A stretch of DNA of 64,000 bases from Tridacna crocea (lineage: Eukaryota > Mollusca > Bivalvia > Cardiida > Cardiidae), in contig OX031072.1 in NCBI GenBank assembly GCA_943736015.1, positions 12,117,501-12,181,500 of the forward strand, read 5' to 3'. Both the position numbers and the translations under genes were made by a program. The notes beneath the pieces are model-generated. The model saw only the letters and a list, made by a program, of their open reading frames with translations. It did not search any database and was not told where the DNA came from. Shown here piece after piece: positions 1-64,000 of this stretch (position 1 is the first letter of the stretch; every line of letters begins with the position of its first letter).

Positions 1-67
1 TTTACACATGGGGTTGTTAAGAAAAGGACGAGACGAACACTTAAATTCATCGCCGAAAAGACTAGCC

Positions 68-296
68 TTAACCTTTTACCACACAAGCCCTACATTTGAC
101 GCCCCTGAGAAAGAAGCCTCTTGAAAACACTGTGGGAAAAGGAGAAAATGCTGGTAACCAGCATTTTCTCCATTTCCCACAGTGTTTTCTACCCTTTCCA
201 GCACAAATTTCAATTTTTCAGTGACCTATATTTTGTCGTCTGCAAATGCTTTCAATTTGGACCAGTCTAAAATTTTCTCGTGTGGTAAAGAGTTAA
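68..296 (-). mobile_element. Family A MITE, full length (piggyBac-like, TTAA)
   Basis: A 229-bp non-autonomous DNA element bounded by TTAA at both ends, with outer inverted ends of the form CCTTTTACCACAC / GTGTGGTAAAG. At its centre is a palindrome of about 50 bp built on GGAGAAAATGCTGG and centred on GGTAACC. TTAA duplication plus C-rich ends is the hallmark of the piggyBac superfamily. It has no coding capacity. In this copy one palindrome arm carries a mismatch (CTCCATTTCCC). Minus orientation means the ACGACAAAATTTTAG-type end lies on the right. Confidence 0.85.
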
Positions 297-564
297 AAAG
301 GCTGGTTTGGAAGGCTCGTTTTAAGATAAAGCTCACCGTGACTGTAGTGTTAGTTCCTGGACTGTATAATAAAGGTAATGTAAAGTAATTTAGGAATATG
401 TCAAATGAAACCAGTTGCTCAGTCTGTCAGGTGCAGGGCTTCTGACAGACGAGTCTTGAGTTTGCGTTTCTGCTCTATTCGAAAACTGTCGATATCATAG
501 TGAAAGCATTCACGCCTCTTTGACAAACGAAAGTCTGTTATTTTTAAGGTACACAAAGCTTTGC

Positions 565-890
565 GTCTTCTCGAGCCAAGCTTACGATCACTACGTCGAT
601 CTTACCTTGGCAGATTGAGCCCGATTTCGAGATTCTTGCGATGCGCCCTCTATTGGATGCTGGTTATTACCCCCCCCCCCCCTTTACATCATATTTCTAA
701 AAGCCAATGAAATATCGTTTTACAAATCGCTTACAAATACACATGAAGCGATACGCAGACATCCACGTGGGTTTCCATGTTTACCTTCTATTCGAAAGAT
801 ACCGACCTTATTCTATTTTTATCAAAGATGAAATGCCACGAGCGATTTCGTTCGTTGCAGCTAAAGCTGGCTGCATCCAGTGAAAAAGCA
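565..890 (+). mobile_element. Family C MITE, right end missing
   Basis: Begins CTTCTCGAGCCAAG and runs through GATTGAGCCCGATTTCGAG, a poly-C tract (about 670-682) and CAGACATCCACGTGGG. It aligns closely with the complete copy at 13333-13729 and the truncated copy at 36242-36480. The right terminal inverted repeat seen in the 13.3-kb copy is absent here. Non-coding. Confidence 0.7.
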
Positions 891-982
891 GTGGAAAGAC
901 TGTCGCATGGTTTACTGGTAGCATAAATTGCAGGATTCCTGAAATGCATGGATGTTTGTACTGGCGTCCTTAGTATGAGTCC

Positions 983-1183
983 AGGGCCCGTATTCACCAA
1001 CCATTCTTAAGAACGTTCTTTGTCTTATTCTCCAGAATTTTCTGCATTTGTAAGTAACGCGACTTCTGATTGGCTAAACCGAATGGTTTAGCCAATCAGA
1101 AGTTGTGTTACTTACAAATGTAGAATTCTTTGGAGAATAAGACTAAGAATATTCTCAAGAACAGTTGGTGAATACGGGCCCTG
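983..1183. mobile_element. Family D foldback MITE
   Basis: An almost fully palindromic 200-bp unit. The left end GGGCCCGTATTCACCAAC is mirrored by GTTGGTGAATACGGGCCC on the right, and the centre is GATTGGCTAAACC facing GGTTTAGCCAATC. The transcript would fold into one long hairpin. A diverged full copy lies at 25824-26023 and a right-half fragment at 49735-49876; a short end fragment is near 10915. Non-coding, non-autonomous; superfamily not determined. Confidence 0.75.
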
Positions 1184-1459
1184 TAATGCTGAAAAACGAC
1201 GTGAAACACAAAACGTGGAACTTAACTTGGCGAACACATCACAATTCTAAACTACAATCCATCTAGTCAATAGTCGCATCGACCTTTCGACCATTATAAG
1301 CTCGTGTGATGTTTATGATCGCCATTTTATGACGTTCGGCTCTTTACTTGCCCTCCGTTTCATTGTTACAAACATGGATTTGCAGCCGCACTGGATCAAT
1401 CATCTATTTTCCATCAATAAAAAACGTGAGGCCAATTACAGGAAGCAATTCATTGTTTG

Positions 1460-4052
1460 ATATTCTTTATTACTTTCTAAAACAAATTTTCAGGCGATGG
1501 CTGCTCTTATCGACACCTTCTGCAAAAGATCTTCCTCTACAAACTTTTCTTAAAAGTTTCAGTGGAATAAAGCCAGAGAAGAAAAGACAAAATTTAATTC
1601 CAATTCTTCTAAGTCAGAACATGATAATAAACTCTTCACCTTTAAAGAAATAAAGTCTGCTTTGAATAAAGCTCACGATTCTTCTCCTGGCCAAGTTAAA
1701 GATCATTAGCAGTTTTTAAAACACTTTGCTTTTATTTCTCTCTCCGTTTTACTTGATATTTTTAATGATGTCTGGCAGTCAGGCGATTTTCCTTCGTCCT
1801 TGCGGAAAGCACCGGTCATTTCTATCCCAAAACCTTGCAAGGAAGCTAGTGACTCAGCCAACTACCGTCCAATATCTCTATCTAGTAGTTGTCTCTACAA
1901 AGCCGTAGAACGTATGATAAACGCCAGGCTTGTCTGGACTTTAGAGAAAAAATAACCTCATAGTTGAAGTACAGAGTGGATTTCGACGCCAAAATGGCAC
2001 CATCGATCATCTAGTCAGCTTTGAAACATTTCTCAGAGAAGCCTTTATAAATAGGCAGCAGGTAGAATCTTGTCTTTTTCGACCTTGAATGTGCTTACGA
2101 TAGGACTTGAAAATACAGAATTCTTAAAGGCTTACATGACTGTGGTCTTCGAGGCCGTCTTCCTCTTTTTATTTCAGCCTTTTTGGATGAACATCTTTTC
2201 CGCGTCCGAGTTGGCAATACTCTCTCTGGAGCCCGTGAATTGGAGATGAATGTACCCCAAGGATGTATTCTCTCTGTTACACTTTCAACGTAAAAATAAA
2301 CAGTATAGTTAAAGCTATCTGTCCTGGTGTACTCTCTTCTTCCCTTTATATTGATGACTTTGTTTACGCTTCAGATCTCGAAATATGAATATTAATGAGA
2401 CACAAGTTCAACAGTGCCTCAACAAGCTCCAAACGTAGTCTGAAAATTGCTACAAAATATTTAGAGTCCGAAACTACGTGCATGCACCTATGTAATCTAT
2501 GTGGTGTTCATCCAGACCCTGAGCAGTAATTGGACAAAAGTGAAGTCGTTTCTGAGTTCAATTTTCTTGGAGTCATCTTTGACAGAAAGCTTTCCTTCCT
2601 TCCTCATATCACTTCACTTGAAAAAAAGCAAGAAGGCTCTCGACCCTCTAAAGGTTGTGCCCTATTCGGAATGGTAGCAGACCGTGAAATCTTCTTGCGG
2701 CTTTGTCGGTCTATAGTTCGCTCCAAATTAGACATGGATCTATTGTATACGGATCTGCCCGTAAATCTTAACTTAGAATTATCGATTCTAAACACCACGA
2801 AGGTCTGCGTCTTGAACTTGGAGCTTTCAGGATTTCTCCCGTCAATAGTCTCTGTGGAGCTTTCAGGATTTCTCCCGTCAATAGTCTCTGTGGAGCTTTC
2901 AGGATTTCTCCCGTCAATAGTCTCTGTGGAGCTTTCAGGATTTCTCCCGTCAATAGTCTCTGTGTTGAGACTAATGAACCTTCTTTGTCTTACAGGGAGG
3001 GAAAAAAACCTCGCTTCAGTATCTTTTAAAATTGAAGTTGAATCGTTTTAATCAAACTCAAAACGTTATTTTTAAACCCCAATATAAAGGTTTTTTTGAA
3101 AGGAAACCAAAATTTAATGTTATTCCTCCTCTTGATATCCGCGTGGAGCCCATTGTAGATAACTATGGCATAGATACCGAGTCTTATTGCCGACTATAAA
3201 ATCACTAAAATCCCTCCATGGACACTACACAGTGCACAATTCAGTTTTGACCTTGCATCTGACCAAAAGTCTGTCGGGGATAGAACTGTTTTCCATGCTA
3301 GATACAACGAAATTAAGGACCATTATTTTTACTTCAAACCAATCTATAAAGATGAATCTAAAGAAGGAAATTCTGTAGCAGCTGACGCTGTTTATGGAGA
3401 AAGAAGCTTAAAGTGCCACCTTTCACACAACTTTTCTTCTCTGCTGATATGAATGCAACTGATCTTACCCTTAATCTAGTTGAAAGTTCCAATCGTTTCA
3501 TTATCTTATCGGAAAGATTGAAAGGAACTCTACTATGAATAGATTGGTGTTCTACTGGCTTCCAAATCATGTAGGCATCAAATGCAATGAAAGTGCCGAT
3601 AGTTCTGCCGAATCTGCACTTAACCTTCCATTTCAGATTCTTACGTTCCACACACTGATTTTAAATTCTCCGTCTTAACACATATCAAGTCCTCTTGGAA
3701 ATCACTTTGGGATGCTGATGTTTTCAAAAAACTGCATTCAGTCAAACCTTCCCTTGATGAATGGTGCCCCGTTTACAGGTCTGTGCGTCGAAAAGAAATG
3801 ATAATTGCACGACTTCGAATTGGTCATTCACGCATCACACATTCCTAGCGCTTGACTAGAGATGATGCCCCTGAATGTATTCAGTACAATGCATCCTTTT
3901 CTGTAAAACGTATCCTACTAGATTGCATTGACTCTAAAACATATCGTTAAAAATTTTTCAACGTTGATAGCTTAACAAATCATTTTGATTCTGTCAGCGT
4001 TGAATCTATTACCGCTTTCATAAAGGAGATTGATATTTACAATAAAGTGTGA
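1460..4052 (+). pseudogene. Decayed I/Jockey-type LINE (RT + RNase H remnants)
   Basis: Conceptual translation, with many stops and frame changes, recovers a non-LTR retrotransposon polyprotein. In order: pre-RT segment FKEIKSALNKAHDSSPG (about 1640-1690); RT motifs VWQSGDFPSSLRKAPVIS and ANYRPISLSSSC (1770-1900); GFRRQNGTIDHLVS (about 1980); the YIDD-type catalytic stretch SSLYIDDFVYASD (about 2335-2380); FLGVIFDRKLSFLPHI (about 2560); an RNase H-like start YKDESKEG (about 3345) and end WLPNHVGIKCNESAD (about 3550-3600). The C-terminal tail IARLRIGHSRITHS ... VKRILLDCIDSKTYR ends at a stop at 4050-4052. RT plus RNase H places it in the I/Jockey supergroup. The 5' half, with the endonuclease, is missing. 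It is non-functional and clearly older than the minus-strand LINE at 55.7-61.1 kb. Exact limits are uncertain. Confidence 0.85.
2821..2964 (+). repeat. 36-bp tandem repeat x4 inside the RT pseudogene
   Basis: Four consecutive near-identical 36-bp units beginning GAGCTTTCAGGATTTCTCCC (starts 2821, 2857, 2893, 2929). The unit is 12 codons long, so the LINE frame is preserved: each unit encodes GAFRISPVNSLC in the RT C-terminal region. The near-identity of the units contrasts with the decay around them, so the expansion is probably recent. Confidence 0.9.
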
Positions 4053-4881
4053 TATTTACTCTTCATTTTTTTACCCATCTTTTTACATCGTTATATTAGA
4101 TATCTTGTCAGCTGATTCACAGGGTTACCATCTTTAATTTAAAACCTCGAGTAGACAGGGAATGCCCAGACACTTAATATCGTATTTCATACACGTTATA
4201 AATGACACATATGTCTTTTTTATTTAAAGACTACTTATTATCTATCCAACATTCTGTTCAGATCTTTTTACTACATTCTTTTTTTAGCATTTAAAACTTT
4301 TGAATAGATCGGGATTGTCCTGTCGCTCAATAATGCTCTATTAGTTTATGCATATGAAGATCACACATAATAGATCTACTTCTTAATTCAACTTTTTTTA
4401 TTATTATCAATGTATTTAAACTTATTCCGTTTAAACAATTCCACTTTAGTACATGGTTGAGTGACTAATAGACATGAACCAGGATTTGGCATACAAATGG
4501 GCCGACTTACGTTCTTATTGAGGCAAAAAAAAAAAAGGAGTTGCTGGCATCAAGCACGTCCTTTTACAAAATGATTACCACCCAGATTACATAGACTCCG
4601 TGGAGAGAGAGTCACTCTATACCCCGAATGCTACATGTATATATATCGGCTTCTCTTCGAGAAATCCACATTTCGCTTTGATTTGTAAATTCCTGTCTGA
4701 TCTTTTGGCGTATCTAAATGCGCTTGCATTTGACCTTCTTCTTGGTTTTGATACAGGATACATAAACAGTGCTTTGTGATTGGTAAAAAGTATGGATATG
4801 TCTTTTCTAGGCCCCTGCAAACCTACAAGCATTGCTATCGCTAATCGATACTCCAGGGTATTGAACAGCAAACGAATATGA
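4053..4881. other. Unique AT-rich stretch, no gene seen
   Basis: Follows the LINE pseudogene. The first 100 bp may be its 3' UTR. Only short chance reading frames occur and no repeat family of this window is recognised. Confidence 0.5.
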
Positions 4882-5205
4882 TAGGAGGTATATAGGATCT
4901 GACATAAGTTGGTGTTTGATATAGAATTTTATCAAACGAGACCTCGGAAGCGACCCTTTGGCGAGCTATATATTTTTTTCTTGACGAGCTTATTTTATCT
5001 TAAACGCCAACGAATGTCAGATTCTTTTTATTACATAACATTTCACAACTTATAGATTAGAACCTGCAAATAAACGCGCAGTAAAATTAAATTAAACCCA
5101 TCGATTCTACCAGTTAAAATGACGTCACTCAATTCAAACGTGTAGAAGAGAAGAAAGGTCGTAGTGGGTATATTACACTCAAAACAAGGGAGGTTGTGTG
5201 AGACA
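4882..5205 (+). mobile_element. Family B foldback MITE
   Basis: Starts TATAGGATCTGACATAAG, contains the foldback core around GACCCTTTGGCGAGC and mirrors back to CGAATGTCAGATTC, followed by a conserved tail (AAAATGACGTCACTCAATTC ... ATATTACACTCAAAACAAGG). Two further copies flank the mariner at 19.5 and 23.05 kb. Non-coding. Confidence 0.65.
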
Positions 5206-5261
5206 AATTCCTTTTCTCATACAAAGTGGTAATCATATATTTTTAACCGATACCACATAAG

Positions 5262-6390
5262 ACATTATTAGTTGATCGATCAGGTGACAGGGGACTTGGA
5301 AACTTGTTCACGTCTGTGGTGAATCATGTCATCCCGAGCCGAAGGCGAGGTCGCGATATAATTCACCACAGCCGCGGCATGAACAAGTTGCAAAGTCCCC
5401 TGCCACTTATCCGTACAAGGAATTTATTATACTACAAAGTTTTACCATTCCAAAGTTTGTTAAGCGAATTTTACCTGGTTTTTTCTCTTTTTTTTTTGAG
5501 TACGCTGACAGAAATTGAGTACGCTGACAGTAGAATTTTCCTTCTGAGTACCCCAAATTCAATGAAAACTGACGTCACGGGAACTGACGTCACTGAAACC
5601 TCTGTGTTACGTGCTAAAAAGTGCAACGTGCAGTGCATAATCTTGACGCAAATCCACTCTCTTGCACTCCGGATCATTACGTTCACCTCTGTAGTGGGCT
5701 CAGAAAGTAGTCCGTCATTACGTGATACTTTCGTCTTATGACAAGAACTCAAAATAGCGACACAAACGCGGGTGCAAGAAAGACCAATATGATGACTTCG
5801 TGTGCTGTTGAAACAGCATACGGCCAATCAGACTAAGTAGTAGGATTTTCTGAAAAGCTTAAATGTCTTTTAAAGGACCATAACTTTTTTAAAATCTTAT
5901 AACCTAAGATTTACCGGTATGACAAAACTGTTGTCATCATTCATGGGCGCAGCCATTTTTGTTAAACTTGGCAAAAGATTCTGATCAGTAAAGAGGCTCG
6001 AAAAAAAAGTTCCATTTTATACAGGTAAATTCATCACTATAATGTATTCAGAATCACATTTCCATTGTCTACCTTATAATTTTACACACGAAACAGTTAA
6101 ACAGTAACAAAACATCTTTTCCTCGGTTTGACAAGATTCTTGTCAATTAGCCCATCGCAGAGATGTATGTGAGATTAACGAACGACAACTCTGCTCGGAG
6201 ATTTACGTAAATCTTGATCGACGACGCCATTTTGGATACTGTGTTGAAAGTGTAGTCATGTGTACGGGGCTCACGAAGGGGAAATTGCTTTTACATTGGT
6301 CTTTGCCACTGCACATGATAATTATTTATGTTCGGGGCATATTATCCAATCACATCACGAGAAATATCTTTGCAGTATAATACTGTATAC
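5262..6390 (+). repeat. Family F interspersed repeat, interrupted copy
   Basis: Begins CATTATTAGTTG and enters a foldback in which CAGGTGACAGGGGACTTGG faces AAAGTCCCCTGCCACTTATC (about 5280-5415). It continues through TTTTACCATTCCAAAG, paired CRE palindromes TGACGTCA (5570-5577 and 5585-5592) and CTAAAAAGTGCAACGTG. Homology with the 51.8-kb and 61.6-kb copies stops near 5650 and resumes near 6205 at CGACGACGCCATTTTGG, running to about 6390. About 555 bp is therefore extra here, either an insertion or a piece lost from both other copies. Confidence 0.6.
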
Positions 6391-8464
6391 TTACATGTTT
6401 CTTACACATAAATCTTAGATAAATCTTAATAGCAACTACTCCTTTTCCAACAATGATTTGGATTAATATCTGATCCTGAAAAATATATCTATTTGTCAAT
6501 TTTTTTGCATATCCAAGGACCATTTCACCCCCATAATTTAGTCGGATGTTAGACATGATCGACTTTAAGGATCCATATTCATGTTATAAAATGCTTCGTA
6601 TCATGCATTACGGAGATTAACCCTTTTGGGTCAGAGCACGGCTCATGTACATTAAATCCGACATTTATTATATCCATCACATTTTGTTGTTTTGGACATT
6701 TCGTTCATTTATATAAGATCGACTATTTAGTAAAGAGACTCTCAGAGACCATAAAAATGCTTAGTAAACAAAAAAGGGGCGTTACAACAAACGTAATACA
6801 CAGGGTAATATCATGTCATATTGTCTGTGAATATTCCTTTTTCCGTGGCTTCTTTATTACCTAAGGTTTCACAATATCACTATATCTGAATAGATACACA
6901 ACTTTACCAGTCTCTTCCTAGTTAATTTTGTTTCGATATAACTACATAAGGATATAACTTTATAGTTTTAATGAACTCGGCATTGACATACGATAATTCA
7001 ACAGATTCAAAAACTGCAGGTAAATGAGACAAATCTGATCGCTAGCATTTTCTCTTCTATTTCACTTATTTGCAAAATCGGTCTTTCTCAAAAAAGCAAA
7101 AAAAAAAATGCGTGATCCTTTGACAAAAAAAAAAAACTGCTATAGTGGTGCTTAACATAGATACGAAAAAAAAGCTTAATGAAAAATTCTACCAGCCTGG
7201 GCTCGTTACGTCCCTTCTCTTCAACAAGGATAATTATTTGATTTCCGTATTAAAACTATTACAATATAATCAAATAAGGGGTAATCTTCTTATCGGACAG
7301 CGTAGATCAAAAAGTCAAACTGCATGTTCTGTTCAGTCTGATCTTGATCTACAGTGTCCACAAAAGGTCACTGTTATCACGCTCAGCAGTTTAATGGTTA
7401 TCGATATATAGTGATTTGTAGCTTTTGTTTTTCGTTTGGCCATCGCTGAGCAACGAATTGCCAAACAAGGCTTCAACCCAGATCTATGCACTTTAAGGAC
7501 AGGCTGCACAGAATTCAAAATACACAGAATATACCGCGAACAGAAATTGTTAATGGCAGGCGTAATGACTTTTAATACTGACTATTTTAAATTAGTTTGA
7601 TCGGTAGCTTTAAGGTTGAGTGAAGCAGCTATTAAAGATTTTTTGTCGTGCAAATTAGCAACCATTGATTGAATCTCAGACACAATGCTAGCAATGCTCA
7701 ACAGATTTCTGAAAGTTGGTATGGTTGTGCATTGTTATCTTTTTTAGCCTGGTGAGGACATGTAATCTCGAGGGTTCGATCTTCGGTTCTTGGATAGTTA
7801 TGAGGTTGTTTTCAGGCATGACATTTTAGAAACCAAGTACACATATGTTATGCCTGAAATAATTTTGTAAGCGTTTGTAAACGTTAAATATCATCATTCT
7901 GTGCTACTGTTAGAAAACAATATTTTTGCCTTTTCCACATACAGGTTTTCAGATTTCAGCAATATTTCAAGTACACTTTGAATCTTGAGATGCACCTATC
8001 ACAAATGTGTGACAAAGCTAGACATAGCCTAGTAATTGAGAGAATGCAAAAACGCATAAATAATCAAGTGTCGCCGTGCTAAAACTACAAGGATGCAAAA
8101 AGTAATTTAGATAAAGTATCATAATGAGGAAAACATCATTTTTGATATCGACTATGTTTTTGTTGCATGCAAAAGATCAATTTTGCTTGCCTGTTGAGCA
8201 AGGCAATGTGCATCTGATTTCCATATTCGCAGATTTCCATAACAATAATACACCTTCTATCAAACATGTCTTCCACTGTTGTATTTACAAGTACAGTAGG
8301 TCTGTATGTCTGTCCACGCTAGTGTTTAGTACATTTAGTCATGAAAGGCCTTGTAGAAATATGACCCACTGTTTTTGAGCCTACAAGCTGCTAGGAATGA
8401 ATCAAGAAATTTTTCCGAACAGTGCAGATCAAGATCGGAGCATGCCTCATATCAGTGTTGCCTT
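6391..8464. other. AT-rich intergenic DNA, no gene seen
   Basis: Contains A-tracts (7085-7135) and a short segment (about 7296-7400) sharing GATCTACAGTGTCC and CAGCAGTTTAATGGTTA with the family J type ends seen at 24.8 kb, suggesting an eroded family J relative. No convincing coding region, splice-flanked exon or tRNA. Confidence 0.45.
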
Positions 8465-8693
8465 TTAACTCATTACCAAACGACAACATTTTAGGCTTGT
8501 CCAAATCGAAAGCATTTGTAGACAACAAAATAAAAGTGACTGAAAATTTGAAATTTGTTTTGTGAAGGGTAGAAGTCATTGTGGGAAAAGGAGAAAATGC
8601 TGGTAACCAGTATTTTTTCCTTTTCCCACCATGTTTTATAAAGGCTTCTTTTTCAGGTTCGTCAAAATTAGGGATTATGTGGTAATGGGTTAA
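8465..8693 (+). mobile_element. Family A MITE, full length
   Basis: A 229-bp TTAA-flanked copy in plus orientation: left end ACTCATTACCAAACGACA, right end TTATGTGGTAATGGG. The central palindrome is intact except for a few substitutions (CAGTATTTTTTCC in the right arm). Confidence 0.85.
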
Positions 8694-11309
8694 AAGTAGG
8701 CTCAATGAACCTTCGTAGCATAAGATAATGCTTTTGCATCATGGGCCCATTTTGGCAAAAAATCGGGCTAAATCAAGGCGTGAATACTGACAATTAAGCA
8801 GTAGCAAAAACGACTCGCCACGCGCAACGTGATATGGTTCGCTAGTTTTATTCTTAGATAAATTGAACAACCTTTCCTTTTGAAGCTCAATATCTATATA
8901 GTTGACAATGGCAGGAACTATTTTCATATCAAAAACCGCAGATGTGATTTTGATCAAGTGTGATCCCCGCAGGGAAAAAATATCTGCTAGAATTTGTCTG
9001 CAGCATGCACAAGAATAATTGGTTTTGCAAGATAGAGAATTCTACGATAATAGCAAATTGACTTTTCGGCTTTTAAAGCTAATTTTATTTCTCAAGCTGA
9101 AAACGGTTAATCCAGTATATAACGTTGCTGTTAGAATGAAACCATTAAGAGTTTATCTGCTGTAACATTCGGATTACTTCGTCCTCATAAAGCTGTCAAC
9201 CAGTCTTATTTATGCCGGATGTTAATCCTTGTAGCGCCAAATGGATATTTTCAGTCTGCCTTAAAATCCAAAAGCGTTGCATTTTTTCAATGCTTCTGTG
9301 TCAGTATTTCCCATTATATGATGCATGATCTTGCAGATTCAACATAAGACTGTATGTTCAATACATCCAGATGTTTTCAAAGTAAAATTGTACGCCTATG
9401 CAGTCTGATCTCTCTCTGTATTGTCCGATAACGCAGCGATGTTGTCAAATGCAGCCTGATATTTTCAAAGTAAGGTTGTATTGTCTATGCATTCTTACTT
9501 CTACCGTCAGATAAGGGGGTTGTCCATAACATCAATCTTGATATCATCAGAAAATAACTTTATTAGTGCTACACTTTTGTCTATTCTATTCTAAAACGTT
9601 CACAAAGAAGGCCTTTGCCGCAATGTTCTACTAGCCATCTACCCTAATGTCACACCTCACTAGCTTGAGGATTAAACAGCAACGAGAGACGTTTGCGGAC
9701 CATATAGATTTATATCAGTCTACACAGAACGTGCACCTCTTAAACTATTTTTGAAATAGAAAAAAAAAATGGGTTTTTACCATGGACTTGAAAGTTTCGC
9801 TTTATTTATTTCGCATAACAAGAGTTACATAAACCGCACACATTTTTTTAAAAGCTTTTCGGGCCATCTTCATAAGTTAAATCGATTTATCATATATACA
9901 GCCTTGTACCAAGGGAAAATTCCCTCATGAAAATTAAGTTATTAGTAAAGCATAGTCACGTGCTAGTGATGACGTTAAACAGTGTTATCCGGTTACTTTT
10001 TATGACAGCTTTGAATATATGGTACAGGATTTTACATTTATTGCAAGGTTCATTTGGCGCCAACAACACATGGCATTAGAAATCAGTATTCTAGGCTTGA
10101 AATGAATCAAATAAGCACCAGAAAATGAAACGTCCATGATAATCCTAAATCTCTCAGCTGCTCAAAACGTGCATGTGCAACACTTCAGCAAAAAAACATA
10201 TCAACACTGCAATCTCGAGCCTGTTTCAAAAGAAGTAGAGTTGAACTGAAGGTTCAAACCAGTCTGGTCTTTGTCTTTATGTTGGCATAAATAGATCATC
10301 ATAGTAACATCATATCCTTATCTTTAATATTCATACAAAATTAGTTGTAACCTCTGCGCAGAATTTATTTTAAGGTCGTTACGAGTCGGAAAAAGACAAA
10401 GATATGTAGGAGGAAGTGAATCGCATGTGCTTTCTTACAAAATTGTATTTGGTTCCTTCTCTTCTCATTACATTCGATCTATGAGATACACAGCACGGTA
10501 ACAATAGAAAATTCCCAAGTGAAAACGATTGTCATTCGAACATCACGCTCATGCGCTTGTAATGACGTAAAGCAGCGTTATCCAATTACTTGTGGTCGCA
10601 TCTTTGCTTCATGCGTATTGTAGACCATACTAGCGCCGATACAAAAGTAAAATGTTGGTATACTAGCCTCCAGTTTAAGAAATTCGGTAACGCCTTGCAA
10701 AAACACAAACTGTCCGACAGTAAATTCATTTATCACGTTAGGCTACTAATAACATAGAAGACTTGGAAGATAGATGCACTGCATTGCTTGGTAGCCTGCA
10801 TTGCTAAATGTTAAAGAGTAAGACTCGTATTTAAATGTCGCAACACCCAGTCCATCTGTAAGTAAAAGAAGACAACAGATTATTTTCATTTTAAAACTGT
10901 TGATTTTAACGTTTGGGCCTGGGTTCAACAACCATTCTGAAGTCAATACTATTTCTAGTTTCCACGACTGGCCATTTGGTTGACGAGATGTCTTGTCCAA
11001 GGCTTGGCTAATTGTACTCGAATTCAAAATTCAAAAAAGAAATGTAGAATTATTTGCGAACATAGAGTCTATTGTTACATTCATATCAGTTGAGGACCTG
11101 ATCTACTTTTTTGCTCATATCTCTCTGAGTTCGTCTAAGTTTTTACTAGGTTGTTTTAAGAAGAGCACCTTATGCGGGTGGCAACGGTTCGTCTGCAAAT
11201 AACGGACGTTTTACAAAATGTCAAGGCTTTTACATTACGACGCCACAGACGCAAGGGCTACGACAGTAACTCGTCTTTTTCTCCGAAAACATGCAAAAAC
11301 TAATTATGT
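8694..11309. other. Intergenic DNA with a diverged direct-repeat pair
   Basis: No gene recognised. Segments 9895-10005 and 10480-10595 are diverged copies of one sequence: both contain GAAAATTCCC, a TCACG(T/C) motif, AATGACGT and AGTGTTATCC/GCGTTATCC in the same order. A short family D end (GGGTTCAACAACCATTCTGA) is at about 10920. Confidence 0.45.
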
Positions 11310-11480
11310 CCTTTTTCTCGGTAGTTTGTTAAGAAATAATGGTGAAATATGGTTTGGTATTTCATGGTTACGAACAGTGAAAAATACCGATTTCATATTT
11401 TCTAACACTACAGGGAACGACTTCGAAAAGCAACTGCGCTGGATTTTCATTTTTCTATTAAAGTGTTTCGAAAGGTTATA
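11310..11480 (-). repeat. Family I fragment
   Basis: Contains AAGAAATAATGGTGAAATATGG and AGTGAAAAATACCGATTT, shared in the same order with the reverse-oriented copy at 39465-39965 and, on the opposite strand, with 26740-27120 and 41280-41690. Non-coding and diverged. Confidence 0.45.
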
Positions 11481-11844
11481 AATCAATTTTGCATTCTTTT
11501 TTGGGTTTCATGATTTATTATTCATGTCCGATCTTTCCTGTTCCCCATACAAGAGGGAATCTGTTTTCAAGCTTCAGCTTTTTTATCCTATGTTTCGCAA
11601 TCAATCTTGTAGTACATCGACTCCTCCCACTAAGATGTTTGATGCATTCCAGTTCGGTAATAAATCAGAATTTATTTATCAATGTTAATACTATTGTAAG
11701 ATTTTATGGCGTATCTGTCAAGTTTTAATCTATACTATTCAACTTTTTGACTCTGTTTATCCTATGCTATGGGGAATAAACTCGCCTCAAGACTGTCGAA
11801 ACGCACAGGATAGGTAATGCTGCCAGTGTTAGAATTGCTAATCT

Positions 11845-12067
11845 TTAACCCAAACAATCCCTGGATTTTACGGGTCTGGAATAGTAGTCTTTTGAAAACA
11901 TTGTGGGAAAAGGAGAAAATAACGGTTACCAGCATTTTCTCCTTTTCCCACAATGTTTTCTACCTTATCGTAGACAGAAATCACCTTTTCAGCAAGAGTT
12001 GTATTGTCGTCTGCAAATGTTTTCAATTTGGTCTAGTCCAAAAGTTTGTCGTTTGGGAAAGAGTTAA
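11845..12067 (-). mobile_element. Family A MITE, near full length
   Basis: TTAA at both ends. The central palindrome is intact apart from an altered left arm (GAAAATAACGG instead of GAAAATGCTGG). Right end GTCGTTTGGGAAAGAG. Slightly shorter than the 229-bp consensus. Confidence 0.8.
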
Positions 12068-13332
12068 AGAGGGTCTGCCGTGTTTCATTATATACGCTTT
12101 TTCTTTTCAGATTGTCAACGAAATTAAATGCAGGTTGACCTCATATCGACATAATCGGCCATTATATTGTTAAATCAATCTATACAGCTTTTAGGATAAG
12201 AACTGTGTAGTGTAAATCTAGGAAAAAGAAACACGTCTTTGTGTGATTTAGGCCACTTTTACCAAAGATACGTACCCAAGTATTATCAGCATAAATCGAA
12301 GATCAGACCACACGTTCATTAGAGACTGGGTTTGACGTACACAGTTCTAAGAACAAATAACGATGCGCTTTGCTCCTTAAAAAGCGATTGTGCCATTTTA
12401 GCGAAAAAGAACACTTTTTTCGACGCGGTTTGAAACGTGAAGTAATAAAACTGTCAGATAGGAGGAAGCTTCTCGCTATTATATTTTATTACCTGTCCAA
12501 AATGGCATATTTCTGGGAGATATCTCCTGTCTTGACCACACGCATACAATGTACACAGCCTTACATGAGGAAAGACAATACGCTACGAAAACAACTTGTC
12601 TTCCTGCGTGGCTCATTTGTTACGAAAGTCGAGAGGTTCTTGGTTCATTTGTCACTGACAAGGCTGGTGTATCGAATGAAGTGCTTGGACAAGATACTTT
12701 AGGTTCTCTACTAATACTGGTGAAATTCAGGAAATAGGTGGCTTAAATGAACTGGGATGAGACCTACTTTTTCAGGTACACAATTTTATTCAATGCTTAC
12801 AACAAATAACTCTATGGCGTCATGAGATCGTAGATTGAGATGAAGTCATCTTTGATAACTCGAGTCTCTTTTTTATGTTATTTGCCCTGTCAGCTCATCA
12901 TTTAGAGTTGTGCCGAGTTATCTCGGCTGCCAATGCACTTGGACCGACTGTACAATAACAGATTACCATCATTATAATAGTCGAATTTCCGTACTTAATG
13001 GTACCATTTAAAGGTAAATACATTTTAACACCCGCATTATTTGCTTTATGGCTGCTATCGCCATTTCATTCTCGGAAAGTAGTTACAGCAGCTAAGAGTA
13101 TAGCTGTCGAGCACTATTTGCAGACATGTCTGTTTGATAATTTCAATAAATTGTCACGATATATATAATCTTTGGGCGGATGTTTGTACATGTATATCCT
13201 TGCATTACGCGAAATAATTAACAACACCTTGTTAAAGTCTAGCCGTTGTTAAACATAGACATGTGAGCTATTCTAAAAAATTAAACACGATGGGCGTAAC
13301 ACAATGCTAGTCTATGAACAATTCCGATAAGT
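12068..13332. other. AT-rich intergenic DNA, no gene seen
   Basis: Contains open frames of 60-110 codons around 12370-12740 without recognisable domains, family resemblance or splice context. No repeat family recognised. Confidence 0.4.
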
Positions 13333-13729
13333 CATCTTCGCGAGCCAAGGTTACGCTCACTACTTAGATCTTACCTTGGCTGATTGAGCCCGATTTCGAG
13401 ATTCCTATGATGCGCCCCCTGTTGGATGCTGCTTATTACCCCCCCCCCCCTTTACATCATATTTCTAAAAGCCAGTGAAACATCGTTTTACAAACCGCTT
13501 ACGAATACACATGAAGCGCGATAAGCAGACATCCACGTGGGTTTTCATGTTTACCTTCTATTCAGAAGGTAGCGACCTTATTCTATTTTTATCAAAGATG
13601 AAATGCTACGAGCGATTTCATTCGGTGCAGCTAGAGCTGAAAAAGCGTATCGGGGGAATGTAAAAATCAAGCTCGATCCGCCAAGGGTAGAGTAGCGTAG
13701 TGAATCGTCAGCCTTGGCTTGCGAAGATG
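13333..13729 (+). mobile_element. Family C MITE, complete
   Basis: A 397-bp element with terminal inverted repeats CATCTTCGCGAGCCAAGG and CCTTGGCTTGCGAAGATG (one mismatch in 18). Internally it has GATTGAGCCCGATTTCGAG, a poly-C tract (about 13440-13450) and CAGACATCCACGTGGG. Best copy of the family in the window and the one that defines both ends. No clear target-site duplication. Non-coding. Confidence 0.8.
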
Positions 13730-13894
13730 GATAATAGTATGTTAGCTGCAAGATTAAACATTATAAACACTCTCTTCTTACAGGGAGACACGCTATCGCC
13801 GAGAGTTAAGTGAAACGTTGTAAATCAAAGTTCCTATCTTGAGATGTATGAGACAAATGCCGATGACGCTTGTTTGGTCATGTAAAAGTTGCCT

Positions 13895-14165
13895 ACAGTG
13901 GAGGCACGCGCTCCAGGTCAAAAGCCGTTTGACTTGGGACCCTGGAACTTGAAATATGTGTTGCACATGACCCAAGGACGTGCCCTATTTTTTGGGGGCC
14001 ATTAAGTTCAAGATCATAGGTGAACCTTGTATGAAAATCGTTTGAATGCTCTGACTCAAAAGCTGTTTGACCGAGGATCATACAACTTTATACAAGTGTT
14101 GACCATGATCCAAGGAGGTGTTCCACTGCTTTTGTGTCACACGAGATAAGGTCTCAGGTGAGATT
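13895..14165 (+). repeat. Degenerate tandem repeat, two units of about 130 bp
   Basis: Two diverged units, each with CAAAAGC(C/T)GTTTGAC followed by a CATGA(C/T)CCAAGGA stretch. It resembles a repeat I recall from mollusc genomes (GTTTGACCTGGGATCATG type); that identification is from memory. Non-coding. Confidence 0.5.
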
Positions 14166-16290
14166 TGTTTCAAAAATAGATACCGTTCTCTGTGCTGCTC
14201 TGGTGACACTATGCTGGAGGGGGAGTAAAAAAAATCACAATGAATCACAAAGAGAAATCGACAGTTAGATGTCGGAAAACGTTAACCTTATGACATTTAG
14301 TTCTAAATTTTGTATATTGTATGAAGGGTTTTGTAGGTTAAATCTTTTAGGGCTATCCTTTAAGTTTTGAGATCATCGCAACACAACATTTATTGGTTGT
14401 TTGGAATGCTACCCCTCCCTCTCTCAAAGACAAGTAATGGCCATACGTGTATACGTACTAAAAATTGGGATTTTGAAGTTTGAAAACAGCCATTTTTTTG
14501 ACAATGCAAGTTACGGAAAGGCGTGGCTTGTTGGAAAAAATCGTAGACACTTAAAAGTTTAAAGTGCTCTTTTTTATCTGAATTGATGAAGGAAAAGCTG
14601 AAACGAAGATTTCGGTCTGTAAGAATTTAAACCTTATTATATCATATCGATTGTGAAATTATTTCTCGACGTTCGCTTCCTTCTCTAAAGTCAGTAAAAT
14701 CTCAGGAAGTTATTGCTGATGGGTTAAGACAATTTAATTTCCTACGTCTGAAAAAAATGACATAAACAAACGATAAACATTTTATAGATATGTCAGTACC
14801 TTTTTATTCTTCTGTTATTGTCAAACAATCATTTGAAATGATAGACTTGGGCTTACGTTTTTAAGAAAATATTTTCATGATAAGTATCGTTTAGAAATAA
14901 AAGCATCCGAATGTATTTATTACAAGATGTGTTTTACTAAATTTTGATCGAGTTTCAGCCGTAACAAGTCGATAACTCATTACTGGTGCTATTTTTATTT
15001 TCTTTTGCCAGTACTAACCCTGGACTACGTATTATATTATTCAAGGACACCGACATCCCACATGAGTAGCTGAACCACCTATGATCGAACTAGATATTTC
15101 TGAAAATACAAAGCCTTTACGTCGCAGTCAAGTTGGTAACATATTGGTAAAACTGTTGATCAAAACAACATAAAGGAGGTGACACCATGGAAAATGTGCG
15201 TAACGTCACCCTTATTTGTGAACGTGATTATTTGCGGCACACTTGAAGATATAATATCTCTCAGTTTCTTATGAAAAAAGACATAGATTCGAATAATTAT
15301 GATAATGACAATAAGAATTGAATAAAAGAGCTTAATTAATTTAGTTATTGCTGAAAGAAAAAAAAACCTTTGTCTAACTGGGTAATAAGATCATTTTTCA
15401 TGCATTTATATACTATAATATAATACAGTCCATTTTGCTTTTGATTAACAACTGAAACGTATAGAAATAACTCTTATCACTGAAATGTTAAAAACAATGT
15501 TACACTTTCATCTTATCAATCACATTTAATCAAGTCCTAATTCATCTAGTCTCTATATCTAGCCGATACCCGTCTGTTTCGTTGAGGCATCTGTCGTCTA
15601 AACTGGACCCTAGTCTGTGTTTTGTTCCTTTGGTGTATAGTTTGTATTTCTAGTAATTGTGAGTGCATCACGAGTTCTAAATTCATCCAATATTCGGGGA
15701 GTTTGTTTATTATATAAAGTTCATGGTTGACTTAAAATTTTGTGGCATCTCGGTATACTTCTTTCCCATTGATGGCGCGCTTGGCAGCTATACTTTAATG
15801 TTTGTTGAAGTGTGGCCCATCTTTGTTCGAATATCCGGTTATATCAGTACACAATAGGGACTGCCGCATATTGCTGGATGTGAACTTGATCTGTAACCCA
15901 TTAGAATGTATATTTGATCCTGACTATCTCTTCCCTGACTACGGGCTACTTGCTCTCTCAATCAGTAACGTCATGAAACTTTCTGTCTCCCCATTTTTTC
16001 AAGGATGATACAACGTTGACTTTGTGATGTTTGAACCCCTTTTCCATAGCAAAGTCTCTGATTTGTTCGGAACTGAATGATGGCCCCGAGTCCGATACAA
16101 AGCATCTGGGGACTCTGTGCTGAAAATATTTTCTTTAACTTTTAAAAGATGTACAGTGGCCTTCAACTCCGAAAAATCTGACACTAAGTTACAATCACAA
16201 CCAAGTTGTAGTGCTTATCAAGAAATACTGTCTCCTAAGGCTCATTTGGAATTCCAGGCGGTTTAGATAATAACATCCTTTCTGTGCTCC
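14166..16290. other. AT-rich intergenic DNA, no gene seen
   Basis: No recognisable coding sequence, repeat family or RNA gene. Small open frames near 15800-16180 show no domain. Confidence 0.4.
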
Positions 16291-16511
16291 TTAACATTTT
16301 ACCACACAATCCCTACTTTTGACGCCCCCAAAAAAGAAACCTTTAGAAAACATTGTGGGAAAAGGAGATAATGCTGGTAACCAGCATTTTCTCCTTTTCC
16401 CAAAATGTTTTCTATCCTTTCCTTTCAAATTTTAAATCACTTTTACTTTGTCGTCTGCATATGCTTTCGATTTGGACAAGACTAAAATTTTGTCGTTTGG
16501 TAATTAGTTAA
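16291..16511 (-). mobile_element. Family A MITE, near full length
   Basis: TTAA-flanked 221-bp copy in minus orientation, left end CATTTTACCACACAATCCC. The palindrome is present with single-base changes (GGAGATAATGCTGG; final CCCAAAATG). Confidence 0.82.
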
Positions 16512-17644
16512 CACTTCACATACTAACGTATTGCACCTTCGACTCTATGCTATCGGAAATACCTTGATACTTGTCTAATAAATGATTAATTTGCTCTGGT
16601 TTCTTTGAACTGCTGTTTCTAAGACTTTTTTACACTTTCGTTCCCAATCTTTAAATGCCCAATAAAGATCGTAATATCAAAGCACGAGTACTCCCCAAAA
16701 CATATCTTTGAAATATCCACAATAATTACCATACTTTCAAATGGTACGATTTAAGCCTTATAACTATAATCAATTTTTCAAGTCGATAATAATGATCCGA
16801 ATATTGCTATTTCAAAGATTTGTTTTGGGAATACTCGTGCTTTGACTCGTCTTTTCTCGTGTGATCGGGCCATTTATCAGTCGCTGGCAAAAGAGAGAAG
16901 TTTTAAAATCAGACAAAAAGTAAACAAAAAGACACAGCTACTTGACAGCTTTTAACCTGGTTTTGAAATTAATTTCTCTGTCAGCACTTGGACAGACCTG
17001 CAATGACAGATTGTCATCTTCACACTTTTTTTCCATACTTTTAAATGAAATTATTTAAATTCGGATGCATTTAAACACCCGCTTTGTTAAAGATTTAATC
17101 CTACCTTTGATAACTATGAATTTAGTCTGGAATCCACGTGTCTGATTCCAGACTGTGGTAGTGTATTTTACTTACTGGCCGTGTTGTGTAATGTATGTAG
17201 TTTTGTTTTACTTTGCGAAAGAAATGTTTTCTGTTGTGGTCTACATTTATTGGTACACATCCGTAACATTTACATCAGTTCCACTATCAGGCTCTACCTT
17301 CACTAACGCATTAGTAAGCATAACGTTAACTTTCTTGTAATGATCTTTTAACTTACGGATGCGAGTCTTTCTTGCATTAAAAGCATGATGCATTTTTTCA
17401 TGAAAAATGAAAGTCAAAACTGAATAAAGAGGGTGCAGGTCGCTCTATCTTTTGTATTCGTAAACCATTTTTATTTTACATTTTTTCTGTAATATCTAAA
17501 ACTTGGACCGACCGTACAATAAATTATTGTCTTCTACTACAATAATTTCGATACATTAAAAAGGTATAATTCAAAAGTATTCGAAACCCAGTTTTGCTTT
17601 TTAGATGGTTTGCATGGTGTTTAACTCTTTCACACTATTTTAGG
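16512..17644. other. AT-rich intergenic DNA, no gene seen
   Basis: Two similar short motifs recur about 500 bp apart (CTTGGACAGACCTGCAATGACAG at 16987 and CTTGGACCGACCGTACAATAA at 17502), with a third relative near 12940, suggesting an eroded repeat. No gene. Confidence 0.4.
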
Positions 17645-17892
17645 TACGTAACGACAGGCAGTGAACCTATGCAAGGCGTCCCTTGAGTTTGTTGTATCAT
17701 TACTTTGCACAACACTCTTTCCCAAGCTGCTGTCCCACACGAACGTCGTCAAAAAAGGCTTGGCAATGAGAGAGGAATGAGTCCTATTGCAGTGTCTTGT
17801 AAATCCTTTCCAAGAATTTGGCGGAGCTTGGAATCGAACCTATAAACCTTCAAAATACAAACCCTGTATTTCACCAACTGAGCTGTCGGGCT
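17645..17892 (-). repeat. tRNA-headed SINE-like element
   Basis: On the minus strand, 17890-17820 resembles a tRNA: A-box-like AGCTCAGTTGGTG, a 5-bp anticodon-type stem (AATAC/GTATT) and a B box GGTTCGATTCC. The anticodon loop lacks the invariant T33 and the acceptor stem is poor, so this is a tRNA-derived SINE head or tRNA pseudogene. The body would run towards lower coordinates; its end is uncertain. Confidence 0.5.
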
Positions 17893-18189
17893 TTGCGAGA
17901 CATTATTAATTAACTATTGGATATATAGAAGCTATACATGGAAACCGGTCCACGCGATACCAGTCGCATTTGTGATTTCGTATAGTACACAGGTCGTGAC
18001 CCCGGCTTAATACGACTTGACCTCCTATCAATACAGGTAACCTCGTATCAATATTGATGACCCGCGACCAATACAGAAATCCTTGAACGTGATTGGTCAA
18101 AAGTTCAGTTGCGTGAGCGTCTGCGCTTACTTCTAGCCAATCACGTTCAAGGAGGCGGCAAAGTAAACGTAACCCCAAAATTGATATTT

Positions 18190-18305
18190 GTTTCCAGTAG
18201 GGTAGAAAACATTGTGTGAAAAAGGAGAAAAACTTTCTCACAATGTTGTCAGAAGGCTTCTTTTTCAGGGTTGTTAAAAGCAGAAATTGTTTGGTAAAGG
18301 GTTAA
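18190..18305 (+). mobile_element. Family A MITE, truncated
   Basis: Only the right part survives: GGGTAGAAAACATTGTG, a much shortened palindrome (GGAGAAAAACTTTCTCACAA) and the right end TTGGTAAAGGG followed by TTAA. The left inverted repeat is missing. Confidence 0.7.
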
Positions 18306-18319
18306 TTAATAAAATTGTC

Positions 18320-18446
18320 ATTAATCAAGTGATTTCGTATTGGCCCAGTTACAGTTCCTCGGTCAGCCGTATTGGCCCTCGGCCTTCGGGCCAATACGGC
18401 TGACCTCGGACCTGTAACTGGGCCAATTCGAAATCACTTGATTAAT
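18320..18446. repeat. Long inverted repeat (foldback), 127 bp
   Basis: The left arm TTAATCAAGTGATTTCG ... CAGCCGTATTGGCCC mirrors GGGCCAATACGGCTG ... CGAAATCACTTGATTAA, with a loop of a few bases. It starts directly after a family A end and is probably a foldback transposable element. No other copy in the window. Confidence 0.75.
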
Positions 18447-18559
18447 AACATTATAATATAAATGTCCATAGATTCGAAACCTTACTGTGCGTCAAAGAAT
18501 CATATACACACATAAGTCATGGCAATATGTCCTCAAACAACTTTTTCTCACCAAACATC

Positions 18560-18745
18560 TCAGGTGAAAGGCCGTAACAATGACCTTTGGATAACAGAAA
18601 ACTCCCGGTAACCAGAATTTTCCCCTTTTCCCATATTGCCTCTCTACCTTAAAAGAAACCATACCGTTTGATATGTCGCCTATAAATAATTTAAATATGG
18701 GCGACTCTAATATGTTTCAATATGGTATAGAGTTAAAAGAGGTAA
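18560..18745 (-). mobile_element. Family A relative, highly diverged
   Basis: Contains GGTAACCAGAATTTTCCCC then CCTTTTCCCATATTG, and ends TATAGAGTTAA like other family A right ends. The internal sequence is strongly diverged and the left terminus is not recognisable. Confidence 0.4.
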
Positions 18746-19267
18746 CTTTTTTGTCTTAAAAGATTTACATGAACATAATTATGATAAACACATTCTTTAT
18801 TCTCCCCTATAATGTATCACTTCTCTGGAATTGTCGCCTTTGAATTTCTTTTCATCACATTACCACCTACAGATGACGCTTTACGCTGTGCAGCAGTTTA
18901 ATTTTGCACTAATCCCGTATGGCACACTGTTTGTTTTTGCATTATTATATTTGTGCATCAAAGCCGTATTTAAGTTTAATTTCAACCAGTCAATCAAACA
19001 ATCCTATGACCCTCGGGAATGAGGTTTTTGAAACCATTGCGTGAAAGTGAAAAATTACCGATAACCAGACTACTCTTCCCCCCCCCACCCCCCCACCCCC
19101 ACACACACACGTTTTTTATCTTTACTCATCACAGGTCATATTTTGGAATTCGTACCTAAAACGGATAAAAAAAAAAAACACATTTGGGAGTGGAAGAGAG
19201 AACGCTTTGGTTATCGACACTTTTTTTTTTCATCTGTTGATACGTTTACCATAGAAAATTGAATAGT

Positions 19268-19496
19268 TTAACTCTTTACCACACAAGAAAAATTTAGACA
19301 GGTCCAAACTGAAAGCATTTGCAGACGACAACGTAAAAGTGACTGAAAAATTGAAATTTATTCTGGGAAGGGTAGAAAACACTGTGGGAAAAGGAGAAAA
19401 TGCTGGTTACCAGCATCTTCTTCTTTTCCCATGGTGTTTTCAAAAGGCTTCTTTCTTAGGGGCGTCAAAAGCAGGGATTGTGTGGTAATGGGTTAA
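19268..19496 (+). mobile_element. Family A MITE, full length
   Basis: 229-bp TTAA-flanked copy, left end CTCTTTACCACACAAG, right end TTGTGTGGTAATGGG. The left palindrome arm is perfect; the right arm has changes (GCATCTTCTTCTTTTCCCAT). It lies 14 bp upstream of a family B copy. Confidence 0.85.
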
Positions 19497-19509
19497 TCGT
19501 CTGATAGAG

Positions 19510-19824
19510 ATATAGGTCTAGATCTATAGGATCTGAAATTAGTTGGCGTTGAGATAAAATCTTATCAAATAAAAAAGTCAGCAAAAATGTTATTAAGCGG
19601 GCCTTTGACGAGCTTAATAGTCAAACATATTTCTTGGCGGGTATCTCATGCGCTAACGAATGTTAGATCTTTTTTATCGCTTAACGATATTTAATAAATC
19701 ATAGTTTAGATGATGCAAAACCGTTTATAGATGCACTCACGCTAGTATTCATAAAGCCCGCTCACTTCTATAAAATACATACGAAATGGCGTTAAAAATG
19801 GCGTCACACAATTGTGATACTAAT
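19510..19824 (+). mobile_element. Family B foldback MITE, diverged
   Basis: Begins CTATAGGATCTGAAATTAG, contains ATGTTATTAAGCGGGCC facing GAGCTTAATAG, and CGAATGTTAGATC, then the conserved tail GGCGTCACACAATTGTGATA. The tail stops two bases before the TA target duplication of the mariner; a separate family B copy starts on the other side. Confidence 0.65.
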
Positions 19825-19826
19825 TA

Positions 19827-19857
19827 CGAGGGTTGTTCGGGAAGTTCGTAGAATTTT
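19827..19857 (+). repeat. Mariner left terminal inverted repeat
   Basis: Starts CGAGGGTTGTTCGGGAAGTT directly after TA. It pairs with 23018-23048 on the opposite strand with about two mismatches and is the expected transposase binding site. Confidence 0.88.
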
Positions 19858-20220
19858 GCTCTAAAATCCATATTATTTGTAATTTATAGGTAAATATCAA
19901 GGTATAAGTACTTAAACATACCGTGACTACATTTCCAAAAGATTATTCGAAAATATCAACAATAACCGAAAAAAGCGGTAACCCTAGCAACACAATATCG
20001 GGATACCGGAGCAGTCCATTTCTTAACAATGTATAACATAGTATAACAGATTTTACATTGTATCTTTTATACTTTCTATTGGCATCAAAATGGCGCGAAA
20101 ACGTCAATCGTTAACACAACGTCATGACGTCATTTCCTGCAAATTTCATAACGTTTTCGGTTCTTTCAAACGAGCTACACGATTTTGAAGGAGATATCAA
20201 AAAGTCGCTGACCGGAAGAG

Positions 20221-22839
20221 ATGACGTCTACCGGCGACGTCGAATTGCGAAGTGTTGTGAAATTTTGTGTCGCGCTGGAAAAATCACCAACAGAAACGCT
20301 GAACATGATCAAATCTACAGGAAAATATAAAAAATGCAGCCCAGCTACTGTATATAAGTGGCATGCGCGTTTTAGAAGCGGACGTGATTCTATTGAGGAC
20401 GATCCTAGATCTGGTCGGCCGGCCGTCGTAGTGTGTTCAGTTAGGGATCGAGTGAAAGACATGGTAAATTGTGATAGGAGAATTACTGTCAGGTCGATTG
20501 CAGATGAACTCGATGTTTCGGTATCCACGGTGCATGGGATATTAACAGATGAACTGGGCATGTCTAAAGTTAGTGCGCGTTGGGTGCCCCGATTGCTCAA
20601 GGAAAGTGAAAAAGAATGCCGGGTGCGATGTTCACAGGAGTTTCTTACCCGCTACGAAACAGAGGGAGACGCATTTTTAGACAGGATTATCACCACGGAT
20701 GAGACCTGGCTGCACCACTTTGACCCGGAAACTAAGCGCATGTCATCGGTGTGGAAAACCCCGCGTACCCCTCCACCAAAAAAGGCTCGGGTCCAAAAAA
20801 GCGCAGGAAAACAGATGTTCGTTTACTTCATGGACCGGCACGGGATGCTATTACAGCACCGAATTCCAGAGGGCCAAACAGTCACAGCGGCATACTATTC
20901 TAAGGTAAATGATAAATAAACAAGAGCGGCAAACTGTCGCAAGATACGCCCGTCTTACCCCAAGTTGTAAAGCTGGGGCATGCACCAGACTAAATTCAAG
21001 TATGAAAAATGACAAAGGGCAGTAACTCAAAAATCAAGCGAGCAAGAGTTATGATTCCTGTGCACTGCACTCCCCCTTGATGAGATCTATCCACCCATGA
21101 AATTTCTTAACCCTAGCTAGTATAGTTATGGAGATATTCACCAGACAAAAATCAAGTATGAAAAACAACAAAGGGCAATAACTCAAAAATTAAGCAAGCA
21201 AGAGTTATGATTCCTATGCATTGCACTCCCCCTTGATGAGATCTATCCACCCATAAAATTTCATAACCCTAGCTAGTATAGTTTTGGAGATATGCTCCAG
21301 ACAAAAATCAAGTATGAAAAACGACAAAGGGCAATAATTCAAAAATTAAGCAAGCATGATTTATGGTTCTTATGCACTGCACTCCCCCTTGATAAGATCT
21401 ATCTACCTATGAAATTTCATAACCGTAGCTAGTATAGTTTTGGAGATATTCACCGGACAAAATTCAAGTATGAAAAACAACAAAGGGCAATAACTCAAAA
21501 ATTAAGCAAGCAAGAGTTATAATTTCTATGCACTGCACTCCCCCTTGATAAGATCTATCCACCCATGAAATTTCATAACCCTAGGTAGTATAGTTTTGGA
21601 GATATGCTCCGGACAAAATTCAAGTATGAAAAAAGACAAAGGGCAATAACTCAAAAATTAAGCAAGCAAGAGTTATGATTTCTGTGCACAGCACTCCCCC
21701 TTGATAAGATCTATCCACCCAAGAAATTTCATAACCCTAGGTAGTATAGTTTTGGAGATAATCACCGGACAAAATTCAAGTATGAAAAAAGGACAAAGGG
21801 CAATAACTCAAAAATTAAGCAAGCAAGAGTTATGGTTCCTGTGCACTGCACTCCCCCTTAGTGAGATCTATTCACCCAAGGAATTTCATAACCCTAGCTA
21901 GTATAGTTTTGGAGATATGCTCCGGACAAAATTCAAGTATGAAAAACGACAAAGGGCAATAACTCAAAAATTAAGCAAGCAAGAGTTATGGTTCCTCTGC
22001 ACTGCACTCTCCCTTGGTGAGATCTATCCACCCAAGAAATTTCATAACCCTAGCTAGTACAGTTTTGGAGATATGCTCCGGACAAAATTCAAGTATAAAA
22101 AAAGACAAAGGGCAATAACTCAAAAGTTAAGCAAGCAAGAGTTATGGTTCCTGTGCACTGCACTCCCCCTTGATGAGATCTATCCACCCATGAAATTTCA
22201 TAACCCTAGGTAGAATAGTTTTGGAGATATGCTCCGGACAAAGAACTGGACGCCGCCCGCCCGCCCGCCCGCCCGTCACGGGTGATCCCATAATACATCA
22301 CGTCTTCGACGGGCGTATAATAAATAAATAAATAAATAAATAAATTAAATAAATAAATCAATCAATCAAATAAATAACAAAAAATGAGATATTGATTTAC
22401 GCAAACCTAATGAACCGTGCATTTCTTTCTTTAGGTTCTGAGGCGGGATCTCGTTAACGCGATACGGAAGAAACGGCCCCACTTGAACCATGACCAAGTA
22501 ATACTACACCAGGATAATGCACCGGGACGCCGAGCGGAATCTACACAGCTAGAGATCACTCTGCTGGGTTTTGAGGTCTTGAAGCACCCACCATACAGTC
22601 CTGACCTCGCCCCCATGGATTTTCGCGTGTTCCCGGAGCTCAAGGCACAGTTACGCGGAATACGGTTTGATTCAGCTGACGACCTTACTAAACAAGCCCA
22701 AGCAGTTGTGTCGTCATTTTCTGAAGAGTGGTATGTAGAAACGTACACTAAGTGGATAAGCAGACATCGGAAATGCGTGGATCTTGCGGGTGACTATGTG
22801 GAGAAAGTGCGACGTTCGTTGGACTCAAATGACGCTTGA
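20221..22839 (+). CDS. Mariner transposase (DD34D), two exons
   Basis: Cut-and-paste transposase that binds the TIRs and cuts at TA. Exon 1 is 20221-20904 (228 codons) and exon 2 is 22435-22839 (134 codons plus stop), joined in phase 0 to 362 residues, close to the 345-355 usual for mariner. Visible parts: N-terminal helix-turn-helix with WHARFRSGRDSIEDDPRSGR (about residues 46-65); second HTH around ITVRSIADELDVSVSTVHG (about 87-105); linker WVPRLL; then the catalytic triad, D160 in TTDETW, D255 in HQDNAP and D290 in YSPDLAPMDF. Exactly 34 residues separate the last two aspartates, the mariner signature. No stop or frameshift occurs in either exon. The exon join (AAYYSK then VLRRDL) gives the contiguous family motif, which supports splicing. 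The start is the first ATG giving a normal mariner N-terminus. Most mariners are intronless, so the split is the oddity; without splicing the product would end four residues into the insert, before D255 and D290. Confidence 0.9.
20983..22243 (+). repeat. 156-bp tandem array, about 8 units
   Basis: Units contain, in order, AAAGGGCAATAACTCAAAAA, AAGCAAGCAAGAGTTATG, CACTGCACTCCCCCTTGATG, ATCTATCCACCCA and TTTTGGAGATATGCTCC. The anchor GACAAAGGGCA recurs near 21011, 21167, 21323, 21479, 21635, 21792, 21948 and 22104, giving a period of 156 (one 157). Units are highly alike, differing by scattered substitutions. A tandem core followed by a microsatellite, bracketed by short inverted repeats, resembles the bivalve non-autonomous Helitron/Helentron-type elements with tandem cores (pearl-like); the class is inference. 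Confidence 0.92.
22250..22378 (+). repeat. CCCG and AAAT microsatellites with hairpin end motif
   Basis: Downstream of the 156-bp array lies a (CGCC)n run (about 22251-22275), then GGGTGATCCCATAATACATC, the short stem GTCTTCGAC, GGGCGTATAAT, and an (AAAT)n/(AATC)n run (about 22320-22375). This looks like the right end of the element that fills the intron. Confidence 0.75.
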
Positions 22840-23017
22840 CGTTACTTATGACGTCGGCGTGCTCCGGGTATGACTTACATGCTGTTTTATTTCTGTTAGG
22901 AAAATTTTGCTATTTAAGATACTAGAAAAATACACAGGGAATGGATAGAATAAAATCTGAAATTTGTGCCCGTATATTCTATTTTATTAAACTGCGATTA
23001 TAACTTGTCCTATAAAA

Positions 23018-23048
23018 AAAATTCAACGAACTTCCAGAACAACCCTCG
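23018..23048 (-). repeat. Mariner right terminal inverted repeat
   Basis: Ends AACTTCCAGAACAACCCTCG followed by TA; reverse complement of the left TIR with about two mismatches. Confidence 0.88.
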
Positions 23049-23050
23049 TA

Positions 23051-23478
23051 TGTATGAGATATATAGGATCTGACATGAGCGAGCTTTTGAGATAAGATTT
23101 TATCAACCGAGTCAAGGAAAATGTTATTAAGCGAGCCTTTGGCGAGCTTAATAACGTTTTTCCGTGACGAGTCTAATAAAATCTTATCTCAAACACTAAC
23201 GAATGTCAGATTCTTTAACATAACATTTCACAAAATATAGATCAGAGGATTCAAAAACATTCATAAATGCACCCGCAGAATTTTCTATGAGACCCATTCA
23301 CTAGTATGAAATGCGTACAAAATGACGTCAAAAATGAAGTCACACAAATGTGATATCAAACGTGTATAAGATAAGAAAATTCGTATGGGTATATTACACT
23401 GAAAACAAGGGAGGTTATGTGGTAAAAGAAAATTCGTTACTGGAATATATTACACTGAAAACAAGGGGGGGGGGGGTT
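23051..23478 (+). mobile_element. Family B foldback MITE, best copy
   Basis: Begins just after the mariner target TA with TATAGGATCTGACATGAG. The core AATGTTATTAAGCGAGCC faces GCGAGCTTAATAACGTTTT, and TTTGAGATAAGATTTTATC faces TAAAATCTTATCTCAAA, then CGAATGTCAGATTC. The tail (ATATTACACTGAAAACAAGG) is present twice in tandem, the second time followed by a G-tract. Non-coding. Confidence 0.72.
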
Positions 23479-23960
23479 ATGCGATAGAATTATTTTTACT
23501 TGATTGTGAAACAAGTTTTTACAACTTGTATCATGCGATCTCGATGACAGCTACCTGGAAGCTTTTACCGGTACTCAAGTCGCGATGTGGATTTAGCTAT
23601 AGAACTAAGTCTACCTACATTATTCATTTGGATTGTTTGCTTTGATGTTTTAAAAGTAGACCGCTACTTTTCTTCACGTTATATGCGTTTAATGTGTTTT
23701 CATAATGACTTTTCCAAGTGACACTTTTCCGTGGTGATTAGTTAGAAATTACCGAGGAAACAGAATATATATCAACAAAACAGCACAATTCATATGAGCC
23801 GTGCTGTAGGAAATGGGTTTGATGCTACTCCGTAATACATTAGATCAAGACAATCGTCACATAATTGCGGGTTAATAAAATCCAGTTTATCCAACACCAA
23901 ACGATTCATGAAGTTAGCCTTTTTACATCCAGGAGATTATCTATTTACCACCCAATGCCA

Positions 23961-24200
23961 GTGTCATGCAGAGAAATGACCCTCCCCTACAAAATGACAC
24001 ATGGGTCATTTCACTACATAGAGGAATGACCCGGCTCTTTTTTCTACGTAGAGAAATGATCCCAGAGGGTTATTTCTCTATGTAGCATAATGACTCGAGT
24101 CATTTCTGTATGTAGAGAATGGATCCATGTGTCATTTCTCTGCGTAGTGAAATGACCCATGAGTCATTTTGTAGGGGAGGGTCATTTCTCTGCATTACAC
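23961..24200. repeat. Foldback element with reiterated GGGTCATTTC motifs
   Basis: The outer arms GTGTCATGCAGAGAAATGAC and GTCATTTCTCTGCATTACAC are mirror images, continuing inward through CCTCCCCTACAAAATGAC / GTCATTTTGTAGGGGAGG. The interior repeats GAAATGACCC / GGGTCATTTC in both orientations alternating with TCTACGTAGAG. Palindromic at the level of the whole unit and of each subunit. No coding potential. Confidence 0.75.
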
Positions 24201-24681
24201 CGGATTTTTTTTTCGTTTGGTAAAGAGTTAACAAATAGCAAAAAATATCGACCCAGGTTAGCACTCGCAGATTGATCTGTATCGATGCTTATTTGAGATT
24301 TAGTAAACCCATTTTTTACAGCGCATGGCATATATGTATTGATTCAAGCTACAAATTTTATTTCTAACAGAGATAGTTGACAAAATAAACAAAAAAAAAA
24401 TCGTAACGGAATAAAATTGGTGATGCAAAGCACAGTTACCCGTACTTAAAGGTTCAAAAGTTATTATCGAACAAAACTGAAACGTTATAGAGACGAAAAA
24501 TGATGTAATTTGAAGAAAAAAAAGATGTAATCAAATTGTAGTAATGACTGGTACAGCTGTTATATGTATCTCATTAATTTGTTCGGCAGAAAAGTGAGGT
24601 AATCTTCCGTTTATAATTGGTAGTAATAAATAAGATACGTTACTCGTGTTGTTAACAGGTTCCGTTCACATATTAATCCTT

Positions 24682-24836
24682 TTAACCCTTATCCTGCTGA
24701 ATAAGTTACAAACCTAAATAAAGCTTTATTCTTATTTTTTGGAGAAAAATATTTCGTTATCGGACACTGTAGATCTATCTCGATCTACAGTGTCCGTCAA
24801 AGGTCAATGAGTCGCGCCTAGCAGCTTGAGGGTTAA
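24682..24836. mobile_element. Family J MITE (second TTAA family)
   Basis: A 155-bp element with TTAA at both ends and imperfect inverted termini CCCTTATCCTGCT / AGCAGCTTGAGGG. Inside is the perfect palindrome GACACTGTAGATC ... GATCTACAGTGTC. TTAA plus CCC termini again suggest piggyBac-type mobilisation. A matching end (TTAGCAGGATAAGGGT) sits at about 55670-55686. Confidence 0.65.
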
Positions 24837-25823
24837 GCACTTTTGCAGTTTTGGATAAAATCGTAAAACAAGGGGCTTAGGAAGAAAGTATTGTCAATAC
24901 GTGTAACAGAAAGCCAGAAAACACCTGCCTAGGTCCACTTGGGTCCATGATATACCCAAAACTGTTTATGCAAATGCATATGTTAAAATCCTATGCAAAC
25001 GACTAGCAAGTCACAAAAAAGCCCATAATTATGTAGCCTATCAGACAACAAGGTGAAAGCCAATAACTGGGAGCTTAATGTCAAAAAATAAACTAGCATC
25101 TTACGTTCATAGGGGCAGTATTTGCCTATTTTGTCCCTCTTTTTTACGTCAAAATTTACGACAATACTCAATATTTTTAGGTGTGAACAGCTAAAACGTG
25201 ATATAGGACGTTAATTGTATTGAATAGATTATTGAAAAGAGGCATTTCTGTATATTCAAAATACTTTTCGATTTTTTTTCTAATATAATCTATCAGGTAG
25301 AATCGAATTATACGAGTATTGTGATTTTTCCTAAGTGTACCACTTTATTGCGTACCCTCGATTGATCGGCCTTGTATTATATGCCCCTTTATACATATGG
25401 TTTATATTAAACTGTTAGATACCGCTGCACTGTATACTTGCAAACATAAAATACCTACAATGTGAATGCTAAAGGAGTAAGCATGGCGGGAAAGATTGTC
25501 AATATTGTTCGACGGTCACATAGAACTGGTAAATAGATGACAGCGATAGTCGAAGAAGAAGAACTAGACAGATTTGTAGAAAAGGCTGCGAAGACAAATT
25601 ACATAGGTACAAATTCAGACATCAATTTATCACACCGGGAAAGAGCTTCATTCTTGATTAACCTTCTTTCCACCTAATTCATGATGTTGGCAATAAGAGA
25701 GTGAACATTATCTCCGTTTGTGTATTTAATAACGTTGCATGACTACAAAATGTATAGTAGGAGGTATACTAAGATGTGTGCATTTTCAAGCTAGTCTGGT
25801 CCACGCTCTTTGCAAAGCACAAA
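24837..25823. other. AT-rich intergenic DNA, no gene seen
   Basis: No repeat family, RNA gene or convincing exon recognised. Confidence 0.4.
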
Positions 25824-26023
25824 CAGGGTCCGTATGCACCAACCGTTTTTAAGATTGGTTTTTGTCTTATTCTCCAGAATTTTCTCAATTTTACAGTAAC
25901 GCAACTTCTAATTGGCTAAACCATTTGGTTTAGCCAATAAGAAGTTGTGTTGCTTTCGAATTTTGAAAATCTACGAGAATAAGACTAGGCAAGTTCATAA
26001 GAATCTTTGACGAACAGGTTCTA
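25824..26023. mobile_element. Family D foldback MITE, diverged
   Basis: Left end CAGGGTCCGTATGCACCAACC. Centre GGCTAAACCATTTGGTTTAGCC, flanked by CAACTTCTAATT and AATAAGAAGTTG. The right end is degraded compared with 983-1183. Confidence 0.65.
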
Positions 26024-26089
26024 GTACTGTAGGATTAGGATTAAGCATTTACCCGATTACAATTTTCTTATTGTCCAAAGTAAAATCCT

Positions 26090-26280
26090 AAGCAGTTTGC
26101 AGACAACAGATTGAATATAAGTCAAATATTTAAACCTTTCTGTCAAAGAGCGCAAACATGGCGAGCAAGGAGAACATGCTTATATTGCATTTTCTCGCAT
26201 TTCCTCCTTTTTCATTTTTTTTTTTTTTTTCAAACTCTCTTCTGGAAGCGTCATTTAAAAACGGGAATGTAAAGGGTTAA
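26090..26280 (+). mobile_element. Family A relative, diverged
   Basis: Left part AGTTTGCAGACAACAGATTG corresponds to the GCAGACGACAAAAT stretch of family A. The palindrome is decayed (GGAGAACATGCTTATATTG) and followed by a T-tract. The right end GTAAAGGGTTAA is preserved. Confidence 0.5.
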
Positions 26281-26739
26281 AAATATAATCACTTGTTTCT
26301 ATATCTGTAGCACCTCACTGTACCATATTACATAAAAACCTAGCCAAGATCCTGATGAGAAAAACAGGTAAGTAATTGATCTGATGAGTTCTTCGATCGT
26401 TCAACAGCAATTTTGAAATTGGGTCGGTTATTCGATGCATTCGTTGAGTTGAGAAAAGAACAGAATAAATGCCAATGTAGGTTTATTTTCATCACCCAAA
26501 TATCGTTGTTTGCACTGTACAGTCATTACCAATATCCAAATCTTACAAACTTTTTTGGTAATTTATGTGACGTCATAGCACGATATTGCTTCAGGCATAC
26601 TTCCAAAATTACATTCACGACATTCACGCTTCTCATAGAGGTGAATCAGTCTTCAAAAACGTTATTTTTTTCGAACAAACATTGTATTATTTTGCATATA
26701 AATAGAGGATACATAGTTGTATATTTCTTTTGCAGGGGT

Positions 26740-27120
26740 GTCGAAATTTATTTCATTGAGTGAACATCATCGAAGATGGAAGATTTCACAGAAAAAAAAT
26801 CTGATTTCATGCTTTTATTTGTTTCTAGTTGGTATTTCCATCAAAATCCAGTATAGTGGTTTTCGTTATTTCCCCGCGGAGTACCTCCCCCTTCAACATA
26901 TGAATGCAGTAAATTATTGCGTTGATTATTTCATCCTTCTGGTTGACCTGCACGCATTGTTTACCTAGGTAACTAGTGCGAGGGAACCACTGTTTCCGCC
27001 TTCAACCAAAGATTTTAAAAAAATATGAAATCGGTATTTTTCACAAGTCGTAACTATGAAATGTCAAACCATATTATTCCACCATTATTTCTCAATAAAC
27101 TAACGAAAAGCGTAAAATAG
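26740..27120 (+). repeat. Family I repeat
   Basis: Shares with 41280-41690 and (reversed) 39465-39965 the ordered motifs TCAAAATCCAGTA, GTACCTCC, GGTAACT(A/C)GTGCG, CTGTTTCCGCCTTCAA, AATCGGTATTTTTCAC and AACTATGAAAT(G/T)TCAAACCAT. Non-coding. Superfamily unknown. Confidence 0.55.
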
Positions 27121-27190
27121 TTAAGTTTAATTTGTGAAACACAGTAATTTGCCGTAGAGAAAGCAGAGAAAAGAAATCAAATCGGTGGCT

Positions 27191-27251
27191 GAGTGCAACA
27201 CTATCCTAAGTGCCTATACAATGTATGGGCACTTAGGATAGTGTTGCACTC
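27191..27251. repeat. Perfect 24-bp-arm hairpin
   Basis: The arm GAGTGCAACACTATCCTAAG (continuing TGCC) is repeated as its exact reverse complement after a 13-nt spacer. A stem of this size resembles a small-RNA precursor or the core of a foldback element. No second copy in the window. Confidence 0.7.
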
Positions 27252-27399
27252 ACCCATCGAAATACTCTATACAGAATAAAAGGTCTAACAGAAGTAAATC
27301 ATCCAAATATGAGAGTGATGAAATCTTGATTCCCTGCTGGTGTACACACTTTCACAATATTTCAAAAAGAACACCATATAAAACATATGATCTATTTTT

Positions 27400-27530
27400 G
27401 AAAAAGTGAAAACAGTGGACAAGGGAAAAATGCTGGCTACCAGCATTTTCTCCCGTTTTCACGGTGATTTATACGTCATCTTCCTTGGGGTTGTTTAAAA
27501 GTTGGGGTTTTCAGTAAAGGGTGAATCAAT
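27400..27530 (+). mobile_element. Family A relative, truncated
   Basis: Retains GTGAAAACAGTGGACAAGGG, the palindrome core AATGCTGGCTACCAGCATT, and a right end CAGTAAAGGGTGAA in which the terminal TTAA is mutated. The left half is missing. Confidence 0.5.
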
Positions 27531-27689
27531 GTAGCAAACGCGGCGTATTCAGCCCAAATGTACAACAAAAAGCAATAAACATTTATACCTACGGGGATTT
27601 CATCTGTCAAAATATGCCTAATTGGTATGTTTCACAGACCCGCATCTGGGTTTCGCCAGAATACTGGTTGTCAATGGATTATAACGTTT

Positions 27690-28992
27690 TGCGATAAATA
27701 TTTTTTGCACTGTTCATCTTATAACTTGACGGTGAATTTTGATTTACTGAACTTACATTGTTGATATTGTAACAGCAAGGATTCTGAACAACTTTCATGA
27801 CTTTTGAAAGAAAATATAATGTTTTTCCGAGATTTGAAATGGCCTCCTAGTTTGTCGCCCTATGCTATACATATCTTTGATCATCAGAAAATCACTCTTG
27901 ACTAATTTTCATGGGCATAGGACAGAAAATGTTGAGACTGTAAAGTGACTGTAAAGATTTGACCTGGTGACCTAGTGTTAGACTCGATTTGACGCATTAT
28001 AAAACTCGTTCAGAAAATTAAGACAAACATTACGACCAGTTTTCGTGAGTAATAAACTTAAAATGTGGCATAGACACTGTACATAAGGGTCTAAGTTTGA
28101 CCTAGTGACGTATTTTTTTTTTTTTTTCACCTTACCTGTTTCATTTTCAATCTCGTCTTAGATGTCCTTAAAACTAACATTCTGACCAAATTTCATGAGT
28201 ATTGGGCAAACAATGCGGCCTCTATAACGTACACTAGGTGTACAAAGATTGGTATCAGTATCTTGATATTTGACCCCATTTTCGAATACATGCGAGATAA
28301 CACCAAAACAAACATTCTGATCAATTTTTACGAGTATTTGACTGGAAATGTTGCCTCTAGAATTTACACAAGATTTTTTTTTCTAAAATTTCACCTAGAG
28401 ACCTACTTTTTGACCTGACTTCGCCCGACTTTCTGACCAACTTTCAACAGTATTGGACTGAAACTATGGCCTCTCGACTGTACATAACGTTTCCTTAAGA
28501 TTAAACATGGTGACCTTATTTTTTACCTCATATGACCCATTTTAAATCTCATGTGATATATTATCAAGGTAAACGTTCTGCAAAACTTTCAAGAATATTG
28601 GACTGACAATGTGACTGCTAGGGCGTACACGAGGTTTTCTCTACGATTTGACCTAATGACCTTGTTTTGAGTCCACATGACCCACTTTTCGAAATGATAT
28701 ACGATATCAGGAAAAAAACATTGTAAGTTTTAAGAGTATTTGATAGAAAATATGCCCTCCACAGTGTATACACGTTTTTTTTTCTCAGATTTGACCTACT
28801 AACCTAGTTTTTGAGCTGACCCATTTTAGAACTCGTCCAAGATATCATTAGGGCCAACATTCTGCTTAAGTTTTATGAGTAGCCCGACTGAAAATGCTAC
28901 CTCTAAAACGTACACTAGGCAACAGTTGACGACGAACACATTACGATCACAGCAGCACACCTTGAGCGCTTTCTTACCGGGTAAGCTAAAAC
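27690..28992 (-). repeat. Composite bivalve-type repeat with tandem GACCTAGTGACC units
   Basis: About seven diverged units, each with TTTGACCT(A/G)GTGACCT, a CCCATTTT...GATATCA stretch, AACATTCTGACCAA, TTTCA(T)GAGTATTGGACTG and TGTGGCCTCTA. It ends at 28925-28992 with AACAGTTGACGACGAACAC, GATCACAGCAGCACACCTTG and GGTAAGCTAAA. I recall this sequence type, ending in a GCTCACC...GGTGAGCTAAA motif, as abundant in bivalve genomes. Orientation is set by comparison with 34648-34965. Non-coding. Confidence 0.65.
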
Positions 28993-29425
28993 CAGACAGT
29001 GAGAAAATGGTTGAAAGAACGACCAAGGTTCCGACGTAGAGATGAACAGACTGACAATCAAAGAGAAAAACAGAAACTAATAAAGAGTTATTTTTCCCTT
29101 TAAAAGCGAAAAAAGTGCGAATGTGCAAACATCATCGTATTTCACTATCAGATAAATGTGCATCAGCTTGCATAAAAAAGAATCAGAGGCATGTAGTCAG
29201 CATACTTTGTTTGCTTAACTGATTCTTGTCACAAATGAAAACCGTAATTGATTCTTATCACAAACAAAAAACCTTAGATGGAGATTATGGTTGTTTGATG
29301 GAATATCAAAGCCAGTCAGATGAGATATACAACAATTGCCAACTCACAAGTAATTCTGCGGGACCTACACGTCTTGTGGTATCGTCATCTTGTAATGAAT
29401 GCTAGAAACTCTTGAGAACGTTCAA
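28993..29425. other. AT-rich intergenic DNA, no gene seen
   Basis: A short duplication, TGATTCTTGTCACAAATGAAAA / TGATTCTTATCACAAACAAA (about 29220-29270), is the only structure seen. Confidence 0.4.
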
Positions 29426-29429
29426 CAAA

Positions 29430-29625
29430 ACTTTAGATGACAAAATTTTAGACCTGTCCAACTGTAAAGCATTTGCAGACGACCTCGTAAATGTTGCAAA
29501 TACTATGGGGTTTTTAGCTGAAACGGTAAAAAACATTTGTGAGATATTGGCAACCGGTATTTTTCATTTTCCCTCATTTTTCCCCTGATTCGTTAAAAGA
29601 CAGGATTGTGTGGTTAAGGTATTGA
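29430..29625 (+). mobile_element. Family A relative, diverged
   Basis: Left part GACAAAATTTTAGACCTGTCC and AGCATTTGCAGACGACCTCG are well conserved. The palindrome is decayed (TTGGCAACCGGTATTTTTC). Right end GATTGTGTGGTTAAGG. Neither TTAA survives cleanly. Confidence 0.55.
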
Positions 29626-30099
29626 AGCATTAAGACTAACGGTTTTATAACATAGAGACAACTGGGAGTTATAGCATTGGCAATAACTCGACAGTCTCCA
29701 TATAAATAAGTCTCTTGTGGGGTAAGGGTTATTCTATTTATTGAACGTGAAATAAAATAGAAGCCAAACGCAAACAGATACGGTGATAGCATCAAATTTC
29801 AATTTCATTCGAATTTAATAAAATAGTTATATTTGTGAAATGCTATAGGATGCCGCAGGGCGCTCTGAAAATATATTACACCAGTTGATGATTTCATTTA
29901 TTTTGCGTTTATTTATCGTTTTCACCTGTTGTCCATATCAGCGACGCACCTAAGTGGTAGCCAGAGAGTTTTTTTTTTAAATACATTTCTAATGACAAAC
30001 AGCTTGTACATGTAATTCTTATAGTTAACCATTTATTCTGCTGGCAGATTTCACCGATAGGTTAAAAGAGAATAACTTTACCATGTTTAATGATGTTGC

Positions 30100-30215
30100 T
30101 AATCTTTTGTATGGACGCCACCATGTTGAACATCATGTGACTGACAGTACTTCAAAATGAAACCCTGATTCAGACGAGGTTTGATGTGCATTAGTTACAG
30201 AATCGGTCGAGAAGT
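30100..30215 (+). repeat. Diverged repeat shared with 63.2 kb
   Basis: Shares CGCCACCATGTTGAACATC, ATGTGACTG, CTTCAAAATG and GAGGTTTGATGT in order with 63180-63290. No terminal structure seen. Confidence 0.4.
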
Positions 30216-30357
30216 GACGTGTGCCAAAAGCCAGCAAATTTTGTTAGGTGGAAAATGCATGATGCATGACAAAGCCCATCATCGTTAGCGTCTGATATTT
30301 TACCATTCTTTGTGTAAGCAATGTCTCATCTAAATGACTATAAAGAACTTTTAGTAG

Positions 30358-30450
30358 GTTAGCCGTAGGAATCGAACCTACATACTCAAAGTTTCCGAGA
30401 CTGCTCACCGACATGTCTCGTGCCTTACCACTCGAGTTATTCCAGCTGAC
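30358..30450 (-). repeat. tRNA-like sequence (SINE head or tRNA pseudogene)
   Basis: On the minus strand: 5' GTCAGCTGGAATAACTCGAG, A-box-like ACTCGAGTGGTAAGGC, B box GGTTCGATTCC and 3' CGGCTAAC, which pairs with the 5' end at six of seven positions. A long variable region resembles a class II (Leu/Ser) tRNA. The anticodon loop is not canonical (CGAGAC/GTCTCG enclose 13 nt), so a functional tRNA is unlikely. Confidence 0.45.
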
Positions 30451-30743
30451 AAAATATGACTCTGCTGCTTATAATATGTACATCTATCTAGTTTCGAATC
30501 ATGTGTGTTTTTCCCTGTCGAATTATGCAACGATTGTCTACTCCCGACAGACTGATGACTGATTTACTCATTAAGCTCTGCAGACCACTTTTTCCCCTTC
30601 TTATAGTGCACGAATTCATGAAAACTGTGGCGAAATGAGATATTGCTCGTAACGAGCCATTCTTCAGTGGCCACAGCATTTATTTTCTTGAACTCTTTTA
30701 TTGAACTTCTATTCTTGTTGAAGTCATTATGCATATTTTACAG

Positions 30744-30824
30744 GGATGGCTTCAAAATTGTCTGCTGCAAAGTTGTTTCTGGAGAAAAAGGTGATTCATT
30801 CCCTACAGACTGGCGAAAGATTAG
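30744..30824 (+). other. Possible short exon, unassigned
   Basis: An 81-bp (27-codon) open stretch between an acceptor-like TATTTTACAG and a donor-like TTAG|GTATTG. One frame opens with ATG two bases in and would read MASKLSAAKLFLEKKVIHSL; another frame is also open. I do not recognise the product. Short splice-flanked frames arise by chance in 15-20% of such DNA, so this is only a candidate for a host gene on the plus strand. Confidence 0.15.
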
Positions 30825-31720
30825 GTATTGTCTGGCTAATTTACTCAGTATAATTCTTTTGATGATAGTTTATGTTCTTCTGACGGAAGTTCAACTCGGC
30901 GAAGAAGTAATGTTATATCAGAATTACAATACTCATATCGATTTAGTTTTAGTAGTTCATCGAAACAAAATATGGTGTAAACTAAGTCATTTTTGTCTTT
31001 CTGTTTTTTCTATCTGTCAATTTGTAGAGTCACTATTTTTCTAAATGTCTCATCGATAAATTCCCCAATTTCTGGTATGCGGTCATTCTGCCTGTCTGTA
31101 TCTCTGTTTCTCTATGTCTGCCCATCTGTCTCTGAATTGTAATTCCCAGTAGATAAACAAAAATAACAATTGTTCTGGGATGAACCGATACCGAAAATTG
31201 ATATTATATTAGTCCATTTTTAATTGGTTGAAAATTTGAACTTTTTCAGCCCTGTTAAACGATAAGCGTATTCAAATGAAACTTCCTCAGTTCTGTGAAA
31301 GTAACGACATGAGATACTAAATGCCGTTTTAAACCATGCAGGTCGGTAGATTTTTTGGTGAACCAGTTATTTACAAACATGGTCTTTTTCACTTAATTCT
31401 TCATAAACCTGAAATTCAGAGTGTAAAATGTAGATTGACGGCCCAAATTTATCATTCTAATGTGGCTCAGGATTAATTCTAGAAATCTGTTAAGTAAAAT
31501 CTTAGTATAAGTATCATGGTCAAATCTATTAAATGCAAATAAGAAATATAATTTTCCTTTTGATTATACGTTCATCATGTGAAGTATAAACTGATCGGTA
31601 AAAACGGAATACGTAAGTTTTTTCGCCATTTCTTATTATCAGACAGATTTAACAGAAGGCGCCCATCATATGAGCCACGATCTATAAACAGATGGTTTAA
31701 TCCATCTGCGAAAAAAAAGG
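30825..31720. other. AT-rich intergenic DNA, no gene seen
   Basis: Contains a CTGTCTGTATCTCTGTTTC low-complexity stretch (about 31090-31135). No repeat family recognised. Confidence 0.4.
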
Positions 31721-31771
31721 TATCGACTCTGGTCAGCCTGCGCGGATTGCGCAGGCTGACCAAAGTCGATA
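31721..31771. repeat. Family E hairpin
   Basis: TATCGACTCTGGTCAGCC ... GGCTGACCAAAGTCGATA: 23-bp arms with two mismatches and a five-base loop (GGATT). The core CAGCCTGCGC/GCGCAGGCTG is shared with hairpins at 39.24, 51.74, 52.26, 53.22, 63.65, 63.77 and 63.96 kb. Confidence 0.75.
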
Positions 31772-32169
31772 CTTTTTTACAAGTAGTAATTCCTCTGCGT
31801 GGACCAGTCTAAGGACCGGTCCACCTCAACTCTTAGCGGGTAGACGAAATGGATTTGATGAAAGTATAATACTGAGATTACTTGCTTGGAAAAATGCACC
31901 GCGGAGATGCCGATACATAGCTCATATTTTTTATAAGCAAGCAACCAGCTCTGAAAATCAGATACAGATAAACTATCAGATAAAATGTCAAAAAGTCGTC
32001 TGGAAAACTCGTACTACAAATTAATGCGATATTAATGAAACTATGGAATGTTACAACTGTTTCAAAGATTGCTTGATCTCATTGAAAGGTGTGTGTTTGT
32101 AGCTAAATTTTGAGCACCATGCCCCAGATTTGTTTGAATATTAAACAGTTCATGATTTACTCTTTATCA
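31772..32169. other. AT-rich intergenic DNA, no gene seen
   Basis: A short palindromic GGACCAGTC/GGACCGGTCC lies at about 31801-31823. Nothing else recognised. Confidence 0.4.
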
Positions 32170-32388
32170 GGTACTACCCTAATTTGTAAGGACCCTTAAG
32201 AAGAAAACTCTGGAAAAGCAAGTGTGAGAAGGAGAAAATGCTGGTAGCAAGCACTTCCCTGCTTCCCATATTTTGATTTAGCCTTTTGAAGACAAATCTG
32301 ATCAGTGAACCTATTTTATTTGTCTTTTTCAAATGTCTTCGATTTAGGAAAGTCGATGGATATTATCGTTTGCTATAGAGTTAAACCC
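32170..32388 (-). mobile_element. Family A relative, diverged
   Basis: Left TACCCTAATTTGTAAGGACCC and GTGTGAGAAGGAGAAAATGC, a decayed right palindrome arm, TTTGTCTTTTTCAAATGTC, and right end CGTTTGCTATAGAGTTAA. Confidence 0.5.
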
Positions 32389-32534
32389 TATTACAGGTAA
32401 TTAGCTTGGGATATAGCTCTTTGTAAACAAAACTTGTATGGAAGAGTTTAAAGGAAGCTGGTGAAAAAATATACATGTCGCTTAGGTCTCATGGATGAAA
32501 ATTATGATTGACGAGAGAAAATTCTTGTAACGTC

Positions 32535-33050
32535 CACGAGATTCTTGTAATTTGTAATCCGCTATTTTAGGGTTGTAATTCTAGTCTTTTTATTGTAATC
32601 TGGGGTTTGTTTGGTTGTAATTCAGCGTTTGTGTGTTATGATCCAGCGTTTGAGAGTTGTAAGCTAGGGTTTTAAGGTTGTAAGCAAGCGTTAATCAGTT
32701 TAAATTTACCGTTTGAAGGTTGTAAATAAGCTTTTGAAGGTCGTAATTAAGCGTTTGTTCGTTGTAATCTAGCATTTGAAGGTTGTAATCAAGCATTTTT
32801 TGGTTGTAATCTGGCTTTTGAAAGCTGTATACTAGTCTTTATTGAATTAAAATCTTTCATGTGCGGTTTGTCATTCGGCGTTTCTGGGTCGTATTCAAGC
32901 GTTTTTAAACGGTTGTAAATTGGCGTTTGTGTTGTTATCTAGTATTTATGGGGCACTGCATAGCGTTGGTGGATTGAAATCCAGCGTTTGAGGGTTGAGA
33001 TCTAGCGTTCGGGGTTTGTAATCTAGCGTTCAGTTGTAATCCTGGCTCGG
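32535..33050 (+). repeat. Degenerate minisatellite, GGTTGTAATC(T/A)AGCGTTTGA
   Basis: About 20 imperfect copies of a 20-27-bp unit: GGTTGTAATCAAGCATTTTT, GTTGTAATCTAGCATTTGAA, GGTTGTAAATAAGCTTTTGA and similar. Period and sequence drift along the array, the ends being most diverged. Spacer-like uniqueness between exact repeats is absent, so it is not a CRISPR array. Confidence 0.8.
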
Positions 33051-33599
33051 CTAAAACTTATACTGAGCTTTTGTTGATGTCTGCGCAAATGCAAGAATCG
33101 GTCCGTTTTTACTAATTAGGATAATTTTTAACCCTCTTATATGGGAATGAAGTCTGTTATTTGGAAAGGATGGAAGTTTTAACTATCTTATACTGGAATT
33201 ATGTCTGTTTTTTGAAAAGGGTGGTGTGCTTTTTTAAGCTAAAGCAAAGTTTAGGAATGCCGGGAGATATCGGCTGGGGCGCTGTGAATAAACTTTTATG
33301 AAAAAGAAAACCCAGTATTATACCTACGTTTAACATCGCATGGTAAATGACTGGTTGCTCAACAATATTACTGGGATTTTACTTTAATTGATCACTTAAT
33401 TTGATTGATAAATTTTAGGGCCTTAAAAAAAGAAACACGCATCTTGTTTGACGCTGTTATTTACTAATGTGATCTCTTTCTTTGCTCTTTGCCGATTGAA
33501 AAAAAAAAATGAAAAGGGTACAAAACATTGGAAGTTAACCCTACAGCTTTATGCCGAACTTCAACTTTCCTAGGAAAAAAAAAACTTTTGAAACATTGT
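33051..33599. other. AT-rich intergenic DNA, no gene seen
   Basis: A short duplication (TTTTTAACCCTCTTATATGGGAATGAAGTCTG and TTTTAACTATCTTATACTGG, about 33125-33205) is the only structure noticed. Confidence 0.35.
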
Positions 33600-33765
33600 C
33601 GGTACAATAGTAACTGTGGGTAGACAGGTCTTTCTCTGTTTCCCACGGCGTTATCTACTCTTTGACAGGCATAGCTCAGAACTTGAGGCACATTTACTTT
33701 GTCGTCTGCAAAAACTTTTAATGCAGACCAGCCTTTAGAACTTTGTCTGGCAAAGGATTTATATA
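33600..33765 (-). mobile_element. Family A relative, truncated
   Basis: CTGTTTCCCACGGCGTTATC, then CACATTTACTTTGTCGTCTGC and TTTGTCTGGCAAAGGATT match the right two thirds of a minus-oriented family A copy. The palindrome is mostly gone. Confidence 0.5.
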
Positions 33766-34647
33766 ACATAGTAGTTTTCTGTAGGTGAATGACCGATGTA
33801 TATTCCTTGATGATCGTCTGGTAGCAACTATATTACAGATAATGAAAATGAATAAGAGTCGATACCCTTGTTTATTCTGATTCATTAACGTCACTCTGAA
33901 TCCTTTACCGAAAAAATACATTGTTTTCACAACCCTAATGATTAAAGACATTTACAAACATTATGGGAATATGGGGAAAAGAAACATACCATTATTTCTT
34001 CTTTCACTGCTAGTCTGTCTACCCTATGTGCCAAAAGTAGAGCTTTAAACCCAATTGAAACAAACTAAAACTGCAATTCCTTTGAATACAGACAAATCTA
34101 ATATTTTTCATGTCTTACAAAGTAAATGAAGCCAGCGGTCAGACACGTGTGTAGGAATTAGTAATGGTCTTTCATCTAGCTGTATATTTTACATATCTGT
34201 AGTTTCTGTTTTGGTCCTGTGCGTTCCAGCAGTCTGACTTTCGTCTCCTGTTCTCAATGGCTAATCATTCTGCACAAAGTTACTTTGGTATACATAGTCC
34301 TCAAAAAAGACACCATCTTTTCTCGGTTTATATCAAACATAACATGGTAAAAAAAAAACAGGTGAAATTAGAACAATACGCTGGGGAAAACGAATATGAT
34401 TATGCATAGTTAACTAAATAGAATCGTTCAATTACCTAGGTGAGCTATCTTGTTAATGATCGTTAACGCTTAACACAAATTTCAGTTTGTTCTTCATGAA
34501 TAAATTTTATCAGTTCCCACATGATATACATCAAAAACATTTTTTTAAATATAAATGCATTTTTCATCGAGCAGTGACTTCTTTTCAACAGGATTTTCAT
34601 GTTGCTGCAGCTCCCTTTCACCCTTTTCCCATCCCCTACTGTTCGTT

Positions 34648-34965
34648 TAGCTCACCTGAGTACGGCGTGTTCAAGGTGTGCTTGTGTGATCGTGCTGTTG
34701 TCCGTGGCTTTACACCGGGCATGCTTTAGATGCTACCGTTTCAGTGCGATACTCATTAAACTTAATCAGAACGTTTCTCTTGATATCCCGGACAAGGTAA
34801 ACATGGTCTGCCTCAGGTTAAGAGGTAGGTCAGAAGGTCGAGTCTTTGAAACACCTTGTGTATACTCTAACGGACATCTTGAAAGTTGGTCGGAGTTTCG
34901 TGAAACTTTATACATGTGTACAATAATGCGTTCTGCCGATACACTTTATCGTATGATTCGATGAA
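34648..34965 (+). repeat. Bivalve-type GCTCACCTGAG repeat
   Basis: Starts AGCTCACCTGAGTACGGC, GTTCAAGGTGTGCTTGTGTG, ATCGTGCTGTTGTCCGTGGC, then ATTAAACTTAATCAGAACG and AAGTTGGTCGGAGTTTCGTG. Same class as 27690-28992 in opposite orientation. Any reading frame through it is coincidental. Confidence 0.6.
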
Positions 34966-35689
34966 AAATGGTCGACTGGGAGCGATTTTAAGTAGCGCGG
35001 TCAAGTAAATCGTACGTCAGGGGATAACATTTGAACGAAATTGCTTATTTAAATCTTTAGACTCTTGGAAATTTCTAAAGTAACTAATTTTTTTATTGGT
35101 TAAACATCTTGTTTTTACACTGCTCAACAGAATTAAAGGATCACACAAATGCTGAAATTCAAATCTTTCACTTTGCTAAACACTCGGTCTTTGTGCTCTG
35201 AAAACCATCAGCTTACATTCTTACTGGACAATAGGTCTCAGTAGTTTTCTGGTTTGTTTCATTTTAATGCTGATACGCCATGGTTAAAAGGATTTAAGAA
35301 AATTTGTTTTTCTTGTTCTTTTGTTAAACAGCTCAAATTTGTCTAATCTTTAGTTCATATTCTTGTCAAATCTAATGAAAGAAGAGGACTTGATGAAACA
35401 ATGACATCTCCGCTTCTCTTAAAAGCCTGTGTGGCTTATCAAAAAAGCGGCCTTAATAGAAAAAGCCCCCACATCTTTGTGCAAACCAAATTGTGTTTTT
35501 TTCTTCTTTCCTAAGATTTTACAGTATTAAGACTGAATGAACTTAAGATCAGAAAATTGTTTGCATTGTCCTATACTGAAAAAAAAATGTCTTAGGATCG
35601 AAGTGGAGGACATGTAGTCCTTTAATGTTCTTTAGCTGTGTATTTTAGCCAATCAGAAAATGCGTTACCTCGTAAACCCACTTTAAACA
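34966..35689. other. AT-rich intergenic DNA, no gene seen
   Basis: No gene, repeat family or RNA recognised. Confidence 0.4.
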
Positions 35690-35905
35690 TTTACCATGCG
35701 GTCCTAAGTTTAAAGGACCTTAAGAAAGAAATCTTTTAAAAACATAGTGGGAAAGATGAAATGCTGGCAACTAGCATTTTCTCTGTTTCATGCAATGGGT
35801 TCTAACCCTTCAAGTCACCTCGTTTGAAAAAGATTAAATGGTCGCCTGCAAACGTTTTCAATTTGATAAGTCATAAATTTGTCATGTGATGAAAATTTGA
35901 ACTAG
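35690..35905 (-). mobile_element. Family A relative, diverged
   Basis: CATTTACCATGCGGTCC, AAAAACATAGTGGGAAAG, palindrome core AATGCTGGCAACTAGCATT, GTCGCCTGCAAACGTTTTC and TTTGTCATGTGATGAAAA. Both TTAA ends are lost. Confidence 0.5.
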
Positions 35906-36241
35906 AATAAAAGCAAGATTGTCTTTTCAGGATGGCTGGCGACACGGTCCCTGATACTCCAACTTTGTTTGGGCTCTCTCATTATCTGGTGTAGCGGATT
36001 TTTCTTACTATCTACGATTTATCGAGATCCAATATCTTGTATCCCACGAAGTTTTTATGTCGTATTACTGCTATATATCTCACAGAAATAGGCAGTTTGT
36101 GGTGCGGTTTATTACAATGTTAGTTTCATAGAAATGTTCCAATAACGGGGAGTTAATGATGTAAGCTATTGCTTGGTAATCAATTCTGAAGTGGGCTGGT
36201 TACTTATGTAGACCTAATACCGTACAAATACTATATTTACA

Positions 36242-36480
36242 TCTTCGCGAGCCAAGTTTACGATCACTACGTGGATCTTACCCTGGCTGATTGAGCCCGA
36301 TTTCGAGATTCCCTCGATGTGCCCTATATTGGATGCTGGTTATTAATCCCCCCCCCCCCCCTTTACATCATATTTCTAAAAGCAAATGAAATACCGTTTT
36401 ACAAACCGCTTACGAATACACATGAAGCAATAAGCAGACATCCACGTGGGTTTCCATGTTTACCTCCTATTCGAAAGGTA
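36242..36480 (+). mobile_element. Family C MITE, right-truncated
   Basis: Begins CATCTTCGCGAGCCAAG, then GATTGAGCCCGATTTCGAG, a poly-C tract (36348-36361) and CAGACATCCACGTGGG. It ends after TCGAAAGGTAG without the right inverted repeat. Confidence 0.75.
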
Positions 36481-36867
36481 GACTAAAAAGTGTGAATAAT
36501 GCATTTACCGTAGTGATATGTCTTGCCTTACTGTAAAGAACCGTAGTTATAACTATACGACTTTTTCTTGAAATTATTTTAAGTATGAAGCCATTAAAAC
36601 ACCGGGTACAACATAACACAGAGTGTTTTTATACCAGAACTGTCTTGCCCTATTATCTCCCCTTGCGTGAAGGTGTGCGTGTGTTCTAAAGCGTAAAAGT
36701 CATATATCCTGAAACGAAGTCTTAAAGTTTAAGTCGTTGCAGACAACTTTAAAAACAGGATTATCACATTGGCAATCGGAATGAATTACGATTTTAGAGA
36801 AATTTCTCTCTTTGCCACGGTATTTTCAAGAGAAATTGTCAGCTGCGACAAGCAAACGGTAGTTTAC

Positions 36868-37065
36868 AGGGGTGTAGAAGCCTTACGTAAACATTTTGGG
36901 AAAAGGAGAACATGCTGGGAACCAGCATATTCTCCTTTTCCAACAATGTTTTCTACCCTGCTAGCAACAAATTTCAATTTTTGAGTTCGGTTTAGTTTGT
37001 TGATTGCAAAGCAATTGCAATTTGGATCCGTCTAAAATGTTGCTGTTTGGTAAAACTGTATACGA
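36868..37065 (-). mobile_element. Family A MITE, diverged
   Basis: AACATTTTGGGAAAAGGAG with a near-complete palindrome centred on GGGAACC, then AATGTTTTCTACCCT and AAATTTCAATTTTTGAG. The terminal TTAA is lost at both ends. Confidence 0.6.
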
Positions 37066-37104
37066 CATAATTTTTGACTTTCTAGATAGGAACCTCTACA
37101 ACAT

Positions 37105-37253
37105 ATTAAACCAACAGACAGAATTTTAGCCTTCTCCAAATTCAAAGCAATTGCAGATAGCTTTGATAGGGAGGAAAACATTTTCCACGGTGTTAACAAA
37201 AAGACTCCTTTGTTAGGGTCGTCAAAAGTCGGCATTGTGTAGTACAGGGTTAA
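37105..37253 (+). mobile_element. Family A MITE, palindrome deleted
   Basis: GACAGAATTTTAGCCTTCTCC, AAAGCAATTGCAGATAG, then GAAAACATTTTCCACGGTG directly joins the two sides of the palindrome. Right end GTAGTACAGGGTTAA. Only about ten bases of palindrome remain. Confidence 0.6.
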
Positions 37254-37299
37254 AATGCAGCTTAAACAGTTGAAAGTGTCAATGGCAGGATAGTTACAT

Positions 37300-37415
37300 T
37301 GAGGGAAATGGACAATATGCTAGTCACCAGCATTTTCTTCTTTCCCACGTTTTAAAAGTCTTCTTGAAAGTCGTTAAAATTATTCGGGATTATTTGGTAA
37401 TTATCGGGCCTTCAT
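37300..37415 (+). mobile_element. Family A fragment
   Basis: GAGGGAAATGGACAATATGC, TAGTCACCAGCATTTTCTTC and GGGATTATTTGGTAA match the palindrome and right end of family A. No left end. Confidence 0.45.
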
Positions 37416-38108
37416 ATTTACGTTCCATTAATATTTTACCTATAATACCCCTTCAATTTACATTTAGTGTTTTAGCTAATTGGTTATAAACAATTTTTAG
37501 TTATAAAGTTCCTTAGACCGCTAGCATACCTGTTGAAGTCGGTGAAGTCCTAGACTAGCAACTCGGGAGTCGTCGATCGAGGTCTTGCGTGGCAAAGCTG
37601 CTTTTTAAAGAACGAAGATGGCCTTTTGGAAAAAGATAATTTGGAAGAGGGACACAATGCAGATCCTGTCCATTAATTGAGCAACCTTTAAATTGCATCA
37701 AAAATAGCGCAATCAAACCAACATTTTTCTTTAACGAAATAAATAATTTCAACCACATCTTGCTTGACCTCTATCGGATTTTATTCAGTTTTTCTTTTTC
37801 CAAATGGAGCAAGTCTAAAATTTTGTGCTCTGATAAAGTGATGTAGATCTAACCATCGTCTGTGAATGGCCCGTTTGGTTTCATTTGCAGAGAATTTTCT
37901 TGTTTTTCTTTATACACCCGAAGGATATTATGGTGTTATGGCCCCGGACGTCCGTCCGTCCGTTTCTAACTTCTTGTGTGCGGAACTCCTCAGACAGTTT
38001 TCTTCGGAATAAGTCCAAACTTACCACTATGAATCTTTATATGACATGTAGTTGTGTATGTGACTTCTAAAATTAGGATCTTTTTAGCCGTTCTCGATTT
38101 GAATCTGT

Positions 38109-38293
38109 TTAACTCATTACCAAACGACAATATTTTAGGCTTGTCCAGATCGAAAGCATTTGCAGACGACAATATAAAACTGACAGAAAAATTGAAATTT
38201 GTTTTGTGAAGGGTAGAAAAAAATTGTGGGAAAAAGAGAAAATGCTGGTTTCTTAGGGGCGTCAAAAGTAGGAATTGTGTGGTAATTTGTTAA
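38109..38293 (+). mobile_element. Family A MITE lacking one palindrome arm
   Basis: TTAA at both ends and left end ACTCATTACCAAACGACA are as in full copies, but the unit is 185 bp: sequence runs from GAGAAAATGCTGG straight to TTTCTTAGGGGCGTC. The whole right palindrome arm and the adjoining AATGTTTTCAAAAGGC are missing. The deletion starts at the hairpin apex. Confidence 0.8.
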
Positions 38294-38385
38294 CTTTCAA
38301 GCCCCATCGGGTGTATATATGCGCCGTTTTGAGGAGCTCTTGTTTTATATGAATGTACTATTATTCCATAAACTTTGTTTTTCAG

Positions 38386-38592
38386 CTTGTTTCCTGGGAA
38401 ACGAAGGTTACGAGGAAACTTGCAGAGATTTAAAACTGAATTGCAAGGGAAAAGATACACCTGGTTTATTTCAACATTTTCCAAGAAATATTGAACGTGG
38501 CGATGTAATTGAACGTTTTCATCAACAAGTAATAGAGATCGTGCTCAATACATCAATATGCCGACGTGTGTTCACATGGACTGAAATTTCAG
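38386..38592 (+). other. Candidate host exon (207 bp), product unknown
   Basis: A 207-bp stretch open in one frame with an acceptor-like TTTGTTTTTCAG on the left and donor-like TTTCAG|GTGAGA on the right. Both boundaries are in phase 1, so the exon would be symmetric (69 codons). The peptide includes CFLGNEGYEETCRDLKLNC and HFPRNIERGDVIERFHQQ and ends RRVFTWTEISG; it looks like ordinary protein in composition (charged helical stretch, three early cysteines). I do not recognise the family. The reading frame continues past both boundaries, so the splice model is not proven. It may be one exon of a gene whose other exons lie outside the window. Confidence 0.35.
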
Positions 38593-38790
38593 GTGAGACA
38601 AATAAATAATTTATACATACAGTAACTGTATTATATGAAGTAAATTATTATGGAAAGAAATGTTGCTAAAAACATTTTTAATTAAGATTATTATAGAAAT
38701 AATTTTTTCAACATGCAACATCATCATCACCACCATCATCATCATCGTATCTTTTATATCATTTTTGCACGCATCATGTTCCATCAACAT

Positions 38791-39017
38791 TTTTCCAAAA
38801 TGTTTACTGCCCTTCCAAATACAAATTTCAATTTTTGAGTCACATTTACTTTGTCGTCTGCAAAGGTGACTGCAAATGTTTTCAGTTTGGACAGGTCTAA
38901 AATTTTTGCCGTTTGTTAAAGATTTAAGGTGCACGATCGATCTTATACGTTATTATAATTTGTGTACTAGTATATTATAGAGAAATAAACGAGCCCTCTC
39001 TGACAGGACCTTGAAAA
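38791..39017 (+). mobile_element. 5'-truncated retrocopy of the LINE 3' tail
   Basis: Aligns over about 225 bp with the reverse complement of 55811-56037, the terminal part of the 55.7-61.1-kb LINE. It includes half a family A MITE (AAAATGTTTACTGCCCTT, GTGACTGCAAATG), TTTGCCGTTTGTTAAAGATT, CGATCGATCTTATACG, the poly(A) signal in GAGAAATAAACGAG and CTCTCTGACAGGACC, ending GAAAAAAAC. The homology starts abruptly inside the MITE palindrome and ends where the A-tail starts, as expected for dead-on-arrival LINE copies. No clear target duplication. Confidence 0.7.
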
Positions 39018-39069
39018 AAACATTTTATTATGAAATACTCGTTCTCTTGTCAACAGTGCGTCAGTCATA

Positions 39070-39330
39070 CATCGAAGCCACGCTCTGGCAAAAAGGGCTT
39101 AATGCATCTCTGAGATGCATTAAACCACGCAAGTCAACACACATTTATTAATCCCTTATGTCAAACAGTCGACGGGATCAGAAGATATAATTTAATAATG
39201 TCCTTTGCCATACAAAAAAGTTACGAGTAGCAAAAAGTTTCGACCCATGTCAGCCTGCGCGGAGTGCGCAGGCTGACATGGGTCGAATTTTTTTGCTGAT
39301 ACATAAAGCCCCCTTTTCAAAGGGTACGAT
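39070..39330 (+). repeat. Family E repeat with hairpin at 39241-39286
   Basis: Contains AAAAAGGGCTTAATGCATC, AGTAGCAAAAAGTTTCGACC and the near-perfect hairpin CGACCCATGTCAGCC ... GGCTGACATGGGTCG, followed by TACATAAAGCCCCC. The stem bases next to the core differ from the 31.7-kb copy but still pair. Confidence 0.65.
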
Positions 39331-39464
39331 TCATTTGTTTTTGTGTACAGACTGTGCTATATGCCAATGGGTTTTGTAAATAAAATATCTTAAATTCCAA
39401 TGTAAATATCATAGTTATCAGAATTTAATACAAGGAATATTCCTTGATTCGAGGTAATAGATCT

Positions 39465-39965
39465 TGATTATTTCATGCTTTTTGTTAGTTTATCAACAAA
39501 TAATTATGGGTACTTACGACCAGTGAAAAATACCGATTTTGACCTTTTCAATTGAATGCGGAAACACACGTTCCGCGCACCAGGTACATGTACCTTGGTA
39601 AACACCACATGCCATTCATTCAGAGGGGAAATAAAACGTAATTTACGTACATTGATTTTAACCCTATACATTTTTCGAGCTAATTACGTCATACTATATT
39701 GCGTTGTTGTGTGAGGGAGGTACGCCATAGGAAATTCCTGAAAACAATTGAACTGGATTTTGACGAAAGTCCCACCACAACAGGTATGGAATAAGTAGAA
39801 TACTTGTGTGTTTGAAAGATAGAAATTAATTTCATCTCGTTAACATCTTCGGCAATATTTTCACTGGTGGTTGTGACACGTGTGCAAGTAATACCGATGA
39901 TGTTCTCTCAATGAAATAATTTCGATCTTTCATCGGAAAAAAATTATCCTCTGTGTATTATTTAA
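39465..39965 (-). repeat. Family I repeat, longest copy
   Basis: Reverse complement of the 26.7- and 41.3-kb copies: AGTGAAAAATACCGATTTTG, GCGGAAACACACGTTCC, GGGAGGTACGCC, GGATTTTGACGAAAG and GAAATAATTTCGATC in order. About 500 bp. Non-coding. Confidence 0.55.
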
Positions 39966-41279
39966 GGGAGAGCTCTGATCGAAACACCATATGAAATACA
40001 GCATTAAGCTTTTTTTGTGAACTTAGCGTGTCCTTTTCTATTATCAAGCACTTAGATGTTTGAAATACATTAATTGCGAGTGTTGATTGATAACGGCGTG
40101 TGCCTGTCAGCCCCTTTTTATGGTAATTTAAGTGTTTGGGTCGTAAGTTTTATCTGAAAGTGATAAATCATGATCTCTTAGGAATTCGGATTAAATTCAA
40201 TCTAGATAATGTGTCAAAAACACTTCCTTTATTGATTGATTGTATGGTGTTTTTACGTCGTTGTCAACATAATACAGTTATGTCGCAGAGGCCAGTGCGC
40301 TTACCCATGCTTTCCTAGGATTTCTTTAACCAGTCCAACATACAATATTCTTTCCAAGCCACTGGCTGCTTTCCTTTCCCACAATAAATATGGTCGAAAT
40401 AATGATCAGCGCTGAAAAGTCTCAAGATTTCTTTTATTAATAAGGCCCGGGACTTTCATATTACATATTCTGCGCCTGATTCGCTCTGCTACGTTGACCT
40501 CGAACATGCATGTTGAATAATTCAGGACCATTATCAATGGACGTGCATATGCCTCATATCAGTTTGTTATACTTTGACATCGCTTAACATGGCGCTTTTG
40601 AAATCAAATTGTGTATTCACTATCAGACTATGCGCTGTTGTACTCGAATAGATCTAAATTTTCGGAGACCAAATCGAATTAACTTTATATTGCAAGAGTA
40701 CATGTAAAACATACTAAACAGCACGCCTTCCTCTGTTAAACCCTCTTGTTCTGAGCCCCGGAAGCGATGTCTGTATATTGCAGGAAGGCTTGAGAACAGG
40801 GTATAACTTGTGTTTGGGTCCCCGATTCGGGTTCCCAGCAAAGTCAATTTCACGGCCAACAACAAGTTTTCACCAGAGAATTTTTAATTTGACCCATATT
40901 CATTGTGATTACCCATATTTAAGAGGGAAGATTTTTTTTTTCATGCTCGTCTGTTGCAAATTAGTTTCAGAAGGTAACGAGGTAACTAGTTTATATACTA
41001 TCTTCCTGCACATATTGATAAATGATTACTTTGTGCGAATTCTCTGCGGGATAATACCGAATAATCTACGAAGCACATCCATCGAGATTGCGTGGAACGA
41101 ATTCTGATAGCGGCAGCGTTAAAATTACAGAATGCAATAATACGATGAAGATGTTCTTTCTCATTCATCAATGAAAATTGTTTTCTCATATATTCATTTT
41201 TTTGTCCCCTTTGGTTTTTCGACCGCTCAGACATCTCGCTCTACCAATGAAGATTGCATTTTATTATTTTACCCGTGAA
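39966..41279. other. AT-rich intergenic DNA, no gene seen
   Basis: Short open frames near 40620-41110 show no domain. No RNA gene or repeat family recognised. Confidence 0.4.
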
Positions 41280-41690
41280 AATGTTATCGAAGATGTTCAC
41301 GAGATGAAATAAATTTCGATCTTCACCGATAGAGATAAATATTCTATTCATTTTATGCTTCTAATCCCTTTTTATTTGACCTTTGTCAAAATCCAGTACT
41401 GTTTTTTTTTTGTAAATGCCCTTGGCGTACCTCCTCCACATACGAACGCATAACAATTTTACATAAAAACGCAATAAATATAGGGCATAATCATGTGCTT
41501 AAACTGTATTTCCCCATACCCCCATTAAATGTCACGCGCTGTTACGTTGGTAACTCGTGCGCGGGAACTACTTTTTCCGTCTTCAATTGAAGAGGTAGTA
41601 GAAACGTAATCTGTAGTTTCACCGGTCGTAACTATGAAATTTCAAACCATAATCTGTCATTATTTCTAGATAAACTGCGGACGAGCATGA
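41280..41690 (+). repeat. Family I repeat
   Basis: Motifs AGATGTTCACGAGATGAAAT, GTCAAAATCCAGTACTG, GGCGTACCTCCTCC, CTTTTTCCGTCTTCAATTG and CGTAACTATGAAATTTCAAA match 26740-27120 in order and orientation. Confidence 0.55.
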
Positions 41691-44600
41691 AATGAAGAAA
41701 GTTACCTTTTTCTCTAATATCAATGAAATTGTGATTTTCGCCACAGCAATGAAACTGTTCGTTGAAGACACATATAACGTTTTTGCTCGTAAGAAAATAT
41801 TAATTTTCACAGCGGCTGAATTTAAATTTTTTCATAATCAAGCCCTTGTGCAACACACATCTTATCGAGCGTATCAGTGGCTTTCATGTTTTCTTTAAAA
41901 TATATCAATCCCTTTTGCTAAATTCGGCGTTGTTCTTGACTGTTGCATTAGTACAAATACATGTAGCAGGATCGCATTGTTCTTCTGCTAAATTTCTTTG
42001 GCAGCAGACCTTAATATATCACATGGACAAGTTGGCCCACCGATGGCCTTTAAAAATGACTTAAAACATTACGACGTGCCAGTTATTATATAATCTTGCT
42101 GAAATATTCATAGCTTATAATAAGCCTGAAGAGAATTTACTTCATCTCCTTGATACAATACTGCAAGTAGCTACAATTAATCATATAAATAAAGATCGGT
42201 ATTTCCTTTTTGTCCAATAATTGGCTGATTCGTGTGGTAGAGTGCTCCATAGACATCCAGATAATAGAAGATGCACAAAATTTCGATCCAGGCCACCCTG
42301 TGCAATACTACATGGTCCGATACTTTTTGTAAATGCTTTACTTCCCTTTCTATTGAACATGGCACCTTCAGGTTGCTCGGTAGCAGTAGGTGTAAAGAAT
42401 GAGGATGCTCTCTAAGCTCAGGGCTAAAACGTGACGTTATTTCTTGACATCTTTTACAAATTAATCTTTGTATCATAAAAAATAACTCCCAACCTGACAA
42501 CAGTGGATATGGTTGTTCGAATTGCAATAATTTTCTAATAAATACGCCAAGAGCAGTGTGTGGAGTTGCAAGAAGATTCGGCTAACGGGAATTGGATCCA
42601 TCAAATAAACATTTGAAAATTCGACTGTCTGAAAGACTGGTATATGTTCATCGACGAGCTTGATTATGCAAGTGATGGACCAGGGGGTAGTTTCAGCTAC
42701 GTCTGTATAGGATTCCTGACTTTTGGTGGCATATTTCTGGCCCGAGATAAAAGAAAGCTATTGTATTTATTTAAGAGAACTATCGTGATAAAACAAAGCT
42801 CTGCGGAAATACTAGATCTACATCGATAATAAAAAAATTCGCCATGAAAATATTGTGATCATTGTTATTAAGATTTTTTTTCTTTTTGGTTTCATGCCTA
42901 TAACTGAGATGAATTACGGTATCTGTTATTAGATATGGTTTCGGAACATCTTAATCTATAACCTTTTGAAATCTCCTTTTCCCTGAATGTTTTTTAAAGT
43001 TCTCTGTAGGATGCATTTCGAGTCGTCTAAAGTTGTGATTTAACAGACATCTATTCTTTTAAGGTCTTGTCAAAACTTACAAATTATGCTATAGTTATTG
43101 ATAATTTGAAATTTTTCTGTATGCAATCTGGTGAAGTAAAAAACTAGCATGTTAATCCAAATGATGGATGTTCTATTTTTAGATATAAAGAAACGGACAG
43201 ATGAAAAGTTCATCCCGATTGTCAGCTTCATGCATGATTGAGAAATTTTGCCTTAAAATCTTATGTTTATTGTGAATTTTTAAGAAAACATTTCACTGTC
43301 TCTATAAAACTTAAAGAAAACTTTAATTTGTATCGATAGTTCTGTAAATTACCATGATTACTCTCTCGTATCTCGTGGCAGAAATATGCCACCATACTGA
43401 CTTGAGTCACTGAGGCGTTTCGGTCTATTTATAGTAACAATTACATTAGGCGCCAAAACAACTTTTAAAAGTTTCCATTTGTGTTGATCTATTTGTAGCA
43501 AACAGTAAGATTATCAAAACGAAATGACGTCTTTGACGTTGTCTGCGCATGTCATATTCTTCGAAGATTCGACCTGTCTGCCATGATGCATCAGTATACA
43601 GTATCTAAAAATAGATCAACACGGTACACCGATTACATGTGCATTACCTAAGCCTTTTTTAGTTTGAAATTCAAAGTAACGGTTGTCGAGCAGAAATGTA
43701 CTTCGGTTCTGTACCCAAAATGCCCAAATTAGATGAGTAATTTCACCTTTGTCACAATGTTTTCCAAAGGCTCCTGCAAGCAATGCGTCGAAATGAGTAT
43801 CTATGGAGTAAAAAGTTAAACAGAGTTTTGGAAGCCAGGAATTCACAATCCAAGGAAAAAAACGACATACTTATACGAAGTAAATCTTTTGCTTTGACTA
43901 ATATGAGTTGATGCAAATATATTTTCCTTATCAGGTAGCTTAATATCTTCGTCAACGTAGAAAATGATTTGAAAAGTGACTCTTGTAACTGTACATAATA
44001 CTGTTGTTTAGACCAACTCTTACGTCTCGGTAATACGGATATTCAAAAAAATAATGTGAGTTGATTAAACGGAGCCGCATCTACAAAGGGACGACTGGAC
44101 TAAATTTTTCAAATACAAATACTCATTAAAGCAACTACAGTTATCATGTAACCTAGCATTTATTATCTAAATTTTTCTGTCTTCAAAGAAATAAAGCTTG
44201 TTTGGCTCGGTTTATCCATGTTTGAATGATATTTATAAGTAGACAAAGTTCCTACATATCGTCGGTGTACTTCTAAAACCTTGTAACAACATTTTGTTTC
44301 ATGCTGTAGTTACGAGGGTTTTAAAGTAAGCCGACAATGTTTTATCCGGTAAACACTTCAAATCATTGATCACTGATGGCAAGAATGAGATTTTGTACAT
44401 GCTGGTTCTTCAAGAAATGGTTCGCAAGTTATTATGTCTTCGAAGATTGTAAGATGATGACTCTCCAACTGTCCATATTCTCTGCATCGATCTAGATTGT
44501 TCCCATTTGTCAAAGCATAGTAGGCCTATATGCTCAGGGAATTCCTTGGGACTTTCATCTTGTTTCTTCGCCTACTTCTTTCACAGAGTCGTCATAATCA

Positions 44601-45164
44601 TTATCCGGTGTCATACCGACAACCCCTCTCCGTATATCGCGAAATCCCATGAAAATCAAAATAATGTATTAATATGTATACATCAAATACGATATGCCGT
44701 ATTGGTTAACGGAACGAAACTGAAATTTAATTGATTTGTTATCCTTTCACTCATAAAACAATGCCACATACATGTAGATCTTGCATGTACTTGCATTGAA
44801 GAATATTGCGAGGGAGTTGTCTTATGTGTCCATTAAAGTAAATTGTAATCCTTCATCTCAAGGAAATTTTATTTTACTTTTATTTTGATTTCTTGTTCTT
44901 CCTAACCGGAAATTGTTGTTCTGTATCTTTGGTATTGAATTCCTTTCCGCAAATGATTCACTTTTGTTTCAGTTGCATGATTTATCATTGGTAGATTCGA
45001 AATAAACCGCTTTACTTTAGATAGCTTCTAGACGAGTGGAAAGACAATGATTCGCTTTGACAAGCAAATACTCCTTTTCCTGAAATATTTTCTTCGACAT
45101 ATGTTGTTATTTCACTCTCTTTCAGTTGATCGTCTTTCTTCAAAGTGCGCCTTTATAAGCTTGT
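41691..45164. other. Largest unannotated stretch, AT-rich, no confident gene
   Basis: No repeat family of this window is recognised here. A 116-codon frame on the minus strand at 42177-42527 (with CKRCQEITSRFSPELREH) is the longest open frame. It has no recognised domain and no convincing splice context, so it is not called. If host exons are hidden in this window, this repeat-poor stretch is a reasonable place for them. Confidence 0.4.
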
Positions 45165-45393
45165 TTAACCCTTTCCCAAACGGCAAGTTTTGGACCAGAC
45201 CAAATTAATAGCATTTTGCAGACTACAAATTGACAGTTGCTAAAATGATGATTTTTCTATATGATAAGATAAAAAACATTGTGGGAAAAGGAGAAAATGC
45301 TGGTTACCAGCATTTTCTCCTTTTCCCACAATGTTTTCAAAAGGTTTCTATTCCTGACCCGTGAAAACCAGGGATTGTTTGGGAAAGAGTTAA
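45165..45393 (+). mobile_element. Family A MITE, full length, perfect palindrome
   Basis: 229 bp, TTAA at both ends, left CCCTTTCCCAAACGGC, right GTTTGGGAAAGAG. The central palindrome is perfect, centred on GGTTACC. Internal left arm more diverged than in other copies. Confidence 0.88.
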
Positions 45394-46152
45394 AACATAC
45401 AAGCTTCACCATACTGTATTTTGATTTTTTTTTTTTTCAACTCGCAACATAAAATGTTCTATTTAAGAGTACGGCGATCAATTTGTAAGTTTATCAGTCA
45501 ACCATTTATCAATTATATTACTCTGTTAACAATTCTACATAAATTGTTTCTGAATTGTAATGGGTTAATGACAGCATGTACCGATCAGGTGTAGAAGATT
45601 GAACATATCATCCCACTTGGAACGCTATAGGCAATCTAAAAGTAATTTTTGGCGCGCGAATAACCCATTACTCAATGTAATCTTTTGAAACAGATAATCT
45701 TTTGTTATCTCTATGATAAACTATATATTGTAGACCCACTTTATTCAGTTTTGCTTGTCACAATCATATTGGGGTTTTCATTATTATTACTGTTATTGAT
45801 ATTATAGCTCAAGATCCCAGGGCATAATTTTACGCTTTCAAAGCTATAGGCGAAAACGGGCTTTTGTGGATGGCATAGGTCAAGATCAGACTGCATATAA
45901 ATTTAACTCTAAGATTAGTTTTTGAAAAATGGAAAACATGGAGGGGAAAAATTTTATAAGCATGTTCTCCATTGTCCACAATGTTTGAAAACGCTTTCAA
46001 TTTGTGGATTGTAAGCTTTCTTGAGTTTTCATATCCGTAAGTCTGTCTTTGCAGGGAAAAATAGATTAACCTTTCAAGCACACTTGCAAAAGAGACGTAA
46101 ATTTTCACAGGACATGCAGCTTAATCTTTGATCTTCACTGTTTTACTTTTTT
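45394..46152. other. AT-rich intergenic DNA, no gene seen
   Basis: A family A-like scrap (GAAAACATGGAGGGGAAAAA ... CATGTTCTCCATTGTCCAC) is at about 45930-45985. Nothing else recognised. Confidence 0.4.
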
Positions 46153-46367
46153 TCCTAACCATTCACCATGCAATCCGAACTTTTAAGGTAGAGGCTTTTT
46201 GAAAACAACATGGGAAAATACTGGTAACCAGCATTTTCTCCTTTTCCCACAAATGTTTTCTACCCTATCAAAGACAAATGTTCTCATTTGAGTCTCATTT
46301 AAATTGCCAACTACAACCGCCATACATTTAGACAAGTCTACATTTTTGTCGTGTGGTAAAGGGTTTA
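46153..46367 (-). mobile_element. Family A MITE, one end degraded
   Basis: AACCATTCACCATGCAATCC at the left, a palindrome with a shortened left arm (GGGAAAATACTGGTAACC) and full right arm, and right end GTCGTGTGGTAAAGGG followed by TTTA instead of TTAA. Confidence 0.72.
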
Positions 46368-47113
46368 TGAAAACAATATACAGTGAATCCATTCTACCAG
46401 ATACAAAAACCATGTAGTATTTATTTCTCCTAGATATAGATCATTGCTACCGTCCTTGGAAAAACAGATTGATATCAAAAGTACATTCACCAAGTTCAAT
46501 CCAGCGAAATTACAGTTTAGGGAATCATTATTATGCATCATAGGATATAATTTTTCTGCCATGATACTTTGACTCGTGTTGATGTACTCGCATAGTTCCA
46601 GTAATGTCTACATAATTATATGAAATCACGTGACAAGTTGTCACGTGATCATGGAGATCTGATACGAGCTACTGCAGCCAGGATTCTTATATTTTTTTCA
46701 AGCAATCAAGTCGTTCCAAGCGCTTGAATTTGGCTAGTGGGATATTTCCTGCCAGAGAATTCCTTTGTTCTGGATATAGATATCTAACCATTAAAAATTA
46801 TTAAATCACCATACTAAAAGAAAAATTCTGGTGAAAACGTGGGCTCGTCTTCCCAGTTACGAGGACCCCGGTATCTTTGTGCAAGGAGCAGGTTTTCAAG
46901 GTCTGGAATCTATGAGTTTGTGCCGGCGATTCCTTTGGTAAATCAACTGGACCCATTACAAATGAAATCCAGGAGAAAACACGAGCATGTATGAAATGAT
47001 AGTAGAAGATGTATTTTAAAAAATAAAGCAGAAACCAAATCAAACAACCAGATCAAGTAACGAATAGACAGAAGTTTGATGCCACTAAATATACAGAATT
47101 TAAAAAGACGGAT
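46368..47113. other. AT-rich intergenic DNA, no gene seen
   Basis: Includes the short perfect palindrome ATCACGTGACAAGTTGTCACGTGAT (25 bp, at about 46625), with two CACGTG E-boxes. No gene recognised. Confidence 0.4.
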
Positions 47114-47330
47114 TTAACCCTTTCCCTAACAAGCCCTGGTTTTTACGTGTCTGCAGTAAAATCTTTTGAAAACACTGTGGGAAAAGGAATAATGAGCAAT
47201 TTCTCCTTTTCCCATAGTGTTTTCTACCCTTCTAGAGAACTGTCTGCCATTTTCTCCAAATCTAAAATTCTCGTCTGCAAACTCTTTTGGTTTGGAAGAG
47301 TCCAAAATTTGTCGTTTGGGAAAGGGTTAA
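47114..47330 (-). mobile_element. Family A MITE, near full length
   Basis: TTAA at both ends, left CCCTTTCCCTAACAAGCCC, right GTCGTTTGGGAAAGGG. The palindrome centre is deleted (GGAATAATGAGCAATTTCTCC), leaving shorter arms. Confidence 0.82.
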
Positions 47331-48014
47331 ATGTATAAATCGGAGAATAGATGTATGGTAGATGCAGGATTCTCACTCAGGTTGTTACAAATGAGTTATA
47401 AATAAATTTGACTGGATGCAATATTCCCTAAAAAAATAAAGGTTTTAAACACGCATAGCGACTGACGTATAGGTTTGACGCAGCAGTTGCTATTCAGCCT
47501 TTGGGCCAAGTAGCGAACATATGCTGCCAGGACTGCATCATCCACTATACGCGTAGCTTTGTGATATTCATATGGGGTCAATTAGTTTTTAAAAAAGTTG
47601 TGATGTTTGGTTTTACATTATGCCCGAGAAGTTTTGGTTAAAGTATTTTAGTGAATACAGGATGCCGCGGTATCTTGTATGCATTCCGTGCTCTTGCTGC
47701 ACAAGGTGTATCCTTATTTTCTGAATATCGAACGACACTTTGATACTGATATATTTAAACATTTATCATGCCACAATTTTAGTCTATAGATTTGCTCTCT
47801 TTAGATATATCAAAAGTTTACTATTTTAGGAAAATGTAGACTTCTCCAGCTACAGTTACCTCCACATTTTCAAATACTAATGTTTTCTGTCTAAGGATCA
47901 ATTCAAACTTGCTTGTTAAATTAATTTAGCGGCAGTTTGAAAGTTCCTGTGCAAGTTCGACTGTAGACACTGAAAATCGACGGATGCTATAATACTATTT
48001 GATACTAATCCTAC
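47331..48014. other. AT-rich intergenic DNA, no gene seen
   Basis: No repeat family, exon or RNA recognised. Confidence 0.4.
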
Positions 48015-48140
48015 GTCACACAACAAAATTTCAGACTGGTTCAAATATTGAAAGCATTTTCAGACGACAAACTCGGTGCTTAACAAATTTGATTTGTTGT
48101 TGAATTGGTAGAAAATATTGTTGGAAATGAGAAAGTGCTA
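48015..48140 (+). mobile_element. Family A fragment, left half
   Basis: ACAAAATTTCAGACTGG, GAAAGCATTTTCAGACGACA and GGTAGAAAATATTGTTGG match the left half. It breaks off in the palindrome at GAAAGTGCTA, replaced by a (CT)n run to 48158. Confidence 0.6.
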
Positions 48141-48270
48141 CTCTCTCTCTCTCTCTCATCACACACATAGAGCTTCAAAGCAATGACTTAAAGTAAAAGA
48201 TATCGCGGCGAACATCAACAGCTAGTTTTATAGAGTAGCAATAATCACGGCGGGGAATCACGTGACACAA

Positions 48271-48671
48271 CAACAACAACAATGACCGTTATTTGAAAAA
48301 AATTCTTAACTTCAGGTAAGAAAATCTTCAATAATTCCGTTAATACGTGACCGATTGGAATTTGGTTTGAAGCAGAGAAGGCGGAAGGACTCCGGGGATT
48401 TGCCTGATGTGTTAGATTTTTTAAACAACACCTGATAAAAAAGTTATTGACGAGCAAACAAATTATCCAGGGTAAAAAATTTGTTTGCTCGTCAATAACT
48501 TTTTTATCAGGTGTTGTTTAAAAAATCTAACACATCAAGCAAATCTCTGGAGTCCTTCCGCCTTCTCTGCTTCAAACCAAATTCCAATCGGACATGTATT
48601 AACGGAATAATTGAAGATTTTCTTACCTGAAGTCGGGGATTTTTTTCAAATAACGGTCATTGTTGTTGTTG
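48271..48671. repeat. Large inverted repeat, about 195-bp arms
   Basis: Left arm (48271-48465) and right arm (48480-48671) are reverse complements with roughly ten mismatches, separated by a 14-bp spacer (ATCCAGGGTAAAAA). Outer ends CAACAACAACAATGACCG / CGGTCATTGTTGTTGTTG; inner ends GACGAGCAAACAAAT / ATTTGTTTGCTCGTC. A transcript would form a dsRNA stem of nearly 200 bp. Only one copy in the window. Likely a foldback transposable element or a recent inverted duplication. Confidence 0.88.
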
Positions 48672-49734
48672 ACCGTACGGTATGGCCCGACCGTACGATA
48701 ACAAAACTCATCTCCACAATATTTTTCATCCTTTTGAATAGAACGATTTAAATTTAGATGTATTATGACACCTTCTTTGTTATTTGGCCTTTCCTGGGCA
48801 TTTGAAGGTCAAAATTGTATCCTTATGTTTTATGTGTTACGTTCTTTCGGCAATACGAATCTAACCTAACTTAGTGGCGATTTAATGGCCTTTGATCACG
48901 GTGATAAGTTTCCGTGTTCAGTTCTGGAAGATTGAAACGGATAAAAGACAGCATGCCCGATAAGATTTCTAAAACCGTACATTCCAGTCCAACGTTACCT
49001 CAGAGGGTAATTCAAAATAAATATTCGCCCACGAAAAAACTCATTTTTCACCAATATTGCGACGAGATTTTCCTTAGCGAGATCAACCAATGGGACTACC
49101 CAAATCACGGCACGAGAACAGTTTGACGTTTTCAGGAAGCAATTACTGAGTGAAATTTATATGCTTGTATTTTCTTTCTGTCATAGACGAAGTAAAATTA
49201 TACTTCTCATACTTTGTTTGATAAGGATGACTTCGATATTTCAAAAAAGTTACATTTCAGTGTCCTGCTCGAATAAACATGTTTTTCCTTAGGCAGTCGG
49301 TTTTATCAGTGTAAAAGGATGTATTCAAGAATTCAAAATATGGCGTATTTAAAACAAATTGCATAACTCCTTGTTTCAAAACAGATTTTCCGAAATAGAA
49401 GAGGATTGAGGGAAAAACATTGACCCCTAGTAAATTTTGATTATATATGAATATTATCAAACTAAATTTCCATCGTGCGATGTCAATGACAAGCTTATGA
49501 AGTTCTTTACGGATGGTTTTGACAAATATTACTGTCTGTCATTTTGTTCGTAACAGTTATTTAGATTACCTTCTACTTCACAAAGTCTAGTAGTTTCTCT
49601 CCATGTATGTATAGGTTAATCCTTTCAAATTCTAAGTAGTCTCTTTCTAAAAACAATCCCAAGGACAACATAAAGATTTCTTGGATCCGTATTCCTGGGA
49701 ACATGATTTGCCTTATAATGAAGGAATTTTCAAA
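48672..49734. other. AT-rich intergenic DNA, no confident gene
   Basis: A palindromic CCGTACGGTATGGCCCGACC / CCGTACG lies at 48674-48703. A 70-codon open frame at 48914-49126 (ending EINQWDYPNHGTRTV) has no recognised family. No repeat family seen. Confidence 0.35.
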
Positions 49735-49876
49735 ATTGGAAGTTACACATCTTCTGATTGGCAAATAAGGAAATAATTCAGCCCATCAGAAGTTGAGTTA
49801 CTTTCAAATCTAGGAAATGACATTTTTGAGATTCAGACAAATTATATTCCTAAGAATAGTTTGTGAATATGGACCC
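49735..49876. mobile_element. Family D fragment, right half
   Basis: CATCAGAAGTTGAGTTAC, TTTCAAATCTAGGAAATGAC, TTCCTAAGAATAGTTTGTG and AATATGGACCCTG correspond to the right arm of 983-1183. The left arm is largely lost. Confidence 0.55.
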
Positions 49877-51124
49877 TGAGGAATGAAGGAATTTTTGGTA
49901 CCCAGTATGTTTTATTCTTCCTTTTTTTTTCAAAGACAAGCCGATAACTAACCACGTTAAATTGTAGTCTGCAAATGCTCTCGCTTTGGACAAGCTTTGG
50001 ATTTGTTTAGTCTGGTAAGCATGTAGTGGAACAAAAACTTTTGTTAAAGAAGACAGCACAAGGTGTCATGACCGTGCCGTTTGTTGTTTGGCTCTTCCTT
50101 TTTCCATAAAACTGACCGTGGTACTATCTTGATGTTATCGGTGAAAAATTATTTTACAAACGTTGAAAAAAACACAGCTGCGGACGACTGTTTTCATGCA
50201 GAAATCTTCTACTAAAGAGAAGAAAAGAGTCGCTAAAGGAAGTTTCCGTGTTGATTTTACATATTTTCTGTAACAAGGATGTTTTACTGTCGTCTACCGC
50301 AAATTGTTTGAAGGAAGTTTTGAGATAAGTAACAAATCACGTAATTTTCGACATCAACACCAACAAGGACAGACGAAATGCTTTTCACTGAGAATTGATT
50401 ACCAAGAACTACTAGTGTTGACTTTCTCAAACAGAAAAATACTCAAACCCCTAAAGAATCAAAGGCATCTGAAGACAGCAATAGAGAAATTGATGAAAAA
50501 AGCCGATGTTCTCTGTTACGATAGAAACTGTGTGGTAAAAAGGGAAAATACTGATAAATAGCAACCTGTCCTTTTCCCACAACGTTTTAAAATATATTCT
50601 TTTTCTTCAGAGGGCGTTTTAGTAAAGGATTAAGTGTTGTTTCAAGTGTACCAAAGTGGTCCACCATAACAGCAGTAAAGAGATTGGAATGCCACCCGCG
50701 ATGGGGTTTTTTGCACTGTTTATTGTGGGTGGAGGCAAATAGCTAACGTTACTGAAATAGCTTCGGCACTGTTTTTGCCATCGCTTTAGGGCAAAAATCG
50801 AAAGAAGATTAAATCTGGTGAAAGCGCACCAATGCTGCTATGATATGTGAATCCCTCTGTTGTCATTCTGAGGAATAATTTTGGTGCAATCTTGATTTAC
50901 TTCGTAGATAATACTCTCTAACTCTGCTGAGAATTTGTTCAAACAATCACGTTTGTCAAATTGTGCAAGAAGATAGAATCGTAACCAGTTAATGACGCCG
51001 ATTTTTTTTTTCCGAATGTTTTTGTTCACGGAAACAACAGAAAAAACGAATCCATCCCGAAATCCCGATTTATTTCATGCTTTCCCGGAGGATATCGAGA
51101 AATTGCAATGAAAATATTTTTCGA
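49877..51124. other. Intergenic DNA with family A scraps
   Basis: Family A traces at about 49905-50030 (GTAGTCTGCAAATGCTCTCG) and 50515-50635 (TGTGTGGTAAAAAGGG, CCTTTTCCCACAACG, GTAAAGGATTAA). No gene recognised. Confidence 0.4.
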
Positions 51125-51180
51125 TATTCCACGGGTATGACTAGTGAAAATACCGATTTTTATATTCTAGTTACTTTCAC
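51125..51180 (-). repeat. Family I scrap
   Basis: GACTAGTGAAAATACCGATTT matches one end of family I; the surrounding sequence is only weakly similar. Confidence 0.35.
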
Positions 51181-51705
51181 CTGAAAAGTTATTCAAAAAC
51201 AACCAGATCAGATTGGTATGTATTTGAATGATGCCACCTAGTAGAAGATAATGACTTTTCAGACCCTACTGTGTCTTTCTAACGATCTATACTATTACCA
51301 TTTGTCTGAAATATCGATATAAGCTGGCACTGGGAAAACTTGGTTTTTATCGTTATCTTACTTTGATTGGCATGGACAATTACATCAACGCGACTTTGAT
51401 CACCGGTTTTCCTATATTGTCATCTTTTTCTAGTGTAAGGTGCCAAGAAAGCGATATATCTCAATTAGATAATATAGGATAGACATTAACTTATTACTGT
51501 GGAGGCTATTTTTAGCTTAACCAGACACTAGTGCCCTACGAGTGACAGCAGGGCGACAGACCTGGAGGGAAGGAACCTGGCATTCTTGTTGGTATGGAAA
51601 CGAAGCAATAACACGAGCAGTTAATTAAAACGAGTAAATCTTGCCTTACTTCAAGTACTGCAAAATATTTCTTTTATCCGAGGAGAGAAAAATATATATA
51701 CGGCT

Positions 51706-51799
51706 TGCAACACGCGAAAAGGGGCATTTGTGTAAAGTGTCATATCGGATCAGCCTGTGCAGTCAGCGCAGGCTAATCTGGGACGGACTTTACAAATAC
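51706..51799 (+). repeat. Family E (E-prime type) repeat
   Basis: CTTGCAACACGCGAAAAGGGG, GTGTAAAGTGTCATATCGG, then the hairpin ATCAGCCTGTGC / GCGCAGGCTAAT. Same start as 63599. It lies immediately before a family F copy. Confidence 0.65.
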
Positions 51800-52190
51800 A
51801 TCATTAGTTGTACGGTCAGGTGGCAGGGGACACTCGTCGAAGGCAAGGTTGCGACATGATTCGCCATAACCGTAAAGAAGTTTCCAAGTCCCCTGCCACC
51901 TGACCGTACAACGAATTTATTATACCGCAAAGTTTTACCATTCCAACGTTCGCTGGGCGAAATTTACCTGTTTTGGGTTTGTAAAATTGAGTACGCTGAT
52001 GAAGCAGAATTTCTCCTCTGAGTGCCCCGATTCAATGAAAACTGACGTCACTGGGAACTGACTTCACTGAAACCTTGGTAAGAGACATGCTAAAAAGTGC
52101 AGCTTGGCGCATAATCTTGATGTTAATTTTGATCGACGCCGCAATTTTGGATGTTTTGTTGATAGTGTAGTCCTCGTGGGGAGAGGAAAA
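51800..52190 (+). repeat. Family F interspersed repeat
   Basis: Starts ATTAGTTGTACGGTCAGG; the foldback arms GTACGGTCAGGTGGCAGGGG and CCCCTGCCACCTGACCGTAC (51809-51909) are exact over 20 bp. Then TTTTACCATTCCAACG, ACTGACGTCACTGGG with TGACGTCA at 52043-52050, a mutated partner TGACTTCA at 52059-52066, and GATCGACGCCGCAATTTTGG. No counterpart of the extra segment in the 5.3-kb copy. Confidence 0.7.
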
Positions 52191-52254
52191 AAATCCATTT
52201 TGCTCACCAACCGACTGAATCATGACGCAGAATGGTCCTGGAACATACAGAAAA

Positions 52255-52345
52255 TTTTTGGCCAAGGTCAGCCTGCACGAAATGCGCAGGGTGACCTGGG
52301 TCGATACTTTTCTCAGACGAATAAAGCCACCTTATGCCAGAGCAT
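52255..52345 (+). repeat. Family E hairpin
   Basis: CCAAGGTCAGCCTGCACG ... GCGCAGGGTGACCTGGGTCG then ATAAAGCCACCTTATGCC and AGAGCATGGCTCAT. The stem carries one or two mismatches. Confidence 0.6.
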
Positions 52346-52599
52346 GGCTCATTTATGTTGTAAGTACATCTTTGAACGTTTTGTAGGTTTTGCGTCACTG
52401 TGCTCGCAGCTAATCTTATTGCCATCTAGAATCGGCTTCATTTATTTTAAATCAGATTTAAGGTGTCAAATTGAGCTCAATTAATGTATTGTCAGGCCTA
52501 TAGAGTTTAATGAGTACCATTTTTCTGTAAATCTATCAATCAGTAAACATTCTTATGTAAGCATGTGTTATTGTTCTCCCTACCGCTAAGTTTGAATCT
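52346..52599. other. Intergenic, nothing recognised
   Basis: No gene or repeat recognised in this short AT-rich stretch. Confidence 0.4.
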
Positions 52600-53000
52600 T
52601 CTTTCAAGTATTTGCAAATCAAATGAGGCTCAGATACAGATGGTGTAGAAAATTGTCGAAAAAGGACGACATTTCGTAAATCAACATCCTCTCCATCTCC
52701 CACGATGTTTTGAAAAAACTTTCTCCGGGTTCGTTCAAATACGGGATCGTTTTGTACACAACGGGTGAAAGAATAAGGATATGAGGCTGACTGACCTTCT
52801 TTAACATCAACTCATTTCCTGGAAAAAAAATCACATTTCAAATGAACAAATTATTTTATTCACAGTCTATTTAAAAGGAAAATCCAAAAAGTAGACAATT
52901 TATCTTTCAGTTAGACTTTTTTTTCTCTAAACTGTTTACTGGACAAAAAAATCTTGGAACTAGTCCATATTGAAAGCATTTGCACATGACAAATCGTCGG
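52600..53000. mobile_element. Two diverged family A fragments
   Basis: The first (about 52610-52770) has GGTGTAGAAAATTGTCG, CTCCATCTCCCACGATG and ACAACGGGTGAAAG. The second (about 52925-53000) has GGACAAAAAAATCTTGG and AAAGCATTTGCACATGACAA, a left half only. Confidence 0.45.
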
Positions 53001-53079
53001 TTTACTTCGGAAACCTCGTAACTACAGCTTGTAAACCGACGAAATGTAAAGTAAATATAAGTATATTCGCCGTACTCTA

Positions 53080-53310
53080 AGAAAAGGGCGCTTAACGTAT
53101 CTCCGTGATGCACAAGACATCACATAACTAAGGATCTATAATCTACTAACAATCGACTGAATCGTAAGGTAGACTGATCCTTTGTAATGCAGAAAAATGA
53201 CCGATAGCAAAAAGTTATGGACCTGGTCAACATGCGAGGACTGCGTAGGCTGACCTGGGTCGATAGCTTTTGCAAATACATTAAGCCCCCTTGTCACAGA
53301 TCATGGCTCA
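53080..53310 (+). repeat. Family E repeat with hairpin at 53219-53264
   Basis: AAAAGGGCGCTTAACGTATC, GATAGCAAAAAGTTATGGACC, then the imperfect hairpin around GGTCAACATGCG / TGCGTAGGCTGACC, followed by TACATTAAGCCCCCTTG. Same order as 39070-39330. Confidence 0.6.
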
Positions 53311-53539
53311 TATGACTGAATCTCTTTATAAAAGATTTTGTGCGAAAGGAAGAAAATGTTTTGATAAAAATGCATTGATATCTTCTTGTTCTGTAATATT
53401 TTTATTTTATATTCAAAACTCAAAATAGTCTGGTACATATTATAGAGCCCGCAGAGCGCTAAAAAGCAATAGTAAACATTTTCTTGGAAGATGCGGGATG
53501 GGGGTGGGGGGTAACGAAAGATTGGTGGGTTGGTTGTAT

Positions 53540-53838
53540 AGGGGTTTAAAGCCACTTTAACAGCAAAGGTGACCTCAGGTGGGGTCGCGAGTTCGGTCCC
53601 TTGCTCGGCCAATTTCTTTTCGAAGATTGATCATAGTCATGTCCCACCGTTCTCCATTATTTCAAAGATGGTTATGAGGGAAAGCAGCCAGTAACTTAGA
53701 AAGAATTGTGTGCGAAATATTGGCAAAAGAAACTCCAGAAAAGTGTGGGTAAGTCCACTGGCCGCCTCTATATAAATAATGTTGAAACACCATACAATCA
53801 ATGAGTCAATAAATTAATTAATTAATCAATCAAATTGG
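53540..53838 (+). repeat. tRNA-headed SINE
   Basis: B-box-like GCGAGTTCGGTCCCTTGC, body GCCAGTAACTTAGAAAGAAT, AAACTCCAGAAAAGTGTGGG, CTATATAAATAATGTTGAAA and a tail of ATTAATTAATCAATCAA. The body motif AGTAACTT...GAATTGTGTG is shared with 54786-54989 and matches a SINE type I recall from bivalves. Transcription would be by RNA polymerase III from the head. Confidence 0.6.
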
Positions 53839-54785
53839 TTGAGAACAGGATTCTGTCATTTGATTACAGTTCAGAGTTATAGCTATCTGATTCAGACAAC
53901 CAAATTGCCCCTTTAAGATAACTGCTTTATGAATGCAATAGACGTTTTTCAGTAATAAGATAAAGGCAATTCGTGCAATTTAAATGCTATCTACGCTCGA
54001 ATTACTCACAAAATATCTGCTTGTCCATTTAGCCCATTGGTTAGCGTATCTTACTTGTGTGTCATGAACCCCTAGATACCTTTCACAGCGTACGCAGAAA
54101 ATTTGCGTACGTAGTTTTTGTAAGGAAGCGTCAGGTCTAAAGAATGATAAGTTTCGCTGAACTGCATAACTCTACGATTTGTGTTAATATGATCGTAACT
54201 GTATGTTCATATATTTAGGTAAATCAGCGACCGTACGTGTGCATTGTCCACACTCGCACAAATAATAATTGTGTTAGGTCACGTAGCAATTTTTTGTTAC
54301 ACATGAGACCTCACGTAAGAAAATACATGGACTGAAAACACTATCATCGGCTTGTCTAAAACGACAGATTTTGAAGTTACTTGTAACTCTTATCGACATT
54401 TATTTGTCAAATCATGCAGCAATATCTATCTAGAAATTAACAGACACGAAAAACTGATGGGTACAAAAAACGCGGAAACCCATGACACAACGAAATGTCT
54501 CTTTGACATTGTTCAAATAGAGTCACCTCAGACTGCCTTTTAAGGTTTTCATGACTTAACCAGTGAATTTACATAGATATGTTAATACTACAGACTCCCT
54601 TTTGCTGCCAATCATCAATATGAATTGCTATATCTCCAGTTGGAAACCATTCATGCCATATACTTTAATATGATAACTTACCCCCAGATTTACAGCTCAC
54701 GGGATAAGTGCATCCTTGACTTAAAATAGCTCAAGCGAAAAGTGTTGTGTATAATCATAAAAAAACATAAATCTAAGCATTTAAG
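53839..54785. other. AT-rich intergenic DNA, no gene seen
   Basis: A short hairpin GCGTACGCAGAAAATTTGCGTACG lies at about 54089-54112. Open frames near 54350 lack recognisable domains. Confidence 0.4.
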
Positions 54786-54989
54786 TGATAGTTACCCCCA
54801 GCTGCTAGTTGCGAGTTCGATAACCGGATGAGGCATTTTTTTTTTCTCTCCGGCGAATTATCGCCTCTCGCCTCTGATATGTGAGAAAAGAAGTCAGTGA
54901 CTTGGAAAGAAATGTGTATCAGTGCCGGTGTAAGATAGCCAAGGACAACGGCGTTAAAAGCCAATACAATGTATCAATCAATCAATCCC
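54786..54989 (+). repeat. tRNA-headed SINE, internally shortened
   Basis: B-box-like GTTGCGAGTTCGATAACC, body GTCAGTGACTTGGAAAGAAA, GGACAACGGCGTTAAAAGCC and tail (ATCA)n ATCAATCAATC. Shares the AGTGACTT...AAGAA...TGTGT block with 53540-53838 but lacks its middle. Confidence 0.55.
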
Positions 54990-55434
54990 ACAAAATATCT
55001 GACAGCGTAGATACAGATCGGACAATACCTTCCGTCTTGTCTGATGTTGATCAGCTCAGTCTGTATGTCTGTCAGTGTGTCTGACATACATGATTAATGA
55101 TATCTTCAAAAACATCTTTAGATGTCCGAGACAACTCTGTATGCAATTTGTTAGAAGGCATCAATTCTCATCAATGTTCATTTTTGTGACAACTTTATCG
55201 TTGTGATCTGTCCAGCTAAAGAGTACTTTGCTCACACCGTTTTATCTGATGATTACCCATACGGTGCTAAAACGCGACTCACTGACATTTGAGGACAGTA
55301 TAGATCAAGATTACAGGACGTGCAGTCTGATCTTGGATATACACCATCCAATAAGGAGATATTTTTGCTTTAGAAAGACAAGTTTAAAATGGCATTATTC
55401 TGGTTTTGATATTGGTTTACTATGGTAGTTTCTC
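54990..55434. other. Intergenic, no gene seen
   Basis: Contains CAGATCGGACAATACC and CAGTCTGATCTTGGATATAC, fragments reminiscent of family J interiors (7.3 and 24.8 kb). No gene. Confidence 0.4.
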
Positions 55435-55664
55435 TTAACCCTTTACCAAACGACAAAATTTTAGACTGGTCCAAAATGAAAGCTCTTGCAGACGACAAAA
55501 TAAACGCAACTAAAAAATTGAAATTTGTTTTTCAGCAGGGTAGAAAACATTGTGGGAAAAGGAGAAAATGCTGGTTACCAGCATTTTCTCCTTTTCCCTC
55601 AGTGTTTTCAGAAGGCTTTTTTCTCAGGGTCATCAAAAGTGGAGATTGAGTGGTAAAGGGTTAA
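55435..55664 (+). mobile_element. Family A MITE, full length, next to the LINE target
   Basis: 230 bp, TTAA at both ends, left CCCTTTACCAAACGAC, right GAGTGGTAAAGGG. Perfect palindrome around GGTTACC apart from the outer CCCTC. Its right half (from 55577) is duplicated at 61122-61208 as part of the LINE target-site duplication. Minus-strand LINE integration happened 46 bp past its right TTAA. Confidence 0.9.
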
Positions 55665-55710
55665 GTTATTTAGCAGGATAAGGGTAAACTTCCCTGCAGA
55701 TGCTTCTATT
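55577..55710 (+). repeat. LINE target-site duplication, left copy (134 bp)
   Basis: Identical by eye to 61122-61255. It starts at ACCAGCATTTTCTCC, the second half of the MITE palindrome, and ends at GATGCTTCTATT, where the T-tract of the LINE begins. Confidence 0.9.
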
Positions 55711-55783
55711 TTTTTTATTTATTTATTTTTTTTTATTTATTTATTTTTTTTTTTTATTTTTTTTTATTTTTTTTATTTTATTT

Positions 55784-55814
<31 letters not shown>
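55711..55814 (-). other. LINE poly(A) tail
   Basis: On the minus strand an A-tract of 104 nt with interspersed T (AAAT-like interruptions in the distal half). It abuts the left target duplication exactly. Confidence 0.85.
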
Positions 55815-55840
55815 CCCAGGTCCTGTCAGAGAGGGCCTCG

Positions 55841-55846
55841 TTTATT
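55841..55846 (-). promoter_or_regulatory. Poly(A) signal AATAAA
   Basis: Minus-strand GAGAAATAAACGAGGCC places AATAAA 26 nt before the start of the A-tail, the normal distance for cleavage and polyadenylation. The same signal is present in the 38.8-kb tail copy. Confidence 0.85.
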
Positions 55847-55896
55847 TCTCTATAATATAGTACACAAATTACAATAACATATAAGATCGATCGACC

Positions 55897-56139
55897 TTAA
55901 ATTTTTAACAAACGGCAAAAATTTTAGGCCTGCCCAAACTGAAAAAACATTTGCAGTCGCGTTTGCAGACGACAAAATAAATGTGACTCAAAAATTGAAA
56001 TTTGTATTTGAAAGGGCAGTAAACATTTTAGAAAAAGGAGAAAAAGCTGGTTACAGCATTTTCTCCTTTTCCCTCAGTGTTTTCAAAAACTCTCTTTCTC
56101 AGGGTCATTAAAATTCGGGCTTGTGTGGTAAAGAGTTAA
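55897..56139 (-). mobile_element. Family A MITE embedded in the LINE 3' end
   Basis: TTAA at both ends (55897-55900, 56136-56139). Plus-strand left end AACAAACGGCAAAAATTTTAG, right end TTGTGTGGTAAAGAG, palindrome slightly decayed (AAAAAGCTGGTTACAGC). A local duplication near TTTGCAGTCGCGTTTGCAG distinguishes it from other copies and is shared with 38791-39017. It lies inside the LINE insertion, upstream of its poly(A) signal. Confidence 0.85.
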
Positions 56140-56824
56140 TATATACCGTTTTGTTGGTTATGCGAATACTGCAGATCAGCATCAGAATGAGCAAAAATTC
56201 ATTCAGATCCTGATCCACAATTTCCGGTTTGACCTCTTCAGTATCGATCACCTCCTACTACGACTCTGAGATATATTGGATTTGGAGAACATTTTAGAAA
56301 AAAAAAAACTCAAAAAGATACATATCTTCGTTTCCCACCATGGTTCTTATCTTTTCATACTACTATATCTCAAGTATAACAATCACAATATTGCCGATTG
56401 CTGATGGCTTAATTTGGAATAGTCTGAAATTTGTCTATTGGGAAACGGTTAATTACACACTATTTTCAAAAAAAAAAAAAAAAAGTGGAATCTTTAAAAT
56501 TGCCTATCGGGAATAATTGATCTTTTTGTATATTCTGCCATCATAAAGGTATAGAGATTCAGTGGCTTGCCGGATAGGAGTGATCAAAATTATTCATAAT
56601 CTTGGTACTCCAACAGCACCTGGTTTTTCTAATATAAGAGTAATAACATTTATAATACAAACAAAGAACAGACAATATAAAATTGAAAAACGTATGGTTA
56701 AAAAGGGAAAAAAAAAACTATCCGTAGCCAGACTCTAGAGTAGTCAGTTTCGTTATGTTTTGTATATTCATTTGTATAATATGATATTCCTTTGCACCTC
56801 AGCATTTAAATACTCAAAAACAAT
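56140..56824 (-). other. LINE 3' untranslated region
   Basis: Between the ORF2 stop and the embedded MITE. Includes two family A-like scraps (about 56330-56455, with TTTCCCACCATGG and GTCTATTGGGAAACGG followed by TTAA) and a plus-strand A-tract at 56468-56484. The original end of the LINE before the MITE-bearing tail cannot be fixed from this one copy. Confidence 0.55.
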
Positions 56825-59497
56825 TCAGTCTATAAAAGGAGACCAGACAACATCCAACTGTTCTATAGACTCGTCGTGTTTTTCACTTAACAATACTTTA
56901 TTTTTTAAAATTTTGTATTGAAATGTTAAGTAGTTTTTTGCTCCTTGTAACGATGGTTTTACATTTATGTTCCTACATTTGAAAATGTACATTTTGAAAA
57001 GAATTAACAGCAAATTTTTCATTTTGCATGCGGATTCTATAAATCCAAATAACATGTTATTTAAAGTTAGATCTCCGTATATGTTGTGATGATTTAGTAG
57101 CATATTTCTAATTAAAGCTTGACTGTACCGGCATGTCCAGAAAATGTGTTGAATTGTTTCTGGAAATTGCTTACAGAAAGTGCATACAGAATTTTCAACA
57201 TAATTTATTTTGTACAGGTAACTGTTTGTGCCAAGAATTCTATGGATTAACCTAAATTGAAACCATCTTATATTAATATCACTTGTTACGGAGAAAGGTA
57301 AGAGGAAAATAGCCTCCAGGTTATCTTCAGTAAATTTAGTGGACAAAATTTCATCCCATTTCCTTATACATGTTGGAATTTCATTATTATTGTTTAAACA
57401 AGTATAAACTGATTTACAGCCTTTGCTGTCATTCAGTAAGGCTTTAAGGTAAGGCGGGAAGAAGGGTCTTTGAGTTTGTTTTAATTCTTGCTGTTTGACA
57501 TGGTATTTCTTTAAAGCTTTTTGAAGGGATGTTTTAATTCCTTGATATGTTAAATAATCAGATTTTACGTGGTATTTTGCCTTAAATTCATTATATTCCA
57601 TAATTGTGTTATTTATTGTTACTAGATCTATGCAGTTAATTCCAGCCTCAAACCATGACTTTATGAAAATACTTTTAAAACCAACTAGAATATCTGGATT
57701 AAAAAATAAAGGATATTCAAATATTTTTTCCTTTTTGACCGGTAACTTTTCGATTAGTTTAGAAAAAGCGTCAAATGCTTCTGCCCAAAAATTATTAGTA
57801 CATTTTTTTGAAACTAGTTCGAAAAAACACTGACCACAGAAGGGTAGTTTAGAAATATCGACATACATCTTGACTATTTCCGTCCATTTACTTTCACTAG
57901 TCATTAGTCGCCTGATCCAAGTAATTTTAAGCGAATTTACGAAAGCTTCTAAATTAATCATTTTCAGGCCTCCTTCATTATAATCTTTGATCATCACTGA
58001 TTGTTTAACCTTAAAAGATTTACCATAAACGAACGTGTTTAAAAGAGTCTTAAGTTTACGAAAATCAAGTTCTAATGGATTTGGAAGGGTTAAAAACAAA
58101 TGGTTAAGCTTTGAAATAAGCAAGTTTTTTACGATGACTATTTTACCAATGGGTGTTAAAATTCTTCTTCTCCATTTCCTTAAAGTTTCTTCGATTTCGT
58201 TAATCTTTTTACTGTAATTTAATCTGATCATTTTCGATAAATCGACATGAAATATGATGCCTAATAACTGGAATTGATGCTGATTCCACACTAGTTTCCA
58301 TCTTGTTTTAATAGTATCAGCGCTGTATTTTTTCTTTCCTATCCAAATAACCTGTGTCTTATCAAAGTTAACATTAAGGCCTGAAATTACTGAAAATTTG
58401 GAAAGTGTGGTAAGAGTTTCATTTAAGGACTCACTTGAACCATCGAGACAAATGCTGGTGTCGTCAGCGAATTGGGAAAGTTTGTATTCGGTGCCATTTA
58501 TTTTAATACCTTTTATTTTAGGATTTGATCTAATTTTAATTGATAAAATTTCTGCACAAAGAATGAAAATGTAACAAGATAAAGGGTCTCCTTGTCGACA
58601 ACCTCTTTCGACTTTGAAGAAATCTGAGAGGAACCCACACTGTGATACAGTTGACTTTGCATCTTTGTAGAAAACATTAAACCACTTCTGTATTGAGGGT
58701 CCAAAATTGAAAAGATTTAGTGTTTTGTTAATGAAAGACCATGAAAGGGAATCAAAGGCCTTTTCAAAATCAATTAAAAGTAAAATGCCGGGTATGTTAT
58801 TTTCCTCAGTATAGTGGAGTATATCGTAGATCAGTCTAATATTCTCTCCAATATATCGACCTTTTATGAAACCAGTTTGGTCACTTTTAATTAGCAATGG
58901 TAGTAATGGTTTTATTCTGTTTGCAATTACACCGCTTCCAGTTTTATACACGGTATTAAGTAACGTAATTGGACGCCAATTTTTAATATATTGTTTTGGT
59001 TTGTCACCTTTTGGTATGCACGTAATTAAACCCTGTGTTTGAGTATCGGATAATTTGTTTATATGAAATGCTTCATTAAGACTTCTTATTACAAAATGCC
59101 CTATTTTTTTCCAAAAGACTTTATAAAAGTCAGCACTAAAGCCATACGTACCAGGACTACGGTTATTTTTCATATTTTTTAAAACTAGTGCTGCTTCTTG
59201 AATTGAAATTTCTCCCTCAATAGCGTCTGATTGTTGATCATCTAAGGTTGGAATGTGTAAGTCATTAAGAAAGTCATCGTTACTATTATCAGAATCAATA
59301 CATTTGCCTTTGCTATATAGTGATGCATAAAAACTCTTAACTTCATCTAAAATTTGCTTTTGATTTGAAACTTCGGTACCATCATCTTTAACTATTCTAC
59401 GGATAGTTTTTATGGACGAATTTTTCTTTTCCAAACCACAAAAATAACTACTAGGTTTCTCGCCATCTAAACTCCACTTTGTTTTTGATCTAATCAT
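56825..59497 (-). CDS. LINE ORF2, reverse transcriptase part
   Basis: 890 residues from an ATG directly after the stop of the endonuclease part, in the same frame; in L1/Tx1 elements the two are one protein. The start IRSKTKWSLDGEKPSSYFCG is the conserved pre-RT linker, so this ATG is an internal codon rather than a natural start. RT signatures in order: RSPGTYGFSADFYKVFW (about 114-130; the usual GTDG Asp is Tyr), WRPITLLNTVYKTGSGVIAN (about 173-192), LLIDFEKAFDSLSW (motif A, about 243-256), GCRQGDPLSCYIF (motif B, about 303-315), QFADDTSICLDG (catalytic motif C, about 346-357), then LGIIFHVDLSK. Near the C-terminus CTFCKQFPETIQHIFWTC is the CCHC-like zinc motif of L1-type ORF2. The catalytic FADD is intact. 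The enzyme would copy element RNA at nicked target DNA. Confidence 0.9.
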   Translation of the reverse strand: MIRSKTKWSLDGEKPSSYFCGLEKKNSSIKTIRRIVKDDGTEVSNQKQILDEVKSFYASLYSKGKCIDSDNSNDDFLNDLHIPTLDDQQSDAIEGEISIQEAALVLKNMKNNRSPGTYGFSADFYKVFWKKIGHFVIRSLNEAFHINKLSDTQTQGLITCIPKGDKPKQYIKNWRPITLLNTVYKTGSGVIANRIKPLLPLLIKSDQTGFIKGRYIGENIRLIYDILHYTEENNIPGILLLIDFEKAFDSLSWSFINKTLNLFNFGPSIQKWFNVFYKDAKSTVSQCGFLSDFFKVERGCRQGDPLSCYIFILCAEILSIKIRSNPKIKGIKINGTEYKLSQFADDTSICLDGSSESLNETLTTLSKFSVISGLNVNFDKTQVIWIGKKKYSADTIKTRWKLVWNQHQFQLLGIIFHVDLSKMIRLNYSKKINEIEETLRKWRRRILTPIGKIVIVKNLLISKLNHLFLTLPNPLELDFRKLKTLLNTFVYGKSFKVKQSVMIKDYNEGGLKMINLEAFVNSLKITWIRRLMTSESKWTEIVKMYVDISKLPFCGQCFFELVSKKCTNNFWAEAFDAFSKLIEKLPVKKEKIFEYPLFFNPDILVGFKSIFIKSWFEAGINCIDLVTINNTIMEYNEFKAKYHVKSDYLTYQGIKTSLQKALKKYHVKQQELKQTQRPFFPPYLKALLNDSKGCKSVYTCLNNNNEIPTCIRKWDEILSTKFTEDNLEAIFLLPFSVTSDINIRWFQFRLIHRILGTNSYLYKINYVENSVCTFCKQFPETIQHIFWTCRYSQALIRNMLLNHHNIYGDLTLNNMLFGFIESACKMKNLLLILFKMYIFKCRNINVKPSLQGAKNYLTFQYKILKNKVLLSEKHDESIEQLDVVWSPFID

Positions 59498-60604
59498 TCA
59501 ACCTTTTAATTTGTCTTCTGTTATCTGTTGTAACTCTTTTTTTAATAGTTCTAGTCTTTCTGAATTAATTTCTGATAAATTTTGTTCCAGTGAAATAATT
59601 TCTTGTTTAATTTTTTCTTCGCGTTTTCGTGATGTTTTTTTCTTGTAGGAACTATATGATATTGACTTCCCTCTTATTTCCATTAGTAATGTGTCTAAGA
59701 ATAATTGGTCATTTATAGTAAATTGCAAAATATCAGGAGGTATATCTTTCAATGATTCTCTACTGTATACAGGTAGGGCATATTGTTCTATGACATCATC
59801 TATTTTTTTATTAATTGTATGAATATATTCAATGTCTTGTAGCAAGGAATTATTGTGTTTCCAAAGGCCTGAAATGTATTCAAATTCATTGAATATATAA
59901 GTTGTAGATATGATGGAATGGTCAGAAAGGTAACTATGTTCAATAGATGATTTAACAATATTGCTAGAAAGTTCAGTTGAAACAAGAAAAAAATCCAAAC
60001 GCGCTTGCTGAATAGGGTTAATTTTTCTCCATGTATAAAGTCTAGTTTCCGGGTTGAGTTCGCGGAATGGGTCTATTAGCTGCCTGTTTTCAATGATTTC
60101 CCTCATATGATTTCTAGCGTTTTTATTATTGATGTGTTTATAATTTTGATAGTCTAACTCAGGATTTAAAACTAGATTAAAATCACCACAAATCATAAAG
60201 GAATCATTACCAATGTAATCTAGTTTCTCAAAAAGATTTGTGTAAAATTGTGGATTATCTTGATTTGGTCCATAAATTGATGCCAATGTAAACCTGTGAT
60301 TATCAATGGTTAAATCAAGTATAACGTAGTTTCCTTCCGAGTCTAAAAGTGATTTGTGTATTTCATAATCCAGATTTCCAAATAATATGGCAACTCCCCT
60401 ACTTTGTGAAGTATTACAACTCAAGAAAATTTCATTACCCCATTCTGAGTATATAGTATTGTACATATCATTAGTAAAATGGGTATCCTGTAAACAGTAA
60501 ATATTATGTTTCAAATTTTTAAGATGGTGAAAAACTGATATACGTTTTTTCTTAGTGTGGATTCCTCTACAGTTAAAAGACATTATATTCAGATTCCGTG
60601 GCAT
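59498..60604 (-). CDS. LINE ORF2, AP-like endonuclease part
   Basis: 368 residues (start MPRNLNIMSFNCRGI), an exonuclease-endonuclease-phosphatase family nuclease that nicks target DNA to prime reverse transcription. Visible signatures: SFNCRGI (about 9-15), CLQDTHF (about 36-42; the usual Glu of LQETH is Asp), SRGVAILF (about 68-75), YGPNQD (about 110-115), ICGDFNLVL (about 138-146), RLDFFLVS (about 206-213) and LSDHSII (about 228-234). The C-terminal third is a charged, helical linker leading to the RT. The frame is closed by TGA (59500-59498), immediately followed in frame by ATG and the conserved linker to RT. This is most simply a single nonsense change in one ORF of about 1,259 codons. 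As it stands the copy would make endonuclease without RT unless read through. Confidence 0.88.
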   Translation of the reverse strand: MPRNLNIMSFNCRGIHTKKKRISVFHHLKNLKHNIYCLQDTHFTNDMYNTIYSEWGNEIFLSCNTSQSRGVAILFGNLDYEIHKSLLDSEGNYVILDLTIDNHRFTLASIYGPNQDNPQFYTNLFEKLDYIGNDSFMICGDFNLVLNPELDYQNYKHINNKNARNHMREIIENRQLIDPFRELNPETRLYTWRKINPIQQARLDFFLVSTELSSNIVKSSIEHSYLSDHSIISTTYIFNEFEYISGLWKHNNSLLQDIEYIHTINKKIDDVIEQYALPVYSRESLKDIPPDILQFTINDQLFLDTLLMEIRGKSISYSSYKKKTSRKREEKIKQEIISLEQNLSEINSERLELLKKELQQITEDKLKG

Positions 60605-61121
60605 GTCTGTCGCAATAATGATAGGACGTCGATTTTTGTAACGAAATCAAGTACTGGTCTAAGTCTGGCAGACGGGTAAAGTAACATATATACAAAACAG
60701 ATTTGAAATACATGGAAAATGATACAAATTGCAGAAGTTCACTCGAATAACTGAATCAAGAAATAATTATCACATACAAGTAATTTATTTATCGGTGATA
60801 AATTCTTTAGATTAGTATGTAATATTTAGTCTGAGATTGACTAGCAAAGTACTTCATAAAAATAGACAATAAGTGTACTTTTAACGTATTTTTGCCCCCC
60901 CCCCCCCCCAAAAAAAAAAAAAAAAAAAAAAATCATAGAAACCAAGAATAATTTTCAACACAGAAATTCCAATACAACATATGTTCTCGTTTCATAAAAA
61001 AGCTTCCAATAATGGTTTCTTTAAAATCCATCCATGAATAGGTAGTGTAAGGAGTTGGGAGAAACTAAACAAAATGTACATCAGAGAAATGGTAATAAAT
61101 GTAACTCAGAAAAAATCAGAG
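60605..61121 (-). other. LINE 5' leader, no ORF1
   Basis: No open frame resembling an L1/Tx1 ORF1 is found upstream of the endonuclease. The plus strand shows a C-tract then an A-tract (60896-60934). The segment ends exactly at the right target duplication. Confidence 0.6.
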
Positions 61122-61255
61122 ACCAGCATTTTCTCCTTTTCCCTCAGTGTTTTCAGAAGGCTTTTTTCTCAGGGTCATCAAAAGTGGAGATTGAGTGGTA
61201 AAGGGTTAAGTTATTTAGCAGGATAAGGGTAAACTTCCCTGCAGATGCTTCTATT
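61122..61255 (+). repeat. LINE target-site duplication, right copy (134 bp)
   Basis: Identical by eye to 55577-55710: half a family A MITE, its TTAA, then TTAGCAGGATAAGGGT to GATGCTTCTATT. The half MITE here is therefore not a separate transposition event. Confidence 0.9.
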
Positions 61256-61329
61256 GATGTCTCTGACATTCAAAGGGTCATTCCTAAGTCATTTGTCATT
61301 CAAACTGAGCTATTTTTTACCAGACGAAA

Positions 61330-61584
61330 AAAATGTTAGACCCGTCCATATTGAAAACATTTACAGGCGTAAAATTAAGCGTGACTCATTTACTAATGAG
61401 CTATGCTATGGCGAAAGGGGATTTAACACATCTCCGAGACGAATGGTATCAATTTAAGCTAGTCATGACATGATCATTGACTCAATCATGAACTAGAACG
61501 GTCCTTTGACATCCAGAAAACTGACCAAAAGCCAAAAGTTTCGCGAAATAGCCAGGCTGATCGGAATTGGTGTCTAGGAATAGG
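61330..61584 (+). repeat. Family A scrap and decayed family E repeat
   Basis: 61320-61360 carries AATGTTAGACCCGTCC and GAAAACATTTACAGGCG (family A left half). 61410-61575 matches family E order (GGCGAAAGGGGATTTAACAC, ACCAAAAGCCAAAAGTTTCG, CAGGCTGATCGG) but its hairpin has decayed. Confidence 0.45.
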
Positions 61585-62104
61585 GGAAATTATGATACTG
61601 CAAAGAAATTTCTCAAGATTTGATTGGATAATAAACCCTGTACATGATTATCATGTACACTGGCAAAACCCATATAAAACCAGTTTCCCTTTTTGGTGCC
61701 CCGTATATATGAATACACTTTCATTACAACATCCAAAATGGGAGTGTCGATCGATCACAAGACTGCACGTTTATGTACCAAACTGCACTTTTTACCAAGG
61801 TTTCACTGACGTCATTTCCCAGTGACGTCAGTTTTCTTTGACTTGGGGCACTTAGAGGGGAATTTCTATTTCGTCAGCATATTCGATTCATGCGACCATG
61901 AAACAGGGCAATTTCGCTTGCTTAACACACTTTGGACGGGTGAAACTTTATAGTATAATAAATTCGTCGTAGGGTCAGTGGCCGGCGACTTGGAAATTTG
62001 CTCATGGCTGTGTCGCGAAGTCGCGGTTCCACCTGGCGACAGGATTCAACACAGCCGTGAGCAAGTTTCCGAGTCCACGGCCACCAGACCGTACAACTAA
62101 TAAT
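61585..62104 (-). repeat. Family F interspersed repeat, reverse copy
   Basis: Reverse complement of the 5.3- and 51.8-kb copies. The foldback near 61970-62100 has GGCGACTTGG / CCGAGTCC arms. Both CRE palindromes TGACGTCA are intact (61807-61814, 61823-61830). The 3' part CAAAGAAATTTCTCAAGATTTGATTGG matches 6345-6375. Like the 51.8-kb copy it lacks the extra segment of the 5.3-kb copy. Confidence 0.65.
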
Positions 62105-63179
62105 GCCGGTTACGGATGTTGTGAAAAGCCCTCTACCTTTAGGTTGATAAATCTCGGGGTTGTTTGGTGAAAGGTTGGGCATCTAAACTAATAAAATGAG
62201 CTTTTGTTACCAAGTCTTTTTACATCTGAATTTTGCGAATCCAAACTGATCTTTTTTTCCAAAGAGAAGCATCACCGAATAGGATAGTGCAGATATAAGA
62301 TGAGACGAATGGTCAGTCTGATCTTGATAAATGCTGTGCGCAGAAGGGCATCGCATTGCGCTCGGCAGCCAAAGGCCTAGTTAACCTTGTTATAAAACTA
62401 AGAATATATATTATCGAAACAAAAACAACTTGATGACAAGGCGTTTGCAAAGAGTGAAAGTTTCAATGGAACCACATGGACAGCATTCAATCAAGACGCA
62501 AGTTCGCTGGAATATAATTCAAAGAGCAATTGCTAAAGATTGAGTTTAAAAGACGGGAAAAAAAAGTCATTTGCCGCATAGATTCTGTAAATTCCTCAAG
62601 GTATAAGTCAATGCCATGAATAATGTCACTCACTTTTTCAGTATTTCGGCTTCTGCATTTGCCAAAACATTTGAAAAATACGTCCACCTGAGCATTTCGC
62701 CAAAGTTCCTCCATTTTTCAGTGCAATGTATCAAACTAAACGCCACATGATTCCAGCCTTGGTCATTGCGTCATATTGGTTCGACTTCATGCAACAATGG
62801 TCTGGTAAAAAGTGTTGTTATTAAGTACCGGCAAAGTGAATTGATAGATGTACTGGCGGCGTTAATCTGACTGAAATCATTCGGCAAACCCGGGCGATAT
62901 GTTGATCAGGTCCCAGGGCTATATACCGTAGCTTGATATGCACCTACGTGCTATATTTTATCGCGGAAGTAAAACGCTTTACTGTTATTTAAATCGTTAC
63001 ACTCCTCTTGGAAAGCAAACACTGGTCTCAATTTACGTTTGAGCCTTTCTTAAAATATTTCCGATGGCAAACTGTTTGAACATTTATTTTCTAACTTGGT
63101 CTATGAATTACGTCGGCATTTTTCAGCAATAGTTTGCTTATCACAGTGGATGCTGTTGCCGTTGATAATTGATTTACAG
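62105..63179. other. AT-rich intergenic DNA, no gene seen
   Basis: A possible MITE end (GTTGTTTGGTGAAAGG) is at 62158. A scrap GTCAGTCTGATCTTGATAAATG near 62310 resembles family J interiors. No gene. Confidence 0.4.
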
Positions 63180-63290
63180 TGCGCCGCCATGTTAAAAACC
63201 ATGTGACTGGCATTGCTTCAAACTGGAAACCTCGTTGATATAGGCGAGGTCAGATGTAGGTAATGAATAGGCCGGATTGTATCAACTGTG
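63180..63290 (+). repeat. Diverged repeat shared with 30.1 kb
   Basis: CGCCGCCATGTTAAAAACC, ATGTGACTGGC, CTTCAAACTGGAAACC and GAGGTCAGATGTAGG match 30100-30215 in order. Confidence 0.4.
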
Positions 63291-63598
63291 ACTGAAATAT
63301 GTCTGAAAAAAAGCGTAAATTGCCAGACAAATAATCATCTATTTCATACCCAAGGGGAGAATGACAAATTATTATTATACGTAGATTTAATGGTGTCTGA
63401 AAGATGCAAATGCTAACATTACGTTGAAAAGACATGTTTCTGTCAGCTTCATTTCACGCCTGTGGAACATTGTAAATGATCAATGTCTCTTACATCAAAA
63501 ATGAACTGATTCAGATTTACGATACGATAGAGTTTAAAATATAAGAGCTATGGTTTGGCAATAGGCGGTATAAGGCATATTCATGTTACTTTATAATT

Positions 63599-63862
63599 GG
63601 CTTGCAACACGCGAAAAGGGGCATTCGGACATTTGCGTAAAATGTCGTCTCGGATCAGCCTGCGCAGTCCGCGCAGGCTAATCCGAGACGGCACTTTACG
63701 ACTACGATACATTTTGTGCTACAGCAGACTTGCGCAAAACAGAAAATTACATCAAAAACGGAAAGAGTCGTTTCGGATCAGCCTGCGAGAACTGCGCAGG
63801 CTGATCCGAGACGGCACTTTACGCAAATGTCCGAATGCCTCTTTTCGCGTAATGCAAGCCAT
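63599..63862. repeat. Compound palindrome of two family E units
   Basis: Two E-prime units in head-to-head inverted orientation: GGCTTGCAACACGCGAAAAG, ATTCGGACATTTGCGTAAAA at the left mirror TTTACGCAAATGTCCGAAT and CGCGTAATGCAAGCC at the right. Each unit has its own hairpin (63646-63690 and 63769-63812). The whole 264 bp can fold on itself. Confidence 0.75.
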
Positions 63863-63934
63863 AACATTCAAGTTATTAAATCCGTTCGTCTATCAACCAT
63901 TTGTCTACTAGAATGGTCCTTAGACTTGCAGAAA

Positions 63935-64000
63935 ATTAAACTAACGCAGAATGTTTCGGCTCAGAGCAGCCTGCACGAAAAGCGCAGGCTGCTCTGAGTC
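63935..64000 (+). repeat. Family E hairpin, cut by the window end
   Basis: GGCTCAGAGCAGCCTGC ... GCAGGCTGCTCTGAG with an ACGAAAAGC loop region. Stem bases outside the core differ from all other copies but pair perfectly. Confidence 0.65.

Follow-up and report, generated by a model that had tools for sequence, protein, structure and literature searches.

Within the 64,000-nt stretch of Tridacna crocea DNA analysed here (the window), an L1-like LINE insertion of 5411 bp lies on the minus strand at 55711–61121, between two direct repeats on the plus strand (55577–55710 and 61122–61255). Upon alignment the two copies were identical at 134 of 134 positions, as an earlier note on this DNA had claimed, the match could be extended by 0 bp to the left and 0 bp to the right, and both ends of the LINE directly adjoined the exact repeat. 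The left copy consists of the right part of a MITE (of a family referred to here as family A) and 46 bp outside it. Since the final TT of the plus-strand copy can be assigned to the poly(T) tail as well, the target-site duplication (TSD) measures 132–134 bp, which lies outside the range of about 5–30 bp expected of an L1-like element. The 3′ tail, by comparison, was as such an element would have it, namely an impure poly(A) of 104 nt on the minus strand (55711–55814; A runs with T interruptions), placed directly against the left TSD copy, again as claimed earlier. We scanned both strands of the window for exact direct repeats of at least 9 bp beside A-runs of at least 8, with the partner up to 8000 bp upstream, and obtained 23 pairs, the LINE-flanking pair measuring 134 bp and the runner-up 11 bp; in the control, 10 shuffles of 20-base blocks, the longest pair measured 16 bp. 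The 134-bp duplication is not due to chance, and the complete identity of its copies suggests that the LINE inserted recently.

The LINE carries an ORF2 that is split into two open pieces by one in-frame TGA at 59498–59500: an APE-type endonuclease part of 382 codons (59501–60646, minus strand; first in-frame ATG at 60604) and a reverse transcriptase (RT) part of 890 codons (56828–59497, minus strand) with a zf-RVT domain. The best PDB matches of the endonuclease piece were L1 endonuclease or ORF2p chains (E 5e-24 to 3e-20), followed by APE-type nucleases near 1e-4, and its two Pfam Exo_endo matches scored under the gathering scores. The RT piece matched RVT_1 (3e-31) and zf-RVT (2.7e-6) in Pfam and, when compared with solved structures only, L1 ORF2p (E 4e-53) and R2 (6e-19). 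Judged by these matches to solved structures, the element is L1-like in both its endonuclease and its RT, a label that derives from the closest solved structures rather than from a tree and covers the L1 or the Tx1 clade. Searches of a viral contig collection gave 0 relatives of the RT fragment and 0 matches to the pattern of the LINE 3′ end, results of little weight given that the collection is viral.

No ORF1 was seen, the 475 nt upstream of the ORF2 frame holding no stop-to-stop frame of more than 60 aa on the sense strand; a 5′ truncation would explain its absence, and the element is either 5′-truncated or furnished with a long 5′ leader. When the 189 nt at the LINE 5′ end were compared with the window by blastn, no match was found elsewhere. 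A homopolymer junction, C15–A23 on the plus strand (T23–G15 in the LINE sense), lies at 60895–60932; as this T/G tract is set 189 nt in from the 5′ end, it has no simple match to the 5′ poly(T) structures described in the available text of PMC2837659. A 5′ inversion (twin priming) found no support either, as a blastn comparison of the LINE with the window revealed no inverted self-match in the LINE beyond a hairpin at 56033–56070, and all that nhmmer added was a weak match to family A in inverted orientation (56247–56452).

The target of the insertion was a family A MITE of 230 bp (TTAACCCTTTACC...GGTAAAGGGTTAA; 55435–55664, plus strand), which is intact to the left of the LINE and possesses TTAA at both ends and inverted termini of 13 bp, TTAA included. 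We take the family to be piggyBac-type. Within the MITE is a perfect inverted repeat (55554–55598), composed of two perfect 22-bp arms around T55576 (GGGAAAAGGAGAAAATGCTGGT-T-ACCAGCATTTTCTCCTTTTCCC), and it is the part of the MITE to the right of this palindrome centre that recurs after the LINE. The far edge of the duplication lies at 55576/55577 and is offset from the palindrome axis at T55576 by half a base, in agreement with the earlier note, which had it begin one base past the centre. On the minus strand, the one that would need to be cut second for a minus-strand LINE, the edge is GCTGGT/AACCAGC and is found within the 3-nt loop of a predicted hairpin, the 73-nt stretch around the palindrome having a predicted fold of -31.0 kcal/mol (DNA parameters), though microhomology at the 5′ junction with the 5′ sequence of the progenitor could place the actual cut a few bases away. 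Relative to the MITE, the putative first nick is located 46 bp outside and the putative second cut inside.

A search of the window with a family A profile in nhmmer returned several tens of rows, double hits of the palindrome included, and a partial match lies at 61316–61405, 60 bp past the right TSD copy. A family A copy at 45273–45337 has a perfect palindrome with 32-bp arms, the longest of the perfect hairpins counted. Another strong hairpin with 22-bp arms, at 39239–39287, has a TCAGCCTGCGCGGA motif in common with a hairpin at 31746 and gave no match to the family A profile. The palindrome pattern had 0 matches in viral contigs and genome contigs, which carries little weight since these collections are viral and prokaryotic. 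Scans of the window for tRNAs and for Rfam families (at the gathering threshold) gave 0 and 0, and a tandem array made up of 8.1 copies of a 156-bp unit, with 92% matches, occupies 20980–22242.

Besides the long element, the window yielded one further LINE copy, a 5′-truncated copy of the 3′ end (38790–39020, plus strand), 91% identical over 234 columns and flanked by a TSD of 8 bp (AACATTTT, at 38786–38793 and 39019–39026). This LINE family therefore does not always make long duplications. As regards a shared target, which would mark a target-specific LINE of the R9 or Tx1L type, just these two insertions were compared, one being placed 46 bp beside a MITE and reaching into it and the other in a CATCAACATTTTT context. 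Another family A copy is found within the 3′ region of the long LINE (55896–56139, plus strand), and the portion of it 3′ of the truncation point is present in the short copy too (38790–38928). Given that both LINE copies share this part, the LINE carries the very repeat family at a copy of which it landed, and the family A MITE appears to have been taken up into the retrotransposon and to travel along with it. The short copy breaks off 3–7 nt (a range due to shared Ts) inside the stem of an RNA hairpin predicted for the LINE 3′ region, which belongs to the family A copy at 55896–56139; truncation at such a point would fit stalling of the RT, making this stem a possible stall site.

As for the length of the duplication, the earlier note had set 134 bp against the roughly 7–20 bp usual for L1-type elements. 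The available text of two papers gives a TSD peak of 14–16 bp for full-length L1 (PMC2912911, where only TSDs of 5–30 bp were collected) and, for human L1, a median TSD of 13 bp (PMC12016303); a third limited its TSD search to 10–49 bases (PMC13295347). The length alone is less odd than claimed, as TSDs of more than 100 bp are known for L1: according to the available part of PMC5223499 they never exceed 10% of L1 events in HeLa cells, but make up 3/9 events in complemented XPD cells (XPD+) and 4/7, 21/23 and 22/28 events in XPA-, XPC- and XPD-deficient lines, respectively. In having such a TSD the present element resembles human LINE-1, where HeLa cells show it in a minority of events and NER-deficient lines in most, and it further resembles LINE-1 in its APE endonuclease, its RT related to L1 ORF2p, its poly(A) tail and a first nick that would follow a T-rich stretch. 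It differs in that the far edge lies at a palindrome centre; the available text of PMC5223499 accounts for long TSDs with no appeal to hairpins.

To what extent the position of the edge is surprising depends on how landmarks are counted. Under four definitions, the 64 kb contain 7, 13, 15 or 20 comparable palindrome centres, and the probability that a random edge falls no more than 1 bp from one of these is 0.0003–0.0009, before allowing for the choice of landmark; for an edge anywhere within 500 bp of the first nick near the palindrome, the chance is ~0.006 (3/500). Pure coincidence is improbable at the window-wide figure, although the palindrome centre was picked as the landmark after the fact and for a single event, and if several landmarks were possible the chance rises to a few per cent. 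We regard the placement of the edge as suggestive for one case, not as proof. The claim that the second-strand break occurred at a hairpin tip is compatible with the data, yet it is a post hoc reading of one case, with no second example, and the 8-bp TSD of the other LINE copy in the window counts against it.

Whether family A centres are fragile in general was assessed in 26 aligned family A loci, in which internal deletions of at least 6 bp were counted and terminal gaps dropped. At one copy (38108), a 41-bp deletion starts at the palindrome centre, within the ambiguity of a TT. Among the 16 copies with an identity of at least 0.77, a cut set after viewing the table and with gaps placed by one aligner setting, 9 carried deletions, and in 3 of these 9 an edge lay no more than 3 bp from the centre (P 0.04 when counted by copy and 0.013 when counted by edge); when all 26 loci were taken, the figure was 3 of 16 (P 0.23 by locus, 0.11 by edge). 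With the tolerance set at 1 bp, the counts were 2/9 in the better copies (P 0.05) and 2/16 in all loci (P 0.18), and at 5 bp they were 3/9 (P 0.10) and 3/16 (P 0.42). The tendency of MITE deletions to gather at the centre is weak and is lost once all 26 loci are taken, which counts against the hairpin reading.

That the LINE arrived by target-primed reverse transcription (TPRT), as the earlier note proposed, is well supported, in that a tail against one copy and a duplication from a staggered cut both fit. We tentatively favour, at somewhat less than an even chance, a single TPRT insertion of an L1-like LINE with a long stagger whose edge was set by the hairpin of the MITE palindrome. From the arrangement of the locus we infer two nicks, their order, the extrusion of the hairpin and the nuclease that opened it. 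The plus strand would have been nicked at CTTCTATT/GATG, where the LINE tail would prime cDNA synthesis, and the minus strand would have been cut 132–134 bp away, at GCTGGT/AACCAGC, leaving a 3′ overhang to be copied into the 134-bp duplication. A hairpin formed by the MITE palindrome on an exposed or replicating strand would be the likeliest single account of where this edge lies, its loop being opened by a host hairpin nuclease of the Mre11/Sae2 type or, alternatively, the T/A step beside the hairpin bubble being nicked by the endonuclease of the element itself.

In favour of an opened hairpin, yeast MRX/Sae2 attacks palindrome hairpins whose loops are shorter than 9 nt (PMC8053094, available text); the palindromes treated there are Alu and gene-sized inverted repeats. 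Such repeats are larger than 22 bp, which counts against the comparison. The present locus resembles the opening of palindrome hairpins by SbcCD or MRX-Sae2 in offering a short-loop hairpin as a break site; it differs in the outcome, which there consists of breaks and gross rearrangements at palindromes and not of the second cut of a retrotransposon. Concerning the element's own enzyme, human L1 EN is described in the accessible part of PMC12809410 as sensing DNA structure and acting faster near ends and hairpin bubbles; it cut duplex DNA and left single-stranded segments without cuts, and this enzyme would thus not be expected to cleave within the loop. The choice of the second-strand cut by LINEs is presented as an open problem in the available portions of PMC2881922 and PMC12809410.

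The same locus could have arisen by ordinary TPRT with a long stagger, the minus strand being nicked at an unrelated distal site and the coincidence with the palindrome centre being fortuitous, and this we consider quite possible, if short of probable. Human L1 is known to produce TSDs above 100 bp, for which the authors of PMC5223499 suggest, in the part available, an unrelated nick placed more distally; the minus strand has 9 T/A steps in the 170 bp examined, and the cut GGT/AACC is at one of them; and the base of the stem, the ends of the MITE or nested copies would have seemed striking landmarks too. Weighing on the other side is the small chance, both window-wide and over the 500 bp beside the first nick, that such a nick would come within 1 bp of the centre. 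Improbable in our estimation is an origin with no second-strand endonuclease cut at all, in which a polymerase, either the RT or one of the host, reached the end of the LINE RNA or cDNA and switched to the minus strand at the hairpin, or in which a fork collapsed at the hairpin and its repair joined the cDNA there. For R2, the available text of PMC6895275 models a template jump to the upstream target that precedes cleavage of the second strand, and that of PMC12809410 treats replication forks, where hairpins can form, in connection with L1 target selection; the 5′ junction, however, displays no visible microhomology in the sequence of this copy (GCTGGT/CTCTGA versus GCTGGT/AACC). By sequence alone, this origin and a cut at the hairpin are indistinguishable.

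Least probable is a 134-bp tandem duplication that already existed and received the LINE at its boundary, or an artefact of assembly. Palindromes do cause local rearrangements, and MITE copies are dense here (26 loci aligned), but the LINE would have had to hit the boundary exactly and without a duplication of its own, the tail and the 5′ end each adjoining a copy exactly, and an assembly join is not expected to coincide with both LINE ends. Returning to the cut at a hairpin tip, it accounts economically for the edge, but the hairpin is unneeded for length as such, given the TSDs above 100 bp of human L1 and the 126-bp TSD cited for R9 of bdelloid rotifers in the available text of PMC6895275, which is of similar size to that seen here. 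R9 and the present element differ in that the second copy of this LINE has an 8-bp TSD. R9 is specific to rDNA, and its TSD is fixed by its site.

Among the matches listed in a search of open-licence literature (titles and abstract starts), none tied LINE TSD edges to palindrome centres, and an edge at a hairpin apex may be new. The titles listed include one dealing with a LINE of Dictyostelium together with a palindromic rDNA element (PMC5391098) and one dealing with LTR elements and palindromes (PMC6911290); in the available text of PMC4229983, NF1 deletion breakpoints showed no excess of inverted repeats. Long TSDs are already known for elements of this kind, and the link to a hairpin, attractive as it is, stands as an unproven one drawn from a single case. 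The broader proposition, that extruded hairpins can supply the second-strand break, that duplication length is then governed by how far the first nick lies from a nearby palindrome centre and that densely scattered palindromic MITEs thereby offer LINEs places for the second cut, we consider rather unlikely. If hairpins do not fix the cut, the locus would be one more LINE insertion with a long TSD, and a usefully clean example of it; if DNA hairpins do fix the second cut, duplication length would be predictable from sequence, and this would be testable in genomes rich in palindromic MITEs.
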